Shown here: positions 1 to 64,000 of the stretch, one piece after another | Layout: every line of letters begins with the position of its first letter | How positions within the stretch are numbered: position 1 is the stretch's first letter | Origin: a virus | Strand: one strand, 5' to 3' | IMG/VR virus record: IMGVR_UViG_3300027969_000039 | Coordinates: 1-64,000 of that record | DNA: 64,000 nucleotides | Made by a program: the position numbers and the translations under genes | Notes under the pieces: model-generated | Told to the model about the DNA's origin: nothing | Database searches by the model: none | The model's input: only the letters and a program-made list of their open reading frames with translations

Positions 1-452
1 ATTGCTGAATCATACCATTTAGGATCAGGTCCACGCTTTACTCTAAGTGCTATTCCACCTGCATTTTTGATGGCAGCAACTTCATTACTAAATCTACAGT
101 CTGTAATTACAATATCTTCTTTGGAATTGATTAGCTTGTGTTCTACACTAGCGACCCAGATATCATTATGAAAGTGATTGCGACATAAGTCCGTACCCCA
201 ATATTGTAATATCCATCTTGGTGTAATGTCCATACCTAAACGATTACTCCACCATTCGTCTTTCTGTTCACGCCATGCTCTACTTGCTTTTGTCGTCCCC
301 TCTAGGTATTCTCGGTCCCAACCAAAGACTGCTGCTACTGCATCTTTAAGACTAGCAGCAAAACTAACTCGTTTGAATCCCTGGTAAGTTGTGAGATAAT
401 CGGCAATCGTGTCTTTTCCTGAACCAATTAAACCAGTGATACCTATAATCAT
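1..452 (-). CDS. 1: Deoxynucleoside monophosphate kinase, gp1-like (partial)
   Basis: The minus-strand frame starts at the ATG at 452 and runs off the left edge, leaving 150 codons. The N-terminus reads MIIGITGLIGSGKDTIADYL, a P-loop with the G-S-G-K-D signature of T4 gp1-type dNMP kinases, which phosphorylate dNMPs for phage DNA synthesis. Further in are WILQYWGTD and VITDCRFSNE, also typical of this family. A GGAG lies ahead of the ATG, and a TATAAT at 474-479 lacks a good -35 box. The C-terminus is outside the window. Confidence 0.88.
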   Translation of the reverse strand, partial: MIIGITGLIGSGKDTIADYLTTYQGFKRVSFAASLKDAVAAVFGWDREYLEGTTKASRAWREQKDEWWSNRLGMDITPRWILQYWGTDLCRNHFHNDIWVASVEHKLINSKEDIVITDCRFSNEVAAIKNAGGIALRVKRGPDPKWYDSA

Positions 453-511
453 GCAATGCTCCTATAAGTACTTATTATATTACAGGGGCATGACAATATA
501 AAGCATTTAGG

Positions 512-1309
512 TTAGCCTTGTACCCATGTCAATGGCTGACTGTAATCTACATATTTCTTCAATTCTTCGATCAATAATTCCATCGCTGCTTTACCTTCTG
601 CTTTCATAGCAGTACCGTTCAGTGTAGTACCGCCACCTGGACCAGCAATAGTGCCAAATTTCTCGCGGGCTTCACCAATCATAAGTTTAAGATTAGCTAA
701 AATAAAGTCTCCAATCCATACACCAGCGCCCGGATCTTGTAATAGTATTTCTTCTGTCTTTTGTACATCAGCCCATATCAATACACGCTCACCGGATCCT
801 TTTGGATCACGAACAATACGCAATACTTTAGACACTGGGTTGAATGTGTATGTTACATAACCACCGAACATCCTTGCTGCTAACTCAACATAACCTGCAT
901 AAAAGTCATATGTTGCCATACCACCTGCATAGTTATAGTTAAGCAAATATGTGTTTAGAATCGCACTAGAGAACGGATCAAAACTGCTGCTTGATGGTCC
1001 TGTTTCTAAACCAATTGTTCTACGGAAAATACTACGCACATTGATAAACTCAGCAGGAAGTGTGTAAGTATCTACATTCTTTTCAATAGTCATCAAAATA
1101 TAAGATTCTTCTGTAGCGGCTTGTGCCCGTTGACGATAGACTTTAATAGCGTAGTTATACGCTGCCTCATAATGTTGAGGATCCAATTCAATATCTATCA
1201 TGCCGTCACCTAGACGAAATCTAAGATTGGTAAATAGTCCCTCTTTTAACTCATCTAAGGTCAACCCTGAAGGGGTAGAAAGAGGACTAGCAGTTGGATA
1301 TGTTGACAT
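512..1309 (-). CDS. 13: Neck protein gp13-like (head completion)
   Basis: 265 residues. The central stretch YVELAARMFGGYVTYTFNP, the following IVRDP and VLIW, and the C-terminal LMIGEAREKFGTIAGPGGGT match the conserved core of T4-like gp13, which with gp14 forms the neck between portal and tail. A late-type box lies 20 bp before the ATG. In T4, gene 13 is collinear with 14 and 15; here it points the opposite way and is separated from them by about 2.2 kb. Confidence 0.88.
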   Translation of the reverse strand: MSTYPTASPLSTPSGLTLDELKEGLFTNLRFRLGDGMIDIELDPQHYEAAYNYAIKVYRQRAQAATEESYILMTIEKNVDTYTLPAEFINVRSIFRRTIGLETGPSSSSFDPFSSAILNTYLLNYNYAGGMATYDFYAGYVELAARMFGGYVTYTFNPVSKVLRIVRDPKGSGERVLIWADVQKTEEILLQDPGAGVWIGDFILANLKLMIGEAREKFGTIAGPGGGTTLNGTAMKAEGKAAMELLIEELKKYVDYSQPLTWVQG

Positions 1310-1328
1310 AAGTGTTACCTAATAATAC

Positions 1329-1336
1329 TATTTATC
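1329..1336 (-). promoter_or_regulatory. T4-type late promoter box for gp13
   Basis: Minus strand reads GATAAATA, one mismatch from TATAAATA, 20 bp upstream of the gp13 ATG. No -35 element is needed in T4 late promoters. Confidence 0.65.
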
Positions 1337-1343
1337 AGGAGAC

Positions 1344-1559
1344 TTATGGATTGGGAGATTTGCCCCTCATAAATCTTAAGAAAGGAATATCACTCTCAGG
1401 AATTAATTTTGATTCTGGGAATTCATCCGTCCACAAATGCTTATATCCATTTTCAGTATTACGATTATTATCCCCTTCGCACACCGGGCACTCGTACATT
1501 CCATTAAGAGGCTTCATTAACACATGACATAGCGTACAACTAGGATATCCAAGACTATC
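1344..1559 (-). CDS. Small zinc-ribbon-like protein of unknown function
   Basis: 71 residues from the ATG at 1559, preceded by AAGGA at good spacing. A longer form could begin at a GTG at 1607. Two Cys-x-x-Cys pairs (CTLC and CPVC, about 20 residues apart) make a probable zinc ribbon. It lies directly after the MazG-like gene and is probably co-transcribed with it. No family recognised. Confidence 0.6.
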   Translation of the reverse strand, partial: DSLGYPSCTLCHVLMKPLNGMYECPVCEGDNNRNTENGYKHLWTDEFPESKLIPESDIPFLRFMRGKSPNP

Positions 1560-1609
1560 CATCAAAGGTCCTTGAGGTCTGTAGGCAACACCATTCGGAA
1601 GTAACACTG

Positions 1610-2056
1610 CTATAGATCGCCGTCTTTACGATTTTCGCTGTAAAATGCGTCAAACTTTCCACCGGGATAGCGTGACTCTAACTTGCGTATATTCTCAGCA
1701 ATCACTTCGTTGGGGTCAAGATTCAACGCACGACATGCATTTACCCAGTACCACATAATGTCACCGAGTTCACGTTTCATATGAAATACATTCTCGTCAG
1801 TCAATGCTTTGCCCTGAAAAATAATCTTCTTGGGCACTTCAATAAACTCGCCGCTTTCTGCTGCTAATCCAAAACATGCTGTAATTAATAGTGGAATATT
1901 AACATCAGGGCCATGCTTCATCTGATTGTCTGCCGTGTCTAGTTCATAGTTAGCATCTAACCGATCTATCGTATCATGGAATGTAGTTAAATCATTACTT
2001 GCTTGACTAGTAACCGCTTCTACAAACTCTTGGTATTTGTTTAAATCAATTTTCAT
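1610..2056 (-). CDS. MazG-like nucleotide pyrophosphohydrolase
   Basis: 148 residues, all-alpha. GLAAESGEFIE followed by HMKRELGDIMWYW gives the E-x-x-E and E-x-x-D metal-binding signatures of the MazG/all-alpha NTP pyrophosphatase superfamily, and NIRKLESRYPGG is also typical. Such phage enzymes are thought to hydrolyse (d)NTPs or modulate host alarmones; the substrate here is unknown. Its ATG overlaps the stop of the upstream 58-residue gene as ATGA, so translation is probably coupled. Confidence 0.82.
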   Translation of the reverse strand: MKIDLNKYQEFVEAVTSQASNDLTTFHDTIDRLDANYELDTADNQMKHGPDVNIPLLITACFGLAAESGEFIEVPKKIIFQGKALTDENVFHMKRELGDIMWYWVNACRALNLDPNEVIAENIRKLESRYPGGKFDAFYSENRKDGDL

Positions 2057-2229
2057 GGTGTTGTTGCAGTGTCAATTGCAATGACGCCCCCTAAAAAAAG
2101 TTGTAGCCAGCCGTTTGTGTTTTGTCCACTAGAAAGCAAACTTAACCCACTCAAAATATTGATACCGGCAACTGTATATCCAATCGTTTTACGGTTACGA
2201 TCAAACCACATAAAAAATTTATCTGACAT
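2053..2229 (-). CDS. Small predicted membrane protein, 58 aa
   Basis: Read directly: ATG at 2229, stop TGA at 2053, sitting 2 bp after the previous stop and overlapping the MazG start by ATGA. The N-terminus is charged (MSDKFFMWFDRNRKTIGYT), followed by two short hydrophobic stretches around residues 18-34 and 42-52. No family recognised. The tight packing on both sides supports it as a real gene. Confidence 0.6.
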   Translation of the reverse strand: MSDKFFMWFDRNRKTIGYTVAGINILSGLSLLSSGQNTNGWLQLFLGGVIAIDTATTP

Positions 2230-2231
2230 AA

Positions 2232-3395
2232 TTAAAACGCTTTCAAAATAATCATATTCTCATTAAAGCGACCATTAGGGACTGCCCCTACCGCTTTAAT
2301 ATCTTTGAAATACTTACGTGCCGCGGGCTTGCTTCCCATCACTTCTTTAAGTTGCTCACCGGGCTTACGTAGTGTTTTCATTTCACTTGTATTTGCATCA
2401 AATCCTAGCAATGTGTTACCTTTAACACTAAACACTTTGCTATACTCGTCGGCAATGTAATGATGTAGCTTGCGCTTACCAGTATCATAAACCCACGCTT
2501 CACTTGCACCGTGTAGTTTTGTAGGGTGTACACTAACTAAATCAATTTTTGCAGCCACATCCTTGAACAACTTCAAGTACTTTAATTTAGCAACAATCTT
2601 TTCAACAGGTACTGCTTTGCGCTTACGCGGAGCCTTGCTTGCTTTCTTAATGCTAATATAACTGTTCAAGTCACCTAGCACACCCTCAATAAATTTGAGA
2701 ATGTTACGAATTTGAATTTTACCTAGGAACGCATAACCCTCTTTTAGAGACTCGTCACCGTCACTTAGACGCTGGAATTCATCTTGCTTACGTTTCCAGA
2801 TTTCAACAATGATTGGAATATGTTGTGGCATGACATTGTATTTTGCAACAATATCAACTGTCTTTTCCGATGCTTTGCCCTTAGTAACAAAATCGTCAAT
2901 CATCCCTTCCATTTCACCGGCAGCATCACGCGCCTTTTCTTTCAGAATTTCCTGAATGTTAGGACGATTCGAAACTACTTCTTCCTTAACAATACTAGTT
3001 GCACTAGTTTTCACTTCTGTTTCGGTTAGTGTCTTAATCAGTCTAGTGATTTCGTTTTGTAGGTTAAGTTCTTCATGCTCGGTTAATTCTAACCCTCGCA
3101 TTGTCATGCGTGATACCCAGCATAGTGTAAGAATGTATTCGCTTTCATGTACCTTTCTGAGTAGCTTAGCCTCATCAGTACGTTTATTGTAATCCAGATA
3201 TTGGCACAATAGTTCTTTTGCATCTTTTTTGGTATAGAATCGGCTATACCAAGTAAAACTTCTAGCAAGCGCCGAGAATCTTGATTCGGGGTCGGGTTGA
3301 ATTGGGAAGAAAGGTTCTTCACCCATGTATTTTGTGTCAGCATCACGCGGGTTGAGTGCTTTTACAAAGTGGTCCTCAGACTGTTTTCTAGCCAT
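2232..3395 (-). CDS. Conserved-looking phage protein of unknown function, 387 aa
   Basis: Soluble, charged protein with no membrane segment. A central helical region is followed by a very basic patch near residue 250 (KKASKAPRKRKAV), suggesting nucleic-acid contact. The C-terminal half contains a YDTGKRKLHHY segment. It is first in an early operon with the 58-aa protein, MazG and the zinc-ribbon gene. A consensus sigma-70 promoter lies 30 bp upstream. Function not recognised. Confidence 0.75.
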   Translation of the reverse strand: MARKQSEDHFVKALNPRDADTKYMGEEPFFPIQPDPESRFSALARSFTWYSRFYTKKDAKELLCQYLDYNKRTDEAKLLRKVHESEYILTLCWVSRMTMRGLELTEHEELNLQNEITRLIKTLTETEVKTSATSIVKEEVVSNRPNIQEILKEKARDAAGEMEGMIDDFVTKGKASEKTVDIVAKYNVMPQHIPIIVEIWKRKQDEFQRLSDGDESLKEGYAFLGKIQIRNILKFIEGVLGDLNSYISIKKASKAPRKRKAVPVEKIVAKLKYLKLFKDVAAKIDLVSVHPTKLHGASEAWVYDTGKRKLHHYIADEYSKVFSVKGNTLLGFDANTSEMKTLRKPGEQLKEVMGSKPAARKYFKDIKAVGAVPNGRFNENMIILKAF

Positions 3396-3425
3396 ATATT
3401 ACTCCAAAGTTTCAATTGAATACGT

Positions 3426-3454
3426 ATTATAGCACAGGAACCATTTAATGTCAA
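3426..3454 (-). promoter_or_regulatory. Early sigma-70 promoter for the 2232-3395 operon
   Basis: Minus strand: TTGACA at 3454-3449, 17-bp spacer, TATAAT at 3431-3426. The upstream half (TTGACATTAAATGG) is the same as in the promoter repeats at 29-32 and 57-58 kb, while the rest of the spacer differs. Confidence 0.85.
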
Positions 3455-3487
3455 CTGTTTGGTAATACGTCCTCGTCTGTATTTACG

Positions 3488-3495
3488 ATAAATAA
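3488..3495 (+). promoter_or_regulatory. T4-type late promoter box for gp14-gp15
   Basis: Plus strand GATAAATA, 19 bp before the gp14 ATG, in a divergent intergenic region with the early promoter at 3426-3454. Confidence 0.65.
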
Positions 3496-3514
3496 GTAAT
3501 AAAGTGAATTAAAT

Positions 3515-5224
3515 ATGCCTAGACTATCGCTTTGGCGTCCCAATAAAACGAACGATTACAACTTTTTTGATAGAACAATATCAGAACAGTTTACCGCAGG
3601 TGCCACGGATTTATATGTACATAAGTATCTAGGTCCTACTAATCAAGGAACCTCAACTGATTATACACAACCACAGTATGATGTATTAGATCCAACTAAC
3701 ATACAAGACTTGTTATTTTTAGAAAACCGTGATAGAACATATGATCCAAATATCTATCGTTTACGCGGTCACTATAATGTGCAGAATTTAGATTTCAATT
3801 TAAGTCAATTTGGATTATTTTTAAACAATGATATCATATTCATTACTGTACATTATAATGATATGATTCAGTTGGTTGGTAGAAAACTAATGGTAGGTGA
3901 TGTAATTGAATTACCTCATTTACTTGATTATAATCCATTGAAAGAAACTATCCCAGTTGCATTGAAAAGATTTATGCAGATTACCGATGCTGAATTTGCA
4001 AGTGAAGGATTTAGCCCAACATGGTTCCCGCATCTATGGCGTATCAAATGTGAACCGCTAGTTGATAGTGAAGAATTTAGTCAGATACTAAGTGCGCCAA
4101 TTGACCAAGATACTTATCTGGGTATATGGGATAAAGAAAAACCATATCCTGCAGGTTATGTTATTACGTATGGTGATAAAAATTATAAAGCATTAATTGA
4201 TGTACCGGCTGGCACCAATCCTCCTAACGCAACATATTGGCAATTAGATACAGCAGATAATCTTAAAGATATTCTTGCTACATATAATAAGAACATTGCA
4301 ATCAATGATGCTGCATTACAAGAAGCAGAACGTCTTGTACCTAAAGCAGGATATAATAGAAAGAATTTATATATTGTACCTACATACGGTGAGTATTCAA
4401 GCAATGGTGTATTATCCATGGCAAACAATAACCCTGCTCCACCGGTTGCAGTTAATACAAACGGCGGAGATCCTAACACCACAGTAACTGGTACAGTTAT
4501 GATGATGAGTAGCCCTAAATATAAAAATTCTAGCCCTGTTATTAAAATACCAAAAGCAGCAATAAAAAGTATTTGGGATAGTACAGCGGACATGGGTTAC
4601 GAAAAATTAGATATTTTTAGTACAACACATTTAGAAACTATAACATTAGCACCTAGAAGAACTGATACTAATTCAGGACCAGTAAGTGGAGATACAATTT
4701 TAACAGTATATTCAATGGGACAAATTACCGGACCGTACGGTACTGCTGATAATACATATGCTACTGCTGATGCTAATCCAGAAGCGCCCGGATTCACTGG
4801 AACAATTAGTCAACAAATGGACTGGAGAGCAGATTGTGATCCGGCATTTCAGTTTATAGCACGTAGTAGCCCGCGTAGTTTTGGTTATAGTACAGGTTAT
4901 TTAGATGGTACCGGTGAAGCACCAAATGGATTCCCAACCGGTGCTGGAATAAGTTTCCCACAAAATCCGCAAGTAGGAGATTACTTCTTACGTATTGATT
5001 ACTTCCCGCAATTATTATATCGTTGGGACGGTAGAATATGGGTTAGAATATCTCAGAACGTTAGAACACAAACTGGCATGACTTCGGCAGACAAGTCGTT
5101 AAAATCTACGTTTGTCAACAATACTGGAGTTACAGAACTTACAGATGGTACATATATACCAGAACGTCAAGCATTATCAACTATTTTAGGATTGGCACCC
5201 GATCCACTTCCCCCACAAGTATAA
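3515..5224 (+). CDS. 14: Neck protein gp14-like, enlarged, with carbohydrate-binding-like insert
   Basis: 569 residues, about twice the length of T4 gp14 (256). Residues 1-45 (MPRLSLWRPNKTNDYNFFDR and onward) and GRKLMVGDVIELPHLLDYN around 123-140 match T4-like gp14 neck proteins of aquatic phages. Residues about 203-244 show the aromatic/glycine pattern of a CBM5/12-type module: IWD, YPAGYVITYG, NYKA, PAGTNPP, YWQL. The C-terminal half holds extra beta-rich sequence. gp15 follows after 9 bp, which supports the assignment. Confidence 0.82.
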   Translation: MPRLSLWRPNKTNDYNFFDRTISEQFTAGATDLYVHKYLGPTNQGTSTDYTQPQYDVLDPTNIQDLLFLENRDRTYDPNIYRLRGHYNVQNLDFNLSQFGLFLNNDIIFITVHYNDMIQLVGRKLMVGDVIELPHLLDYNPLKETIPVALKRFMQITDAEFASEGFSPTWFPHLWRIKCEPLVDSEEFSQILSAPIDQDTYLGIWDKEKPYPAGYVITYGDKNYKALIDVPAGTNPPNATYWQLDTADNLKDILATYNKNIAINDAALQEAERLVPKAGYNRKNLYIVPTYGEYSSNGVLSMANNNPAPPVAVNTNGGDPNTTVTGTVMMMSSPKYKNSSPVIKIPKAAIKSIWDSTADMGYEKLDIFSTTHLETITLAPRRTDTNSGPVSGDTILTVYSMGQITGPYGTADNTYATADANPEAPGFTGTISQQMDWRADCDPAFQFIARSSPRSFGYSTGYLDGTGEAPNGFPTGAGISFPQNPQVGDYFLRIDYFPQLLYRWDGRIWVRISQNVRTQTGMTSADKSLKSTFVNNTGVTELTDGTYIPERQALSTILGLAPDPLPPQV

Positions 5225-5233
5225 AGAGTAAAC

Positions 5234-6610
5234 ATGGCACAATATTTTTATGACAGTCAGATACGCAGATTTTTAATACAGTTTGCAAAAATATTCAGTA
5301 ACTGGGAAGTTACCAAAGGTAAAGACCCTGCAGGCAATAATATTATTGTACGGGTACCTATTATGTACGGTGATAGTAGTAGACAAGCGGCTACAATTCT
5401 TGCTAACAATAGTGCTAGCAATTTACCCAGTGCCCCATTGATAACATACTATATTAGTGCTTTAGAATATAATCAAAAGTGGACACAAGACCCTACTTTT
5501 GTAGATAAAATAAATGTACGTCAACGTGCATATAATCCAGATACACAACAATATGAAACTGTGCAAGGACAAGCATTTACTATCGAAAGATTAATGCCAG
5601 TACCATACACATTGAGAATTACTGTTGATTTTTGGACTACTAACTATCAACAAAAACTAGAACTTATTGAACAATTAGGTACACTATTCAATCCAGCACT
5701 AGAGATACAAAGTACAGATAATTTTATTGATTGGACTAGTCTTAGCGCAGTATTCCAAGATGGATTAACTTTTAGTAATCGTAGTATTCCGGTAGGGACA
5801 GGTAATCCAATTGACATTATGAGTTGGAAATTCTATATGCCAATATGGATCACTAATGCAAGTAAAATTAAGAAGATGGGCGTTATTGAAAAAATCATTG
5901 CATCAATCTTTAAAGGCAATGCATTACAAGACATGCAAAATGATGATATGTTATTAGGTACTAGACAAAAGATTACTCCATATGGTTATAAGGTATTGTT
6001 GATAGGTAATACGTTACAGATACTACCACAAGCAATAGCATTTTATCCAAGCAATGCTAATTTAGATTTGCCACCTAATCCGGATACAGATATATATTGG
6101 ACCAGTGTACTTAATGTATATGGTACCATGAAACCGGGCATTAGTCAAATTTGGTTACAAAATCCATTTATGGATCACGAAATTGTAGGTACTATTGTAC
6201 TCAATCCCAATGATGATAGATTGTTAATCTATAACATTGACCCAGATACATTACCTCAGAATACATTAGACCCAGTTGATGGTGTAATTAACCCATTAAT
6301 CACTGGTCCAAATGCAGGACTACCTGGACCAGTAAATGGTCGTAGATATTTAATTGTTGAAAATATTGGTTCAGCCGGTGACAGCACAGTTGCATGGGGT
6401 GATGTAGTTGCACATGCTAATGATATTATTGAATATAATTCAAGTACTGGGCAATGGTTTGTTAGTTTTGATAGTACAGAAGCAACACCCACAACATTAG
6501 AATATGTAACTAATCTTACTACAAATGTTCAATATCGTTTTGTAGATGATACCTGGATGAAATCATTTGAAGGATGGTATGATCAAGGGGATTATTCTAT
6601 CGTCATCTAA
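5234..6610 (+). CDS. 15: Tail completion / sheath stabiliser gp15-like
   Basis: 458 residues. The N-terminus MAQYFYDSQIRRFLIQFAKI and the block EYNQKWTQDPTFVDK are hallmarks of T4-like gp15, the hexameric terminator that caps tube and sheath and joins the tail to the neck. T4 gp15 is 272 residues; the extra C-terminal portion (about residues 240-458) is beta-rich and contains motifs such as GRRYLIVENIGSAGD and WMKSFEGWYDQGD. Same late transcript as gp14. Confidence 0.86.
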   Translation: MAQYFYDSQIRRFLIQFAKIFSNWEVTKGKDPAGNNIIVRVPIMYGDSSRQAATILANNSASNLPSAPLITYYISALEYNQKWTQDPTFVDKINVRQRAYNPDTQQYETVQGQAFTIERLMPVPYTLRITVDFWTTNYQQKLELIEQLGTLFNPALEIQSTDNFIDWTSLSAVFQDGLTFSNRSIPVGTGNPIDIMSWKFYMPIWITNASKIKKMGVIEKIIASIFKGNALQDMQNDDMLLGTRQKITPYGYKVLLIGNTLQILPQAIAFYPSNANLDLPPNPDTDIYWTSVLNVYGTMKPGISQIWLQNPFMDHEIVGTIVLNPNDDRLLIYNIDPDTLPQNTLDPVDGVINPLITGPNAGLPGPVNGRRYLIVENIGSAGDSTVAWGDVVAHANDIIEYNSSTGQWFVSFDSTEATPTTLEYVTNLTTNVQYRFVDDTWMKSFEGWYDQGDYSIVI

Positions 6611-6629
6611 TACTGTGATAAATCATAGT

Positions 6630-7046
6630 ATGAGCAATACATCGGCAGGAGTTTTCTTTTATAGTAATAAAACAAACCGATACCTATATCTATTACGCAC
6701 AGACAATAAGAACCCAGGAAACTGGGGAATCCCCGGAGGAAAGATAGAAGATAATGAAACTCTTTTTGAAGGTATTGCTAGAGAATGTGCAGAAGAAATT
6801 GGTTTCTTTCCTTCTAATGCAAAACTAGTACCTATTCAGAAATTCATCAATCATACATTTACTTACCATACTTTCTTTTGTGAAGTAGTTGATGAGTTTG
6901 TTCCCATACTGAATGAAGAACATTGTGGTTATGCATGGGTAGGAGATAATCAATATCCTAAACCATTACATCCCGGGTTGTTTAGTACAGTTAATTTTGA
7001 TGTTGTTCAGGACAAGTTAAAGACACTTACAAAAAAAGAGACCTAA
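6630..7046 (+). CDS. Nudix hydrolase
   Basis: 138 residues from the ATG at 6630; an earlier in-frame ATG at 6567 would overlap gp15 by 44 bp. The Nudix box is complete: GGKIEDNETLFEGIARECAE followed by EIGF matches G-x5-E-x7-R-E-U-x-E-E-x-G-U. Nudix enzymes hydrolyse nucleoside diphosphates linked to other groups (damaged nucleotides, NAD, capped RNA); the substrate cannot be told. It ends in the terminator hairpin. Confidence 0.88.
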   Translation: MSNTSAGVFFYSNKTNRYLYLLRTDNKNPGNWGIPGGKIEDNETLFEGIARECAEEIGFFPSNAKLVPIQKFINHTFTYHTFFCEVVDEFVPILNEEHCGYAWVGDNQYPKPLHPGLFSTVNFDVVQDKLKTLTKKET

Positions 7047-7058
7047 GTCTCTTTTTTT
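7031..7058. terminator. Bidirectional rho-independent terminator
   Basis: Perfect 12-bp stem with CTAA loop: seven A, GAGAC, CTAA, GTCTC, seven T. It lies between the convergent Nudix and 7057-7371 genes, so both transcripts end in a U-run. It overlaps both stop regions. Confidence 0.9.
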
Positions 7059-7371
7059 ATTTTAGCAATGTTGACACTGTATTGAATCCCATTGAGCCGA
7101 TTATTACACCTGCTCCCATCATCATCCAGCGCCATTTCTCTAATACTGAAATCTTACTAGCTAATTCACCGTGTTCCTTAACATCTTGTTCACGCATAGT
7201 CTTTAACATTTGTCTAGTTTCTTCTGCGTTCTCGTCTAGGGCATCACGAATTGACTTCAAATCCATTTTAAGATCACCAATTTTATCCTCGATGTTCTTA
7301 ACTTGGATCTGAAGTACCGCAATTTCAGTTTCTGGTTGCATTTTAGGTGCCTTACTTGATGCGGTTGCCAT
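7057..7371 (-). CDS. Coiled-coil protein with C-terminal membrane segment (XhlA-like)
   Basis: 104 residues. Heptad-rich coiled coil from about 15 to 75, then LEKWRWMMMGAGVIIGSMGF forming one transmembrane helix at the C-terminus. The layout and the LEKWRW junction resemble the XhlA/haemolysin family associated with phage lysis cassettes, but no holin or endolysin is next to it. It could instead anchor a virion or membrane complex. Confidence 0.55.
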   Translation of the reverse strand: MATASSKAPKMQPETEIAVLQIQVKNIEDKIGDLKMDLKSIRDALDENAEETRQMLKTMREQDVKEHGELASKISVLEKWRWMMMGAGVIIGSMGFNTVSTLLK

Positions 7372-7373
7372 GA

Positions 7374-8648
7374 TTAAGCACTTGCAATAGTAACTAATTC
7401 ATACGGTTGACCGTTATCTGCATTAGCAACTGCTGCTGTATTGAATGTTGCAAATACTGGAGCAGCATTTTGGAACACGATATTACCAGTAGCAATTGGA
7501 CCTGAAGTAGCAGTAAACAACTCACCGGTGTGGTCAGAAAGACTTTGAACTGTTTGAGTAGCACTATTAGCATATGTAGCAAGGATACGCATTGTGTTTG
7601 GTGTCAACGCTGTATTTGCAAGATTTGCAGTAAAGCATTGTGCTGTCAACCCACTTGTTGAACCTGTTACTAGATACTTTTGTTTTCCTTTTTGACGAAC
7701 AATGTAACCTGCTTCATCATTTGCATACACGAATGCTGCATTACTTGCGATAACATTTGCATTAGCTGTTAGCACAACACGATTCATAATAGCATTTCCG
7801 GTAACACTTGCATTAGCTGTAAGCTGAACTGGTGATCCACCTTGATCAACAGAAACTGTAAATGCAGCAGCATTAGCAATAGTTTTAACAAAATATGTTG
7901 TACCAGCAGTTAATCCACCAAAAGTTGCATCAAATGTAATTGGCATATTTAATGCAAGAGTTTGTGCATTACCTGAAGTTCCAATAACATTTCCTGACAC
8001 TACTGTATTAGCAACAGCAACTGTAACATTACCTTTTGTTGCACTTGCAAAACCTAAATCAACATAATTAGTACTACCATTGATATTAGCTACAGCAACT
8101 TGTAGTGCTGCACCAGTAGTTATATTAGCTAGATCAGTACCTACACCTGCTATTACTGTACTAGTATTAACAGCGACTGGAGTATATAATGTACCTGTTC
8201 CATTGACACCAATAGCAACTTGTGCCAATACTTGTTTACCAATGATTGCTGTATTACCACCAACTACACTATATGTGTTACTATTTGTAGTAGGGAAACC
8301 TACTCCACCAAGTGGGTTATTGAAATATGCATCAACAACATTAAATGAAACACTAACTGAACCACCGGTGGTGTCTGTCAATGTTTGCATTACTTGTGGT
8401 TGTACACTTAATTGAGTTTGTGATACATCAAATGTATCATTTGACAATATTGAATTTACATAATAAATTGTGTTAGCTGTTAATCCACCAACGGTAGTAG
8501 CAACTATAAATGACATACCTTTAGCTACACCTACAGTAGGGCTTGTAGTTAAATTTCCACCTGATACTGTGACGATACTGCCTGTTTCTGCTGTATCAGT
8601 GATTGTTAAGACTGCTTGAGCCTTTGCGATTTTTAGAGGGCGTCCCAT
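7374..8648 (-). CDS. Beta-rich virion protein, 424 aa (putative decoration/fibre)
   Basis: Ala/Asn/Thr/Val-rich with very few charged residues and repeated short modules such as GGLTANTIYYVNSI and GGLTAGTTYFVKTI, an Ig/fibronectin-like beta-strand pattern often seen in phage surface proteins. It has a late box and strong SD (AAGGAG) upstream. The C-terminus ends DNGQPYELVTIASA. Specific role not recognised. Confidence 0.6.
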   Translation of the reverse strand: MGRPLKIAKAQAVLTITDTAETGSIVTVSGGNLTTSPTVGVAKGMSFIVATTVGGLTANTIYYVNSILSNDTFDVSQTQLSVQPQVMQTLTDTTGGSVSVSFNVVDAYFNNPLGGVGFPTTNSNTYSVVGGNTAIIGKQVLAQVAIGVNGTGTLYTPVAVNTSTVIAGVGTDLANITTGAALQVAVANINGSTNYVDLGFASATKGNVTVAVANTVVSGNVIGTSGNAQTLALNMPITFDATFGGLTAGTTYFVKTIANAAAFTVSVDQGGSPVQLTANASVTGNAIMNRVVLTANANVIASNAAFVYANDEAGYIVRQKGKQKYLVTGSTSGLTAQCFTANLANTALTPNTMRILATYANSATQTVQSLSDHTGELFTATSGPIATGNIVFQNAAPVFATFNTAAVANADNGQPYELVTIASA

Positions 8649-8760
8649 TTGTTTCTCCTTGAAATATTAGTGAGTTCTAGTCACTACGCGGCGGGGACCG
8701 CATAAACTCGCCGAATGCGAATGTATAATATATTTATCTCAAGGAGTAAAAATTAACCTA
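8649..8760 (-). other. Leader region with late box and two hairpins
   Basis: Between two virion genes. Downstream of the late box the leader can form two short hairpins: GCGG/CCGC at 8691-8701 and TAGTGA/TCACTA at 8668-8686. It also holds an 8-codon open frame (MRSPPRSD). The GC-rich patch stands out in this AT-rich genome. No function shown. Confidence 0.35.
8731..8738 (-). promoter_or_regulatory. T4-type late promoter box
   Basis: Minus strand GATAAATA followed by TATTATA, 83 bp upstream of the 8648 start. Confidence 0.6.
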
Positions 8761-9288
8761 TTAGGTCATGTAACCATTTACTACATTAGGATGTGGCATA
8801 CCTAATTCAGTAATACTGAATTCAGTTCCTGCACCGCCACCAGTAGTAATAAATGCTACTACATTGCCTTGACCACAATAAACAGTATTATACTGACCTT
8901 GTGCTGGAAAAATTTGTGACTGCTGTGTAGCAATTGCGTAAGGAACACCTGCATTATTGAAAGTGTATGCAACATTTGATAGTGCTACTCCTGCATTAGC
9001 AGTAAGCGTTAAACTAGTGGCGTTTGCAATACTTGATACGATTCCCACTGTTGTTCCGGTAGTATTTCCTATCCAAGCACCAACTTCAAGCTGAGTGTTA
9101 AATGCTGTTCCCGATCCAGTGACTGTTGCACTATTAGTTGCTGCTGTCGCTGCTCCTGTGCCTGCTACTCTAGGATATCCAGTTACAGCATGAATACCAG
9201 TACCAGTAGTAGATATTCTAATCTTATCTGTTGCTATATTTGCTGATTGTTGCGATACTAAATTACCTGTATATACATATGATGTCAT
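8761..9288 (-). CDS. Small virion protein, 175 aa
   Basis: Low-charge, Ala/Thr/Gly-rich, beta-predicted sequence (MTSYVYTGNLVSQQSANIAT; GTGAATAATNSATVTGSGTA; TSLTLTANAGVALSNVAYTF). Composition and the late box match its neighbours on either side, so it is probably a decoration, baseplate or fibre-associated protein. The GTAFNTQLEVGAWIG-type segment also occurs in phage fibre-like proteins; no firm family. Confidence 0.55.
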   Translation of the reverse strand: MTSYVYTGNLVSQQSANIATDKIRISTTGTGIHAVTGYPRVAGTGAATAATNSATVTGSGTAFNTQLEVGAWIGNTTGTTVGIVSSIANATSLTLTANAGVALSNVAYTFNNAGVPYAIATQQSQIFPAQGQYNTVYCGQGNVVAFITTGGGAGTEFSITELGMPHPNVVNGYMT

Positions 9289-9306
9289 TTTATTATTCCT
9301 ATATCT

Positions 9307-9314
9307 TATTTATT
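9307..9314 (-). promoter_or_regulatory. T4-type late promoter box
   Basis: Minus strand AATAAATA, 18 bp upstream of the ATG at 9288. Confidence 0.5.
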
Positions 9315-9315
9315 A

Positions 9316-11949
9316 TTAAAGTCTGCCAATCGCTACTTCAATAACGCCTTCGCCTTCAAAGTTTTCTAGTGATTTACCAATTACTGTACCCATTAATGGA
9401 ATTGTCGATGGACGAGCAAAGCCGCCGCCAGCACTCACTAGCATATCACCTTTACGAATAGGCCCACGAACTTTACACGGAACTCGACCTTGAAGTGCAA
9501 GTGCTACAATGTGTTCGCCTTTGCAAGTTGAATTCATTACATAAGCAGGGTTAGTAGATACTACACCTGCTACTCTTGGTGTCAGTGCTTCTGCTAATGT
9601 AACTTCTTTCTTGCCGCCAAACTCTAGTACAGTGCCTACTTCATAATCAGTGTCTGCTTCATAATATTCTGCCAAGTCAGCATATGTTGCTATTAATCTA
9701 CTACCTGCACTTAAAGCAAAATTACCAGTTAAAGTTCCAACGTTAGTATTTGAGCCCATTGATATGGTTGAATTATTAGCAAATGTTAATCCAGTCAATG
9801 TACCAACACTAGTAATATTTGGTTGAGCAGCAGTTGTTACTGTACCAGCCGTTGTTGCTGCACCACTTAGTGCGCCCACAAATGTAGTTGCTATGAATGC
9901 ACCATTTGCTATGTTAGCAGAGAAAGATGTATTTGAGCCTTGTGCATAGTTTGCTGCTGCTGTACCAGACACAAATGCAGGATAATATGTGCCAGTTGTA
10001 AGTACTGACATTGAAGTGAAATCAGTTACATTGGCATATGCTACGTTTAAATTATTAACACGAGTGGTGCTTGCTATTGTTAATGGTGCAGTACCTGTTA
10101 CTACATTTGATTCTAATATACTAGCAATAACTCTAGTAGTACCTAAATTACCAACGTTAGCATTACCTGCACCTGTATTAAAAGTACCTGCAACATTAAC
10201 ACCCGTTCCAGTGATAGTTACTATTGCATTACTAGTAGCGGTTAATGTGATATTTCCATTTGATGTGATAGCAATATTACTATTACCATTTTGTCTCAAT
10301 CCACTATTAATAGTACCGATGTTACCAGTTGTCATATTACCAGTAGTTAGATTTGCAGTAGTGGCACCAATGTTACCCACATTAGCATTACCTGTTCCTG
10401 TACTAAAAGTACCGGCTACGTTTACACCTGTACTAGTAACAACTAATACATTAGCCACACCATTTGATGATATGTTAACATTGCCTGCTGCTGCTGGAAT
10501 ACTTATACTACTATTGCCATTGGCATGTATACCAATAATATTACCAGTAGTAATATTACTGGTAACAGTTAAATTACCCAATGTGCCAAGGCTAGTTACA
10601 TTTGGTTGTGCTGCTGTTGTTAATGTACCGGTAAGTAATGTGGCACTTAATGCGCCGGTGGCTGCATTAAATGATAAGTTTGCATTACTTGCATGTGCAT
10701 AATTGGCAGTAGAATTTGCATTAACAAATACTGGATAGAATGTTCCTGTTGTTTGTGTTGTTACAACCCCAAAATCTGCTACGTTTGCACGTGCCACATA
10801 TAAATTAGGTACAAGTGTAGTACTTGTCACTGTTATTGGTGCAGTACCGGTTGCAACATTAGATATTAATCTAGGTGATGTTACCAATGCTGTTGCATTG
10901 ATATTTGCTGTATTGACGTTACCTGAAGTAACGGTCAATGTAGTTGTAGTTTTATCAAATGTAAATCCAACAACACCGTTTGAAACATTCTGATCATTGA
11001 ACTGTACTGTAGTATTAGAACCTCCTACTCCACTTCCACCACTAGTTCCCGAATTTAATACTGAAGTTGCTATAGCATTTGGAGCATTTGTATATGTTAA
11101 ACTTGTTCCATTAGCACCAACTGTTCTACCTACGTCAGTATATAATCTAACATTACCTGTTGTTGGGTAATTACTAGCCAATGTCATATAAAAAGATAAA
11201 CCATTAACATTGGCATTAGCAACACCTGTTACTCCTGTTATAGTAACAGAAGTTCCATTGATGTATGGTATTGTATTTGCCACTTGCATTATCAGCGGAC
11301 CGTATAAGGTTCTAGATGCAATTGTTTGAGAATTATTAACAGTGTAAGTACCTGTTCCGCCCGTGCCAGTTCCAAACTCAGTAATATAAGTGCCGGCTGT
11401 TACACTAGTACCGGTTATATAAGTACCAATGCCAACACTACCAGAAGTAACTGCTGTAATAGTAAGCGTAGTAGTTGCTATGCTTCCCGTAAATGTTGTG
11501 GGGAATAAGTTAGCAATATTGCTATATAGTGAACCTTTTGGTGTCCAACTTAAGTTACCGATACCATCTGTTTCTAATACGTAGCCAGCTGCGCCACCGT
11601 CAATTTGAATATTGCTAGCATTAGTTAGTTTTAGTTTTGCATTACTTAATTGGGTAGATCCAGTAAAGTTTTCCCATGTATCAGTGCTTGATACATACGT
11701 CAATATTTGACCGTTAGTTGGAGTAGTGATGTTTAAATTCCCGCCGTAACTCCCGTCAATTTGACTAAAACTAATATCAGAATAAGTAGTTAAAACTTCT
11801 ATGTTTTCATCGGTGTAGGTATTACCTGTTCTACCAATAAAAAGACGATTAGTGTCGGTTGCCCAACCAAATTCAGCATTATCTAATTGAGGTAAGTCAA
11901 CTAGATTACCTGCTCGTTGTTGGATCTTAGAGATTTGTACTATGGCCAT
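9316..11949 (-). CDS. Long tail fibre/appendage protein with Peptidase_G2-like C-terminus
   Basis: 877 residues. Residues 1-40 ([34 protein letters not shown]) are the N-terminal module common on phage fibre and tropism proteins. The middle is a long Asn/Thr/Val-rich repeat region with [16 protein letters not shown]-type units. The last ~140 residues ([54 protein letters not shown]) resemble the autoproteolytic/chaperone-like Peptidase_G2 module at the ends of trimeric appendages. Late box upstream. Confidence 0.75.
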
Positions 11950-11974
11950 AAGTGTAATTCTTCACGTTTACACT

Positions 11975-11982
11975 TATTTATC
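11975..11982 (-). promoter_or_regulatory. T4-type late promoter box
   Basis: Minus strand GATAAATA, 25 bp upstream of the 877-aa appendage gene. Confidence 0.65.
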
Positions 11983-12000
11983 ATAATATTGACTTAATCG

Positions 12001-12687
12001 CTATAGGAATTTCATATAGTATTGCTCTACACGCTTAAACCACATGTCAGAATACTTGTCAAAATCACTACCCTCAATAATAAATTCTTGGTAAATGTTG
12101 TCTTGTGTACACATAAAAATTACACCCTTGCGTATTTTTGTCCCGTGTACTTCATTGTGAGCATTAGCATATGCAGCTAATTGAACAAAATAATCATCAA
12201 TCCATTCACGCTTTTTTAATTTGTTAGATTGTTTGTGGTCCATAATAGCATCACTTCCATCATGTACTCCACACAAGTCAGTTGTGCCGGCATAAATCTT
12301 AGGGAAATACAGGGGAACTTCTGTTCCCCAGTATTCATTGCATTTTACTAATCCCTGCTCAATGATACTCTTTGCCATTTTGTGACTTTGAATACTGTAG
12401 GGATTACTTCCTGGTTCATTAACTATACCAGTCTTAATATAATCTTCAATAAACTTATGCATTCGTGTTCCACGACCTGCTGCTTCAGTTGTAATTGCTT
12501 GTGCTTTTTGAGGGCCCATTCGTTTACGCCACTCATTTAATGCTTTTTTAGATTCTTCTGATTTAGTAGCATCTAGTATTGTTGTAACACTAGGTAGCTT
12601 TTCACCATCCGGCGTAGCATATCTACGTTTACCTTCAATTTCTACCCTACTCATGGGCACATAGTTATATTTGTTTGGATTATACAT
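12001..12687 (-). CDS. PD-(D/E)XK superfamily exonuclease
   Basis: 228 residues from the ATG at 12687. It carries the RecB/Cas4-like nuclease core: TTEAAGRGTRMHKFIEDY (motif with H), AGTTDLCG (Asp), AIMDHKQSNK (D-x-K) and the YFVQLAAYA helix (Q-x-x-x-Y). Related proteins are annotated as exonuclease in T4-like cyanophages and probably take part in DNA degradation or recombination. It has a sigma-70-like promoter and is followed by the IscA-like gene. Confidence 0.8.
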   Translation of the reverse strand: MYNPNKYNYVPMSRVEIEGKRRYATPDGEKLPSVTTILDATKSEESKKALNEWRKRMGPQKAQAITTEAAGRGTRMHKFIEDYIKTGIVNEPGSNPYSIQSHKMAKSIIEQGLVKCNEYWGTEVPLYFPKIYAGTTDLCGVHDGSDAIMDHKQSNKLKKREWIDDYFVQLAAYANAHNEVHGTKIRKGVIFMCTQDNIYQEFIIEGSDFDKYSDMWFKRVEQYYMKFL

Positions 12688-12694
12688 CAATATA

Positions 12695-12723
12695 ATTATA
12701 TCAGATAGTATTCTGAAAGTAAA
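12695..12723 (-). promoter_or_regulatory. Probable sigma-70 promoter for the PD-(D/E)XK gene
   Basis: TTTACT at 12723-12718, 17-bp spacer, TATAAT at 12700-12695 on the minus strand. The -10 box is close to the start codon. Confidence 0.55.
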
Positions 12724-12732
12724 TTGATTTGG

Positions 12733-13053
12733 TTAGACTCTAAAACTTTCACCACATCCGCATTTATCACGTTCATTTGGGTTAATAAATTCAAACCCTT
12801 CATTAAGTCCATTGCGGACATAATCTATTGTCATGCCCTGTAGATAAGCACAACTTTTTGGATCAACATATAAAGCGCATCCATCACACTCTATCTTTAT
12901 ATCTTCTATCATTGGTTGATCAACGTATTCAAGTACATAGGCTAAACCAGAACAACCTGTCGTTTTGACACCTATTCTGATTCCTAATCCCTTGCCTCTT
13001 TTTGCAAGAGTTTGTTTTACTTTGTTTGTTGCTTTATCTGTAACAGTTATCAT
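12733..13053 (-). CDS. IscA/HesB A-type iron-sulphur carrier
   Basis: 106 residues, the usual length for A-type carriers. The three ligand cysteines are present: Cys34 in TTGCSGLAYVLEY, and Cys98 and Cys100 in CGCGESF at the C-terminus. The family delivers [Fe-S] clusters to apo-proteins. IscA-like genes are known in some aquatic T4-like phages. It lies between virion and DNA-metabolism genes; the target protein cannot be inferred from the sequence. Confidence 0.9.
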   Translation of the reverse strand: MITVTDKATNKVKQTLAKRGKGLGIRIGVKTTGCSGLAYVLEYVDQPMIEDIKIECDGCALYVDPKSCAYLQGMTIDYVRNGLNEGFEFINPNERDKCGCGESFRV

Positions 13054-13382
13054 TGTGTTGGCATAGCACTTTGTGCCATTTGTTGTACAACTTGTTGATT
13101 TTGTGTTTGATCTGGGGAAGGTTGAGTTTCATCATGCCCCTTAAAGATAACTTTATCACCTTGGATATTAGATATAATTGTATTCAACGGCGGATTTTTT
13201 ATCATATCATACAAGTCGGTTATATCTAAAACGATACCACCTTTCTCTTGTAGATAAGTTAAAAACTCGTCCGTTGTGTAACTACTAGGATCTATTATAC
13301 CGTTGTCTAAATCAGTTTTAAGTTGATTAACAAGAACGATAAGTTTAGCACTCGCCGGATCAGCAAGTTCAAAGAGAAACAT
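13050..13382 (-). CDS. Unknown protein, 110 aa
   Basis: Start taken at 13382, 1 bp after the upstream gene, with AAAGAGAT ahead; an in-frame start at 13406 would overlap that gene. The N-terminus MFLFELADPASAKLIVLVNQ is followed by an acidic helical region and a Gln-rich tail (QTQNQQVVQQMAQSAMPTQ). It overlaps the IscA start by ATGA. Probably co-expressed with the virion-like gene upstream; function not recognised. Confidence 0.65.
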   Translation of the reverse strand: MFLFELADPASAKLIVLVNQLKTDLDNGIIDPSSYTTDEFLTYLQEKGGIVLDITDLYDMIKNPPLNTIISNIQGDKVIFKGHDETQPSPDQTQNQQVVQQMAQSAMPTQ

Positions 13383-13383
13383 A

Positions 13384-14100
13384 TTATCTCTTTGCTCTAC
13401 CAACACCGCCTGATGGTGGCATTTCTGGTTCTTCTACTGGGCCCATATCTATGTCAGCATCAGCAGCCATATCAGCGCCCATATCTTCACCGGCATCTAA
13501 TCCAGCATCCATACCAGCTTCGGCACCCATATCAGCACCTGCATCAAATGCAGCATCGACTGCTTGACCAGTAACACCATTCAATGCATTCTTCAACGCA
13601 GCGGTAGATTCTTTTAATGCAGCAGATAATGTATCTAACTGAGCAGAAACCGCATCATTGTATGCTTGACTTTCGTTAACACCAATTTCGCTTTCAATGC
13701 TTGATACTAATGCAGGTAATTCTTTAACTTGCATTTGACCTACATCTTCAAGCATCTTCTGTACTTGATCAACCATATCTTGTGCTGCTAGTACAACTTG
13801 TGACTTTTCAACTTCTTCGTTCTCAACCATGATTCTTGCTCTAGGTTGTAAACGTAATTCGTTAAAATGTTCAGCAAGTGCCTGCTCCATAAAAACCAAC
13901 TTCATATAAGAAGGAGATGTTTGACTATTGTGATAGTCAGGAGATTGTCTTGATTCATTCATCAACCCACGAACTTTTGTAAGCATTGTTCTTGTAGCAG
14001 ACATAGACATGTTTCCTACATTGAATGAGGTTTCATATTGTTCATTTAATACTCTAGCAGAGTAATTGCGGCGATTGTTGTTTAGTTCGGTTAGTTTCAT
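13384..14100 (-). CDS. Putative virion protein with acidic Asp/Ala/Gly-Met repeat tail
   Basis: 238 residues. N-terminus MKLTELNNNRRNYSARVLNE, then a helical region, then a low-complexity acidic tail from about 175 (AGADMGAEAGMDAGLDAGED) and a PPSGG end. A late box precedes it, as for virion genes. The LTE at residues 3-5 fits the T4 prohead-protease consensus (L/I-x-E) but that alone is weak. Function uncertain. Confidence 0.6.
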   Translation of the reverse strand: MKLTELNNNRRNYSARVLNEQYETSFNVGNMSMSATRTMLTKVRGLMNESRQSPDYHNSQTSPSYMKLVFMEQALAEHFNELRLQPRARIMVENEEVEKSQVVLAAQDMVDQVQKMLEDVGQMQVKELPALVSSIESEIGVNESQAYNDAVSAQLDTLSAALKESTAALKNALNGVTGQAVDAAFDAGADMGAEAGMDAGLDAGEDMGADMAADADIDMGPVEEPEMPPSGGVGRAKR

Positions 14101-14127
14101 ATTTGTATTCCAGAGAAATATATAATA

Positions 14128-14135
14128 TATTTATC
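14128..14135 (-). promoter_or_regulatory. T4-type late promoter box
   Basis: Minus strand GATAAATA followed by TATTATA, 27 bp upstream of the ATG at 14100. Confidence 0.65.
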
Positions 14136-14148
14136 TTTTCTTTCTTTA

Positions 14149-14622
14149 TTATGCGGATTTGTTAAATCGTTTTTCTTGCCAAATTCTAGAACTAGACACA
14201 TATCCAGCCAATTCTTCGGTTATCTGTTTACGTTCCATCTTTTCTTCACCCAATTTAGCAAGATAAATCAATTTTTCTTCCAAATTTTTAGCCTTTTTAA
14301 CTAACTTTTGGTGTACTTGAATTTCACTATCTACGCTAGCTAATCTAGTATCCAAATCAATGATTCGGTTAGATTCGTAAATGCTGTTTTGTTTGTCAAA
14401 GGTACACCATGATACTGCATTTTTTAATACGTTGAATGTTTTGATCCCTGCAATATTGTCTTTTTCTACTGTATAGCAATCATTATTCTTTTTAATTGAA
14501 TATTTATTGAACAGAAAATAAGAACCATCTGGTCCTTGAATTATAGTTAATTCACTTAATTTTTCCATATCCGAATTGGATATTGTTTTTGTAAATTTAT
14601 TTAGTAATTTATCACTAATCAT
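14149..14622 (-). CDS. Coiled-coil protein of unknown function, 157 aa
   Basis: Beta-rich N-terminal half (LTIIQGPDGSYFLFNKYSI) followed by a long charged helix from about 90 to 140 (LASVDSEIQVHQKLVKKAKN) likely to form a coiled coil. Its start overlaps the end of the upstream gene by 8 bp, so the two are translated together. No family recognised. Confidence 0.65.
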   Translation of the reverse strand: MISDKLLNKFTKTISNSDMEKLSELTIIQGPDGSYFLFNKYSIKKNNDCYTVEKDNIAGIKTFNVLKNAVSWCTFDKQNSIYESNRIIDLDTRLASVDSEIQVHQKLVKKAKNLEEKLIYLAKLGEEKMERKQITEELAGYVSSSRIWQEKRFNKSA

Positions 14623-15064
14623 TTGTTAATACTTTAAAATATATGTTTCTTAATTCATCACTTGAATCTAAGAATGATGGAAGTTTATCCCATTCTGTCC
14701 CGCATTTAATCATTGGAACACGGTCACAATCACTATATAATGCCCCCAATTCACTTACCCCATCATAGAACACACTTGGATGTTGTACCTCAAAATCAAA
14801 GGACCAACACGGATGTGCTTCATCTTCTTCTTGTTCAAATAAGAAACCAAAATCTGTAAATTTATCAAATTGTATCAGTGTTTTTATTGGAGTACGCACA
14901 TTTTCAGGTTGACTACGCAATGAAATTGCTTGTTGCACCGTGTCAAAATTACTTTGAGTATTGCGTTTATGGCGCAATTCTTGATTCATATCTGGACGGT
15001 GACGGTTGAGTACATTAGTCTGTGTGATATCAAATAAGGTATAACAAGTGATTGTGTAACTCAT
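14615..15064 (-). CDS. Conserved-looking phage protein of unknown function, 149 aa
   Basis: N-terminus MSYTITCYTLFDITQTNVLN, with RHKRNTQSNFDTVQQAISLR and FTDFGFLFE further in; proteins with this N-terminus recur in aquatic T4-like phages without assigned function. No membrane segment or catalytic motif seen. It follows the terminator at 15089-15107 and has no obvious late box of its own. Confidence 0.65.
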   Translation of the reverse strand: MSYTITCYTLFDITQTNVLNRHRPDMNQELRHKRNTQSNFDTVQQAISLRSQPENVRTPIKTLIQFDKFTDFGFLFEQEEDEAHPCWSFDFEVQHPSVFYDGVSELGALYSDCDRVPMIKCGTEWDKLPSFLDSSDELRNIYFKVLTND

Positions 15065-15088
15065 ATAGTATTTAACAGAGGTAAAAAA

Positions 15089-15107
15089 ACCCTAGAAATT
15101 CTAGGGT
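15089..15107 (-). terminator. Rho-independent terminator after the 15127-15516 gene
   Basis: 9-bp stem ACCCTAGAA/TTCTAGGGT with a one-base loop (functionally a larger loop), followed on the minus strand by seven T at 15089-15083. It is placed 20 bp after the stop of the virion gene. Confidence 0.85.
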
Positions 15108-15126
15108 CTTTTTAGACAGATATTGA

Positions 15127-15516
15127 TTAACCTGTGAATGTAGCTGAAGCTGAAACAACTACTGAATTTGCAGCACCGCCAGCTGTTAAGCCTGCACGAA
15201 TAGCTGTTTGCAATGTTGCTGTAGTCCATGCAGCGACTGGATAAACAGCCATTGCCAATGTATCAGGACCTGCAGTTGTGAACTCATAGATGTAAACTGT
15301 AGCTAATTGCTGTGTAGCTTGAATAGCTAAAGAAACTTGAGTACCTGTCAATGCGCTTGAACCAGATGCTGTGACTGTGAAGAAGTCTAGCTTAGGACCT
15401 TGAGGTTGAACTGTTGCCGCAGAACTAACTGCGTTTGCACCACTGTTTGTGTATGCTGGTGAGTCAAAGTTGATTACCGGTAGAAAGTCACCGTTAACTT
15501 TTGTAAATTGTGCCAT
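15127..15516 (-). CDS. Small virion protein, 129 aa
   Basis: Low-charge beta-rich protein: MAQFTKVNGDFLPVINFDSP, YTNSGANAVSSAATVQPQGP and KLDFFTVTASG. Close relatives occur in T4-like cyanophages as small structural proteins. It is monocistronic: late box 46 bp upstream, strong terminator immediately after, which suggests a separately controlled, abundant product. Confidence 0.65.
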   Translation of the reverse strand: MAQFTKVNGDFLPVINFDSPAYTNSGANAVSSAATVQPQGPKLDFFTVTASGSSALTGTQVSLAIQATQQLATVYIYEFTTAGPDTLAMAVYPVAAWTTATLQTAIRAGLTAGGAANSVVVSASATFTG

Positions 15517-15561
15517 TTTGAAATTCCTTTTAATATTTTGAAGCCTACTGCCTCATACATA

Positions 15562-15569
15562 TATTTATG
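15562..15569 (-). promoter_or_regulatory. T4-type late promoter box
   Basis: Minus strand CATAAATA followed by TATG, upstream of the 129-aa virion gene. Confidence 0.6.
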
Positions 15570-15597
15570 CCAGAACCAAAAAAAACACGGATTTGGA

Positions 15598-16797
15598 TTA
15601 GCGGCCGGCTAGATTTTGACGGCTAAATCCCATTCTATCAACAAATTTTAAGCCATTTGATACGAAACCTTCGTGTGTTTCTGTGCCGTCATCTAAATAA
15701 CCTTTGACCGGGGACTCTCTTGCTGCTTTATTAAGCTGTTCTACAATAGACATTTTCAACTTATACATCTCTACCCAGATGGTAAATGCACCTTTAATAG
15801 CTTCTGTATTTTGTTGAAGATAGCCCGGCACAAGAACTTCTTTCTTTGTAGCAGGATCTAATGTCGTGTAGCCTAATAATTTCTTCTTCATGGGTTCAGT
15901 CATTGGTCTAGCTTTGACAAAATCCATAAACCCTTGTGCTAAATCATTCAAATTACCTTCAACAATTCGTTTGTTAATGAATACAGTAAACAATTGATTA
16001 AATGTATTTCGTGCTTGGGGCGCATTATCCATAAATTGATCTACTACTGCCCCGTATTTACTGATGGCATTTTTAACATCTTTAGCCATAGATGTATCTA
16101 ATTTAATCTTAGGAGTTATAGGCATGGCACTAGGGACAATTGCAACATTGCTATTGTTTTTAAGTTGTCCAATCGATCCATTCAATGGAGTAGCATCATC
16201 AGTTGTCATAGCATTGGGATCAAGATATTGATGAACAGCAATTCCAGCTTGTTTACCTGTCATTAATCTACCCAAATCACTATCAACAACAACTTTATAA
16301 GCAATGCCTTTAGGATTTGCTTTGAAAGTGTACATACCATTTTGTTCTTGTAGTGTTTGACTGAACAATAAATCACCCCAATAATAACCTTTGCCACCAC
16401 TGGAAGCTGATTTTAATCCTGGCCATATCTCTGCCATTAAACTGTGTAATCCAGAACGGTCAACTCCCCTAGCTTGGTCATACTGCACAAACTGCTCAGG
16501 ACTGAACACTTGACGACCACTTCCATCTTTCTTATTGAACATATGCTTGTCCATTATAGAAAACTGTCCACGACTGTTGCGTCCAAATATTAATGCAGGA
16601 TATCCGTCCCACTTAATAGTAACAGTTTTAGGATTTTTCACAGTAGCAATTGCCGCTTGCAATGCACGATTTGCGCCTTCGCTACCTCCTAAAAAGATTA
16701 AATCTTCCGGATGGTCTAGATGTCCTTTGTCCTCAGTAATAGCAGATATTTTGTTTACTTTATCTCTTAATACTGCTAGTGATTCAGCCAGGTTCAC
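15598..16797 (-). CDS. KxDG-motif protein resembling covalent nucleotidyltransferases
   Basis: 399 residues, GTG start overlapping the upstream stop (GTGA). TVTIKWDGYPALIFGR at about residues 58-73 has the K-x-D-G of motif I of ATP-dependent ligases and capping enzymes. GYYWGDLLFSQ (about 139-149) and PKGIAYKVVV (about 163-172) resemble motifs III and IV by position and hydrophobic pattern, but the motif III and IV glutamates are not conserved as usual. An RNA/DNA ligase-like activity is an inference; such phage proteins are otherwise uncharacterised. Confidence 0.6.
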   Translation of the reverse strand: MNLAESLAVLRDKVNKISAITEDKGHLDHPEDLIFLGGSEGANRALQAAIATVKNPKTVTIKWDGYPALIFGRNSRGQFSIMDKHMFNKKDGSGRQVFSPEQFVQYDQARGVDRSGLHSLMAEIWPGLKSASSGGKGYYWGDLLFSQTLQEQNGMYTFKANPKGIAYKVVVDSDLGRLMTGKQAGIAVHQYLDPNAMTTDDATPLNGSIGQLKNNSNVAIVPSAMPITPKIKLDTSMAKDVKNAISKYGAVVDQFMDNAPQARNTFNQLFTVFINKRIVEGNLNDLAQGFMDFVKARPMTEPMKKKLLGYTTLDPATKKEVLVPGYLQQNTEAIKGAFTIWVEMYKLKMSIVEQLNKAARESPVKGYLDDGTETHEGFVSNGLKFVDRMGFSRQNLAGR

Positions 16798-17033
16798 GGC
16801 TTTTTCCTTAAAGTTTTAGCAAATCTCTGCTGGTCTTTGCTCTTTATGGAACTTAATAACTTACGCTCTAGTATTTGCGCTTGTTCTTCTGGGTAGTGTT
16901 TATTGATCATCTCAATTAAATTAATAGCACTGGTGATAATATTATGCGCTCTACTCTCAATGATGTGGGTAGTGTCACGGTTAGTACCAAGTGCTTCTAA
17001 TTCCTGCAAGAGGGAGCGGGTTTGTTTTTGCAT
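16794..17033 (-). CDS. Small helical protein of unknown function, 79 aa
   Basis: Charged, helix-rich (MQKQTRSLLQELEALGTNRD; ILERKLLSSIKSKDQQRFAK). Its stop overlaps the GTG start of the KxDG protein, so the two are coupled and may act together. A late box is 16 bp upstream. Confidence 0.6.
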   Translation of the reverse strand: MQKQTRSLLQELEALGTNRDTTHIIESRAHNIITSAINLIEMINKHYPEEQAQILERKLLSSIKSKDQQRFAKTLRKKP

Positions 17034-17049
17034 ATAATTATCCTACTTG

Positions 17050-17057
17050 TATTTATG
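17050..17057 (-). promoter_or_regulatory. T4-type late promoter box
   Basis: Minus strand CATAAATA, 16 bp upstream of the ATG at 17033, suggesting that the 79-aa protein and the KxDG protein are made late. Confidence 0.6.
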
Positions 17058-17071
17058 CGATTCCAGAATAA

Positions 17072-18514
17072 TTATTTCTTTAATGAGTTTAACAAGGACT
17101 TTAATTTAGACCCTTGTGCATCTGCGTGTACTGTCCTAGTTAACGGTTCTAATGTAATTTCACCTGTAGTTTGATCAACCGTATAATCTGTAACTGTAGC
17201 TTGTGGTTTTAGTGTACTTATAATATCATTTGCACTAGGCTTTGGAGTATAACTCTGTTCTCCGTCAATTCCCGGGTCGCTAATACGCATAGTTTCAACA
17301 TCATATTCTAAATCAATCTTCATACCAACACCAGTTGAACTACGACTTTTCATACATTGAATCTGATATTTACCGCGCTCACGCATACTGCGGCTTGTGA
17401 AAATACCAAACACATTATCTGCTGTGTTAATCTTACTGATACCACCTGCAATGTGACTATGATCAAACTCAATTTCATCAACCGCTGTACGATTCAATTG
17501 ACTTGCTGTAACTAATAATACACCAAGTTCCTTCGCTAGATTACGCAATTCTTCTGCTACATACTTGTCTTTAATAAACTGGTCAGTTGGATTGACTTTG
17601 ATACTGACTGGCATAACTAAATCTAAGTAATCAACCATAACAAAGTCAATCTTAATCCCAGTCTGAATCTGTACCTCTTTCAAATAAGCACGGATATCAT
17701 TGACATTACTCTGAGCAGGTAAATTCTTAACACGATACTTACCAGACTTCTTGCCTGCCATTTTAACTCTAAGTTCTGTTGTATCAATGTCTTTACGAAT
17801 TGCTTTTGTACCCATCATGGTTAACATTGCATCAGTACGCAAACTTGTTAATTCTTCGCTCAATTCTAATGTAATGTAAACACCACTCATGCCCATCTGT
17901 AACCAGCTTAATGCAATGTTCATCATCACCAATGATTTACCTGAACCTGAACCACCTGCAAAGATATTCAACTCACCTCTACTCATGCCACCATAGAGAA
18001 TCTTATCCATCTGTGGCCAGCCTGTACTTACTTGTCCACCGCTGTTAAAGTATTTGTTGATGCGACCTTTAGGATCAGCAAAGTAATCTGTACCCATGTC
18101 TTTCTGTAAACTAATCTGTACCGCATCTTTGATTAGTTTTTCAACTGGTTCAAACTCACCCTTCTCCAACAAGTCTGCTGCTTTAAGAATTGCTCGTTCT
18201 AATTCTTGTCGTTTAGTAAATGATTCAAATTCATCAAAGAACCATTCATAATGTCCATCGTTCAATTCTGGAATAGGATCAATGTCTATTCCAGTTGTTG
18301 CTTTGATTTGTGTTGCATCTGGCAATACTCTATATTTGTCTGTGTGTGACTTGAACAACTCAGCCACTGGTCTAATAGAACGGTCAAAGTTTTCGCTATT
18401 CATTATGTTCATTACACGGGTATACAACTCCGCGTTTGTAACCATCATCCTCAGAAAGAGTTTCTGAACATCTGTTGTATATTCTAATTGTTTTTTAGTT
18501 TCCTGCTTTGCCAA
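17072..18514 (-). CDS. 41: Replicative DNA helicase gp41-like (DnaB family)
   Basis: 480 residues. RecA-like core with Walker A AGGSGSGKSLVMMN near 190, Walker B region FVMVDYLDLV, and the VTASQLNRTA (Q/N sensor) and SRSSTGVG motifs typical of gp41/DnaB. It unwinds the lagging-strand template and works with the gp61-like primase directly upstream. The start is a TTG with strong SD (GAGGAAG), overlapping the primase end by 20 bp. Confidence 0.92.
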   Translation of the reverse strand: MAKQETKKQLEYTTDVQKLFLRMMVTNAELYTRVMNIMNSENFDRSIRPVAELFKSHTDKYRVLPDATQIKATTGIDIDPIPELNDGHYEWFFDEFESFTKRQELERAILKAADLLEKGEFEPVEKLIKDAVQISLQKDMGTDYFADPKGRINKYFNSGGQVSTGWPQMDKILYGGMSRGELNIFAGGSGSGKSLVMMNIALSWLQMGMSGVYITLELSEELTSLRTDAMLTMMGTKAIRKDIDTTELRVKMAGKKSGKYRVKNLPAQSNVNDIRAYLKEVQIQTGIKIDFVMVDYLDLVMPVSIKVNPTDQFIKDKYVAEELRNLAKELGVLLVTASQLNRTAVDEIEFDHSHIAGGISKINTADNVFGIFTSRSMRERGKYQIQCMKSRSSTGVGMKIDLEYDVETMRISDPGIDGEQSYTPKPSANDIISTLKPQATVTDYTVDQTTGEITLEPLTRTVHADAQGSKLKSLLNSLKK

Positions 18515-19469
18515 TTTTCTTCCTCTGCATTTCTATTTTGATTTTACTATTTGTTGCACACTGTAGTATACTTAATAGGGTAGGTAGCTTACCATATTTA
18601 ACTACTGCATCATTTACATCTTTTACATCAACATCCCAATTAGGTAAGCTGACGCTATAACCTAATTCCAATGCTTTATCACATAGTGCTAGTCCTGTCT
18701 TATCTCTATCTGGAACTAGTATCATTTGCTTGTTCAATGTACTAAGTAGCAATGCTTGGTCGCTACTAATGTCATTGTGCATCAATGCCACCCCATCAAT
18801 ACTTAGTGCATCAAATATACCCTCTGTAACAATACACACTTGCCATTCAGGCTTTTGCATATCAATATTAAACACATACCCGGGTTGTTGTTCGTTGATG
18901 TACTTAGGGATTTTGTTATCTAAGAACCTGCTCGTATGTCCTACAATCTTGTTCTTATATGTGTAGGGTATTATAACCCTATTACCCATCCTACCCGGTT
19001 CATTTGGAGTTATCAAGAAAGGATATTCATTACTATCTATCTTCCTACTTTGCAGATATTCTACATACACTTTGTGCAATGGATTATCACTATCTACAAT
19101 CTCGCCTTCGGGTAGTTTGTGGTCATTGAATTTGATTTTTATCTTTTGTTTCTTTGGCTGAGTAAAGTCTATCAAGTCTTTTTGTTGTAAACTTTCTAAA
19201 CTCCAGCGTTTAACTTGATGGTCATCAATGCCAGACCATACTAATAGATTGCGAGTTTTTGTACTGATTGACCGACCCAATACAAAGTTACACTTGAACC
19301 CACAATTGAAACAATGCATAGACCAGTTAGTGCCATCAAACTTGATACCACCCCGCATCCGTTTGTCCTGTCTGTGACCAAAGTGGGTACAGCAGATAGC
19401 GTTAAAGCTAGTCCAACCTGAACTTGTTTGTTTCTTTTTACCGGGTAATATAGACAGGATATCAAACAT
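18495..19469 (-). CDS. 61: DNA primase gp61-like
   Basis: 324 residues. An N-terminal zinc-binding region (Cys26/27, His29/32, then Cys53, Cys56, Cys60 in MHCFNCGFKC) is followed by a TOPRIM core: VTEGIFDALS (motif with Glu), then LVPDRDKTGLAL (D-x-D). It makes RNA primers for lagging-strand synthesis together with the helicase encoded downstream. Confidence 0.92.
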   Translation of the reverse strand: MFDILSILPGKKKQTSSGWTSFNAICCTHFGHRQDKRMRGGIKFDGTNWSMHCFNCGFKCNFVLGRSISTKTRNLLVWSGIDDHQVKRWSLESLQQKDLIDFTQPKKQKIKIKFNDHKLPEGEIVDSDNPLHKVYVEYLQSRKIDSNEYPFLITPNEPGRMGNRVIIPYTYKNKIVGHTSRFLDNKIPKYINEQQPGYVFNIDMQKPEWQVCIVTEGIFDALSIDGVALMHNDISSDQALLLSTLNKQMILVPDRDKTGLALCDKALELGYSVSLPNWDVDVKDVNDAVVKYGKLPTLLSILQCATNSKIKIEMQRKKIGKAGN

Positions 19470-19505
19470 CTATTGATTGTAACACAATCATAATGTTAAA
19501 GCAAA

Positions 19506-20192
19506 TTATCTGGTCAATATATTTGTTACTGCGCCCGCATTGCTAGTGAATTGCATGCGGATATAAGGATGAAATCCTTGTATAACATAACCCACTGTTT
19601 GAGTAACATTGGATACTTCTTCTGTAGTAACAATGTCATACCAATCATTGTCTACGATACTGCTACCTTGAATTGTGGTGTTTCCATAGAATTCAATGTA
19701 TTCAGTTTGGATAGTTAGTATTGGATTGTTATTTGTACTTAACACACTGGTAGTGTATGTCAAGCTGCTTCCGTTAGAGCCGTGACTGTTAGGGAATGCT
19801 TGACCAGTTGGAATAGTGATACTATATGATGGAACAAAGTTAGGTAATACACTATTAACTATGTTCATCACCCCACGAGCACCTGCATTTTGATCTACAA
19901 ATACAGGGAAATCAAATTCATTGACTGGAATTTCTAATGTGTAATAACATTTTTGAGCCTCAATATTCTCTAAGTCCGCTGCGTTTAAAAACAATGCACA
20001 TATGCCAGTGGCAGCAAACTGTAAGGTCAATGCTTTTTGTACCAAAATTTCATTACCGGTATAATTTAATATACGGCAAGTAATGCTTTTTCCAGTAATA
20101 TCTATGGGTTTTTGTTCCTGATTAATGAACTGAAACTGGATTTGATTATCAACTCCCTTGTGTAAAGTTAATGGTTTTGCGTAGACTGGCAT
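19506..20192 (-). CDS. Virion protein with BppU-like N-terminal domain
   Basis: 228 residues from the ATG at 20192, preceded by GAGGAG at ideal spacing; an upstream in-frame start at 20270 lacks an SD. LTLHKGVDNQIQFQFINQEQ followed by PIDITGKSITCRI is the Ig-like pattern of the N-terminal domain of phage baseplate upper proteins. The rest is beta-rich with few charges. Probably a baseplate or fibre-attachment protein. Confidence 0.65.
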   Translation of the reverse strand: MPVYAKPLTLHKGVDNQIQFQFINQEQKPIDITGKSITCRILNYTGNEILVQKALTLQFAATGICALFLNAADLENIEAQKCYYTLEIPVNEFDFPVFVDQNAGARGVMNIVNSVLPNFVPSYSITIPTGQAFPNSHGSNGSSLTYTTSVLSTNNNPILTIQTEYIEFYGNTTIQGSSIVDNDWYDIVTTEEVSNVTQTVGYVIQGFHPYIRMQFTSNAGAVTNILTR

Positions 20193-20331
20193 ATATCTCC
20201 TCGGTGAATAGCCTGACAATAACACAACAATGTTGCGCTGGACGTAATAAAATACTGATGTTGAATACACAAATGTAGGCTCCTATCAACTATTTAGTAT
20301 AATATATTAATTTAATTAACTTTGGTTACCC

Positions 20332-20339
20332 GATAAATA
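20332..20339 (+). promoter_or_regulatory. T4-type late promoter box
   Basis: Plus strand GATAAATA, 17 bp before the ATG at 20357. Confidence 0.6.
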
Positions 20340-20356
20340 AACTGTTCACTATAATA

Positions 20357-20737
20357 ATGATCCAAAACGAATTCTTTAACCGCCTGACTCAAAATCACCC
20401 GTTCATAACAGTGTGTTCATATGCCAACCAAGATTATGTTGGAATTGTTCAAAACCGTGATGACATGGTTACCACTATCTATGACTATGGATCCATACTT
20501 GATAATGATGTGAAAGAGAAGTTTTTAGAACTTGGAGAAGTTTGGTGGTGGGAAAGTAATAGATTAATCCCCATCAATTTGTTCTTAAAAAACGAATGGT
20601 CTATGTTTAGACCTTATCTCAGAACTTTCAATAACAAAAGTCTAGTAATTGTGCATGGTCCGATATGCAGCATGAACGAACTAAGTAAGCGCCGTAGTAA
20701 ACGCCGTAGCATCACCCTCGTCAAAAGAATGCCCTAA
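20357..20737 (+). CDS. Conserved-looking phage protein of unknown function, 126 aa
   Basis: One of few plus-strand genes. It contains HPFITVCSYANQDYVGIVQN and a WWWESNRLIPINLFLKNEW stretch; similar proteins occur in T4-like cyanophages without assigned function. The last 19 codons (KRRSKRRS-rich, basic) overlap the 3' end of the opposing gene by 57 bp, so its basic tail is antisense to conserved coding sequence. Confidence 0.65.
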   Translation: MIQNEFFNRLTQNHPFITVCSYANQDYVGIVQNRDDMVTTIYDYGSILDNDVKEKFLELGEVWWWESNRLIPINLFLKNEWSMFRPYLRTFNNKSLVIVHGPICSMNELSKRRSKRRSITLVKRMP

Positions 20738-21292
20738 TAGGTTCATGTGAACCACAACTAATTGAGCATAAGCAATTGCATGTGCTTTTTTGAATACATA
20801 TCCGTCAGTTCCCTTATCCCATACAGTTTTACTAATCTCAGACCATACTTTACCAATTAAATGCTTCTTACCGGGACGAATAACTGCAAGAAACATAGCT
20901 AATCTTGGGATGCTATCTATGGGTTCTGGCATCTTCTCTAAGTTATAAAACTGATTATTCAGGTGAATCAGTTTCTCAACAAAACTTTTATCTTTCAGTT
21001 TACTCCAATCAGGTTCAACCATCAACTCGTTAAGATGTTGTTCATCTCTGACATTCTCATACACATGAACATTCAATAAGTCTAGTTTAAAATATCCACG
21101 TTTGTCTGCTATTGTATAATCAATACTTGCTATATCTAGCACTGGATCATAGGGGATAGGGGTGACATATACACCAGTGGCATGTTTACGAATAGGATTA
21201 ACATTACGCATTGCCGCACTTGTATGCTTAATTAGTTCAAGCAATCTATCTCTTGAACCAAAGTCAATATCAATATCACTATCTATTCTCAT
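20681..21292 (-). CDS. Mini-protein resembling C-family DNA polymerase (PolIII-alpha) segments
   Basis: 203 residues. RIDSDIDIDFGSRDRLLELI near the N-terminus matches the D-x-D-x-D-F catalytic segment of bacterial PolIII alpha. GYFKLDLLNVHVYENV, MFLAVIRPGK and FKKAHAIAYAQLVV resemble successive later segments (K-x-D-F-L-G-L, L-I-R-P-G and F-x-x-S-H-A-x-x-Y-A). At 203 aa it lacks most of a ~1100-aa polymerase. The role is unknown; it may be a regulator or a relic. Confidence 0.6.
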   Translation of the reverse strand: MRIDSDIDIDFGSRDRLLELIKHTSAAMRNVNPIRKHATGVYVTPIPYDPVLDIASIDYTIADKRGYFKLDLLNVHVYENVRDEQHLNELMVEPDWSKLKDKSFVEKLIHLNNQFYNLEKMPEPIDSIPRLAMFLAVIRPGKKHLIGKVWSEISKTVWDKGTDGYVFKKAHAIAYAQLVVVHMNLLGHSFDEGDATAFTTALT

Positions 21293-21837
21293 CTTGGTTG
21301 AATCAATCCTGCTTTAATTAATTTCATATATGCAGATTGAACAACAATAGCTTGTCGTTCAGCATCTTCTACCGCTTTGTGTGTCGTAACATGATTACCA
21401 TCTTTAAGACTAACACCAGTGATATCAAATAATGTTCGGGTGTCCCTAACATTATAATAAGGCCAAGGTAGCATTTGACCAGTCTGTCTCCAAGCATGTT
21501 CTATTGCAACCACATCAAATGCTGATCCATGACTCCACGGTTTGCCATGATTTAAACAAAATTTATACAATTGATACATTGCTTCTTTAAATGATACACG
21601 GTCTCTATCACCCATAGCTTCTTCAATAGCCTCTGGGTTTTGTTTACCCCACCATTCTAATGTTGCTTCATTGATACTACGATTATAAATCTCTGTTTGA
21701 TCCTCAATCGTAGGTCTAATCTCAATCTTGTCGATGATTCCTTGACCACGCGGATCAAATAATACTGCACCAATTGTAAGAATCACACAATCTGGTGTTG
21801 TATCAAGTGATTCAATATCTATCATAATATCGGCCAT
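21289..21837 (-). CDS. dexA: DEDD 3'-5' exonuclease, DexA-like
   Basis: 182 residues. ExoI DIESLD (Asp7, Glu9), ExoII SHGSAFDVVAIEHAW, and ExoIII HKAVEDAERQA with the DEDDh histidine and aspartate. It resembles T4 exonuclease A and the Rv2179c-like exoribonucleases; it could trim ssDNA or RNA. Its stop overlaps the ATG of the polymerase-like mini-protein (ATGA), so the two are made together. Confidence 0.8.
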   Translation of the reverse strand: MADIMIDIESLDTTPDCVILTIGAVLFDPRGQGIIDKIEIRPTIEDQTEIYNRSINEATLEWWGKQNPEAIEEAMGDRDRVSFKEAMYQLYKFCLNHGKPWSHGSAFDVVAIEHAWRQTGQMLPWPYYNVRDTRTLFDITGVSLKDGNHVTTHKAVEDAERQAIVVQSAYMKLIKAGLIQPR

Positions 21838-21839
21838 AA

Positions 21840-22067
21840 CTATCCTTTTTTAGTTTTACTGTAAGCTGTTTCTACCCTTGGCATACCACATTTCGCACAA
21901 TAGCATGTTGCATGGCTTACATGTCCCTTACTCCAGACTTCATCCCATATCTCCCAGTTAGTCCACTGATGCCAACCAAACCTACATTGCAGTGATTGGA
22001 CCGGTTCTAGTTCCTTGAGTATTCTCCAAGTGTTTCGCTTCTCATGTTTTTCACGCTGTTCTATCAT
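21840..22067 (-). CDS. Small zinc-ribbon protein, last gene of the small-gene array
   Basis: 75 residues from the ATG at 22067 (ATGA overlap with the upstream stop). CRFGWHQWTNW and CYCAKCGMP provide Cys/His ligands for a zinc site. It is not an obvious member of the Leu-Arg-Trp-tail family but is coupled to it. Function unknown. Confidence 0.65.
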   Translation of the reverse strand: MIEQREKHEKRNTWRILKELEPVQSLQCRFGWHQWTNWEIWDEVWSKGHVSHATCYCAKCGMPRVETAYSKTKKG

Positions 22068-22339
22068 GTTTGCCACATTTCATACATTGTTATCAATCTA
22101 TCATCCCATATCTCTATTGTAACACATCCTCCAGCTAAGGAGAAGTCCCAACCTTGGTGTCTTTCACCGAAATTTCTTCTCATCCATTTTACTATAACTG
22201 CTGGATCTTCTTTATGAAATAAACAATCTCTAAGATAGACTTTTTTATGTCCATCTTTGTAGTTGTTATCCCTGCATAAAGAGGTTGCGGTCTTGGGATA
22301 TGTTACTGCGAATCCTTTTGTGTATGTTGTTATTGCCAT
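22064..22339 (-). CDS. Small-gene array member 10, 91 aa
   Basis: Contains the family core pattern VKWMRRNFGERHQGWDF and a C-terminal region ending ITMYEMWQT, a diverged form of the F-x-L-R-W tail. It starts just after the TTGAGATGG that encodes the Leu-Arg-Trp tail of the gene upstream. Function unknown. Confidence 0.65.
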   Translation of the reverse strand: MAITTYTKGFAVTYPKTATSLCRDNNYKDGHKKVYLRDCLFHKEDPAVIVKWMRRNFGERHQGWDFSLAGGCVTIEIWDDRLITMYEMWQT

Positions 22340-22340
22340 A

Positions 22341-22571
22341 TTACCATCTCAATCTTGCTAAAATATAATCACGCTCATATCTAAATTTAATTTTAAATAA
22401 CCAAACTTCATCATATACCCAAGTATACAAACAATGTCTATCTGGGTTTTGTATGTTTCTCAGTATCCAATCTACTAACTCTATCCTTTGTGGTATCGGG
22501 TCATGTTCATCAAGTTTAATAACTATTTCATGCCATCCTGGCTTGATGTTTTCCCAATCTGTATTTCTCAT
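22341..22571 (-). CDS. Small-gene array member 9, 76 aa
   Basis: Ends RYERDYILARLRW, a clear Leu-Arg-Trp tail encoded by TTGAGATGG directly before the stop and the next ATG. The middle has WILRNIQ and aromatic beta-like sequence (YTWVYDEVWLFKIKFR). The start overlaps the upstream stop as ATGA. Function unknown. Confidence 0.7.
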   Translation of the reverse strand: MRNTDWENIKPGWHEIVIKLDEHDPIPQRIELVDWILRNIQNPDRHCLYTWVYDEVWLFKIKFRYERDYILARLRW

Positions 22572-22843
22572 TGAAACCTCAATAAGAATATCAAATACTT
22601 TTGTTCATCTACTATTTTGTAACCATCAGTAATGTTACCATTAACCATGTTCATCTTTATACCATACTTATTTTCAATGTAAGTTTCAAAATCATAGGCA
22701 TCAAACTGTGTTTTATCTTCCATGAATTCTTTTCTAACTAATTTGAGCAGGTTCCAATACTTCCATCTATTCTTTCTAAAATGAAGTTCAGGATCATCGT
22801 CATCATAATCTTGAAATGATTTTGTTATATTACTCACATCCAT
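22568..22843 (-). CDS. Small-gene array member 8, 91 aa
   Basis: Acidic N-terminus (FQDYDDDDPELHF) and a tail YLIFLLRFQ encoded by TTGAGGTTTC just before ATGA of the next gene. ATG at 22843 lies inside the tail codons of the upstream gene; a GTG six bases downstream would make the usual GTGA overlap. Function unknown. Confidence 0.65.
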   Translation of the reverse strand: MDVSNITKSFQDYDDDDPELHFRKNRWKYWNLLKLVRKEFMEDKTQFDAYDFETYIENKYGIKMNMVNGNITDGYKIVDEQKYLIFLLRFQ

Positions 22844-23040
22844 CTCAATGCAAAATAGGTGCTATATTCTTCTTTGTAGAAATTGAATATTGTATAACAA
22901 TAAGCTGGTTCAGCAAATGATTCTGCTTTATGATATGCCCAATCAAAATCTACTTTATCTACCCAACCATGTTGTTTCATCTGATGCACTATATCTATAA
23001 TTTCAAGTACTGGTACGTTTGTAACAGTTATAGTTTTCAT
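22834..23040 (-). CDS. Small-gene array member 7, 68 aa
   Basis: The shortest member: IVHQMKQHGWVDKVDFDWAY, then FNFYKEEYSTYFALRWM. The last residues are encoded by TTGAGATGGATG, which also supplies the start of the next gene. ATG overlaps the upstream stop (ATGA). Function unknown. Confidence 0.7.
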   Translation of the reverse strand: MKTITVTNVPVLEIIDIVHQMKQHGWVDKVDFDWAYHKAESFAEPAYCYTIFNFYKEEYSTYFALRWM

Positions 23041-23282
23041 TCCCAGCGTAGTAAAAACATAGTCAAATCTTCATCACGGGTAAGCATTATCTCGCACTGC
23101 TTAATGTTATCTACCCAACGATTACTTCCAGTTTCATCATCATAACCTGAATTGCCGTAATTCTTTTTACACCATTTCTTGATTTCTTTGGTGTCAATAT
23201 CATCTTGACCTTTCCAAGAGACTGTATGTATATTAACTTTGCTACCAAAATAGCGTTCTGTTTTGTGTGTAAATTTGCTCAT
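23037..23282 (-). CDS. Small-gene array member 6, 81 aa
   Basis: Start taken at the ATG at 23282, giving the ATGA overlap seen at other junctions; ATGs at 23288 and 23303 are also in frame. Core IKKWCKKNYGNSGYDDETG and tail RDEDLTMFLLRWE, close to the tail of the member at 24038 (PQDLTMFLLRWL), which argues for common descent. Function unknown. Confidence 0.7.
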   Translation of the reverse strand: MSKFTHKTERYFGSKVNIHTVSWKGQDDIDTKEIKKWCKKNYGNSGYDDETGSNRWVDNIKQCEIMLTRDEDLTMFLLRWE

Positions 23283-23524
23283 GACCATCTCAATATAAAC
23301 CATGCTGCCAATTTAGGATCTTTAACTGTGATAGTAGGAACATATCTAATAGATATGTCACGCGGATCAAACGCTTCATGTGGTTGCGGATACATTCGCA
23401 CACGCTCATAGAACCAGGCATAATTAGGGCTATCTTTAATATCAGTCATATTGCCTCTGCCCACATGTTCGTTTAACCATTCGGTACAACCTGCAGGCAC
23501 CCCCTGTCTAAACTCTACTCTCAT
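23279..23524 (-). CDS. Small-gene array member 5, 81 aa
   Basis: ATG at 23524 in an ATGA overlap; a GTG two codons upstream is possible. CTEWLNEHVGRGNM core, Pro/Tyr-rich centre (YERVRMYPQPHEAFDPRDI) and tail LAAWFILRWS encoded by TTGAGATGGTCATGA. Function unknown. Confidence 0.68.
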   Translation of the reverse strand: MRVEFRQGVPAGCTEWLNEHVGRGNMTDIKDSPNYAWFYERVRMYPQPHEAFDPRDISIRYVPTITVKDPKLAAWFILRWS

Positions 23525-23763
23525 GACCACACCAACGTAAAATGCGTGGCTATTTTGCCGTCATTGAAATGAAAGTCAACCTCTCCCCAGTACCACTCAC
23601 GAATCCACCCTCTGTGGTAATGTTTTTCACACCAATGTGTCATATCATCTACCTTGTCATCCCAATCATTAGTGAGCATATTTGGAGGTGCTTCAATGCT
23701 CACTGTGTATCGGTAATTGTTTTTAATATACCGTGTTGTTTTTCTACGCTGCTTACTGTTCAT
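23521..23763 (-). CDS. Small-gene array member 4, 80 aa
   Basis: ATG at 23763 in an ATGA overlap. Basic N-terminus (MNSKQRRKTTRYIKNNYRYT), core MTHWCEKHYHRGWIREWYWG, tail THFTLVWS in which Arg of Leu-Arg-Trp is replaced by Val. Function unknown. Confidence 0.68.
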   Translation of the reverse strand: MNSKQRRKTTRYIKNNYRYTVSIEAPPNMLTNDWDDKVDDMTHWCEKHYHRGWIREWYWGEVDFHFNDGKIATHFTLVWS

Positions 23764-24041
23764 GACCATCTCAATATGAAAAAGGTTCTGTCTGCTGCAT
23801 CACGGAACCAGTACTTACGATCACTTCCTACCCAACGACAATTAGGTATGCCCCAATGACCGCTGCCAAATGTGTCTATCATCCAAACATTCATATCCAA
23901 CCACTCTATTGCAGAGTAGTTCAATGGTTTGACCCAATAAGGATATTTAGGTTGATTGTCGGCATAACCAGTTTCAAGTCTTTTCATAGTGGTTAATTCA
24001 GATACCCATCTAGCTTCATTCATGGCGCGTTTCTTAATCAT
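23760..24041 (-). CDS. Small-gene array member 3, 93 aa
   Basis: ATG at 24041 in an ATGA overlap. Core WLDMNVWMIDTFGSGHWG, tail FRDAADRTFFILRWS encoded by TTGAGATGGTCATGA. The D-A-A-D-R-x-F-F pattern before the tail is the clearest version of the family signature. Function unknown. Confidence 0.7.
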   Translation of the reverse strand: MIKKRAMNEARWVSELTTMKRLETGYADNQPKYPYWVKPLNYSAIEWLDMNVWMIDTFGSGHWGIPNCRWVGSDRKYWFRDAADRTFFILRWS

Positions 24042-24307
24042 AGCCACCTCAACAAGAACATGGTTAGATCCTGTGGTCGTTTAAAAAACCACCTATCGTT
24101 GTAATAGCTATGTGTACCAGAACGGAAAGTATCTTCGCACCATTTAATTTGATCTTGCATCTCACGGCTGAGAATATAAGCCGACGGGGTGCTATGAGTC
24201 AGGCGAACTTTGCGGTTACCGTAATCAATTATCAATACGGGTTCCTCTGTTGTCATGTTCCATGTTATCCCAGACCTGGGACGTTCGTACCGAATCTTGT
24301 GTGTCAT
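24038..24307 (-). CDS. Small-gene array member 2, 89 aa
   Basis: ATG at 24307 in an ATGA overlap; a TTG two codons upstream is an unlikely start. Core IKWCEDTFRSGTHSYYNDRW, tail PQDLTMFLLRWL encoded by TTGAGGTGG, which places GAGG five bases before the next ATG, an ideal Shine-Dalgarno. Function unknown. Confidence 0.7.
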   Translation of the reverse strand: MTHKIRYERPRSGITWNMTTEEPVLIIDYGNRKVRLTHSTPSAYILSREMQDQIKWCEDTFRSGTHSYYNDRWFFKRPQDLTMFLLRWL

Positions 24308-24531
24308 AAGCAACTTAAATTAAAATGTATAGCATCACGCTCGTCATAGAAATAAAAATCCATATAATCTTCTGTGGCATGCGTGTAATATCTTTCACCG
24401 GGCAAGCCAAAGTGTTCTATCGCATAGCCACATACATCATTCCACTTATATGAAGTATCGCCTTTTACCCATGGTACGCGAACTCTAGTAGCCTGCCTCT
24501 TTGATTGTATCTTTGACTCTTTTTGTAACAT
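24304..24531 (-). CDS. Small-gene array member 1, 75 aa
   Basis: First member of the array. Basic N-terminus, VCGYAIEHFGLPGERYY core, tail DERDAIHFNLSCL where the Leu-Arg-Trp is diverged. The ATG at 24531 lies within the end of the upstream zinc-finger gene (47-bp overlap), longer than the other overlaps, so the start is less certain. Confidence 0.6.
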   Translation of the reverse strand: MLQKESKIQSKRQATRVRVPWVKGDTSYKWNDVCGYAIEHFGLPGERYYTHATEDYMDFYFYDERDAIHFNLSCL

Positions 24532-25219
24532 CCATATCTCGCTTAAACTTTATCGCCCACTGTTCTGGATTTATATAATCAATAATCATTTTAACATGAC
24601 CTTCATTTAATGTATCTAGAAAATGGGTACCACTGTCACTCTGATACAACAACCATGGACTAATCTTGCCCGTTGTAATAGCATAACATAGTTTGTTTGC
24701 ATTCCCATAACGCAACATATCATGTGGTTGTATGTTTGCGTCCTCAGCCAACTTGATGCAAGTCTCTACGCTACGATGTATCGCATCGAATGGATCCTCA
24801 TGCCTTAGATACTCAATGAGATATTTGGTATAGACACTATCGCTACACCAATTGTCAATCTTAATCTGATTCTTTAACAACCATTCAACATATCGTGTTA
24901 TGTTGATAGCATTAATGTTAAGACAATAGTTACCAAACTTAGTAAACGCAGTATAGTATGCACTACGAATGAATTCTTCATAGGTACGATGCTTGCGACT
25001 AGATGTGTTCTTTTTATAAAACTGTACCCAAGTCTGAAATCCAAACTGATTACCACGTAAATCTTTGTCTAGCCATCTACGCTTGTTTTCACAGATGTGT
25101 TTAGCTACCGTGCTTTCTTTCAAGAATTCACGTTTGCAGAATTCACAACCATACTTGACTGGTTCAGTTACCGAGGTCTCTTTCATATTGCTTAAGTTGC
25201 TCGTCTGTGATAGTTTCAT
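24485..25219 (-). CDS. C2H2-type zinc-finger protein of unknown function
   Basis: 244 residues, with a second possible start at 25186 that lowers the overlap with the upstream gene from 56 to 23 bp. YGCEFCKREFLKESTVAKHI carries a C-x2-C...H zinc-finger motif with a following Cys. The rest is helical. It sits between the gp62-like gene and the small-gene array. Related proteins occur in aquatic T4-like phages; function unknown. Confidence 0.7.
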   Translation of the reverse strand: MKLSQTSNLSNMKETSVTEPVKYGCEFCKREFLKESTVAKHICENKRRWLDKDLRGNQFGFQTWVQFYKKNTSSRKHRTYEEFIRSAYYTAFTKFGNYCLNINAINITRYVEWLLKNQIKIDNWCSDSVYTKYLIEYLRHEDPFDAIHRSVETCIKLAEDANIQPHDMLRYGNANKLCYAITTGKISPWLLYQSDSGTHFLDTLNEGHVKMIIDYINPEQWAIKFKRDMDVTKRVKDTIKEAGY

Positions 25220-25757
25220 TTAGTGTCTCAATGTCTGTTATTTTCATGTTGGGGAATAGTTCTGCTAATCTAAGTTTACGCTTTTGACTATCTACAAACG
25301 CTTGACTTACCTCTGTGATATCATCTTCATGTGCTTTAGGATATATCTTCTTGTAGTATTCTCTTATATCTTTAATCTTTGCAGGCGCTTGTAGTTTACT
25401 TACTTTGGGGCTGATGTTAGGTATCCACTGATGAAATTGTTTTCCCAATGCCGGACTACTAGCACACAACATCAACCATTGTAGTTTAGGATGCTTTTGT
25501 ACATTCTCATTGAATAGATATTTGTTTGCGTGATATTCTACACTCATCAAATAATATCCTTGCAAATCACCTGATGCTTTAATCGCACTCATCCATTGAA
25601 TCATTGTGAATGGTACAAACTTCTTTTGTTGTTCTATTGATAACTTATCATAGAAGCCATAGTCTTTCTTATCTAATGCAGCAAGGACCTCAAACAAGTC
25701 TAAATCTTGTTTATCAAACTTTTCATCAACCGGGATTGCTGCTTTTCTTGTTGCCAT
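25164..25757 (-). CDS. 62: Probable clamp-loader small subunit, gp62-like
   Basis: 197 residues, similar in length to T4 gp62 (187). The layout matches marine gp62-type proteins: LSIEQQKKFVPFTMIQWMSA, YLMSVEYHANKYLF, PKLQWLMLCASSP, then DIREYYKKIYPKAHEDDITE. gp62 with gp44 loads the gp45 clamp. Neither gp44 nor gp45 lies in this window. The similarity is distant and this is a moderate call. Confidence 0.55.
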   Translation of the reverse strand: MATRKAAIPVDEKFDKQDLDLFEVLAALDKKDYGFYDKLSIEQQKKFVPFTMIQWMSAIKASGDLQGYYLMSVEYHANKYLFNENVQKHPKLQWLMLCASSPALGKQFHQWIPNISPKVSKLQAPAKIKDIREYYKKIYPKAHEDDITEVSQAFVDSQKRKLRLAELFPNMKITDIETLNETITDEQLKQYERDLGN

Positions 25758-26257
25758 TAAAATGCCTGACTATAATCTACTATCTCACAATTACGACTAA
25801 TCTCTTTTACAAAATATATACATGCGGGTTTAGGACCATCTTCAATTGGCACACATAGAAACTGCCCGTTCTTTAATCTAGGTGCATACCATGTTACATC
25901 GTGATAGATATCTAATATCTCAATGGGCAAGAATGTAGGACTGAAACTACTCAATGGATTAAACTCAAACGCATTAAATCCCCTATCATTGATACTTGTT
26001 AATGGTAGTGTTTCTAAGTCACCGTGTTCTTTTTCACCAATCAATATCTGCCAGTCTACTGGCATCTTAATTGTGTGTTTACCAATCTTCAATACAAGTG
26101 CAGGGGCATTAAAACTTTCTAAAAAGATTAATGGTATATAATGATAATCTACATTACTTGGGTTACTGTTATCTAGTATCGCAAATCGTAAATCATCTAT
26201 CTCCTCTGGCAATGTCTCTAAGTTATAGTATTCGTTATCTAGGGTCAAAATTCTCAT
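25757..26257 (-). CDS. Unknown protein between UvsW and gp62-like genes, 166 aa
   Basis: Beta-rich soluble protein (MRILTLDNEYYNLETLPEEI; FNAPALVLKIGKHTIKMPVD; YAPRLKNGQFLCVPIEDGPK). Its stop overlaps the next ATG as TAATG. It has its own sigma-70-like promoter inside the end of uvsW, so it is an early replication-cluster gene; no family recognised. Confidence 0.7.
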   Translation of the reverse strand: MRILTLDNEYYNLETLPEEIDDLRFAILDNSNPSNVDYHYIPLIFLESFNAPALVLKIGKHTIKMPVDWQILIGEKEHGDLETLPLTSINDRGFNAFEFNPLSSFSPTFLPIEILDIYHDVTWYAPRLKNGQFLCVPIEDGPKPACIYFVKEISRNCEIVDYSQAF

Positions 26258-26263
26258 AGTGTT

Positions 26264-26292
26264 ATTATATCATTTGTATGTAAGTTTTTCAA
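26264..26292 (-). promoter_or_regulatory. Probable sigma-70 promoter inside the 3' end of uvsW
   Basis: TTGAAA at 26292-26287, 17-bp spacer, TATAAT at 26269-26264; the -10 box is just before the ATG at 26257, so the leader would be very short or absent. Confidence 0.55.
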
Positions 26293-27757
26293 CATCAAAT
26301 GGATAATTAGCCTCTTTATAAAATGCTTTTCTTTGTGTAAGATGCCGTTTTGCAAACTTACAATTACTTGTGATATCCCAAATCTGCACGAAATTTTTAT
26401 CTTCTGCTTTACGGATACCACGACCAATACTTTGTATCACCCGAACAAAACTCTTACCCGGTTCAATAAGAACAAGATTAAAGATTCGGGGAATGTTAAT
26501 ACCAACTGCTGCTACACCATAGGTAGCGATAATGATTTTGTTAGTTGCTGTTGCAACTTCATCATATTGTTCTTTGCGTTCATCCATACCAGTATTGCCT
26601 GATACAAACACCACATCATATTCTGTTTTAAAATTACGCAATAGTTCGGCTAATTTGTTATGTAATTCTTTACCGGCTGCCACCCTATCAACAAGTATCA
26701 ATGTATTACCACTGTTCTTAATTGTATCAACCAATTGAGTAATTTTATTTAATCGTTTATCATCTTCAAGTAAGTATTTCAACTCACTCTGGTAGTTACT
26801 AAACTCGACACCATCTTGTAATTGAACAATGTTAACATGGCATTGTGATAATACACCTCTATCTTGCAATTCACTAGCAGATAGTTTGTTAATAACATTA
26901 CCTAGACTGATAAAGATAGCTTGACTTGCGAATTTTTCTTTAGGAATAGTACCAGTCAGTCCCCAACGAATTGGAATCGTACTCATTATTCCAGTCAACA
27001 GTTCTTTTAGTGCATCTGCTTTGGCCATGTGAACCTCGTCTACCATGACACAAACTACACCTTCAAGGAAGTCACCAATCTCAACTTCTGCTTCACCTGC
27101 TTTTGTTTTCTTAAGCATGTTGTTAAGACTCTGCCAAGTACAGATCGTATGTGTCTTGTTGTATTCTTTTCTATCACCAAAGTATACACCAACATCTAAT
27201 CCTAGATTAATGTAATCGGCTTCGGTTTGTGTTACAAGACTTTTGTTTGGAACGATAACAATACTGCGCCCGTAACTTTCAATAGACCAGCTTAGTGCTG
27301 CTGTGATTAATGTCTTGCCAGCGCCTGTAGCAATCTCTTGTAATGATTGTGGGTTCTTTAGAAACTCATTAATGATTGATATCTGATAGTCACGCAATAC
27401 TACAGGTTGTCCTGCGATTGGATGACCTTCGGGCCAATTCTTATGTTTGAATGTCTCTTCGGACACTTCAGCAAAATTGAAAGTTGTACCGTATGTTCGC
27501 AAATCCTCTAGTTCAATATCATAGTCCCTGCTATCAATAAAGGGTAGTATTTCGGGTAGTAGATTGACATAGCTACTACCAGCAAGACTAAAGAAACTTA
27601 CCTTACCATTCCATCTACCTAACCGTACCGCAGGAAGATACCTTGCACCGGGCACTTCATACTCAAACATCTTTACCAATGCTTTTCGTTCACTTAATTC
27701 TAAGCCTTCGATTTTTACATTGACCTCATCCTTGACAATTATTTTGCATTGTTTCAT
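26270..27757 (-). CDS. uvsW: UvsW-like RNA-DNA/branch-migration helicase
   Basis: 495 residues. N-terminal UvsW domain, then SF2 helicase motifs: Q-like VVLRDYQISII, I EIATGAGKTLI, II CVMVDEVHMA, III WGLTGTIPK, V-VI IIATYGVAAVGINIPR and VIQSIGRGIRK. T4 UvsW unwinds R-loops and branched DNA and switches replication from origin- to recombination-dependent. The length is close to T4 UvsW (~500). Confidence 0.93.
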   Translation of the reverse strand: MKQCKIIVKDEVNVKIEGLELSERKALVKMFEYEVPGARYLPAVRLGRWNGKVSFFSLAGSSYVNLLPEILPFIDSRDYDIELEDLRTYGTTFNFAEVSEETFKHKNWPEGHPIAGQPVVLRDYQISIINEFLKNPQSLQEIATGAGKTLITAALSWSIESYGRSIVIVPNKSLVTQTEADYINLGLDVGVYFGDRKEYNKTHTICTWQSLNNMLKKTKAGEAEVEIGDFLEGVVCVMVDEVHMAKADALKELLTGIMSTIPIRWGLTGTIPKEKFASQAIFISLGNVINKLSASELQDRGVLSQCHVNIVQLQDGVEFSNYQSELKYLLEDDKRLNKITQLVDTIKNSGNTLILVDRVAAGKELHNKLAELLRNFKTEYDVVFVSGNTGMDERKEQYDEVATATNKIIIATYGVAAVGINIPRIFNLVLIEPGKSFVRVIQSIGRGIRKAEDKNFVQIWDITSNCKFAKRHLTQRKAFYKEANYPFDVEKLTYK

Positions 27758-27807
27758 ATTAGTACTTAGTATAACATAAAGTAATTAGTAAATGCAAACA
27801 TAAAGGT

Positions 27808-27832
27808 AAAAAAAGGGGAACCTAAGTTCCCC
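27808..27832 (-). terminator. Rho-independent terminator after the AAA+ ATPase gene
   Basis: Stem GGGGAAC/GTTCCCC with CTAA loop at 27815-27832, followed on the minus strand by seven T at 27814-27808. The loop and flanking ACCTAAGT are the same as in the terminator at 7031-7058. Confidence 0.9.
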
Positions 27833-27855
27833 TGAAAATCAGTAAGTAAATCTAC

Positions 27856-28887
27856 TCAAAGATTCTTCATGCAAGTTGACTTCGCAAGTTCATGCCAGTT
27901 GCCAGGGTTGATCTTTACCAAGTCAGCAATCTTCAACACCATACGCAGGCTGATCTCACGCAATTGATTGCAGTTGGCCCACATGTATTCCATGACACTT
28001 TCTTCCTGCTCTTTAGTAAAAGCATAGTCAACAAACAAGCCGGGGTCAGCATCACGATGCACCTGCTTGATACGCATCATTTTATCACGTTCGGTGTTGA
28101 TAGTCAAATCCAGAAAGTGACAACGACTTTGCAATGCATCCAAATGAGGTTGCATTTTACCTGATTTTTTAGAATCAAACGATTTGTTTGTGATGAAGAT
28201 GATAGAGCCGTGAAAGTTGAAAGTATTGGGCACTCCCTCTTCGCGTAGAATACGTGAATCTTTGTTGTAAGAGATACGCCGTGTCTTGCTAGAATCCAAT
28301 GCACCTTTCAGGATGTTGACCGCATCTTGATCGTCCCAGATATCACAGTCATCAAACACCAACACGTTTTTAGCGTCAGAATATTTGTACAGTAATACGA
28401 ACAAGCCGATAGCAGACATCGCGCCTTTGACAGTCTCAAAACGGATCTTGCGATCTGCAATATGATCAAACATGCTAGCTTTTTCCATCTGCAATGTCAC
28501 GCCGTGACTCTTGCCGACACCGGGAGGGCCTGTCACAATCATAGCACGGATATCACCGTTGATACATGCTTTTGACATCTCATCCAATACTGCAAAACGA
28601 CCTGCGATACGGTCCATCGCTTCCTTATCAGTCTCGGTAGACACTTCTGCCTTTGCCTTGAATTCTACTGTATTGCCTACCACCGTTTCTCCATTCATGA
28701 ATTGAATATCTTCAATGCTTCCGACATTGACACGGACCTGAGGTCCACCCACTGCAAACTGACCATCATTCTTAACAGTAACAAATCCACCCTTCTTACC
28801 AACTTGATAACCTTTGACTAGGGTGAACACTTCACCAGATACAGGGTTATTGCGATAAGAACCAGAGAGAATGCGAATTGTTGACAT
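27856..28887 (-). CDS. AAA+ ATPase of unknown function
   Basis: 343 residues. Residues 1-80 form a beta-rich, KOW-like N-terminal region. Walker A is TGPPGVGKSHG near 119-128, Walker B VLVFDDCDIWD, sensor 1 IIFITNKS, and a C-terminal lid. It is monocistronic, with a strong sigma-70 promoter and terminator. It could be a clamp-loader-like or remodelling ATPase; it does not look like gp44. Confidence 0.8.
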   Translation of the reverse strand: MSTIRILSGSYRNNPVSGEVFTLVKGYQVGKKGGFVTVKNDGQFAVGGPQVRVNVGSIEDIQFMNGETVVGNTVEFKAKAEVSTETDKEAMDRIAGRFAVLDEMSKACINGDIRAMIVTGPPGVGKSHGVTLQMEKASMFDHIADRKIRFETVKGAMSAIGLFVLLYKYSDAKNVLVFDDCDIWDDQDAVNILKGALDSSKTRRISYNKDSRILREEGVPNTFNFHGSIIFITNKSFDSKKSGKMQPHLDALQSRCHFLDLTINTERDKMMRIKQVHRDADPGLFVDYAFTKEQEESVMEYMWANCNQLREISLRMVLKIADLVKINPGNWHELAKSTCMKNL

Positions 28888-28920
28888 AGATAAAATCCTT
28901 TATTAACTGATTAAGTAAGC

Positions 28921-28949
28921 ATTATACACTAATGCCCATTTGTTGTCAA
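28921..28949 (-). promoter_or_regulatory. Early sigma-70 promoter for the AAA+ gene
   Basis: TTGACA at 28949-28944, 17-bp spacer, TATAAT at 28926-28921. The stop TGA of the 28946-29164 gene is inside the TTGACA box. The leader shares CTTA...CAGTTAA-TAAAGGA with the cassette promoters. Confidence 0.88.
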
Positions 28950-29164
28950 GCCTTGAGTATGTCCACGATACGCTGATGTATCAGGTCCATTTCAGCCTGC
29001 TCAACATAGAAGTCGGTCTTGGGGTCATAGTACTGACCTTGGGCAGTATCGTAGTACAGGACATGACCGGAGAAATTGAAGGGACCTTCTAGACCCTTGC
29101 GAGGACCATACTTGGTACGCATCTCATCCATTTGCGTCTTGTCTGCGATAACTTTGTAACCCAT
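28946..29164 (-). CDS. Early cassette protein, 72 aa
   Basis: Start at 29164 (MGYKVIADKTQMDEMRTKYG), with AAAGGAG upstream; a longer frame would start upstream of its own promoter. Contains NFSGHVLYYDTAQGQYYDPK, then a helical tail. Driven by the promoter at 29195-29223 and ends in the next promoter's TTGACA. Function unknown. Confidence 0.7.
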   Translation of the reverse strand: MGYKVIADKTQMDEMRTKYGPRKGLEGPFNFSGHVLYYDTAQGQYYDPKTDFYVEQAEMDLIHQRIVDILKA

Positions 29165-29194
29165 CAGAAACTCCTTTTGACTGAATAAGACTCT

Positions 29195-29223
29195 ATTATA
29201 TACCCAAAACCATTTAATGTCAA
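29195..29223 (-). promoter_or_regulatory. Early promoter repeat, copy a
   Basis: TTGACA, 17-bp spacer (TTAAATGGTTTTGGGTA), TATAAT. The stop TGA of the upstream gene (29220) lies in the TTGACA box. Confidence 0.92.
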
Positions 29224-29414
29224 CTAAAATCACAAGCCTTATAGACTGCTTCCTGTACTGCGGTATCAGTAACTTCCTCAAAACGCTCGTCCTGAGCCAA
29301 GGCCTTGAGCAATCCTCGAACAACAGACCAACTCAAGTTTTGACTGATTGCCAACTTTACTATGGATCCAACTGCATCATTACCAGCGTCTGTAAACATT
29401 GCGAAATTTGTCAT
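29220..29414 (-). CDS. Early cassette protein, 64 aa
   Basis: MTNFAMFTDAGNDAVGSIVK, then a helical region (VVRGLLKALAQDERFEEVTD). SD AAAGGA. Driven by promoter copy b; its TGA is inside TTGACA of copy a. Function unknown. Confidence 0.7.
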   Translation of the reverse strand: MTNFAMFTDAGNDAVGSIVKLAISQNLSWSVVRGLLKALAQDERFEEVTDTAVQEAVYKACDFS

Positions 29415-29448
29415 TTTCTAAGTCCTTTAATTAACTGTCTAAGTATGT

Positions 29449-29477
29449 ATTATATACCCAAAACCATTTAATGTCAA
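29449..29477 (-). promoter_or_regulatory. Early promoter repeat, copy b
   Basis: TTGACA at 29477-29472, spacer identical to copy a, TATAAT at 29454-29449. Overlaps the stop of the 29474-29662 gene. Confidence 0.92.
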
Positions 29478-29662
29478 GCCGGTAGAACAACTTCAGTTGG
29501 AATTTGAGACTCACGCCAGGCATTCATATAGGCTTCACGCTCGGCCCGAACCTTGAGGATGCTCCGACTAAAGCGGCGGTCATAGTAGGCCCACGCACCG
29601 CTATCTACCCAGGTTTGGCGGCTGCATCGGACTTTGTTTACCTTGTGTTTTCTCATTTTCAT
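29474..29662 (-). CDS. Early cassette protein, 62 aa, basic
   Basis: Very basic N-terminus (MKMRKHKVNKVRCSRQTWVD), then WAYYDRRFSRS; pI probably above 10, so nucleic-acid binding is possible. It follows the 29666 gene after 3 bp and ends in the TTGACA of copy b. Function unknown. Confidence 0.62.
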   Translation of the reverse strand: MKMRKHKVNKVRCSRQTWVDSGAWAYYDRRFSRSILKVRAEREAYMNAWRESQIPTEVVLPA

Positions 29663-29665
29663 ATA

Positions 29666-29932
29666 TTAAGCCCGGTAAGTAGAATAATTACGGATTTTGC
29701 TTTGTTTATTAGCATGGCTTTCGTTGAATTTAATCTCATAACCACGCTGACGTAGTGCATTGATCAGTACTGACAGGTCGCAGTCTTCTTCCAAGAAAGC
29801 ATTGGTACCGTTCTGGTAGCTGTAAGTACTAATCTTATCAGCGATACCAAGTGCTACCAACTTTGCTTTGGGGAAGCGGGCCCATGCATGACCCGGGTCT
29901 GCGAACACTTTGATAGAGATTTTTTTAGTCAT
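29666..29932 (-). CDS. Early cassette protein, 88 aa
   Basis: MTKKISIKVFADPGHAWARF, then KLVALGIADKISTYSYQNGT, DCDLSVLINALRQRGYEIKF. SD AAAGGAC. The FADPGHAWARFPK and SYQNG segments are found in short proteins of diverse phages and plasmids; function unknown. Second gene of the copy-c transcript. Confidence 0.72.
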   Translation of the reverse strand: MTKKISIKVFADPGHAWARFPKAKLVALGIADKISTYSYQNGTNAFLEEDCDLSVLINALRQRGYEIKFNESHANKQSKIRNYSTYRA

Positions 29933-29943
29933 TTTGAGGTCCT

Positions 29944-30198
29944 TTACAATACTTGAGAAACTGAATAGTTATTCACTTTTGTGATATTTTCAACATGCCA
30001 ATCAATTATAGACTGTTCAGTATTGAGCGGCAATTCTCTAAAGTAAAGAGTTTTGCCTAGCATTACTTTATCTTTTGCGTTTAGCTTAGTGTAGTCACTA
30101 GCAGCAATCAGCAAACAAATTTCTTCGTTGCTGTAGGGCCGCTTTTTGACAGACACTTTAAAATACAAAGTACTGATTGCATTTGCTTTGAATTTCAT
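29944..30198 (-). CDS. Early cassette protein, 84 aa
   Basis: MKFKANAISTLYFKVSVKKR, EEICLLIAASDYTKLNAKDK, REL..NTEQSIIDWHVENIT. First gene after promoter copy c, SD GAAAGG. Function unknown. Confidence 0.68.
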   Translation of the reverse strand: MKFKANAISTLYFKVSVKKRPYSNEEICLLIAASDYTKLNAKDKVMLGKTLYFRELPLNTEQSIIDWHVENITKVNNYSVSQVL

Positions 30199-30225
30199 AG
30201 AGACCTTTCAACTGAATAAGACTCT

Positions 30226-30254
30226 ATTATATACCCAAAACCATTTAATGTCAA
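30226..30254 (-). promoter_or_regulatory. Early promoter repeat, copy c
   Basis: TTGACA at 30254-30249, same 17-bp spacer, TATAAT at 30231-30226; identical leader start (AGAGTCTTATTCAGT) to copy a. Overlaps the stop of the 30251-30469 gene. Confidence 0.92.
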
Positions 30255-30469
30255 CCAAGGACCTCAGTCACAGTATAATTATACCGTGTATAACCAACGT
30301 CAGTGGATCCACCATAACCAGCAAAACTCTTATTGTTCATTGCCAACTTAGCAGTACCCTTCCGAGCCATTTTTTGTGCCTCGTTGTACCAATAAGCGCC
30401 TTCAGTTATCCGTGTATGTCCACTAGCGGTTTCACGCCGTACTACATCAAAATTAAAACTGCGTACCAT
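30251..30469 (-). CDS. Early cassette protein, 72 aa
   Basis: Start at 30469, SD GGAG, 1 bp after the stop of the 43-aa gene; a longer frame to 30550 would overlap that gene. MVRSFNFDVVRRETASGHTR, YWYNEAQKMARKGTAKLAMN, then a Gly/Tyr-rich end. Its TGA is inside the TTGACA of copy c. Function unknown. Confidence 0.65.
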   Translation of the reverse strand: MVRSFNFDVVRRETASGHTRITEGAYWYNEAQKMARKGTAKLAMNNKSFAGYGGSTDVGYTRYNYTVTEVLG

Positions 30470-30470
30470 T

Positions 30471-30602
30471 TTATTGCTCCATCGGGTCACCAAGTGTATA
30501 CTCGGTGATCCATTCAATTGTAAAATCTTCACCTCTATGTTCTGCAACATAGATGCAAAGTGCTTCCAGCGTACGGAAAATCAAATCGCCAATTCTATAC
30601 AT
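30471..30602 (-). CDS. Very small early protein, 43 aa
   Basis: Read directly: ATG at 30602 shares bases with the upstream stop (TAATG) and is preceded by GAAGGTGG; stop TAA at 30471. N-terminus MYRIGDLIFRTLEALCIYVA, then EHRGEDFTIEWITEY. Coupled on both sides, which supports it. Function unknown. Confidence 0.58.
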   Translation of the reverse strand: MYRIGDLIFRTLEALCIYVAEHRGEDFTIEWITEYTLGDPMEQ

Positions 30603-30976
30603 TATGCCACCTTCCGAAAATATTGATAGGGCAAGCCCAGATCATAGCACAGATATTCCCAGTCGCCATTAGCGTTGCTAGCGTCCATGATCCAGCGCAA
30701 TGCAGTCTCACGGTCACGCGCGCCCATGCAGATAGTGTTGGTGACATGCTGCTCAAACTTATCCACAGCTTCCTTCTCAGCAACCTTACGCTGGGCTTCC
30801 TCACGCACGATCACAGCTTCCAAACTTGCAAACTCCAGTTGGAAGTCTTGCAGCGTCCAAGTGCTGGTGTCGATACCACGAGGGCGAACACCATGTGCGT
30901 CCTTGTACATATCCCAGTAGATGCACTGGGCTTGTTCCAAGTCAGACATTTGTTCCCAAGTAGTGAATTCAGACAT
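30602..30976 (-). CDS. Early cassette protein, 124 aa
   Basis: Start at 30976 with AAAGGA upstream (30994 is an alternative). MSEFTTWEQMSDLEQAQCIY, YKDAHGVRPRGIDTSTWTLQ, a charged coiled-coil helix, and ETALRWIMDASNANGDWEYL. Proteins of this kind are common in unrelated phages of proteobacteria and have no known function. First gene after copy d. Confidence 0.75.
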   Translation of the reverse strand: MSEFTTWEQMSDLEQAQCIYWDMYKDAHGVRPRGIDTSTWTLQDFQLEFASLEAVIVREEAQRKVAEKEAVDKFEQHVTNTICMGARDRETALRWIMDASNANGDWEYLCYDLGLPYQYFRKVA

Positions 30977-31005
30977 ATTTGTTCCTTTAATCAATCTAAG
31001 CCTCT

Positions 31006-31034
31006 ATTATAGACCCAAAACCATTTAATGTCAA
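31006..31034 (-). promoter_or_regulatory. Early promoter repeat, copy d
   Basis: TTGACA at 31034-31029, 17-bp spacer differing by one base (ends GGGTC), TATAAT at 31011-31006. Overlaps the stop of the 31031-31228 gene. Confidence 0.92.
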
Positions 31035-31228
31035 CCGAAAACAAATTCCCTGACCCACTCAAAACGGGTAGTAGAAGGGACCCACTTGAAGTGTTCCCGC
31101 TTGCGGCTTATCTTCTCAAAATCCATGCAGACCATGACCCAACCCTTCTCAGGGCTGAAGCCAACTGTTTCTGCAACACGGACTACTTCGACCATGCTGC
31201 CGTCTGTCATCTTTGCTACAGTAGTCAT
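31031..31228 (-). CDS. Early cassette protein, 65 aa
   Basis: MTTVAKMTDGSMVEVVRVAE, GWVMVCMDFEKISRKREHFK: a short beta-rich fold resembling small SH3/KOW-like domains. SD GGAG nine bases upstream. Its TGA lies in the TTGACA of copy d. Function unknown. Confidence 0.68.
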   Translation of the reverse strand: MTTVAKMTDGSMVEVVRVAETVGFSPEKGWVMVCMDFEKISRKREHFKWVPSTTRFEWVREFVFG

Positions 31229-31238
31229 TTTCTACTCC

Positions 31239-31400
31239 TTACGCAAACGATCCACGCACTTCTTTAGCGCCGGGGATTTCTTCACATTCACATACCCAGT
31301 CAGAGAATGATTCGTAGTATCCCACGAAATACTCCGGACGCATTTCAGTCTTGCAGTATGGGCACACTGGCATCACAATTGGTTCTATTTTTTCAGACAT
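31239..31400 (-). CDS. Very small zinc-binding early protein, 53 aa
   Basis: Read directly: ATG at 31400, preceded by AAAGGAG; stop TAA at 31239 followed by GGAG for the next gene. CPYCKTEMRPEYFVGYYESF followed by CEC supplies four cysteines for a zinc ribbon. First gene after copy e. Function unknown. Confidence 0.7.
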   Translation of the reverse strand: MSEKIEPIVMPVCPYCKTEMRPEYFVGYYESFSDWVCECEEIPGAKEVRGSFA

Positions 31401-31430
31401 AATGTTCTCCTTTAATCAATCTAAGAGTAC

Positions 31431-31459
31431 ATTATATACCCAAAACCATTTAATGTCAA
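31431..31459 (-). promoter_or_regulatory. Early promoter repeat, copy e
   Basis: TTGACA at 31459-31454, spacer identical to copy a, TATAAT at 31436-31431. Overlaps the stop of the 48-aa gene at 31456. Confidence 0.92.
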
Positions 31460-31602
31460 GTTTGGGTAACCTTATTTACCGCAGATTCAGCATCTTTTTT
31501 TCCTGTAGGACCGAAAAAGTGCCATGGATATCCGTGTACTACGGCTACCCACCCGGGGGTTTTCCTGCCGTAGTACACGCTTGCTTTTACCAAAAAAGCC
31601 AT
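31456..31602 (-). CDS. Very small early protein, 48 aa, start codon supplied by a promoter-repeat half
   Basis: Read directly: the ATG at 31602 is the ATG inside TTGACATTAAATGG, a half copy of the promoter repeat with no -10 box. MAFLVKASVYYGRKTPGWVA, GYPWHFFGPTGKKDAESAVN: a plausible small domain with the pattern of short phage proteins. AAGGAT lies upstream. Its stop is inside the TTGACA of copy e. Function unknown. Confidence 0.65.
   Translation of the reverse strand: MAFLVKASVYYGRKTPGWVAVVHGYPWHFFGPTGKKDAESAVNKVTQT
31533..31579. repeat. 12-bp inverted repeat inside the 48-aa gene
   Basis: CGTGTACTACGG at 31533-31544 and its reverse complement at 31568-31579, 23 bp apart. On the minus strand it is in the coding sequence; it may form a hairpin in the mRNA or be a protein-binding site. 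Confidence 0.55.
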
Positions 31603-31608
31603 TTAATG

Positions 31609-31884
31609 TCAATCCTTTTTCATAACATATTCAAACAGGATCCACTTGGCACGATTGAGACATTGACGGGCATCTTCGGCCCGCATGAAGTCAACTTCAC
31701 CGTACTCGGTGCTGACCATTTCTTGGGCGTCACTCATCAGGCTAGCAGCCATCATAGCAGGACCGGAGAATTTGAAAGTGAAACTAGATTCCACAGACTC
31801 ACGCATACCTGCTTCGGTCACGCCATACATGCGGACTTCACGCTTTTGTTTCTCGGTCAGTAGATCATACACGGTTGCAGTCAT
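31609..31884 (-). CDS. Early cassette protein, 91 aa
   Basis: MTATVYDLLTEKQKREVRMY, SSFTFKFSGPAMMAASLMSD, AQEMVSTEYGEVDFMRAEDA, CLNRAKWILFEYVMKKD; similar short proteins occur in diverse phages without known function. SD AAAGGAG, promoter copy f. Its TGA lies in a TTGACA that has no matching -10 box. Confidence 0.72.
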   Translation of the reverse strand: MTATVYDLLTEKQKREVRMYGVTEAGMRESVESSFTFKFSGPAMMAASLMSDAQEMVSTEYGEVDFMRAEDARQCLNRAKWILFEYVMKKD

Positions 31885-31917
31885 AAAAAGCTCCTTTAGT
31901 TAACTGTCTATAAGAGC

Positions 31918-31946
31918 ATTATATACCCAAAACCATTTAATGTCAA
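31918..31946 (-). promoter_or_regulatory. Early promoter repeat, copy f
   Basis: TTGACA at 31946-31941, spacer identical to copy a, TATAAT at 31923-31918. Overlaps the stop of the 31943-32818 gene. Confidence 0.92.
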
Positions 31947-32818
31947 GTTTTGGTAAAGTCTATTTCCCAGTTTTTTAGATGAAAATAACTAATTCCGTCC
32001 CGTTCCATATGCTTATAAAGCCCTTCTAGGGGAACAGAATCTTGCTCAAAAAAGTGTTCCCAAAGATGATTCAATTTGTTGTCAAGTGGAATTTCAATTT
32101 TGCAAAGTTTGTTGTCATCATCTTTCAACCAGTATTCTGAAAATTTATTTGTTTTATGTTTAACAACAAACTTTTTAATAGGCTTTAAAGTTTTTGTACC
32201 TGACCAGGCTGTAGTGTGTACGGGGAATTCAAACCTTGTATTCAATTCTCTAACCATTTCATCAAATTCAATATCATATTCATAGAATTCAGGTAGACGA
32301 TAAATTATCGGCATCAATTCTTCTCTGACTACTTTACTATCACCGTGGATAAATGTACTTAAATCTTTTCTAAATTTAGTTAACCTTTGTTCACGCAAGG
32401 TCAACACCACGAGTTTCTTGCTGTAATAATCACGGATGACATTAGCCTTATCTCTATCTTCCTGAATCATTTCTCTGAACAAGATACTATCAGTAAGTTT
32501 AGTCGGTCTATCATTGGGATTAGCTAAAATATCAATTTTGTGACTGAGCAGTGTTCGCAATCTATGCCAAGTAACACTCAATGCTAATACATCTTCTGTA
32601 GTCTCATACACTTCATATTTTTTTACATACGAACTATCTTGATACAAGTCATCCCAAGATGTAGTACCATTCAATCCTGCAAGAGTATGAATATTGAGTG
32701 GTGAGGGGTTTTGTGTAGTAGCCCCGATGCTACCTTTAGTGATAGCATTACCATATATTGCAAGTTGTTTCTGTACTGCAAGTTGTTTCTGTAGTATGTT
32801 TATGCTTGAATTAGCCAA
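31943..32818 (-). CDS. Unknown conserved-looking early protein, 291 aa
   Basis: TTG start at 32818 with weak SD (GGA). Gln/Leu-rich N-terminus (QKQLAVQKQLAIYGN), charged helical middle (LREQRLTKFRKDLSTFIHGD), then HLWEHFFEQDSVPLEGLYKH and LKNWEIDFTKT. No motif or membrane segment. Same orientation as and next to uvsY, driven by its own early promoter. Confidence 0.68.
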   Translation of the reverse strand: MANSSINILQKQLAVQKQLAIYGNAITKGSIGATTQNPSPLNIHTLAGLNGTTSWDDLYQDSSYVKKYEVYETTEDVLALSVTWHRLRTLLSHKIDILANPNDRPTKLTDSILFREMIQEDRDKANVIRDYYSKKLVVLTLREQRLTKFRKDLSTFIHGDSKVVREELMPIIYRLPEFYEYDIEFDEMVRELNTRFEFPVHTTAWSGTKTLKPIKKFVVKHKTNKFSEYWLKDDDNKLCKIEIPLDNKLNHLWEHFFEQDSVPLEGLYKHMERDGISYFHLKNWEIDFTKT

Positions 32819-32844
32819 TTGTATATTCCATGTTAATATGAGTT

Positions 32845-32873
32845 ATTTTACTATAGAAAATAAAGAATGTCAA
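32845..32873 (-). promoter_or_regulatory. Early sigma-70 promoter
   Basis: TTGACA at 32873-32868, 17-bp spacer, TAAAAT at 32850-32845. The TGA of the start-less frame at 32870-32944 is in its TTGACA box. Confidence 0.75.
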
Positions 32874-32944
32874 TATTTTTTTGCCCTATTACGCCTGCGG
32901 GTTGCTTCTTCTTCCCCAAATATTTCTTCCCAAGTTTTTCCTTT
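32870..32944 (-). pseudogene. Start-less coding remnant, 24 codons
   Basis: The frame between uvsY and the promoter reads KGKTWEEIFGEEEATRRRNR then AKKY and a TGA inside TTGACA. The composition looks like a true protein C-terminus, but an in-frame TAA sits directly upstream and no ATG, GTG or TTG is available. It is not in the UvsY frame. Probably a remnant left by a recombination or indel. Confidence 0.4.
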
Positions 32945-32955
32945 TTATCAAAATA

Positions 32956-33417
32956 TTACGATATTGATATATCTTCCATGCCGGCCGCTCTTAAACGTAC
33001 AATGTGACCTAGCATGAAATTTTTTGATTCAAATGCTTTGATTATACCAAGCCAACGATTCCTTAATAATGCTACTTCGTTAATCAATATTTCATATTCA
33101 ATAACTTCATCTTCACCCTCAACATACTTGTCAGCATCACGGCTTGTCAATGCTCTATTATATGCTTCTAAATATTTTTGAAAATGTGTTCGGCGAATTT
33201 TCCGTAACTGAATATTCAAGTAGTTAAGTACCGCTTCCACTTCTTGTAACTGATTGAATCTATGTTCGGTAATGCCGGGTAAAGCGGCAATGTTCTTTTC
33301 AACATTGCCGTATATCTTTACCTCTTTCTTAGCATTATCTAATTCAGTTTCAAAGTGTTGAATAAAATCAGGTATCACAGCCAGATTGACTGTTATCCTT
33401 GTGTACCAATTTGACAT
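32956..33417 (-). CDS. uvsY: UvsY-like recombination mediator
   Basis: 153 residues, close to T4 UvsY (137). FQKYLEAYNRALTSRDADKY followed by VEGEDEVIEY and EVALLRNRWLGIIKAFES are typical of UvsY in aquatic T4-like phages. UvsY loads UvsX onto gp32-coated ssDNA. It starts 1 bp after the upstream acidic gene, in an operon with UvsX. Confidence 0.88.
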   Translation of the reverse strand: MSNWYTRITVNLAVIPDFIQHFETELDNAKKEVKIYGNVEKNIAALPGITEHRFNQLQEVEAVLNYLNIQLRKIRRTHFQKYLEAYNRALTSRDADKYVEGEDEVIEYEILINEVALLRNRWLGIIKAFESKNFMLGHIVRLRAAGMEDISIS

Positions 33418-33660
33418 TTAATCCCATTCGTCTAAGTCATCTTCTTCAAAATCTTCATCTTCCTCTGGAAAATGCTCGTCTGCATAACCCTTCAATGCTT
33501 TAGTGATATCTTTGTCCTTGAAGGCATCTTTGATATCTTCAATCTCATAATTGTTATCAATTAAAAAATTAACAAGAGTATCTGCCGCATCATCACGCTC
33601 ACTTAAATCAATATGTTCACGCAATGCATCCCAAACTTCAGCGATTATATCTAAACTCAT
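33418..33660 (-). CDS. Small acidic protein between UvsX and UvsY, 80 aa
   Basis: Helical N-terminal two thirds (WDALREHIDLSERDDAADTL) and a strongly acidic tail (HFPEEDEDFEEDDLDEWD). The ATG overlaps the uvsX stop (ATGA) and the stop abuts the uvsY ATG. The acidic tail resembles ssDNA mimics found on recombination proteins; this is inference. Confidence 0.72.
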   Translation of the reverse strand: MSLDIIAEVWDALREHIDLSERDDAADTLVNFLIDNNYEIEDIKDAFKDKDITKALKGYADEHFPEEDEDFEEDDLDEWD

Positions 33661-34724
33661 TCTGTAACTTCCTCCTTAGATGTTACATTACTTATCACAC
33701 TTTTAGTTTTTCCTGTATATTCAAGCATTACTTTATCTAGTATGCCGTCTTTGTTAGCTTCCCAACCTTTGCGAAACGCTTTGAGAATCTCGCCATCTTC
33801 GGTAGTGTAAACTAAACTGTTGCCTTCTTTCTTCAAAGCACCGGACTTCTCAAGCATATCAGTTAAGCCACTGTATGGACTCATGCCTGTCTCGTATGGA
33901 ATCTTGACTTGGATGCTCTCAAAAGGTTTCGCATAGCGAGTTTTCATAATCTTACAAGCAGCACGGATACCATTCACTTCAGCAACCTTGTTACCATCCT
34001 CATCCTCTTTAAGTTTGAGTTTTTTCATAGCAACAACAATTGAACTTGCGTAAACAAAACCTTGACCACCACTGATTTTATCATCTGGATCAAACATATC
34101 TTGACTTGCGTATGTGTGATTAGTAGCAACTAATCCTACATTGTGACTACCAAACATATTGACACAGTTACGAACAAGTGCTGTTAGTGCTTTGGGCTTG
34201 CGACCCATGTCACCTTTCATATCACCTGCTTCAAACTGATTAACGTCAGTTGGAGTCAATAGCATACCAAGACTGTCAATGACAAATAATACTTTTGGTT
34301 TGTCATCTTCTGACATTGCTTTATATGACTTCATAAATTCTGATATAGTTTTACCTACATCATCAATCATAGCCATGTTGAGTTTAAGCAATTTAGTTTC
34401 GCTTGTATCTACACCTAATGCGTGTAGCCATTTTTCATCTAAGGCATTTTCGCTGTCAATTAAGACAACATAGATTCCTTGTTGTTGTGCGTGTCTGACG
34501 AGGTTTCCGGAGCAGATGAAACTTTTTCCTGATCCAGACTCTCCGGCAAAGACAGTAACTTTACCAAGAGGTACACCTTTGTTAAAATCACCGCTAATGA
34601 GATAATTGAGTCCATAATTTCCTGTAGAGATCCAATCGGTTGGATCATTGTATCCTATGCTAAGTCCCTCAATACTTTTTGTAATCTCTCTACGGAACTT
34701 GCTTACATCAAATGGTTTTGCCAT
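33657..34724 (-). CDS. uvsX: UvsX recombinase (RecA family)
   Basis: 355 residues; T4 UvsX is 391. Walker A GESGSGKS at 61-68, LFVIDSLGML Walker B region, and SGGQGFVYASSIVVAMKK. Catalyses strand exchange with gp32 and UvsY, whose genes lie on either side. Translationally coupled to the acidic gene downstream. Confidence 0.94.
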   Translation of the reverse strand: MAKPFDVSKFRREITKSIEGLSIGYNDPTDWISTGNYGLNYLISGDFNKGVPLGKVTVFAGESGSGKSFICSGNLVRHAQQQGIYVVLIDSENALDEKWLHALGVDTSETKLLKLNMAMIDDVGKTISEFMKSYKAMSEDDKPKVLFVIDSLGMLLTPTDVNQFEAGDMKGDMGRKPKALTALVRNCVNMFGSHNVGLVATNHTYASQDMFDPDDKISGGQGFVYASSIVVAMKKLKLKEDEDGNKVAEVNGIRAACKIMKTRYAKPFESIQVKIPYETGMSPYSGLTDMLEKSGALKKEGNSLVYTTEDGEILKAFRKGWEANKDGILDKVMLEYTGKTKSVISNVTSKEEVTE

Positions 34725-34744
34725 TGATAATCTCTCTTTCTTTG

Positions 34745-34984
34745 TTATCTGTTGTTTGTACCTGTTAAGTACAGTTTATCATTAAATGATAATTTATCAA
34801 GTATATCGGGACATTTTTCAGCCATTGAATCAATTTCCCAATCTTGTGGATAGTGTCTTAGTGCGGCTCTTGCACGATCTCTGATTAAACTAGGTACTCG
34901 TGGAGTACGACCAGGATCACACAATTCCTCTAATAATTTTTTACCTTGCTTCATGGCACGGTATCTTTCGTCTGGTAATGTCAT
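34745..34984 (-). CDS. BPSL0761-like small protein
   Basis: 79 residues. MTLPDERYRAMKQGKKLLEE followed by DPGRTPRVPSLIRDRARAAL and RHYP matches the BPSL0761 pattern (MTxPDER...P..IR..AR.LLRHYP), small proteins of unknown function widespread in Burkholderiales and relatives. It lies between gp32 and uvsX, so it may have been acquired from a betaproteobacterial host. Confidence 0.72.
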   Translation of the reverse strand: MTLPDERYRAMKQGKKLLEELCDPGRTPRVPSLIRDRARAALRHYPQDWEIDSMAEKCPDILDKLSFNDKLYLTGTNNR

Positions 34985-34998
34985 AGTGTTCTCCTAAG

Positions 34999-35018
34999 AT
35001 AGGGGCCGTAGCCCCTAT
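34999..35018 (-). terminator. UACG-tetraloop hairpin after gp32
   Basis: Minus strand ATAGGGGC, TACG, GCCCCTAT: an 8-bp stem closed by C-G around UACG, a very stable UNCG-class loop. No U-run follows, so it is more likely a partial attenuator or 3'-end stabiliser of the abundant gp32 message than a full terminator. Confidence 0.6.
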
Positions 35019-35024
35019 ATAGAT

Positions 35025-36026
35025 TTAAGCAGCCTTTTGGCGACTACGAATCATCGCCAAAATATCTTGTGCTTTGTCACTTGATGTATTTGCTGCTGGA
35101 ACAACTACTGGAGCACTAGTGAAAGATGCTTCTGCTGCCGCAACATCATCTTCCCATGCGGGAGTATTAGTTGCTACTGGTGCAGTACGAACTGGCAATG
35201 CTGATTCAGTTACTGAACCTGCTGGAGCATCTAAGCCCCATGGGCGAAAGTAGTTACCCCAACGTTCGTTGTCGTAAGGTTGACCATCTACTGATGCCTC
35301 AAACATTTCTTTCATAATGCGTAGTTCAGCTTCACCTGGCTTCTTAGGCAAGAAGTCACTAAGATTAAACAATCCATGTGCTTCAATTGCTGCTTGTTCA
35401 GCCTCAGTCAATGCTGTTTCTCTACGTGCCCAGTTACTTGTACTGTAATCTGCATATCCACCCTTACTAGACTTCTTAATATTGAAGTCAAGACCGCGAA
35501 TATAGTCAGTTGGCAATTCCATGATTTCAGGATCAAGTAATCCACTCTTAACGATTGGGATGATTTGCGGGCTGATAACGAATCTACGAATTGGATTCGC
35601 AGGAGTCTTGTCATCACCCAATGGGTTTTGACGCACAAAGCCTTGAAAAATGTAACTACGCTTTTTCCAATACTTGTTAGCCATTTCTTTCAATGTCTCA
35701 TCTTTGTACCAAGGACGAACCTCAGCCAAGATAGGGCATGTAGAACCATCGTTATACATTTCTACGCATGGAACTTGTACAACTAATTGTTTTGCTCCAC
35801 TGTCACCTTTAACTCCATTGAATGGAAGTTTGATGATTTGTTTTTCTACCCAGAAAAATTCGTTCTTGGAATCACCATCGGGCAAGAAACGAATACTAGC
35901 AGTAGTGCCTTCGTCCATGTTCCAGTGGGGGTAGATAGAATTATCTGATTGGGTTGTAGAACCCTTGTTGTTTGACTTATTGTCTTGCGCTGCGATACGT
36001 GCGCGGATATCTGCTAATGATGCCAT
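35025..36026 (-). CDS. 32: Single-stranded DNA-binding protein gp32-like
   Basis: 333 residues, near T4 gp32 (301). N-terminal basic region, core with HWNMDEGTTASIRFLPDGDS, FFWVEKQIIKLPFNGVKGDS, CPILAEVRPWY and a long acidic/Ala-Pro C-terminal tail that in T4 recruits partner proteins. It coats ssDNA in replication and recombination. Both an early and a late promoter precede it, as expected for a protein needed throughout infection. Confidence 0.93.
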   Translation of the reverse strand: MASLADIRARIAAQDNKSNNKGSTTQSDNSIYPHWNMDEGTTASIRFLPDGDSKNEFFWVEKQIIKLPFNGVKGDSGAKQLVVQVPCVEMYNDGSTCPILAEVRPWYKDETLKEMANKYWKKRSYIFQGFVRQNPLGDDKTPANPIRRFVISPQIIPIVKSGLLDPEIMELPTDYIRGLDFNIKKSSKGGYADYSTSNWARRETALTEAEQAAIEAHGLFNLSDFLPKKPGEAELRIMKEMFEASVDGQPYDNERWGNYFRPWGLDAPAGSVTESALPVRTAPVATNTPAWEDDVAAAEASFTSAPVVVPAANTSSDKAQDILAMIRSRQKAA

Positions 36027-36105
36027 ATAAATATTCCTTATAAATTTGAGATGGTCTCGTTTTTAAATTCGCTACTTCACCATGAAGTAACTAACACGAT
36101 GAGTA

Positions 36106-36133
36106 AGTATAGCATACTTTCTCAACCTGTCAA
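36106..36133 (-). promoter_or_regulatory. Early sigma-70 promoter for gp32
   Basis: TTGACA at 36133-36128, 16-bp spacer, TATACT at 36111-36106. Confidence 0.75.
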
Positions 36134-36136
36134 TAG

Positions 36137-36144
36137 TATTTATC
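36137..36144 (-). promoter_or_regulatory. T4-type late promoter box for gp32
   Basis: Minus strand GATAAATA, directly upstream of the early -35 box, 110 bp before the gp32 ATG. Confidence 0.5.
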
Positions 36145-36155
36145 TTTGTTATGGC

Positions 36156-36180
36156 AAACCTCACCTTTTAAGTGAGGTTT
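36156..36180 (-). terminator. Terminator-like hairpin after the 931-aa gene
   Basis: Stem AAACCTCAC/GTGAGGTTT, 7-base loop, 18 bp after the stop. The U-tract is only the three T of the stem, so termination may be weak. Confidence 0.6.
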
Positions 36181-36198
36181 TTGATAAGTAATTTACCC

Positions 36199-38994
36199 TT
36201 ATCTTCTGTGATTCATAATCTGTAAGATACGGTCTAAGTCATCTTGACCTTCTTTTACATCTTTCTTGTCATCTTTTTTAGCCATTGATTTGGTAAGCGT
36301 ATCTAGCGCGTGTTTGACCATTTTTTCTTTTGATATTGGCTTTGCTTCTTTATCAGGACCAGGACGCGGATCAGTATCACGACCTGTATACGCGCTTGGT
36401 TGGCTCTTGTCCATTTCTTCTAATACGCTACCAATATCAGTATCACGCTTGTCATGTTGTGGTGATTTTGGTTTTTCTAATCTCTTTAGTATACTTGAGA
36501 TTTTCTGATGTATTCTATCTGAGCCAGCCTCGATAGGATCTCTGCTCCAGTCTGTGTTGGAACGCTCATAATCATTTGGATTCAAATCTCTATCATATTG
36601 TGTATGAGTACCTTCATCCATTTCATCTTCAGTTGTAACTGCTTGAGCATCCATGTTGATGAAGTTTTCTTTCATTTTACGGTCGCCGTATAATTCTTTA
36701 TCAGTAATCTTATCAGCAGCAGCAACTGCATCTTTGCCAAACTTTTTTTCTACTCTCTTTTCGGTTGCATCTGCTTTGCGGTGTGCCTCGTCATCTCCCC
36801 ATCCATCCATACCATGCGCTCTGCGTTTACCTAAAGTTTTTACTGCTAATTCTTGTGAAATTTCATCTAGTTGACTTTCATTAGCACCGACTAGTTTACC
36901 TACTGCACCTTTTGGGCCTACTTTTTCTGTAGGTCCTAATTGACCTACACGCTTTTGATTAGCATCAAGACCTTCATCTACTTCTTTTTCTTTTTGACGT
37001 TGTTCTAACTCTTTGCCATACTTCTGTACTTTTTCGCGGAAGCTTTTCTCTTGTTCTTTGCTAGTCTCGCCTTTAGTAGACTTACGTGCATCATATTGAC
37101 CCATGTCTACTTCTTCAGATACACCTTCTTCTTTGTGACTAAATTTAGCACGAATGTTTTGCATTTTTTCTTTACCAGCATGTTCACGACCTGCTTTGCG
37201 TAATGCGTCCATACCTTTTTCACCGTACTTCTTATTACCTAAGTATGCTTGCAATGCACTTTCTTCAACTTCTTCTTCTGGCAATACACCTTTTGGTCCG
37301 CCACGCATTGTATATTGACTACTTGCTTTCATGTCACCCATGCGGCCTTTAGTTAGAGTTCCTTTTTTGCCTGCTTTATCTGTTTTGTACACATCATCTG
37401 GTCCAGCTGATTTTTTTAAAGCAAGTGTATCATAGTTAGGTTTCTTACCTGAGTTGTATCTTCTTTGAGTTGTTATATTTCCAAGGGCATTCATAGCATC
37501 ACCTATAGAATCAAAGGTCGAATGAATATCATCAGTACCGTAATAACCGTTATTAACATTAAAGTCTACTTTAATTTTACCAGTTTTTAAATCTTGTATA
37601 ACGGTACCGCTAGCATCATATCCATCTTCATCATCATCAAAATCAAATTGTCTTGTATTAGGTTCATCTGGGTCAACTTCATACCAGCCGTGTAAATTTT
37701 CAATTGCTTTACCAAAATCTCCTTTACCTTCAGCGATACCATTCAATGATTGTGTAACTTGCTTGACCCAACCACTAACATCACTACCGCCAATTTCTTC
37801 AACATCACCTACATATTCAGCAACGCTATCAATAGCATCTCCTACTTTTTCAGGGCCATATTTCTGCAATAAATCTGGGTGTTGCATTAGTATGCGTCTT
37901 GTTATAGCTTGTGTAACCGGACTATACTGGTCTAAACTTTCAGGAATGCCAACTGGGTTATTGCTTGTAAGGCTTTCTTCTTCGACCAAACTGTCAGCCC
38001 ACTCTGCTAGCTTGTTCATCTCTTTATCAACCACTGATTCAGAAACTTTTTTATGTATTCTATTCAATATAGGCATTACACTTTCAATACGTGGATCTAA
38101 TGTTTCTTGTACAAACAATTCATTTAGATTAGATTCATCACCTTCAGTTTCCATCAATGCAGGAGTCCAGCTTTCAAAGTAAGCATTGTATCCACGCTTA
38201 CCAGTCATGCGGCTCAATGATTCGCGTAGACTTTGATAGTGTGCGATACCTTCATTGACTAATGATTGTGCTGATTCATTGAATTGACCATTACGTGTAG
38301 CACGAACGAATCCAGCCATCTTGCTATATTCTTCACATAGGCTATGAACATGGTTCCAACGATCATCATTGACTTTGCCACCTTCAGCGATATGTCTAGC
38401 ATATACACGGGCGATACCTGGCTTCTTAGTATCAAGTAGATAGCGTTCGCCTTCTTGATTCTCTAGGAATATCCTATTGATGTTACGATAGCGTTGTTCA
38501 CCTTCTTCAATGACACGGCTGTGTTCAATGACAATCTTGACTGTAGGTATAGCATCGCTATAACTTGCTTTTCTGCCCATTGGGTAGTAACCCTCTGCTA
38601 TTTTGTCTTTGTCTCTCATATGTTTCCTTCTTGCCATATCGTCATTAACATGGTCTTTGTTCTTTGTATTAAATCCTTTAAGTCCTCTAGTCATTCTAAA
38701 AGAACTTAATTGATGTAAAAATCCGCTCCAAGAATCATCATAATCTAATCCCGGGGTTTTATCACCAGGACTATTAGATACATCATCACCGAAATATACA
38801 GTTAATACTCTATCATCATCTAATGTAACAAAGACGGTTCCGTATTCTTCCCCGTCTTTAGTAAATTCAAACTTGAAAATGTCTGCTTCATCTGGAACTG
38901 GAGTAGCTTTACCTGTTGCGTCTAACGGTTTTGGTTTATATTTGGACAACAATTGATAAAGTTGACGGTTGAGGGTTTCTGTATTAGTTGGCAT
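36199..38994 (-). CDS. Large hydrophilic putative virion/internal protein, 931 aa
   Basis: Highly charged, with no membrane segments. An N-terminal domain (FEFTKDGEEYGTVFVTLDDD, VYFGDD) and a central helical domain (NLNELFVQETLDPRIESVMP) are followed by a long disordered Lys/Glu/Asp-rich C-terminal half with modules such as ESQLDEISQELAVKTLGKRR seen in structural proteins of aquatic T4-like phages. Next to the terminase and preceded by a late box five bases from the ATG. Role not established. Confidence 0.6.
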   Translation of the reverse strand: MPTNTETLNRQLYQLLSKYKPKPLDATGKATPVPDEADIFKFEFTKDGEEYGTVFVTLDDDRVLTVYFGDDVSNSPGDKTPGLDYDDSWSGFLHQLSSFRMTRGLKGFNTKNKDHVNDDMARRKHMRDKDKIAEGYYPMGRKASYSDAIPTVKIVIEHSRVIEEGEQRYRNINRIFLENQEGERYLLDTKKPGIARVYARHIAEGGKVNDDRWNHVHSLCEEYSKMAGFVRATRNGQFNESAQSLVNEGIAHYQSLRESLSRMTGKRGYNAYFESWTPALMETEGDESNLNELFVQETLDPRIESVMPILNRIHKKVSESVVDKEMNKLAEWADSLVEEESLTSNNPVGIPESLDQYSPVTQAITRRILMQHPDLLQKYGPEKVGDAIDSVAEYVGDVEEIGGSDVSGWVKQVTQSLNGIAEGKGDFGKAIENLHGWYEVDPDEPNTRQFDFDDDEDGYDASGTVIQDLKTGKIKVDFNVNNGYYGTDDIHSTFDSIGDAMNALGNITTQRRYNSGKKPNYDTLALKKSAGPDDVYKTDKAGKKGTLTKGRMGDMKASSQYTMRGGPKGVLPEEEVEESALQAYLGNKKYGEKGMDALRKAGREHAGKEKMQNIRAKFSHKEEGVSEEVDMGQYDARKSTKGETSKEQEKSFREKVQKYGKELEQRQKEKEVDEGLDANQKRVGQLGPTEKVGPKGAVGKLVGANESQLDEISQELAVKTLGKRRAHGMDGWGDDEAHRKADATEKRVEKKFGKDAVAAADKITDKELYGDRKMKENFINMDAQAVTTEDEMDEGTHTQYDRDLNPNDYERSNTDWSRDPIEAGSDRIHQKISSILKRLEKPKSPQHDKRDTDIGSVLEEMDKSQPSAYTGRDTDPRPGPDKEAKPISKEKMVKHALDTLTKSMAKKDDKKDVKEGQDDLDRILQIMNHRR

Positions 38995-38999
38995 AATTG

Positions 39000-39007
39000 T
39001 ATTTATC
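39000..39007 (-). promoter_or_regulatory. Late promoter box five bases before the 931-aa gene
   Basis: Minus strand GATAAATA, five bases, ATG. By T4 spacing, +1 would be the A of the ATG. Confidence 0.6.
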
Positions 39008-39013
39008 TTAATC

Positions 39014-40567
39014 TCAACTTAGTACGGCAAAGAATGGTAGTGGAGCAATGAATTCCTCGTGGTCCTTAACATAACTGTCTAATTCAAAGTGATATGAACC
39101 TAATTCCTGTATCATTCTGACAGATAATAAGCTGGCCATAATCAAGTCGTCCGTATCCCCAACTTTAGCAGCATAACTACCCGCATGTGCTACAAACGCT
39201 TTTAATTCGCTGATAAGACTACGACTATTTACGGTTAGTTTCTTGCTTTCAAGCAATGTCTTAAACTTAGCGCAAGCAGTTAATTTGCTCTTATTTGTTG
39301 TATTGAAACCTTTACGCTTCTTTCCAGGTTCACTGATAAAAATTCCTGGAATATTATTCTCTCCATATTCGTTTAATGATACCAATGCTGCTTCGCCAAT
39401 ACTATTGTTCTCTACACTATAATAGACATTGTTTGGTTCATTTGTACATTCAACAATATACTTGTTTATCTGAGCCATTAGTTTAATCTGTGTTGGGATA
39501 TCAGTTTTATTGTGCTTCCATTCACCAACTTGTGTAACTGTATTTGCCTCATATATTTGTATAGCAGCTGGGTCATTGCCTGTGCCAATACTAGGGTCTA
39601 ATGCTACTGTATAGATATTGCCTTTGACTGGTTTCTGATACCAACGAACTTGCCCCATTCTACTTACTGGTTCTATACCCTGTAAATCAAGCAATGTGTT
39701 TGGATTAATAAGTGTTTCATCTGCAATAATGAATTCACAACCAATTTCACGACGGAATCTATCTTCACCTAATTGTGCTTTCATTTCATCAGCCCACTTT
39801 TGGTCTCTGCCAGGTTGTTCTTGCCAGTCTGCTCTATATGCTTTGAATCCGTTGATACCTAGTTCTGTTGTGTTACCAAATTCATCTTCAGTTTTGTTAG
39901 CACCTTTCCAGATGAAAGCAAATTGATCCTCATCACTATTTGGGGTACTTGTGATAATTGCTTTACCACCAGTACTTAATGTTGGTGTAATGGCTGTCCA
40001 GAATTCTTTAGCGATACTTGGTCTAACGAACGCAAACTCGTCTAGGTATAACAATGTAATAGACATACCACGACCTGTATTTTCAGTAGTAGTTGCAGAA
40101 ACAATACGACTACCATTTTCAAAGTCTAATGAGCCTTTGTTATAAGTTGTTACACCTGCTTTGATATAGTCTGGGCAGTTTTCATATGCATAACGAACAC
40201 GCTGCATAATTTCTTGTGCGCCTGTGTATTTGTGTGCTGCTATAAGAATAGTACTGTCTGGTACAAACATAGCATACCAAAGTAAGTACCCAGCTGCACT
40301 AGTTGATTTGCCTGATTGTCGAGGCATTAAACTGATACTGTAGCGATAGTTATGATATGTGTTAATTAATCGTTTCTGATAGTCATAGGGATGATACACC
40401 ATACTTCCCTTAGTAGGGTGTTGTATCATAAAGAAGTTATCCATGAAGTATAGATAACCTGTGTCAGGGTCGCAACACTTTATAAAGTCCTGTAATTCCT
40501 TATCGTTCTTAAATTTTGTTTTAGTATAAGGATCTTTTACTAGAGATGCTTGACCTGTTTTATTCAT
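39014..40567 (-). CDS. 17: Terminase large subunit gp17-like
   Basis: 517 residues; T4 gp17 is 610. ATPase Walker A SLMPRQSGKSTSAAGYLLWY at about 79-98, Walker B LLYLDEFAFV, coupling TSTPNSDEDQF; RNase H-like nuclease with VALDPSIGTGNDPAAIQI and a later DDLIMASLL. It cuts and packages the DNA concatemer into the prohead. The small terminase (gp16) is not evident next to it. Confidence 0.94.
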   Translation of the reverse strand: MNKTGQASLVKDPYTKTKFKNDKELQDFIKCCDPDTGYLYFMDNFFMIQHPTKGSMVYHPYDYQKRLINTYHNYRYSISLMPRQSGKSTSAAGYLLWYAMFVPDSTILIAAHKYTGAQEIMQRVRYAYENCPDYIKAGVTTYNKGSLDFENGSRIVSATTTENTGRGMSITLLYLDEFAFVRPSIAKEFWTAITPTLSTGGKAIITSTPNSDEDQFAFIWKGANKTEDEFGNTTELGINGFKAYRADWQEQPGRDQKWADEMKAQLGEDRFRREIGCEFIIADETLINPNTLLDLQGIEPVSRMGQVRWYQKPVKGNIYTVALDPSIGTGNDPAAIQIYEANTVTQVGEWKHNKTDIPTQIKLMAQINKYIVECTNEPNNVYYSVENNSIGEAALVSLNEYGENNIPGIFISEPGKKRKGFNTTNKSKLTACAKFKTLLESKKLTVNSRSLISELKAFVAHAGSYAAKVGDTDDLIMASLLSVRMIQELGSYHFELDSYVKDHEEFIAPLPFFAVLS

Positions 40568-40572
40568 AACTT

Positions 40573-40580
40573 TATTTATG
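40573..40580 (-). promoter_or_regulatory. Late promoter box five bases before the terminase gene
   Basis: Minus strand CATAAATA, five bases, ATG: the same spacing as at 39000-39007. Confidence 0.6.
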
Positions 40581-40611
40581 TGGATAACTACCCAATTATA
40601 TAATTAGGTAA

Positions 40612-45378
<4,767 letters not shown>

Positions 45379-45393
45379 CTATCTATTTAACTG

Positions 45394-47112
45394 TTAAAGA
45401 GTAATGTAACCCCAATTTACTACTTGTGATGTTCCGCTATTGTTTGTAATACCAAATGTAAACACATTAGCAGTTGTAGTACTAACCACAGCATTACTAA
45501 TATTGTTCACAGTTCCAACAATCTGCGTGGGTATCGCTGTAAGTACTAATGCATTACCTGCTGCATAATACCAACCATAACTACTACCTACTACCGGAAC
45601 ATTGGTATTTGTAACAACCACTGTAGCAGTATATGTAACAATACCATTTGGAATATTTCCTCTAACCCATAATGAGTAAGTACCGTTTATAGGAACCGTA
45701 ATACTTACTGTGTTAGTACCTGCTGATAATGTCCAACTACCAGTTGTTGAGCCTGCACCCACACCAGTAGCACCTGTAATGCCTGTACTACCAGTTGCGC
45801 CAGTTGGTCCTGTAGCACCACTAGCGCCAGTTGTACCTACACCAGTAGCACCTGTGGCGCCCGGGCCAGTAGCACCGGTCGAACCATTGTATCCAGTAGC
45901 ACCAGTTGCGCCTGTACTTCCTACTCCTTGTACTCCTGCGATACTAGTATCAAGCCACAATATATTATGATCGACAGGAGCAGTAGATTGAGCAATTAAA
46001 CCTTGCTCACCTGTTGCACCTGTGCTACCTAAACCAGTTGCTCCAATGGCACCTGTTGCACCTGTGCTACCTAAACCAGTTGCGCCCGTAGCGCCTGTTG
46101 TACCTATATAACCAGTTGCGCCAGTAGCACCTGTTGTGCCTATATAACCAGTTGCGCCAGTAGCACCTGTTGTGCCTACAAAACCGGTTGCTCCTGTTGC
46201 ACCTGTACTACCAATATAACCCGTAGCACCCGTTGCTCCAGTTGTACCTACAACGCCGGTGGCGCCAGTAGTGCCTGTGGCGCCAGTGGTACCAATCTCG
46301 CCTGTTGCACCTGTTGCGCCTATCCCAGTAGCGCCAGTGGAGCCTTCATTGCCTATATTACCAGTAGCACCTGTTGCACCATTGTAGCCGGTAGCACCAG
46401 TAGACCCAGCCCCGGCTGGTCCGGTTGCACCTGTTGATCCTGTACCAGATGGTCCGGTTGCTCCTGTACTACCTATTGCACCTGTTGCACCAGTAGAACC
46501 ACCAGCTCCCCCACCGCCACCAGCGAAAGGGGTGCCATTAGCATAGAAATAGTTGTCAGTATAAATTGCGTTTGGTACTACATTGCCACTTGCATTTAAA
46601 TTTATCGTATCAACATTGCCATATATCAATGCATATGATGCTGAAAAATTTGTAGTGTTAAGTGCAGCATTTGCTTGATCCCAAGTTAAACTAGGACTAC
46701 CATCAAAGTTACCTGTATTGTTAAATTGAATCTGTCCATTGCCACCGCCTACTTCGCCGTTACCGGATCCACCACCTGTAACCCAAGTAAGATTACCGGC
46801 TCCATCTGTTACTAAATATTGACCGCTATTGCCACCGGTGACTTTGAATGTACCTATACTTAAAGTACCAACTCGTGTGATATTGGGTTGTGCTGCATTT
46901 ACTACAGAATATGCTAAATTAGCTAATGCTGCCGGTGCAAAATTTGCACCTCCTGCACCGGATAATATTAAATTTCCTGCAACTTGCATGTTAGCTTTTT
47001 GTGTTACAGGGTCTCCGGACATGTTAACAACCGGAAATAACGAATTAGCCGCTATATTGCTACCTATATTAGGTAACTCTGTTATTTTAATTGTTAAATT
47101 AGACGTAGCCAT
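45394..47112 (-). CDS. Second collagen-like tail fibre protein
   Basis: 572 residues from the ATG at 47112 (SD AAAGGAT); the frame is open to 47142 but that start lies in the promoter. The N-terminal anchor ([20 protein letters not shown]) is a common phage fibre module. A Gly-rich stretch leads to G-X-Y repeats over roughly residues 205-430. The C-terminal head is about 110 residues, beta-rich. Next to the giant fibre in the same orientation, so the two may be parts of one fibre or alternatives. Confidence 0.8.
46105..46212 (-). repeat. Tandem 36-bp repeats in the second collagen-like fibre
   Basis: Two identical copies at 46105-46140 and 46141-46176 and a diverged third. The 12-residue encoded unit ([12 protein letters not shown]) is almost the same as in the giant fibre at 44761-44904, giving two homologous tracts 1.2 kb apart. 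Confidence 0.8.
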
Positions 47113-47132
47113 TAAATATCCTTTTATTCTTG

Positions 47133-47140
47133 TATTTATC
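47133..47140 (-). promoter_or_regulatory. T4-type late promoter box for the second fibre
   Basis: Minus strand GATAAATA, 20 bp before the ATG at 47112. Confidence 0.65.
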
Positions 47141-47154
47141 AACAGTGGACATGG

Positions 47155-47178
47155 AAAGACCGAGCATGCTCGGTCTTT
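47155..47178 (-). terminator. Hairpin after the methyltransferase gene
   Basis: Perfect 24-bp palindrome (AAAGACCGAGCA and its complement), 16 bp after the stop. On the minus strand it ends GTCTTT; the U-tract is short. It lies just upstream of the fibre's late promoter. Confidence 0.7.
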
Positions 47179-47194
47179 GATAGGTTAAATACAA

Positions 47195-47896
47195 TTATTT
47201 GATATCTAGAGGTCTTTGCTTAGTAGCAACGATACAGTAAAAATGTTCTTTTGCTTTTTTCTTTTCACCTTCTGGATCTGCATCATTCGGAAATTCAATA
47301 TCAAATTCAAAGTTTTGAAACAAGTCAATGTTGAATCCAGTGCGTGTAATCAATGCTGCTAGTTGATTCTTACCTAAAATACTATAGTGATTTAGGTTAA
47401 ATTCATGCTGTCTTTCAGTATCTGGGGCAGGAACTTCAATGTAAATCTTGCCAAACTGTTTAAGAATACGATTATATTCCATTAAGCTAAAGATAGGGTA
47501 TGGACTATGTTCCAATGCATGACGCAAAAAGATAAAGTCTACACTTTCATCATGGTATCCATCTTTTTGTGGGATAAAACTCAAGTCATATTTCTTAATC
47601 TTGTGACCTTTATCTTCACAGATTTTAATGTCTCCCGGGCTTAATGTTACACCAGTTAAATCAGTATAGCCTCTAGATTTCATTTGATCTAAGAAATAGC
47701 CTGGGCCACATCCTAAGTCTAAAATCTTGCTATCTTTTTTTAGATTTAATGGGTCGATATATTGTTCAACCACTGATTTAGTCAATGACGAATGCATTTG
47801 ACTATCGCCCTCATCATAGATGTGAGCAGTATACAACCATTCGTTGTAGAATTTTAACTTGATTAAGTCAAGTGTTTGGTTAATATCGATTATCAT
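47195..47896 (-). CDS. Class I SAM-dependent methyltransferase
   Basis: 233 residues. Motif I ILDLGCGPGYFLDQ at about 58-71, acidic residue after beta-2 (GVTLS), DESVDFIFLRHALEHSPYPI motif IV-like, typical of Methyltransf_11. No target-recognition domain or DPPY-type DNA-methylase motif, so a small-molecule, sugar or protein target is likely. It lies between fibre and head genes and might modify a virion or surface glycan; this is inference. Confidence 0.82.
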   Translation of the reverse strand: MIIDINQTLDLIKLKFYNEWLYTAHIYDEGDSQMHSSLTKSVVEQYIDPLNLKKDSKILDLGCGPGYFLDQMKSRGYTDLTGVTLSPGDIKICEDKGHKIKKYDLSFIPQKDGYHDESVDFIFLRHALEHSPYPIFSLMEYNRILKQFGKIYIEVPAPDTERQHEFNLNHYSILGKNQLAALITRTGFNIDLFQNFEFDIEFPNDADPEGEKKKAKEHFYCIVATKQRPLDIK

Positions 47897-47948
47897 TAAG
47901 GTTCCTATAATTTGATATAATTACTTATTCTAGGAATATGATGATTGA

Positions 47949-48326
47949 TTATTTTCTTTTGTAACCTTTGAATGGTTTCACAATACTTTGCGTATTGGTA
48001 TCAGGCAATTCTATACTTTCATCATCTCCATGATTCAAGTCCACAATATCACTACCCACTGCTTTATATGCTTGCTTGAGCATTTTTGATTCTATATCAG
48101 TATATGGATGTGCTGTATTATAACGACCACTCCATGTTTCTGCATCTATCTCTAATGGAGTAGTTCCATCTGCGCTAGCAACTGCCATCATAATACGATT
48201 CAATTCATAAGTACGGTCATACCCACCCGGATCACGAAACTTATGTAACCCACGCATGGCAAAGGATTGTCTTTTGGTAGGTGTACCGATCGTTCGTTGC
48301 TCAGTTAAAAACTCACTTGCTCTCAT
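47949..48326 (-). CDS. Putative internal head protein with capsid-targeting-like N-terminus (2)
   Basis: 125 residues. The first nine, MRASEFLTE, resemble the T4 internal-protein capsid-targeting sequence (MKTYQEFIAE), ending in the prohead-protease consensus L-x-E. The C-terminus (VKPFKGYKRK) matches that of the gene upstream (VKAFKGYPK), so the two are probably paralogues or share packaging signals. ATGA coupling. In T4 such proteins are packaged and injected with DNA; that role here is inferred. Confidence 0.55.
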   Translation of the reverse strand: MRASEFLTEQRTIGTPTKRQSFAMRGLHKFRDPGGYDRTYELNRIMMAVASADGTTPLEIDAETWSGRYNTAHPYTDIESKMLKQAYKAVGSDIVDLNHGDDESIELPDTNTQSIVKPFKGYKRK

Positions 48327-48715
48327 TTTGGATAACCTTTAAATGCTTTAACTGGACTGACCTTAACTACATCAGTTGCTTCTTCACTTTTGTTAGTACT
48401 GATTAGTACTTTCTTACCTGGAACACCTGTTTCTTTCATTGCATAGTCAATATCTTTTTCAATATCACCATCCATATATGAACTTACAATCATATTCTCT
48501 CCCCATGGAGTTTCTTTTTCAAAATTATAAGCTGGAATACTATCTTGCACTCTTTCTAGTTGCCCACGAGCACCGGCCAATGCTACACCAAACCGATATT
48601 GTTTATAGAAATCACTGTTGGGCAATCCTGGAATAGTATATGTGCCCGACAATGCTCTAGCAACATCAACTGATAATGCAGCACGATTTTCCGTTATGAA
48701 TTCTTTTGCTCTCAT
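48323..48715 (-). CDS. Putative internal head protein with capsid-targeting-like N-terminus (1)
   Basis: 130 residues. MRAKEFITE ends in I-T-E, fitting the gp21-type cleavage consensus I/L-x-E. The body (ALAGARGQLERVQDSIPAYN, DIEKDIDYAMKETGVPGKKV) shows no known enzyme motif. The basic end VKAFKGYPK resembles the downstream paralogue. It follows the 48712 structural gene with ATGA coupling in a late operon. Confidence 0.55.
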   Translation of the reverse strand: MRAKEFITENRAALSVDVARALSGTYTIPGLPNSDFYKQYRFGVALAGARGQLERVQDSIPAYNFEKETPWGENMIVSSYMDGDIEKDIDYAMKETGVPGKKVLISTNKSEEATDVVKVSPVKAFKGYPK

Positions 48716-49251
48716 ACTGTTATTTCGTTTTCCGTCTGTATGTTGAAATTGTTTTCAGTATCAATTAAGTCACTAGTTGTTTCTGTTTGTAAATCTAAGC
48801 CCGGTACAGGAACACCTGTCCATGTAATCTGTGCTGATATAAAATGAAACATGGTTGTATTTACTAACGGATTAACTAATATGCGAACATTTGACGCAAA
48901 AATATCCATATTATAACCGGTCAACGCATTGCCATTGAAAATAGTACTATGTCCACTCCATTTGATATTACTACCATCTGTTAATATAGTAGCAGTTAAT
49001 GTGATATTTTCACTATCATTACTAGAAACATCATTGGAATTAATTTGAAAAACACCTTGCGTAAATGATGTAGCAGGTGTTTGAAATATTACTTGATTAG
49101 GAATAGCTCCTGTTGAATATGCACTTGAAGTAAAAAATCCTGTACTGAATAATTGTGTGAAATTGTTGTTAATCTTCTGAAAGGCCGTACGTAACGGATC
49201 ACCTTCACCGTCGTTAGGTTGAGCACCTACATTAATTATTTCTTGTGTCAT
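48712..49251 (-). CDS. Virion protein with fibre-type N-terminal module, 179 aa
   Basis: MTQEIINVGAQPNDGEGDPL and RTAFQKINNNFTQLF form the I-N-V-G...N-D-G-x-G-D-P-L-R-T-A-F-x-K-I-N-x-N-F module used widely on T4-like fibre and baseplate proteins of aquatic phages. The remainder is beta-rich. It leads a late operon that also encodes the two putative internal head proteins. Confidence 0.72.
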   Translation of the reverse strand: MTQEIINVGAQPNDGEGDPLRTAFQKINNNFTQLFSTGFFTSSAYSTGAIPNQVIFQTPATSFTQGVFQINSNDVSSNDSENITLTATILTDGSNIKWSGHSTIFNGNALTGYNMDIFASNVRILVNPLVNTTMFHFISAQITWTGVPVPGLDLQTETTSDLIDTENNFNIQTENEITV

Positions 49252-49273
49252 ATCTAAATCCTAAACTATAGTG

Positions 49274-49281
49274 TATTTATC
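49274..49281 (-). promoter_or_regulatory. T4-type late promoter box
   Basis: Minus strand GATAAATA, 22 bp before the ATG at 49251. Confidence 0.65.
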
Positions 49282-49292
49282 ACTATTTTGGA

Positions 49293-49562
49293 TTAGTTAG
49301 CTTCATCCCATAACTTCTTCTGAGTCAGGTACCACTCAATCCAGCTGTCATATTTACTTGCACATTCGTGGTATGTGCCGTAGTTTTTAATGACGGATTT
49401 AGTAAAATCTACGATTGTGACGGTATCACCTTCAATAGTTTCTAGTTGCTTAGGGCAACCTTTTAATAAAGTAGCAGGAGCCTCAGGGAATTTAGGAGTT
49501 AATGGAACAGGAGTGCTGCAAGATGTTAGGAAAACAGCGGCTAGTATAATTAAGTATTTCAT
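49293..49562 (-). CDS. Outer-membrane lipoprotein, o-spanin-like
   Basis: 89 residues. Signal peptide with lipobox LTSC (Cys15), then Pro-rich linker (STPVPLTPKFPEAPATLL), as in Rz1-type o-spanins. It overlaps the membrane/coiled-coil gene upstream by ATGA. Spanins fuse inner and outer membranes in the last step of lysis. It is longer than classical Rz1 (~60). Confidence 0.68.
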   Translation of the reverse strand: MKYLIILAAVFLTSCSTPVPLTPKFPEAPATLLKGCPKQLETIEGDTVTIVDFTKSVIKNYGTYHECASKYDSWIEWYLTQKKLWDEAN

Positions 49563-50020
49563 TTTGTTATTTCGTGTGGTATTGTTGCTGCTTCATTCAC
49601 AGATTTTAATATAACTTGAGGAATCGCAGGACAGTTCTCAATATATTTGATTACCTCGTTGTCTTTGACTACTTCCTTGTCAATATATTTTATAATATCT
49701 TGACCTTTTGTTCTGATGTATTCTGTTTTGGTGACTACTTTTTCTACAATTTTTACATTTTCTTCTTGTGAAACTGCTTCTTTTGTCGCTAGTTTAGCTT
49801 CAACCTCTTTGACTTTTAGTTGCCAAGATTCTTCGTTAGCTAACCCGCCTTCTATATAAAGTCCAAAACTCAATAATAATAAACTGATTATCTGTATGGG
49901 TAGTTGATATGTTCTGATGAAGGGGATGAAACCTAGAATAAATCCAGCGATAGTTCCTAATATTCCCGCTATTAATATTAGATGAGTTACTAAATCAGGA
50001 AGAAAGTGTAGTATGAACAT
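49559..50020 (-). CDS. Inner-membrane coiled-coil protein, i-spanin-like
   Basis: 153 residues. One or two N-terminal hydrophobic segments (LVTHLILIAGILGTIAGFIL and LPIQIISLLLLSFGLYI) then a charged periplasmic coiled coil (WQLKVKEVEAKLATKEAVSQ). With the lipoprotein it forms a probable spanin pair. The late box is five bases from the ATG. Confidence 0.65.
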   Translation of the reverse strand: MFILHFLPDLVTHLILIAGILGTIAGFILGFIPFIRTYQLPIQIISLLLLSFGLYIEGGLANEESWQLKVKEVEAKLATKEAVSQEENVKIVEKVVTKTEYIRTKGQDIIKYIDKEVVKDNEVIKYIENCPAIPQVILKSVNEAATIPHEITK

Positions 50021-50025
50021 GCATA

Positions 50026-50033
50026 TATTTATC
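50026..50033 (-). promoter_or_regulatory. Late promoter box five bases before the spanin operon
   Basis: Minus strand GATAAATA, five bases, ATG. It overlaps the end of the epimerase gene. Confidence 0.6.
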
Positions 50034-50988
50034 TATAATAGTCTGAGTTTTTCAACCAGTTGTAGTAGTTTTGAAAGCCTTCTTCCACATCAGTTTTAGG
50101 ATTGAATCCAAAGTCTTGTCTAGCTGCATCAATATTCAATGCTCCGCGACTTGGAAAATCAATATCTTTTGCGCCAACTTCTAAATGACCGCCACCAGCT
50201 AATTCTAGTGCCATCTGTGCAGCCTTGAGTAGGGTGACGCTGTGGCTCTTTGTGATGTTGTATGTCTTGTTCTCTGTATTGTCGCTTAATGCTGCTGCTA
50301 CAATACCATCAGCCGCATCATCTACATAAGTGAAGTCTAGTTTTTCATGCTCACCATTGACTTTCAGTACTTTGCCCCGCATTGCTGTGAGTAAGAATTT
50401 GCTGATGACACGATCCTCTACATCGAATGGTCCATAAACAGCACTGGGGCGAATAATAGTATGAACAAGATTAGTACGGCGAGTATAGTCTTTAACAAGC
50501 CATTCACCCGCGAGTTTGAGTATTCCATATTGTCCTTGTGGTTTGCATTCATAATCTTCCTTTACATCATCTTTAAAATCACCATATACCATAGACGAAC
50601 TAATATAGATGAACTTACGAACATCGTAATTGTTACTAGATTCTAATAGATTGAGTAATCCTTCGCTCATAGTACGGCTACCTAATGCTGGATTACTATT
50701 GACAACTTTCTGTCTAGGAAAGCTAGCCATGTGAATCACGATCTCCGGTTCTTCAATTCTAAAAATGTTATCTATTTCTTTAGCGTATGTGATATCTGTC
50801 ACATACTGAAAACTCGTATCACCAATCTTCTTTTGTCGTTCAGCCATGAGATAATCAATCTCACTTTGAGGGATGATACCATAGTTAGTCTTGTTATCAA
50901 TTATTGATACTGTATGTCCTTGATCCTGTAATCGTTTTACTACATTGTGACCGATTAGGCCCATACCGCCTGTTACTAATATGTTCAT
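50029..50988 (-). CDS. NAD-dependent sugar epimerase/dehydratase (extended SDR)
   Basis: 319 residues. Rossmann motif TGGMGLIGHN at 6-15, ISSSMVYG with the catalytic Ser, YGILK (Y-x-x-x-K), and IRPSAVYGP. Extended SDRs of this type make or modify nucleotide sugars. The host surface, phage DNA or virion glycans are possible targets. Coupled to the upstream small gene by ATGA. Confidence 0.87.
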   Translation of the reverse strand: MNILVTGGMGLIGHNVVKRLQDQGHTVSIIDNKTNYGIIPQSEIDYLMAERQKKIGDTSFQYVTDITYAKEIDNIFRIEEPEIVIHMASFPRQKVVNSNPALGSRTMSEGLLNLLESSNNYDVRKFIYISSSMVYGDFKDDVKEDYECKPQGQYGILKLAGEWLVKDYTRRTNLVHTIIRPSAVYGPFDVEDRVISKFLLTAMRGKVLKVNGEHEKLDFTYVDDAADGIVAAALSDNTENKTYNITKSHSVTLLKAAQMALELAGGGHLEVGAKDIDFPSRGALNIDAARQDFGFNPKTDVEEGFQNYYNWLKNSDYYR

Positions 50989-51230
50989 TGGAATTTTAAT
51001 TTAAAATAAGTGTGGTCGATAGCTTTGAGTTTTGCTGTTATAGTATATACATGCCCATAATTGAATTGATCAGAAGTTCTATTCCACATTGGAACATCTA
51101 CTGCATTATCCATGACCCATCTACCTGCTTCTGATTGTTGCCATTCCCATAATGGATGTGCTATATACAAATCGGGATCTTCTACATCTCCCATTTTTAT
51201 TGTATGTACTACGCACTCTACTATATTCAT
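50985..51230 (-). CDS. Small protein with an array-type tail, 81 aa
   Basis: Contains GRWVMDNAVDVPMWNR, YGHVYTITAKLKAIDHTYFK and ends FKLKFQ, resembling the core and tail of the 22-24.5 kb small-gene family at a separate locus. ATGA overlaps on both sides, with ThyA upstream and the epimerase downstream. Function unknown. Confidence 0.6.
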   Translation of the reverse strand: MNIVECVVHTIKMGDVEDPDLYIAHPLWEWQQSEAGRWVMDNAVDVPMWNRTSDQFNYGHVYTITAKLKAIDHTYFKLKFQ

Positions 51231-52135
51231 ACTGCCATATCAGCTTTGATAGCAGTATGGCATTTATAATCAACTAACTCAATATCATCCATCGTGAATT
51301 CTTCAATAGTTTTTATATCCTTATTGAGTTTCAATACTGGTAATGGTAATGGATCACGGCTCAACTGCTCTTTAACTTGTTCAACATGATTAGTATAGAT
51401 ATGTGTGTCACCAGTACTGATGACTAATTCACCAACACCTAACTCGCATACTTGTGCTATTAAATGAGTGAGTAACGCATAGCTACTAATGTTAAAAGGT
51501 AAACCAAGAAACACATCCACACTACGCTGGTACATATGGCAAGATAATTCTTTATTCTTGTTGACATAGAATTGACATAAGACATGACACGGTGGCAAAG
51601 CCATCTGGTCTAACTCACCCGGGTTCCATGCAGTAAGTATGTGTCTACGACCATTAGGGTCTTTTTGTATACCCTCTATTAGAATTTTTAACTGGTCTAC
51701 TTCTTTATGATGTATACTACCTTGACGATTGTAATGATTGCCAAAGTCATCTTTAAAAACTTCAGTTTTATGTGATACAGGAGTAAGCCAATGTCTCCAT
51801 TGTACTCCATATACACGACCTAAGTCCCCATGGAACTTTGCTTTATCTTTCCAGTAAGGAGCATAAGCATTTGGTGTCCATATGGTAACTGCCCCTGTTC
51901 CACCATGTGTAATTTCTGCTAATCTGCGTTCATCTCCGCTTCCTTCGATGAACCAAAGTAGTTCTCCTACACACGCTTTCCAAGCAAGTTTTTTAGTAGT
52001 GACGGCTGGAAAACCCCTACGCAAATCAAAGCGAAGGTGATGTCCAAACATACTAATAGTCCCAGTGCCAGTTCTATCATCTTTTGTTTCTCCATTAGTT
52101 AGAATATCTTGTAATAATTCTAAATATTGTTTCAT
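51227..52135 (-). CDS. td: Thymidylate synthase (ThyA family)
   Basis: 302 residues. N-terminal DDRTGTGTISMFGHHLRFDL, catalytic Cys in LPPCHVLCQFYV, QRSVDVFLGLPFNISSYALL, and GDTHIYTNH. It makes dTMP from dUMP with methylene-tetrahydrofolate. The length is near T4 Td (286) with no intron interruption. Coupled by ATGA to genes on either side. Confidence 0.96.
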   Translation of the reverse strand: MKQYLELLQDILTNGETKDDRTGTGTISMFGHHLRFDLRRGFPAVTTKKLAWKACVGELLWFIEGSGDERRLAEITHGGTGAVTIWTPNAYAPYWKDKAKFHGDLGRVYGVQWRHWLTPVSHKTEVFKDDFGNHYNRQGSIHHKEVDQLKILIEGIQKDPNGRRHILTAWNPGELDQMALPPCHVLCQFYVNKNKELSCHMYQRSVDVFLGLPFNISSYALLTHLIAQVCELGVGELVISTGDTHIYTNHVEQVKEQLSRDPLPLPVLKLNKDIKTIEEFTMDDIELVDYKCHTAIKADMAV

Positions 52136-52428
52136 AGGTTACCTAGTATCTTATCTGTTTCTGGTTGGACAGTATCAGCAATACTTTGTACATTAAGTAG
52201 AAATTCTACACCAACCACAGAGTCATCTAACTCTTGTAGTTTTCTACTTACCACTTCTTCTATCTGGTCTGCGTCCAATCCTTGATTTAAAAATTTTTCA
52301 ATGTTTAATGTTTGTTGTCTCTTACCTTCTAATTTAATTATTAATTTCTTAATGAATTGAACGGGTATTTTATTTTTCTCAACATCTTCAAGGATATGTT
52401 CCCACTTTTCGATGAATTCTGGGCTCAT
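52132..52428 (-). CDS. Unknown helical protein, 98 aa
   Basis: Charged helix-rich sequence (KWEHILEDVEKNKIPVQFIK; LNQGLDADQIEEVVSRKLQE). Its stop overlaps the thyA ATG and its ATG shares a base with the upstream stop (TAATG), making one transcriptional and translational unit. No family recognised. Confidence 0.7.
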   Translation of the reverse strand: MSPEFIEKWEHILEDVEKNKIPVQFIKKLIIKLEGKRQQTLNIEKFLNQGLDADQIEEVVSRKLQELDDSVVGVEFLLNVQSIADTVQPETDKILGNL

Positions 52429-53156
52429 TATGCACTAACTTTTGCTCTTGTTTTCTTTACTTTAGGTGCAGGTGTAGCAACTGGTGCTTCAACTACAACT
52501 GCTTTCTTACTTGCTCTTGGCTTTTTCTCCATTACAGGAGGATCCATCTCTGCTGCTTGTTTCAATAGATCAGCACTTTCAGCCATCAATCCTTTGGCCT
52601 CTGCTGCCATTCTAGCTGCTTGTTGACGCAAGTTATTTGCTATTGCACTATCACCCAATGCATCATTGCTGCTAGCAACCAATGGTGGTTGTTGAACCTT
52701 AGCATCACGGGTTTTGTTTTCACGCTGTCTACGTGCTACCTCTGCGGGAGTTTGCATTCCTCTGCTTTGGTCAATGTCAGCCATGCGTTTAACAGCATCT
52801 TCTCCCTGTTTCATCTCAGTCAAAATTTTATTGAGTTCATTCAATTTAATTTTAGTCTGTGGATTTGGTGTGACAACGATATTCTCTGTATTAACTTTCT
52901 TTAGTAAACCTTCACGGTGTAATACTTGTAGTATTGGCTTACCATCTAAACCCAAGGTGCGGTTTAAAGCATCCGACAGCGATTCGCTATGTTGTCCAAT
53001 ATCACTTTCAATACAACGAATCAATGGATCGTGTATATGCTGATTTAGTGTTTCAGTGTATGTTACCAGACACATGTGAGATTCACCTGGAACCTCACGA
53101 AAAATGATAGCAACCTTACGATCACCGTGTTTACCGACATGTTTTAAAAAACTCAT
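52428..53156 (-). CDS. Conserved-looking T4-like phage protein, 242 aa
   Basis: N-terminal domain MSFLKHVGKHGDRKVAIIFR, EVPGESHMCLVTYTETLNQH; then LNELNKILTEMKQGEDAVKR and a long Ala-rich helix and basic Lys/Ala tail (KKPRASKKAVVV). Proteins with this N-terminal domain are frequent in aquatic T4-like phages, without proven role. SD CAAGGAG. Confidence 0.72.
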   Translation of the reverse strand: MSFLKHVGKHGDRKVAIIFREVPGESHMCLVTYTETLNQHIHDPLIRCIESDIGQHSESLSDALNRTLGLDGKPILQVLHREGLLKKVNTENIVVTPNPQTKIKLNELNKILTEMKQGEDAVKRMADIDQSRGMQTPAEVARRQRENKTRDAKVQQPPLVASSNDALGDSAIANNLRQQAARMAAEAKGLMAESADLLKQAAEMDPPVMEKKPRASKKAVVVEAPVATPAPKVKKTRAKVSA

Positions 53157-53223
53157 AAATTATTCTCCTTGAGTACATAGATATTTAATATCTAATGTAT
53201 ACAAGTAAATATTTTTATGAGTG

Positions 53224-53634
53224 TTATTGGGTCAATGAGTCAAGCAGTTTATAATGCTCGTATGCTTGCACGACCGCAGGTGTACTGTTGCGGCTCTTAG
53301 GAGATACTTCTACCCAAATATCTTGGCTCAAATTAGGATGAATGAACTGACTGCCTAGGCTTGCAAAATTCCGTGGCTGGTGAATCTTACCACCATGATA
53401 TAACTGTGTTGCAAGTTCTTCTACCTCATTCCATGGCTTGACCGCAAGATCATATTCTTCAGGGCGGCTTGAAGAAAAATTACTATCCTCGTAGTATTCT
53501 TTTACCACAAAAAGAAATTGTTCAAGGTCTTTAGCCTTAGTGCGAGTGATAATCAATAGTACATCATCCACGGACACTTCGTCCATTAACAGACTACGCA
53601 AGCACCTACCTAAACTTGTACCAATATACATCAT
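53224..53634 (-). CDS. Unknown phage protein, 136 aa
   Basis: MMYIGTSLGRCLRSLLMDEV, VLLIITRTKAKDLEQFLFVV, HPNLSQDIWVEVSPKSRNST. The ATG overlaps the upstream stop (ATGA), so it is made with the 123-aa protein. Similar proteins occur in aquatic T4-like phages; function unknown. Confidence 0.68.
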   Translation of the reverse strand: MMYIGTSLGRCLRSLLMDEVSVDDVLLIITRTKAKDLEQFLFVVKEYYEDSNFSSSRPEEYDLAVKPWNEVEELATQLYHGGKIHQPRNFASLGSQFIHPNLSQDIWVEVSPKSRNSTPAVVQAYEHYKLLDSLTQ

Positions 53635-54002
53635 ACAATCACCTGCTGTTTCTTATTTGCTCTATCGCTATAAAATTTATGTCCTACATTACGAATACAA
53701 TCAGCTATTACCTGTGGACTATTTTCAAATGTTTCTCTAATATCTTCTTCGGATAACTCTGAATCAAAGGCATAGATTTCATAATGCCGTTGAGTATTTG
53801 CCCTAGCCCTCATTATCATCATATCTAATGGAACATATGCTGGCTTAAGTGTTTGATTTTGTTCTTTGAGAATACGAAAGATATTTTCTTTTTCCCATTG
53901 TTCATGTTCTTTTTCTATTTTTGTGACATTGATGAGGCACTCAAGCCCAGTCATGTCCCACATGGCAACGAATCTAGTTGTTTTCTTCTTTGAGTAACGC
54001 AT
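53631..54002 (-). CDS. Unknown phage protein, 123 aa
   Basis: TRFVAMWDMTGLECLINVTK, RILKEQNQTLKPAYVPLDMM, AFDSELSEEDIRETFENSPQ, YSDRANKKQQVIV. It overlaps the upstream 82-aa gene by 29 bp and the downstream gene by ATGA; part of the MoxR-VWA transcript. Function unknown. Confidence 0.68.
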   Translation of the reverse strand: MRYSKKKTTRFVAMWDMTGLECLINVTKIEKEHEQWEKENIFRILKEQNQTLKPAYVPLDMMIMRARANTQRHYEIYAFDSELSEEDIRETFENSPQVIADCIRNVGHKFYSDRANKKQQVIV

Positions 54003-54222
54003 AAACTGTTTCAGCTTTTTCTACTAAATCACGCAAGCTAGGTTCTGTTTCAGATAACTTGAGTATGTCTTTCCAAGTAAACCATCTTTGAGTAACTTTT
54101 GTTAAAGGGTCCTCTTGTAACAAAGTACGGACAGACGATCCACTCTCTCGGGAGTAGATCGTCTTACCATGATCAGGGCTTTCTAATACTTTACCTTTAT
54201 ACTCATCAATTTGTTTCATCAT
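53974..54222 (-). CDS. Unknown small protein in the VWA operon, 82 aa
   Basis: Start at 54222 (MMKQIDEYKGKVLESPDHGK); the frame is open to 54327 but overlaps the VWA protein. SSVRTLLQEDPLTKVTQRWF and SEPSLRDLVEKAETVYALLK are helical. Translationally coupled to VWA upstream. Function unknown. Confidence 0.62.
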   Translation of the reverse strand: MMKQIDEYKGKVLESPDHGKTIYSRESGSSVRTLLQEDPLTKVTQRWFTWKDILKLSETEPSLRDLVEKAETVYALLKEENN

Positions 54223-55495
54223 ATAGTGCAAAAGTACCGAATGGGGGATTCGGATTTTTGTCACCATGAATGATCCAAGTTGTATCACAATAATCAGGGT
54301 CGCCCCAGCTACCACAGGGATATCCATCAGTGAATACGATCAATCGTTTAGGATCAATTGCATTTTCTTTCAAGTATTCAAAGATACAATCAAAGTCAGT
54401 ACCACCACCACCTTGTGGTTCATACTCATCAATAGTATCCATGCTATCGCTATTGAAGTCTTGTGGATTGTAAGTATTAGTATCAAAGCAGAATACATGG
54501 ACCTTGTATCCATCAAACGCATCCATCATGCCACCGATCTCACCCAAGAATGCTTGTGCTTGACTGTTGCTAATACTACCACTCATATCAAGTGATACAA
54601 CAACATCAATTTCTTCACCGGGGTTCATGCCGGGCATGATAGCATCCATGTGCCAACCTCTGCGAGAAGGGCGCATCCAAGAATAATCTGCACGGATAGC
54701 ACTAATCAGATTAGTCTGAATCAGTTCGCGCCAGGGCATGACTGGGTCAGTATGTTGTTTGATTAAACGCTCGACACCTAAGGGCAACTGACCGGCTTCG
54801 CAAGTACTTGCGGCGCTGATGATTGCTTGTTTCATTTCTTGACGCAAACGCTCACGCTCTTCGGGAGACATTTTAGGACGACCTTTGCCATTGGCTTCTT
54901 TGTCGCCATCACCATCTCCATCGTTATCTCCCTCACCTTCATCTTCAAGGTGATCGTCAATCATTTGATCCAGCAAACTATCAATATCAATATGCTTGAC
55001 ATTCTTCATCAAGTCATCATAGATTTCCTCGCTGGGCTTACCATCATACTTGCGTTCGTACAAGCATGGGACACTTGTAATAAATGTGCCGACACCGTGT
55101 CGTTTCAAGTCTGCGTTAACTGCATAGTCATTGGCGATGTTAAACATCTGAGGGTCACGATTGCCGATACGACCCATATGATCATACACTACATGCAATA
55201 CTTCATGTCCAACTAGAAACTCAACCTCTTTGGGTTTCAATAGCATAATGAAACGGCTATTGTAATAGAATTTTTGACCATCAGTAGCCGCTGTAGCGCA
55301 CCACTCGTCAGCATTAGTTAATTTGAGGCGTGTAGCAAGATTGCCAAAGAATGAATGACGCAATAGCAAACCCACACGTGCCGAAATCAATCGTTCACGG
55401 GCTTGTGCATCAATCTTAGGGTCAGTAGGTCCAACAAGTTTATCAAACTTGTCGCTACGCTTTTTCTTTTTTGTTGGGGCAATTACGCTACTCAT
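54206..55495 (-). CDS. VWA-domain protein with HExxH metallopeptidase-like region
   Basis: 429 residues from the ATG at 55495 (SD AAAGGA). N-terminal third has HEVLHVVYDH, a zinc HExxH motif, as in the putative metallopeptidase domain of DUF2201-type proteins. An acidic linker near 190-205 is followed by a VWA-like domain with the MIDAS DMSGSIS and later GGGGTD and FTDGYPCG. It is next to a MoxR-type ATPase, the usual partner; such pairs act in chaperone-like or metal-insertion tasks. Confidence 0.85.
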   Translation of the reverse strand: MSSVIAPTKKKKRSDKFDKLVGPTDPKIDAQARERLISARVGLLLRHSFFGNLATRLKLTNADEWCATAATDGQKFYYNSRFIMLLKPKEVEFLVGHEVLHVVYDHMGRIGNRDPQMFNIANDYAVNADLKRHGVGTFITSVPCLYERKYDGKPSEEIYDDLMKNVKHIDIDSLLDQMIDDHLEDEGEGDNDGDGDGDKEANGKGRPKMSPEERERLRQEMKQAIISAASTCEAGQLPLGVERLIKQHTDPVMPWRELIQTNLISAIRADYSWMRPSRRGWHMDAIMPGMNPGEEIDVVVSLDMSGSISNSQAQAFLGEIGGMMDAFDGYKVHVFCFDTNTYNPQDFNSDSMDTIDEYEPQGGGGTDFDCIFEYLKENAIDPKRLIVFTDGYPCGSWGDPDYCDTTWIIHGDKNPNPPFGTFALYDETN

Positions 55496-55521
55496 ATACA
55501 ATCCTTTATCAAATATGCTGT

Positions 55522-55550
55522 ATTATAGCATACAAATTATTTTATAGCAA
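55522..55550 (-). promoter_or_regulatory. Sigma-70-like promoter for the VWA operon
   Basis: TTGCTA at 55550-55545, 17-bp spacer, TATAAT at 55527-55522. Confidence 0.65.
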
Positions 55551-55552
55551 GT

Positions 55553-55584
55553 AAAAAGAGTGAGAATGTTCACACCATTCTCAC
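55553..55584 (-). terminator. Rho-independent terminator after the MoxR gene
   Basis: Stem GTGAGAATG/CATTCTCAC at 55560-55584 with a 7-base loop, then CTC and five T on the minus strand. It lies between the MoxR and VWA genes, so the two have separate transcripts. Confidence 0.87.
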
Positions 55585-55593
55585 CCATAAACT

Positions 55594-56700
55594 TTAGTTA
55601 CCTGCGTCTACAATGTACTTGCCGTACTTCTTGTGGAAGTCATCAAAGTGTTTTAGTTGACTAGGCTCAATCGGCAACTTGTAAGTCTTAAGCGCAATCT
55701 TAGCACCCATCACAACCAATTCAGTTTCAAAGTTCTTCATCATGTAAGACAAGAAATTGTCAGACATTTCATGGAACTTCTTCATAGTTACCTTTTGATG
55801 TTCCAATGCATCACGCAATTCATAGCACAATGAAATTGTTAGTGAATACATTGCAGAGATTTCCTTAACATTCAAGTCAGTAACTTTACCTGACAAGATA
55901 TCGCTCGGCTCGGGCAACTTGCCAGAAATCTTGCGGTGTGCAGAAAACTTAACAGCAAGCCCTTCACCGACACTACCTGCAATCAGATTGAACAGTGTAT
56001 CAGTATCAGTGTCTGCCTCGTCATCCAACAAGTCAGACACAAAGCACCAGCTACGTGGGGTAGCAAATGCACGGCTTGAAGATTTGCTATTGAAATCGTA
56101 CAAGTCCTGTTTTGCAAAACTCAAGTAACCAACCACGTCCTTATGAATGCCTTTGTTGACTGCCCATGTCTGCCATGAAGTAAAGTCAGGGCGCATTTCC
56201 AAGTGCAAGAAACGATTAGCAAGGGGCATCGGCATACGATAAGTAACACCTTTGTCACTATCACGATTACCTGCTGCCACGATAACAACATTGTCAGGCA
56301 ACTTGTACTTACCAACACGGCGATTCAAAATTAGTTGATAGCCAGCAGCCTGTACAGCAGGCATTGCACTATTCATTTCATCTAAGAAAAGAACAATGAT
56401 AGGATATTGTGATGCGAGTTCCTCGTCAGGCAAGTCGATTGGAGCAGCCCAATCCATCTTATTGAGGTCCTTGTTGAAGTATGGGATACCGCGAATGTCA
56501 GTGGGTTCCATTTGAGCCATACGCAAGTCAATCATATGACCACCAAGTTCGGCAGTAATGTCTGCTACAACTTCGGATTTACCGATACCGGGAGGGCCCC
56601 AGAGAAACAAGGGACGCTTTGCTTTGAATGCTTTCAGAATAGCTTTGCGGGCTTGTACTGATGTTACTGTGAGATTGTCAGAGACTTGAGGTGATGCCAT
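55594..56700 (-). CDS. MoxR-type AAA+ ATPase
   Basis: 368 residues. Walker A WGPPGIGKSEV at 34-44, Walker B IIVLFLDEMNSA, sensor 1 VVIVAAGNRDSD, arginine-finger region MPLANRF. MoxR ATPases cooperate with VWA proteins, and the VWA partner is the next gene. Strong early promoter and its own terminator. Confidence 0.88.
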   Translation of the reverse strand: MASPQVSDNLTVTSVQARKAILKAFKAKRPLFLWGPPGIGKSEVVADITAELGGHMIDLRMAQMEPTDIRGIPYFNKDLNKMDWAAPIDLPDEELASQYPIIVLFLDEMNSAMPAVQAAGYQLILNRRVGKYKLPDNVVIVAAGNRDSDKGVTYRMPMPLANRFLHLEMRPDFTSWQTWAVNKGIHKDVVGYLSFAKQDLYDFNSKSSSRAFATPRSWCFVSDLLDDEADTDTDTLFNLIAGSVGEGLAVKFSAHRKISGKLPEPSDILSGKVTDLNVKEISAMYSLTISLCYELRDALEHQKVTMKKFHEMSDNFLSYMMKNFETELVVMGAKIALKTYKLPIEPSQLKHFDDFHKKYGKYIVDAGN

Positions 56701-56743
56701 TATTAACTCCTATATGTTAGTGGCTTGCTTGAAAAGAAATTCT

Positions 56744-56772
56744 ATTATATACGAAAACTGATTTGTTGTCAA
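56744..56772 (-). promoter_or_regulatory. Early sigma-70 promoter for the MoxR gene
   Basis: TTGACA at 56772-56767, 17-bp spacer, TATAAT at 56749-56744. The spacer (ACAAATCAG...) differs from the cassette repeats and starts like the one at 28921-28949. Confidence 0.88.
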
Positions 56773-56798
56773 TCGTGATTGAATGTTTTGGGTAAACA

Positions 56799-57218
56799 TT
56801 ATTCCTCAAACGCGCGGCGCAGAATCAACTCTTGGCGACTGAAGGCTTCAATCTCCCAGGGTTGGTCCAAGTAAGGTGTTTTCTTGCTGTACTTTTTACC
56901 TGCCCATGTATGACCATGCTTACCTTGTTTCAATGTACCTTTTGCAAACTGTTTCACATGGACCAATTCATGCGCTAGGGTGAGGCCAATTTGATACAGA
57001 CTACGATGGGGTTTGATGACTACCAGATATGCACCAGTGTACTGTGATAGGTCGAGTGTCAAGCCTGCATTGTCACCTTCGCATTCATCATATACACGGA
57101 TAAGCAATGCTTTGCGGCAACGCTCAAGACCAAGCTGGGTAATCATTGAAGGAAGTAGTGCCTCAACAAATTTTTTATTACGGCGACTACCTTCAACTTT
57201 GATTTCCATCATAATCAT
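56799..57218 (-). CDS. SprT-like zinc metallopeptidase
   Basis: 139 residues; internal ATGs at 57212 and 57209 are possible starts. IGLTLAHELVHVKQFAKGTL supplies HExxH with a following Gln. KHGHTWAGKKYSK and PYLDQPWEIEAFSRQ follow, with a Glu that could be the third ligand. Such phage proteins resemble the SprT/DNA-protein crosslink protease class but are short. A late box adjoins the start. Confidence 0.75.
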   Translation of the reverse strand: MIMMEIKVEGSRRNKKFVEALLPSMITQLGLERCRKALLIRVYDECEGDNAGLTLDLSQYTGAYLVVIKPHRSLYQIGLTLAHELVHVKQFAKGTLKQGKHGHTWAGKKYSKKTPYLDQPWEIEAFSRQELILRRAFEE

Positions 57219-57219
57219 A

Positions 57220-57227
57220 TATTTATT
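57220..57227 (-). promoter_or_regulatory. Possible late promoter box at the SprT-like gene
   Basis: Minus strand AATAAATA followed by TATG, two bases before the first ATG. If +1 is at normal T4 distance, translation would begin at the ATG at 57212. Confidence 0.5.
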
Positions 57228-57242
57228 TCCTAGAGTAATTTA

Positions 57243-57437
57243 TTACTCAATCAATTCCGACAATTTACCAATGTATGTTAATTCGCTAGGTTCGTACCAT
57301 GCAGCCTTTTGTGTAGAATTGTCAGGCAATACAATGCTAACCTCACCTCTACTGTTAACACTGTCTACAACTGTTATTGTTTTAAATTTTGTCATAACCA
57401 CATCAAGCGGTTTAAATTTAAACTTTTCCGTTTTCAT
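57243..57437 (-). CDS. Small unknown protein, 64 aa
   Basis: Start at 57437 with GGAG upstream (57458 is an alternative). MKTEKFKFKPLDVVMTKFKT, then a basic beta-rich region (VDSVNSRGEVSIVLPDNSTQ) resembling short SH3-like folds. Function unknown. Confidence 0.62.
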   Translation of the reverse strand: MKTEKFKFKPLDVVMTKFKTITVVDSVNSRGEVSIVLPDNSTQKAAWYEPSELTYIGKLSELIE

Positions 57438-57474
57438 TACATGCTCCAGTAAATTCATTGAAAATGATTAAATC

Positions 57475-57753
57475 TTAAGAGGACCAAAAAGTTTCGCTAG
57501 CAGGGGAACAGCACAGGGGAGTGTTAACATCTTCCTGATATTCGATACCGCTCATGAGGTTCTTGCGAGTTACCATGTTAGGCTTGTAATGCTGAGTGTT
57601 TACGATACTCAGTTCACCGGCAGACCAACCTGACTTGTTGCACAGACGGGTGCGAGTAGCACGGGCTGCCGCAAAAGTTTTGTATGCACGGGTACGATTA
57701 GAACCGTCAGTAACGATAAGACCAGTACCACGGGCGATAACATAATAAGACAT
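57475..57753 (-). CDS. Early cassette protein, 92 aa
   Basis: MSYYVIARGTGLIVTDGSNR, TRAYKTFAAARATRTRLCNK, then GELSIVNTQHYKPNMVTRKN. Similar proteins occur in diverse phages; function unknown. Promoter copy g, SD AAAGGA. Confidence 0.7.
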   Translation of the reverse strand: MSYYVIARGTGLIVTDGSNRTRAYKTFAAARATRTRLCNKSGWSAGELSIVNTQHYKPNMVTRKNLMSGIEYQEDVNTPLCCSPASETFWSS

Positions 57754-57787
57754 TTAGAAATTCCTTTAACTAACTGATTAAGACTCT

Positions 57788-57816
57788 ATTATATACCCAA
57801 AACCATTTAATGTCAA
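57788..57816 (-). promoter_or_regulatory. Early promoter repeat, copy g
   Basis: TTGACA at 57816-57811, spacer identical to copy a, TATAAT at 57793-57788. It lies 5 bp after the stop of the upstream gene, which is TAA rather than an embedded TGA. Confidence 0.92.
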
Positions 57817-57820
57817 CTGT

Positions 57821-58048
57821 TTACGCACAGATTTCAAACAACATTTCGCTACTGGAACCGTTGACTACACGGACTTTTTTGTCATTAACCATGATGTAGC
57901 CATAGTTGCCGTTATCATAGATACCGTGAGGGCAGGGTTCAATCGTCACTTTACGGATAATTTCACAAAAACCCCAACGCTTAGTAGGCAACTTACCTTG
58001 AAACAATCGCATGTTTTCAAGGGAAGTAATGAGAATTTTTGCTTTCAT
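57821..58048 (-). CDS. Early cassette protein, 75 aa
   Basis: MKAKILITSLENMRLFQGKL, CEIIRKVTIEPCPHGIYDNG, YIMVNDKKVRVVNGSSSEML. Soluble, beta-rich, three Cys and one His in the centre. Promoter copy h. Function unknown. Confidence 0.68.
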   Translation of the reverse strand: MKAKILITSLENMRLFQGKLPTKRWGFCEIIRKVTIEPCPHGIYDNGNYGYIMVNDKKVRVVNGSSSEMLFEICA

Positions 58049-58081
58049 AATCTACTCTGTTCGTTGACTGTCTAAGTATGT

Positions 58082-58110
58082 ATTATATACCCAAAACCAT
58101 TTAATGTCAA
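58082..58110 (-). promoter_or_regulatory. Early promoter repeat, copy h
   Basis: TTGACA at 58110-58105, spacer identical to copy a, TATAAT at 58087-58082. The stop of the 28-aa gene lies in its TTGACA box. Confidence 0.92.
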
Positions 58111-58193
58111 CCGAAATATTGAGTGTGTACGATTACCAAAATGGCTATATATGCTCCGACCACGATCCCAACTAGCATTCCAAGAAAAAACAT
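58107..58193 (-). CDS. 28-residue predicted membrane peptide
   Basis: Read directly: ATG at 58193, SD GGAGTAGGAG, stop TGA at 58107 inside the next promoter's TTGACA. It is almost all one hydrophobic helix (MFFLGMLVGIVVGAYIAILV) with a short polar end. The SD context after the upstream stop (GCGTAAGGAGTAG) is repeated ahead of the 31228 start. Function unknown. Confidence 0.6.
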   Translation of the reverse strand: MFFLGMLVGIVVGAYIAILVIVHTQYFG

Positions 58194-58203
58194 CTCCTAC
58201 TCC

Positions 58204-58461
58204 TTACGCAAATTCGTAGAATTTAACAGTAGGATCCAACTTTTGTAGTTCTTTTGCAGCCTGTGACAATGCACGATGCTTGGCCTGAACCTGACTACGG
58301 GGCAGTTCACCGTCACAGGTCAAGTTCTCAGGGCTGAGGTCGCTGTCCAGACAAGCAGCAACTACCTGACGACCTTTAGCAGTCTGTATCTCATACTGAG
58401 GACCTTTGAACAATTTGTTCCATTTGTTCTTTTGATCAATGTATTTTTGCAATGCTGACAT
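58204..58461 (-). CDS. Early cassette protein, 85 aa
   Basis: Charged, helical (MSALQKYIDQKNKWNKLFKG; SQVQAKHRALSQAAKELQKL). Promoter copy i; followed by the 28-aa membrane peptide on the same transcript. Function unknown. Confidence 0.7.
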   Translation of the reverse strand: MSALQKYIDQKNKWNKLFKGPQYEIQTAKGRQVVAACLDSDLSPENLTCDGELPRSQVQAKHRALSQAAKELQKLDPTVKFYEFA

Positions 58462-58494
58462 AATTAACTCCGTTTGTTGACTGTCTAAGCCTCT

Positions 58495-58523
58495 ATTATA
58501 GACCCAAAACCATTTAATGTCAA
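58495..58523 (-). promoter_or_regulatory. Early promoter repeat, copy i
   Basis: TTGACA at 58523-58518, spacer as in copy d (ends GGGTC), TATAAT at 58500-58495. Confidence 0.92.
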
Positions 58524-58525
58524 CC

Positions 58526-59317
58526 TTACGGGGCTAGCCCTTCCCTAGTTTTTGCACGTTTTACATTCGCATAAAGTACAACTTGAGTTGGAACCGGTGC
58601 TAAATATCTCTTTACCCAAGACCTGTAAACACCATATTTAAAATATATCCCATTGCCTTCAGTTGTTTTTCCTTTGAAACTATATTTCAAAATTCCATTT
58701 GCATAGACTTCAAAAAAGCCATCGTCCAAATTAGACCATTTTGCATGGACTTCAATTTTGTTCCAATTTCCAAGTAACTCCTTATCAGTTAGTATGGTTA
58801 CATATTCTTGTGTTGCACATCTATGGTGTCTATCTATAGTTAGCCCACCTCGCAATGCTCCCCATCCTGCACTATTTTGAAACATGAATGATGAGCAAGT
58901 GGGACTGTCAATAGCCCCATCAATATTATAAAATTGTCCTAAGGTGACATTGACGGGCCACACATTGATATGGTCTTTGGGTACAAAAATAGACCATCCA
59001 TACCAGTATTCAGAGTTTGAGTAATTATTTCTATCTGTTGATATCTCAGAACGTTCCCTACTTCCAACCCTAGATCCAGTTTGACCTTCAATAGAACAAT
59101 CTCCCCCTGAACATTCTCCGCTTCTGACTTCAAATCTTTCAACCATTTTCAATGGTGCAGAGCCCGTTGGATCAGATACTATTTGATATCCGTGCGGTGT
59201 TGTACTATTTGATCTAGTGAACTCCTTAAGGTTTCCATGATCAAGTGAATTAGCGGAATTAGTAGCACAGCCACCAATCAATAATATTAAAATAATTGAT
59301 ATAAAAAGTTTTTTCAT
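58526..59317 (-). CDS. Lipoprotein with polysaccharide-lyase-like domain
   Basis: 263 residues. Signal peptide and lipobox LIGGC (Cys17). The mature part has the jelly-roll pattern of polysaccharide lyases (heparinase I/alginate-lyase-like, PF14099 type): RSEIS, YWYGWSIFVPKDH, WPVNVTLGQFYN, RGGLTIDRHHRC, NWNKIEVHAKWSNLDDGFFE. It has its own early promoter, unusual for a virion enzyme, and is likely placed in the host envelope early in infection. Confidence 0.68.
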   Translation of the reverse strand: MKKLFISIILILLIGGCATNSANSLDHGNLKEFTRSNSTTPHGYQIVSDPTGSAPLKMVERFEVRSGECSGGDCSIEGQTGSRVGSRERSEISTDRNNYSNSEYWYGWSIFVPKDHINVWPVNVTLGQFYNIDGAIDSPTCSSFMFQNSAGWGALRGGLTIDRHHRCATQEYVTILTDKELLGNWNKIEVHAKWSNLDDGFFEVYANGILKYSFKGKTTEGNGIYFKYGVYRSWVKRYLAPVPTQVVLYANVKRAKTREGLAP

Positions 59318-59344
59318 AATAACTACATCAGGAAATAAAAACTT

Positions 59345-59373
59345 AGTATAGCATTGAATGTATTTATTGTCAA
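59345..59373 (-). promoter_or_regulatory. Early sigma-70 promoter for the lipoprotein gene
   Basis: TTGACA at 59373-59368, 17-bp spacer, TATACT at 59350-59345. Confidence 0.82.
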
Positions 59374-59379
59374 GGTAGG

Positions 59380-59403
59380 AATGCCCTAAATCAATAGGGC
59401 ATT
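59380..59403 (-). terminator. Hairpin after the 59417-59686 gene
   Basis: Stem AATGCCCTA/TAGGGCATT, 6-base loop, 14 bp after the stop and just before the TTGACA box of the next promoter. No U-run, so it is a weak or processing hairpin. Confidence 0.55.
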
Positions 59404-59416
59404 ATTTGAGTAAGAA

Positions 59417-59686
59417 TTACTTCTTAGGTGTGTTTTGATTTACAAAAGCATACATCTTTTCAGCAGTGTCCAAAACTTTTTCAAGTCCTGGAAATTCAGG
59501 CATGTCTACTTTGGTTATGATCTGACCAGTAGCACTATCCTTGGAAGCAGTCATCTGCCATCCTGAAAACTTCATATGGAAATCTTCCATGACTAATGAT
59601 TTAGCCATGTCCAAGATATCTGTACGAATCTCGTAGCCGTTCTTGTTGAATTTTACTTCGGGTAATTTTGGTGTGAAATCTGACAT
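59417..59686 (-). CDS. Unknown small protein, 89 aa
   Basis: MSDFTPKLPEVKFNKNGYEI, RTDILDMAKSLVMEDFHMKF, then helical LEKVLDTAEKMYAFVNQN. Helix content and size resemble phasin-like or chaperone-like small proteins, as does the next gene. SD GGAG. Function unknown. Confidence 0.65.
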   Translation of the reverse strand: MSDFTPKLPEVKFNKNGYEIRTDILDMAKSLVMEDFHMKFSGWQMTASKDSATGQIITKVDMPEFPGLEKVLDTAEKMYAFVNQNTPKK

Positions 59687-59723
59687 AATAATCTCCTTGT
59701 GTTAATGTCGGTGTGTGAATAGC

Positions 59724-59969
59724 TTATTTTTTCGCAGTCTTTGCCTTGACTGTTTCATCCTCACCTTGAGAATAAATCGTTTTGTTCATACTGTCAACAG
59801 TATAAGACAACATCTCTATTGTATTCTTTGCCATCATCTTTGCAAAGATCGTTTGGGCATCTATAAAGTCGTTGGCGACCTTATTCAATCTCTCGTCTTT
59901 GAAAATCTGATTGGTTGCCATCCTTTTTGAAGTCTGGAACATCTCTATATAAAAATCTGGTGTAAACAT
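59724..59969 (-). CDS. Phasin-like helical protein, 81 aa
   Basis: All-helical: MFTPDFYIEMFQTSKRMATN, VANDFIDAQTIFAKMMAKNT, then a Lys/Ala end (TVKAKTAKK). The pattern F-x-A-x(T/K)...AQ-x-x-F-A is close to phasins and phasin-like poly(hydroxyalkanoate) proteins, but short. Start preceded by AAAGGA; the upstream 40-aa gene ends 10 bp before. Confidence 0.62.
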   Translation of the reverse strand: MFTPDFYIEMFQTSKRMATNQIFKDERLNKVANDFIDAQTIFAKMMAKNTIEMLSYTVDSMNKTIYSQGEDETVKAKTAKK

Positions 59970-59978
59970 AATTATCCT

Positions 59979-60101
59979 TTAAATATCACTTGTCATTAGT
60001 TTTTGTGCAGCAGCATATTGTCCTCTACGGGCAAGGTACGATGCTGCACGGACGCGACCCACTTCTTTTAGAAAATTGTAAATTGATTTAAAGATGTTCA
60101 T
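59979..60101 (-). CDS. 40-residue conserved-looking protein
   Basis: Read directly: ATG at 60101, TAA at 59979. MNIFKSIYNFLKEVGRVRAA, then SYLARRGQYAAAQKLMTSDI. Similar short proteins (x-G-x-x-R-A-A-x-x-L-A-R-x-G-x-x-x-x-A) are found in betaproteobacteria, next to DUF3563-like genes as here. Coupled to the 59724 gene. Confidence 0.6.
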   Translation of the reverse strand: MNIFKSIYNFLKEVGRVRAASYLARRGQYAAAQKLMTSDI

Positions 60102-60102
60102 A

Positions 60103-60288
60103 TTACACCATCCAACTCTTATTACGTGCTGAATACAATAATTCAAATTGACGCTCTAATTGTTCAACTTGTGCGGTACTCGTGGGATTGTGTGATACGA
60201 TGTATCGTTCTAGTGCTGAACCGTATGACTGGGGTTCACTGAATTTTTCTAATAGGCTATAAAGATAGCCGGTAAATCGTTTTAACAT
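60103..60288 (-). CDS. DUF3563-like small protein
   Basis: 61 residues. MLKRFTGYLYSLLEKFSEPQ, then YIVSHNPTSTAQVEQLERQF fits the pattern of DUF3563 proteins (short N-terminal helix, loop, D/E-x-E-x-x-R end). Paired with the 40-aa gene. Late box upstream at 60340. Confidence 0.58.
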   Translation of the reverse strand: MLKRFTGYLYSLLEKFSEPQSYGSALERYIVSHNPTSTAQVEQLERQFELLYSARNKSWMV

Positions 60289-60339
60289 ATATTTTCCTGT
60301 GTAAGTGTGTTAAAGAGTTTTATACAGAACTCTTAACTG

Positions 60340-60347
60340 TATTTATA
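60340..60347 (-). promoter_or_regulatory. T4-type late promoter box, exact consensus
   Basis: Minus strand TATAAATA, 51 bp upstream of the 60288 ATG. It overlaps the TAA of the start-less frame at 60343. Confidence 0.65.
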
Positions 60348-60547
60348 CTTCCTTATAGATTTCTCTATATTTCTGCATGGCCTTTGCCCTCGCAACAGCT
60401 AACCTAACGGTCACATAATCTGATAATGGTTCATCATCAAAATCAGTAACCTTTTCTTCTACCTTGTGTACTTTAGGACGACTGTATGCACGATGATAAT
60501 CTTGTTCTCCTGAATCATCATCGTCATCACTATCGTCAAATATAGTA
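60343..60547 (-). pseudogene. Open frame without start codon, about 68 codons
   Basis: Frame ending TAA at 60343 encodes acidic DDSDDDDDSGEQD, then RAYSRPKVHKVEEKVTDF and DDEPLSDYVTVRLAVARAKA. It looks coding, but no ATG, GTG or TTG is in frame between 60547 and the middle of the ORF. The frame stays open in +1 of the 60548-60757 gene. A frameshift from that gene, a rare start codon, or an assembly indel are all possible. Confidence 0.4.
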
Positions 60548-60757
60548 TTACTTAGTAGCGGCTTTTGCAGGCTCAGTTTTAGTTGTAGCTTTTTTGTCTT
60601 TGACAGTTTTAGAACTTTTGGTAGAGTCCTGTTTGGAACCCTCCTTTTTCTTAGCCAACTTCATTTCTTCCTTAGCTGGAGCAGCAGGTTTGGCAGGCTC
60701 AGTAGCAAAAGCAATAGTTGTAGCCAAAGTAGCGATAAGAATAGCGAGAATTTTCAT
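60548..60757 (-). CDS. Exported Lys/Ala-rich small protein
   Basis: 69 residues. A clear Sec signal peptide (MKILAILIATLATTIAFATE) and a mature part rich in Lys, Ala, Glu and Thr (PAKPAAPAKEEMKLAKKKEG). Small Ala/Lys-rich periplasmic proteins like this are common in betaproteobacteria. Late box 25 bp upstream. Role unknown. Confidence 0.65.
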   Translation of the reverse strand: MKILAILIATLATTIAFATEPAKPAAPAKEEMKLAKKKEGSKQDSTKSSKTVKDKKATTKTEPAKAATK

Positions 60758-60774
60758 TTAAGTTTCCTTTAAAG

Positions 60775-60948
60775 TTAATGATATTTATGTTTGATATATT
60801 CATCCTTCAATCTACATGGTCCAATACGCTTTTCATCACAATTGGATTTTCTCCAATCATAACCAGTGGGCAAATATTGTTCCTGATACGATTCAGTTTT
60901 ATCCGTTTTCGTAACATCGTAGCATTCAGTTTGATTTTTATCTTGCAT
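60775..60948 (-). CDS. Possible Cys-containing small protein, 57 aa, perhaps 5'-truncated
   Basis: ATG at 60948 without clear SD: MQDKNQTECYDVTKTDKTES, then YLPTGYDWRKSNCDEKRIGP. The frame also reads plausibly upstream (SCQRFYPEGRYICMQ) to a TAG near 61017 with no start available, suggesting that a secretory N-terminus has been lost next to the plus-strand gene. Confidence 0.42.
   Translation of the reverse strand: MQDKNQTECYDVTKTDKTESYQEQYLPTGYDWRKSNCDEKRIGPCRLKDEYIKHKYH
60782..60789 (-). promoter_or_regulatory. T4-type late promoter box
   Basis: Minus strand CATAAATA, 24 bp before the ATG at 60757. Confidence 0.6.
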
Positions 60949-61022
60949 ACATATATAACGACCCTCAGGATAAAACCGTTGACAAGATACAAAACTCTTT
61001 TCCCATTTACGCTAAATAGTTG

Positions 61023-61511
61023 ATGCAATACATATCTTACCAAGGAATTTATGACGGAACCAACTTTGAGGATGCTGCTACGCCCAAACAAATAACCAAA
61101 TCCATGAATGCTGGGTTTAGCACTATGGTAAATGTTTGGCGAATTAGCGGAAAACTCTATTTAGGTGTTACCCAACCCATAACCGAAGTGACCGAAAAGT
61201 ATCTACAAGGTCCTAGGTTTTGGTTGAATGCTATGAATACTGATATGCAATCATGGATAGTAACTCAACCAATTAAGTCATATCCAAATTACTTTTGGTT
61301 TCCTACTGATACAGAAAGTACCCCAGTGACCGCAAGTAATGGAAAAATTATTACTCCTGGAACAGTTGCTATAAACAACACCAGTGTTATATTTCTGCCT
61401 GAGATACAGGATAGAGGAATGTTTAGTACAGTACACCTAAAATGTTTCGGTGTATGTAGTAACTACTTGTCTTTTATTAAACGAATGCGTAACGAAGGTG
61501 AGTGGTATTAA
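61023..61511 (+). CDS. Conserved-looking phage protein of unknown function, 162 aa
   Basis: Start at the ATG at 61023. MQYISYQGIYDGTNFEDAAT, FWLNAMNTDMQSWIVTQPIK, VAINNTSVIFLPEIQDRGMF, then LKCFGVCSNYLSFIKRMRNE. Similar proteins occur in many phages; the role is unknown. CTAAATAG three bases before the ATG resembles a late box but is a poor match. Its stop shares bases with the opposing 56-aa gene. Confidence 0.7.
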   Translation: MQYISYQGIYDGTNFEDAATPKQITKSMNAGFSTMVNVWRISGKLYLGVTQPITEVTEKYLQGPRFWLNAMNTDMQSWIVTQPIKSYPNYFWFPTDTESTPVTASNGKIITPGTVAINNTSVIFLPEIQDRGMFSTVHLKCFGVCSNYLSFIKRMRNEGEWY

Positions 61512-61678
61512 CCACCGCGCCCTGCTCTACGCACAACACTAGCCCCACCAAATCCTTTACTATTAGCTTTAGGACCTTTACTTTTAGGAGCCTTACCTAA
61601 TCCAGAATTTGCCATTGCGTTTTTCTTTTTAGCTTCTAATGCCATTGCTATTGGATTCTTTTTCTTTTCTTCGGTCAT
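61508..61678 (-). CDS. Small basic protein, 56 aa
   Basis: Read directly: ATG at 61678, TAA at 61508. Lys-rich (MTEEKKKNPIAMALEAKKKN), then Lys/Gly/Ser-rich (GKAPKSKGPKANSKGFGG) and an Arg-rich end. Likely nucleic-acid binding or DNA-condensing; this is inference. The stop overlaps the convergent plus-strand gene by 4 bp. Confidence 0.6.
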   Translation of the reverse strand: MTEEKKKNPIAMALEAKKKNAMANSGLGKAPKSKGPKANSKGFGGASVVRRAGRGG

Positions 61679-62064
61679 TGTCTTATCCTCACTGATTCTA
61701 AATAACTTTCTATATCACCATATAGTGCTAGCATCATTGCTATCTTACTATCATAAAGTCTGATGAAAGGTTCTTTTGACTCTGCATCCTTATTTACACT
61801 AAAATAATATGGACATTTAATTTTCTTATTACATTCAGTTAAAAATTTATACCAATTAGTTTTCTTAACTTTAACAGGAAGATCAAAGAATTCTATTTGC
61901 GCCTGTCTAAAATTTATATCACCTTGTGGTGTCAGACGCAGGCTATCACCTGATTTGGTGAACCACCAATCACTTATGATTGTTTCAAATGGAATATTAT
62001 TGCTAGGCAGTTGATCCATAACTGCCTTAGTGATAGTGTATTTTAGTTTTTTTCTGTCACTCAT
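61675..62064 (-). CDS. Unknown phage protein, 129 aa
   Basis: MSDRKKLKYTITKAVMDQLP, then DSLRLTPQGDINFRQAQIEF and IAMMLALYGDIESYLESVRI. Its stop overlaps the next ATG by ATGA, and its start overlaps the upstream gene by 8 bp. Part of a downstream operon running from the right edge. Function unknown. Confidence 0.68.
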   Translation of the reverse strand: MSDRKKLKYTITKAVMDQLPSNNIPFETIISDWWFTKSGDSLRLTPQGDINFRQAQIEFFDLPVKVKKTNWYKFLTECNKKIKCPYYFSVNKDAESKEPFIRLYDSKIAMMLALYGDIESYLESVRIRQ

Positions 62065-62350
62065 CCGGGTACACAGTAGTACCGTTGTTCATAAAAACGA
62101 CAGTAAACTTATCTGTCTTGAATTGATTGTTTAGTTTACGACAGAGGTTTCGTGCATGACCAGGATTACTGAAACTTGTTTTCTTATACTTAGGTGTAGC
62201 CTCATTGTCTAAGTAATGCTGAGATTTTAAGTTGATAGGTTGTCTATCATAGAATACAGCCCATATGCCACTTGCTTCTACAATTTGGTCGCACTTATAG
62301 GTAGTTTTATCTACTAGTTCTAATAATACTTTTGGTTGTGTTCTACTCAT
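62057..62350 (-). CDS. Unknown phage protein, 97 aa
   Basis: MSRTQPKVLLELVDKTTYKC, ASGIWAVFYDRQPINLKSQH, then FSNPGHARNLCRKLNNQFKT. The G-H-A-R-x-L-C-R-K-L-N-x-x-F segment recurs in short phage proteins. ATG shares a base with the upstream stop. Function unknown. Confidence 0.68.
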   Translation of the reverse strand: MSRTQPKVLLELVDKTTYKCDQIVEASGIWAVFYDRQPINLKSQHYLDNEATPKYKKTSFSNPGHARNLCRKLNNQFKTDKFTVVFMNNGTTVYPDE

Positions 62351-62550
62351 TAAAATTTACCTCCGATGACTTCTATTTCAATCACTTCGGAAGTGTTCTT
62401 CTTTCCTTCAGTAACTTCATAGTGATCTATCAATAATTTAGCCAATTCATCACGCAAACTTCTAGCATCTGATAATGGAATTACCACATCTTTACCTTGT
62501 CTACCTTCGATAACAGCTACTCTATCAATAAATCTTTTTATATGAAACAT
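62350..62550 (-). CDS. Unknown small protein, 66 aa
   Basis: MFHIKRFIDRVAVIEGRQGK, DVVIPLSDARSLRDELAKLL. Compact beta-alpha fold by eye. The ATG shares a base with the upstream stop. Function unknown. Confidence 0.65.
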   Translation of the reverse strand: MFHIKRFIDRVAVIEGRQGKDVVIPLSDARSLRDELAKLLIDHYEVTEGKKNTSEVIEIEVIGGKF

Positions 62551-63008
62551 CAGATATTTATCAACTTTTTAGCTTCGTCCTCAGTTTTGTACGGACCCTC
62601 ATACTCATAACGCTGTATAAAGATGTATTTAGGGCAAAAAACTACTGTAGGTTCTTCACTTTGATACATAACATACCATCCTGCCGCATGATAACACTTG
62701 CTTTTAGTTGTTTTAGTGAATAAATGTATTTTGCGCTTGATGTCCAACATAGAATTGTAGACCTTCTTTGTTGTTGGATATTCATTAAAAGGTATTTCTT
62801 TTTTAATCTTTTCTGCTTTTGTTTGTTGAAACTCTATGCTAGTTTGTTTTTTAATAGCACTAGTGTTTTTAAAATGAGTTTTACTGCCGTTGAGTTTTAC
62901 TTCAAAGCCTGAACCATCAGCAATAACATTTCCTACCTTTGATGTACCATCAGTAACAATCCAGAATTGATTCTTAACTACGGGTTTTGCGATTAGTGGT
63001 TTTGACAT
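62550..63008 (-). CDS. Unknown protein, 152 aa
   Basis: Basic middle (KAEKIKKEIPFNEYPTTKKV), then FTKTTKSKCYHAAGWYVMYQ and FCPKYIFIQRYEYEGPYKTE, ending in DEAKKLINI. Two Cys-rich patches but no clear zinc site. Overlaps the upstream gene by 35 bp. Function unknown. Confidence 0.66.
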   Translation of the reverse strand: MSKPLIAKPVVKNQFWIVTDGTSKVGNVIADGSGFEVKLNGSKTHFKNTSAIKKQTSIEFQQTKAEKIKKEIPFNEYPTTKKVYNSMLDIKRKIHLFTKTTKSKCYHAAGWYVMYQSEEPTVVFCPKYIFIQRYEYEGPYKTEDEAKKLINI

Positions 63009-63264
63009 TTTCTTCCATTTCTATTAATTTTGTAATCTTTTTAAAACTACTTTGTTTATCTACTATAACATTATAAGTAGAATTCTCATAACGAATTGGT
63101 AAATCTAAATGAATACTGTACTGTGGTCCAATTGTTTCATTGATTACAGTATCATTTCCAACTGTACCGACAAATGGAATATTATTCCAGTATCCAAATA
63201 TCCGTTGACCAAATTCATATTTAGCCACATGGCGATTCTTCTCAAAATATTCTGCTTGATTCAT
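62974..63264 (-). CDS. Unknown protein, 96 aa
   Basis: Start at 63264 (MNQAEYFEKNRHVAKYEFGQ), in ATGA overlap with the upstream stop; an upstream start at 63279 is possible. GYWNNIPFVGTVGNDTVINE, then YENSTYNVIVDKQSSFKKIT. Function unknown. Confidence 0.65.
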   Translation of the reverse strand: MNQAEYFEKNRHVAKYEFGQRIFGYWNNIPFVGTVGNDTVINETIGPQYSIHLDLPIRYENSTYNVIVDKQSSFKKITKLIEMEENVKTTNRKTRS

Positions 63265-63539
63265 TTGTAACTTTCCCAAGTGTTTTGATCATAATTCCAA
63301 TGCCGGGTGTCGTAGAAGTCTAATTCAACTTCGTACCCAAACAATCCGAGCATTAATCTAGCACCTGCGTGGTCACTTTGGAATGTTAATTGAAACTCTA
63401 TATTGATGATATGTCCAGTACGATATCCGTTAAACTCCCATGCTTTGTTCTTTGTGATAGATCCATATTTACTCCACAGGATATTCCAAACTTTATTGGT
63501 TCTACGTGGGTTGACTATGTTAAAGTTTAGCTGTATCAT
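63261..63539 (-). CDS. Unknown protein, 92 aa
   Basis: Start at 63539 with SD AAAGGA; the frame extends to 63569 but with no better SD. MIQLNFNIVNPRRTNKVWNI, GYRTGHIINIEFQLTFQSDH, then GLFGYEVELDFYDTRHWNYD: a beta-rich fold. Overlaps the exported protein upstream by 20 bp. Function unknown. Confidence 0.65.
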   Translation of the reverse strand: MIQLNFNIVNPRRTNKVWNILWSKYGSITKNKAWEFNGYRTGHIINIEFQLTFQSDHAGARLMLGLFGYEVELDFYDTRHWNYDQNTWESYK

Positions 63540-63759
63540 TTTTTCCTTTAGGGTTTTGTATCTTAGCATTGATACAAGTACCTTCTAATACTTCAACTTT
63601 ACCTTGATTAGATTTTTCCGCTATCTCAGTCAAATGAATTTTTTGTTTATCGACTGAATCTCTGCATCGTTCTTCAATTGTATAATAGGACTGTGCTTGC
63701 ATGAAATTACAATTGCCATTAAAGCACATAAACAATACAGGTATAAAAATCTCAATCAT
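63520..63759 (-). CDS. Membrane-anchored or secreted small protein, 79 aa
   Basis: N-terminal hydrophobic segment (MIEIFIPVLFMCFNGNCNFM) followed by a helical, charged periplasmic part with three further cysteines. ATGA overlap with the upstream 72-aa gene. Function unknown. Confidence 0.6.
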   Translation of the reverse strand: MIEIFIPVLFMCFNGNCNFMQAQSYYTIEERCRDSVDKQKIHLTEIAEKSNQGKVEVLEGTCINAKIQNPKGKNDTAKL

Positions 63760-63974
63760 TCTTCGACTCCGTATTCTTTTTTAAGGGCTTCTAATGCTTT
63801 GCGAACCTGTTCGGCTACGGGACGATACTTCACAGGGTCTATAGGGTGATATGTATATTCAAACCCTGACCAAGTTTTGTCACCATCCAACAACTTATCA
63901 ACCACCGCTAGCATTTGAAATCTAGGATCACACCACATCTTGATTAGACTGTCGGGCGCTATGGGCGTGTTCAT
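63756..63974 (-). CDS. Small helical protein, 72 aa
   Basis: MNTPIAPDSLIKMWCDPRFQ, MLAVVDKLLDGDKTWSGFEY, YRPVAEQVRKALEALKKEYG. ATGA overlaps upstream and downstream. Function unknown. Confidence 0.66.
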   Translation of the reverse strand: MNTPIAPDSLIKMWCDPRFQMLAVVDKLLDGDKTWSGFEYTYHPIDPVKYRPVAEQVRKALEALKKEYGVEE

Positions 63975-64000
63975 TTTTCAACTCCAAAATGTTCTCTAAT
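63971..64000 (-). CDS. C-terminus of a gene entering from the right edge (partial)
   Basis: Ten minus-strand codons (I-R-E-H-F-G-V-E-K-stop) whose TGA overlaps the ATG at 63974 in the ATGA manner used throughout this operon. Product not identifiable. Confidence 0.5.
   Translation of the reverse strand: MREHFGVEK

Follow-up and report, generated by a model that had tools for sequence, protein, structure and literature searches.

The window, by which we mean the whole 64,000-nucleotide stretch of DNA analyzed here, is part of a 303-kb phage record and contains two islands of small minus-strand genes interspersed with copies of one promoter repeat. The first island and the genes adjoining it are arranged as follows.

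35025-36026, minus: single-strand DNA binding protein, SSB (phrog_1192, 3.9e-56)
33657-34724, minus: UvsX/RecA-like recombinase adjoining island 1 (phrog_97, 2e-68; Pfam RecA, 1.5e-15)
31943-32818, minus: conserved 291-aa ORF of family 2 that borders island 1 on its upstream side (24 relatives; no Pfam or PHROG match)
31918-31946, minus: promoter repeat (exact 12/12 match); TTGACA holds the stop of ORF 31943-32818
31609-31884, minus: cassette gene, family 9, 91 aa
31584-31612, minus: promoter fossil TTGACATTAAATGGCTTTTTTGG, with TTGACATTAAATGG kept and the -10 box lost; ORF 31609-31884 ends in its TGA and ORF 31456-31602 begins at its ATG
31456-31602, minus: cassette gene, family 108, 48 aa (missing in L225/L226)
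31431-31459, minus: promoter repeat; TTGACA holds the stop of ORF 31456-31602
31239-31400, minus: cassette gene, family 170, 53 aa
31031-31228, minus: cassette gene, family 62, 65 aa
31006-31034, minus: promoter repeat, C variant (GGGTC); TTGACA holds the stop of ORF 31031-31228
30602-30976, minus: cassette gene, family 14, 124 aa (phrog_21968, unknown function)
30471-30602, minus: cassette gene, family 87, 43 aa, lying behind family 14 with no promoter of its own
30251-30469, minus: cassette gene, family 135, 72 aa
30226-30254, minus: promoter repeat; TTGACA holds the stop of ORF 30251-30469
29944-30198, minus: cassette gene, family 41, 84 aa
29666-29932, minus: cassette gene, family 19, 88 aa, ending here in TAA
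29474-29662, minus: promoterless 62-aa ORF that follows family 19 and ends in the TGA of the next promoter
29449-29477, minus: promoter repeat; TTGACA holds the stop of ORF 29474-29662
29220-29414, minus: cassette gene, family 61, 64 aa
29195-29223, minus: promoter repeat; TTGACA holds the stop of ORF 29220-29414
28946-29164, minus: cassette gene, family 1, 72 aa (phrog_13298; viral contigs contain 492 relatives)
28921-28949, minus: related promoter TTGACAACAAATGGGCATTAGTGTATAAT, preceding the conserved gene 27856-28887; TTGACA holds the stop of ORF 28946-29164
27856-28887, minus: core gene (phrog_1250), downstream border of island 1
27814-27833, minus: intrinsic-terminator-like hairpin past the last gene of the run

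Island 2 and two further promoters of the window comprise the following.

58495-58523, minus: promoter repeat, C variant, unfused; TAA of the preceding gene 2 bp upstream
58204-58461, minus: cassette gene, family 30, 85 aa
58082-58110, minus: promoter repeat; TTGACA holds the stop of the 28-aa ORF 58107-58193
57821-58048, minus: cassette gene, family 65, 75 aa; relatives carry it in three different islands
57788-57816, minus: promoter repeat, unfused; TAA of the preceding gene about 5 bp upstream
57475-57753, minus: cassette gene, family 29, 92 aa
56744-56772, minus: weaker promoter relative TTGACAACAAATCAGTTTTCGTATATAAT, preceding the ATPase gene 55594-56700; unfused
3426-3454, minus: promoter in which the conserved spacer's first half is present; unfused, and oriented divergently to the gene at 3515

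The exact repeat, TTGACATTAAATGGTTTTGGGTATATAAT, occurs in seven copies within the window, and two more copies carry the C variant (GGGTC); all are on the minus strand, in agreement with the nine near-identical promoters reported by the initial annotation. The whole record holds 11 copies, two of them beyond the window at 141146 and 156440. A pattern search of the record returned 23 perfect TTGACA-N17-TATAAT sites on the minus strand and none on the plus strand, most of the 23 having the common spacer, and the reversed control pattern matched nowhere in the record. Over 100 metagenomic phage contigs carry the same module. The shared leader that had been proposed was recovered as a consensus, about AGANTCTTANACAGTTAANNAAAGGA, common to 310 junctions, at which the ATG start lies a median of 32 bases 3' of the -10 box. 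Pfam and PHROG searches with the cassette proteins gave almost no matches. The fossil junction at 31584 to 31612, absent from the original list of promoters, is also kept in four relatives (L033, L160, L200, and L246).

Among about 130 related DNA stretches, conserved replication genes flank the islands and the cassettes inside them differ between relatives; island 1 in many of these lies between an SSB/UvsX block and a phrog_1250/helicase block. The loci were gathered partly by the promoter itself, so that plastic regions are enriched, and the controls were drawn from the same loci; shared ancestry was handled only by removing redundant loci and averaging by family. Genes were called with a simple home-made caller and, beyond the window, from the collected loci only. 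Whole cassettes with promoters on both sides were gained or lost in 21 distinct cases, and 14 cassette families occur in at least two of the four islands. Gene content between the repeats varies strongly among relatives, the breakpoints fall within the repeats, and the promoter remains 0.82 to 1.0 identical across unrelated junctions, rather than gene order being retained and the repeats diverging like intergenic DNA. Exchange is not very frequent, since two near-identical records (L221 and L222) have the same island 1 cassettes as the window. In the class of 95 to 100% identity, turnover at the level of families was not significant when all genes were included (P = 0.16), with P = 0.04 for small genes only.

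In 207 junction pairs sharing the upstream gene but differing in the downstream gene, homology extends as far as the -35 box and identity is random (0.28) past the start codon; in 758 pairs sharing the downstream gene, they are random (0.27 to 0.29) as far as base -7 and homologous after the promoter. Homology ended in promoter intervals in 648 of 2,376 cases, 8.3-fold above the 77.9 expected. The variable bases at spacer positions 20 and 22 track the upstream gene and those at leader positions 30, 32, and 33 track the downstream gene, indicating that many crossovers occurred near the -10 box. The comparison of the window with L246 is a direct case, in which the A of the left copy at spacer position 22 is joined to the leader of the right copy (29/29); homology with L225 and L226 stops exactly at 31459, and homology with L119, L151, and L179 stops at 57816.

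These regions most likely consist of tandem early-gene cassettes built on one shared connector, with exchange between connectors shuffling whole cassettes. The connector comprises a predicted strong sigma70-type promoter (TTGACA-TTAAATGGTTTTGGGTA-TATAAT) and a short leader with a ribosome-binding site, and it extends from within, or a few bases from, the preceding stop codon to the point where the following gene starts. Host RNA polymerase may transcribe each small gene right after infection, promoter activity and early timing being predicted from the sequence, and transcripts would read through because no terminators separate the cassettes. As each border consists of 29 to 60 bp of near-identical DNA, homologous exchange between two connectors, whether in one genome or in two, would insert, delete, or move whole cassettes, leaving the promoter, the leader, and the reading frames intact; a fused upstream gene would take its stop codon from the -35 box. 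Homologous recombination would be the agent, probably through the phage's own UvsX and SSB, whose genes adjoin island 1.

In the window, minus-strand ORFs ending at 28946, 29220, 29474, 30251, 31031, 31456, 31943, and 58107 use as their stop the TGA at positions 2 to 4 of TTGACA. Inspection of the ORF ends showed all eight fusions that had been claimed to be real and the claim to be slightly understated, as fused stops occur at seven of the nine repeat copies, at the related promoter at 28921, and at the fossil. The weakest is that at 58107, which ends an ORF of only 28 aa, yet one with a good ribosome-binding site. Across the metagenomic phage contigs, 396 strong copies have a gene upstream, and 204 of these are fused. 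The fusion is not due to chance: 49% (168/342) of promoters of this family have it, whereas among the remaining sigma70-like promoters of these loci the share is 20% (20/99; Fisher exact test, P = 1.6e-7). Within gene families, the stop is TGA in 77 of 77 cases when fused to the promoter, whereas the same families followed by a promoterless gene end in TAA (44 cases), TGA (8), or TAG (2) (P = 2e-27), indicating that the junction supplies the stop codon. Family 19, which ends in TAA in the window, has a TGA fused to the promoter at 12 of 12 promoter junctions elsewhere. Each upstream gene keeps its own stop position irrespective of the gene that follows (166 of 207 pairs, against 0.29 expected).

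The fusion might still be a by-product of tight packing with no role in shuffling, given the TGA within TTGACA and the overlap of small phage genes with their signals. Roughly one in three unconstrained frames would meet this TGA, a fifth of the other promoters are fused as noted, and the many unfused cassettes, whose TAA lies 4 to 8 bases before TTGACA, are shuffled too. Against compaction, fusion is 2.4 times more frequent in the repeat family and is stable per gene family despite changes of neighbor; compaction would account for the overlap but not for the mosaic joins, and we consider it a possible but not the favored explanation. Shuffling does not require the fused stop, common as it is. 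It is rather unlikely that the fused stop/-35 box evolved as a universal connector, a fixed border providing stop codon, promoter, and ribosome-binding site together, selected for frame-safe, instantly expressed exchange population-wide and having a spacer recognized by a phage protein.

If instead segments were joined illegitimately at random and then selected, the repeats would mark viable gene borders with a working promoter and would not cause the exchange. Promoterless junctions do exceed the breakpoint expectation (3.5-fold), and the islands gain and lose promoterless genes as well: in 38 distinct cases such a gene has been added before a promoter, as against the 21 two-promoter cases. 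Since these additions are the more numerous and promoterless junctions often break, the connectors cannot be the sole route. Promoter junctions nevertheless break more often: among junctions with homologous coverage, 94% of those with a promoter and 57% of those without show a break, and the break rate by gene family is 0.83 compared to 0.51 (P = 3e-10), or to 0.53 for promoterless gaps of similar size (20 to 120 bp; P = 1.5e-6). Moreover, where a single promoter remains, it is often a left/right hybrid or identical to both copies, and L225, which lacks the family 108 cassette, has a 23-bp repeat overlap at the join, both as predicted by exchange between repeats. Random joining followed by selection is improbable as the explanation. 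The cassette swapping through repeats that the initial annotation envisaged is supported, with the qualifications that it does not need a fused stop, that promoterless genes turn over too, and that transcription from the boxes is predicted.

We also think it doubtful that a sequence-specific protein, such as a phage regulator or site-specific recombinase, reads the conserved spacer and leader and that shuffling is a consequence: the 17-bp spacer is 0.82 conserved between unrelated cassettes, far above the needs of an ordinary sigma70 spacer, and concerted evolution within genomes, which could explain this, was not clearly found (spacer identity of 0.828 within and 0.816 between genomes, P = 0.05), but no recombinase or regulator has so far been associated with the repeat, the leader has no stable fold, and the crossover markers are spread across the promoter with no single cut site, some single promoters switching before position 22.

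These islands give an unusually clear natural record of large phages trading small early genes, with joins resolved to a few bases within a 29-bp promoter in more than 100 contigs and stop codons that change with the neighbor. Promoter-mediated module shuffling, an old idea for T4-like phages, becomes testable at base resolution in environmental populations, and any ORF behind the repeat promoter is a candidate interchangeable early cassette. Such genes in other phages often serve in host takeover or counter-defense.

Other viruses have repeats of comparable placement. HGTV-1, a large tailed haloarchaeal virus, has a conserved promoter-like motif before most ORFs of one part of its genome, for which shuffling was suggested; this PeSL-like motif combines a TATA-box-like region with an inverted repeat, whereas the present repeat is a bacterial sigma70 promoter with no inverted repeat (PMC3950731). 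The SAS/ESAS elements of cluster K mycobacteriophages are likewise short conserved repeats before many small genes of different families, but SAS is a 13-bp sequence, GGGATAGGAGCCC, that lies close to the start codon and is proposed to act in translation, and it has no -35 or -10 box and no stop codon (PMC3203893); it does not occur in the leader consensus of the 310 junctions. Integron-like cassette systems have a nearby recombinase gene and cross over at a fixed point of a palindromic site; here crossovers vary within the promoter and the leaders do not fold, part of the record's genes having been checked for a recombinase.

The repeat sequence itself is specific to this lineage, which the initial annotation had suggested of the stop/-35 fusion. 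The phage's terminase large subunit (TerL) matched 2,599 phage records, every one below 60% identity; the nearest isolates by terminase include the Pseudomonas jumbo phages Paride and PA5oct (47 to 48% identity) and the Sinorhizobium phage Phosso (50%), and Paride and PA5oct are also nearest by the gene at 27856 to 28887 (38%). Paride is classed in the Arenbergviridae, Wroclawvirus. Its whole genome has no copy of the repeat, phage isolates gave no significant match to the module, and about 85,000 bacterial and archaeal genomes contain one occurrence. Mimicry of a host promoter and a prophage source were rejected on account of that single match.

The closest parallel is with the PeSLs, the promoter-early stem-loops of T4-type phages, the subject of studies by Arbiol (2010) and Comeau (2014). 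This phage encodes a T4-like UvsX (phrog_97) and a phage SSB (phrog_1192), and a T4-like terminase was also found. Exchange between neighboring PeSLs reportedly gives rise to small circular DNAs. As in an account of the PeSLs (PMC4503421), repeated strong sigma70-like early promoters, here predicted, border small nonessential genes within plastic regions flanked by conserved core genes, and copy-to-copy exchange shuffles modules. The present repeats differ in having no stem-loop terminator at the junctions, a -35 box that forms the preceding stop codon in about half of the copies, and a conserved 17-bp spacer; the repeat is lacking in Paride, and an 18.9-kb stretch of T4 showed no fused stop at promoter-like sites, in a small test with a crude T4 promoter search. 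PeSL-style stem-loops or terminators were not found. Terminator-like leaders numbered 2 of 310, compared to 4.2 in shuffles; full junctions gave 30 sites, compared to 25.6, with a weak excess upstream only (24 compared to 10.6); and the junctions of 28.9 to 32 kb have no terminator-like site, the one coding-strand match lying inside an ORF. To judge from sequence comparison, the connectors would work like the PeSLs of T4-type phages, minus the stem-loop terminators.

Searches with the repeated promoter (TTGACA and TATAAT flanking a conserved 17-bp spacer, followed by a shared leader) bore out the copies reported in the initial annotation, which all lie on the minus strand: seven match TTGACATTAAATGGTTTTGGGTATATAAT exactly and two differ from it by one base. 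Each of the eight stop codons that the annotation had placed in a -35 box is a TGA at bases 2 to 4 of TTGACA (hereafter, a fused stop). The copies at 57788 and 58495 are unfused and have instead a TAA located 2 to 5 bases upstream. Two further copies (141146 and 156440) occur in the 303,057-bp virus record containing the window, in which all 23 perfect TTGACA-N17-TATAAT sites are on the minus strand; the plus strand of this record has no such site, and the reversed control pattern does not occur in it. Outside the window there are two more promoter islands (G000:C1 140763-141511 and 156440-156778; L311 and L312), where the ORF lists show a fused stop at 156440 and at no other copy.

The promoter module is a property of large T4-like phages that form an uncultured group. 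The T4-like assignment follows from the terminase identities (50% to Sinorhizobium phage Phosso and 47 to 48% to Pseudomonas phages Paride and PA5oct) and from the UvsX-like recombinase, phage SSB, and DNA helicase encoded in the window. A 14-mer and the full 29-mer of the repeat each match more contigs of the viral collection than the number listed, with 2 to 12 copies per long related contig, and the bacterial and archaeal genome set yielded one match. There was no significant match among the phage isolates searched, and Paride, among the nearest isolates, has no copy.

We compared 129 loci (2,347 genes after removal of redundant loci; promoter present at 310 junctions and absent from 1,448) that were chosen partly through the promoter itself, with home-made gene calls and with shared ancestry partly controlled. 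Island 1, the cassette run at about 28.9 to 32 kb, is surrounded by conserved core blocks (gene families 7-6-4-3-5-2 and 8-11-10-13-20), and islands 2, 3, and 4 show the same pattern of conserved blocks and varying cassettes. With P denoting the promoter, the contents of island 1 range from '2 P 1 P 8' in L272 to '2 P 9 P 14 P 41 P 19 P 1-33 P 32 P 8' in L269, and in the window they are '2 P 9-108 P 170-62 P 14-87-135 P 41-19 (62-aa ORF) P 61 P 1 p 8'; near-identical records do not differ from the window in island 1. Fourteen cassette families are present in two or more islands, and family 12 is present in all four. When upstream proteins are 85 to 95% identical, the next gene differs at 51% of promoter junctions and at 29% of the remaining junctions (family averages, P = 0.007), and the corresponding values for small genes only are 53% and 28% (P = 0.018).

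Near the second island, the gene directly upstream of the promoter at 58495 (58526-59317, minus strand) has a product of 263 aa in which a polysaccharide lyase domain is clear (Pfam PF14099, 1.7e-22) and which, going by its N terminus, is probably secreted; several relatives have a different gene in this place. A 139-aa protein encoded at 56799-57218 (minus strand) has a weak, subthreshold likeness to metallopeptidase-like domains.

Joins between different genes concentrate within the promoter. In pairs of junctions with a common upstream gene and different downstream genes, homology extends to the -35 box and is random past the start codon, and pairs with a common downstream gene and different upstream genes give the mirror image. 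Of the variable bases, those at 20 and 22 in the spacer track the upstream gene and those at 30, 32, and 33 in the leader track the downstream gene, indicating many crossovers around the -10 box, a contrast that is uncorrected for genome relatedness and for which the two sets of pairs serve as mutual controls. Three-way comparisons resolve individual joins: in L246, families 108 and 14 are joined through one promoter at the place where the window has two promoters enclosing two cassette genes, and this single promoter combines the base found at spacer position 22 in the window's left promoter with the leader of the window's right one (29/29 bases). Similar joins were recovered for L182/L030, L205/L019, and L202/L190. 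L225 and L226 are without the window's family 108; their homology stops precisely where TTGACA begins, with its first T at 31459, and the two pieces of the L225 alignment share 23 bp at this join. Breakpoints inside the repeats, as anticipated from the proposal of cassette swapping, are enriched among relatives: promoter intervals contain 648 of the 2,376 distinct homology ends (77.9 expected), an 8.3-fold excess, compared with 3.5-fold at promoterless junctions. By gene family, the fraction of homologous alignments that break is 0.83 at promoter junctions, compared with 0.51 at the other junctions (P = 3e-10) and, when only promoterless gaps of 20 to 120 bp are considered, 0.53 (P = 1.5e-6).

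The stop codon is supplied together with the junction. An upstream gene was called for 396 of the 435 distinct strong promoters; it is fused at the TGA of TTGACA in 204 cases and has a stop, mostly TAA, starting 4 to 8 bases upstream in 96 more. The fused fraction is 0.49 for the repeat family versus 0.20 for other sigma70-like promoters in the same loci (P = 1.6e-7). In families with both types of neighbor, fused ends are TGA in 77 of 77 cases, as follows from the definition of fusion, and the ends before a promoterless gene are TAA (44), TGA (8), or TAG (2); family 1, for example, ends in Ile-Leu-Lys-Ala-TGA before a promoter and in Ile-Leu-Lys-Ala-TAA before a promoterless gene. Five of these eight TGA ends are the promoter fossil, a site that was overlooked in the initial annotation:

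31584-31612, minus strand, promoter fossil with TTGACATTAAATGG kept and the -10 box lost

This fossil holds the stop of ORF 31609-31884, and the ATG in its spacer is the start of ORF 31456-31602, such that a single 14-bp piece contains both stop and start, an arrangement also kept in L033, L160, L200, and L246. The -35 box stays at the same distance from the stop in 166 of 207 pairs with differing downstream genes (29% expected).

Exchange between short direct repeats, which double as predicted promoters, is the reading that these sequence comparisons support best. Every exchange would leave a complete unit, with either the promoter itself or a TAA just ahead of it closing the upstream frame and with the downstream gene retaining its own leader and ribosome-binding site. 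UvsX and SSB, coded beside island 1, are plausible agents. No terminators were found at the junctions between cassettes, and the run is followed by one candidate:

27814-27833, terminator-like hairpin after the last gene of the run

Change also bypasses promoters, since there are 38 distinct cases of a promoterless gene slipped in ahead of a promoter versus 21 distinct cassette differences with promoters on both sides (gain and loss unpolarized). Family 0, with 85 members of about 60 to 90 aa, is the largest family of small proteins in the related loci; it has several copies per contig, mostly at promoterless junctions, and may represent a second class of movable genes, one independent of the promoter.

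The likeness to the PeSL elements of T4-type phages that had been suggested for these repeats extends to the working principle, which is the same, but not to the stem-loop that is part of the PeSL definition; the repeats tested negative for it and are therefore not filed as PeSLs. In the searchable literature, a scope that does not take in the original PeSL descriptions, we found no precedent for a stop/-35 fusion or for a conserved spacer. Unlike PeSL elements, the repeats described here have both of these features.
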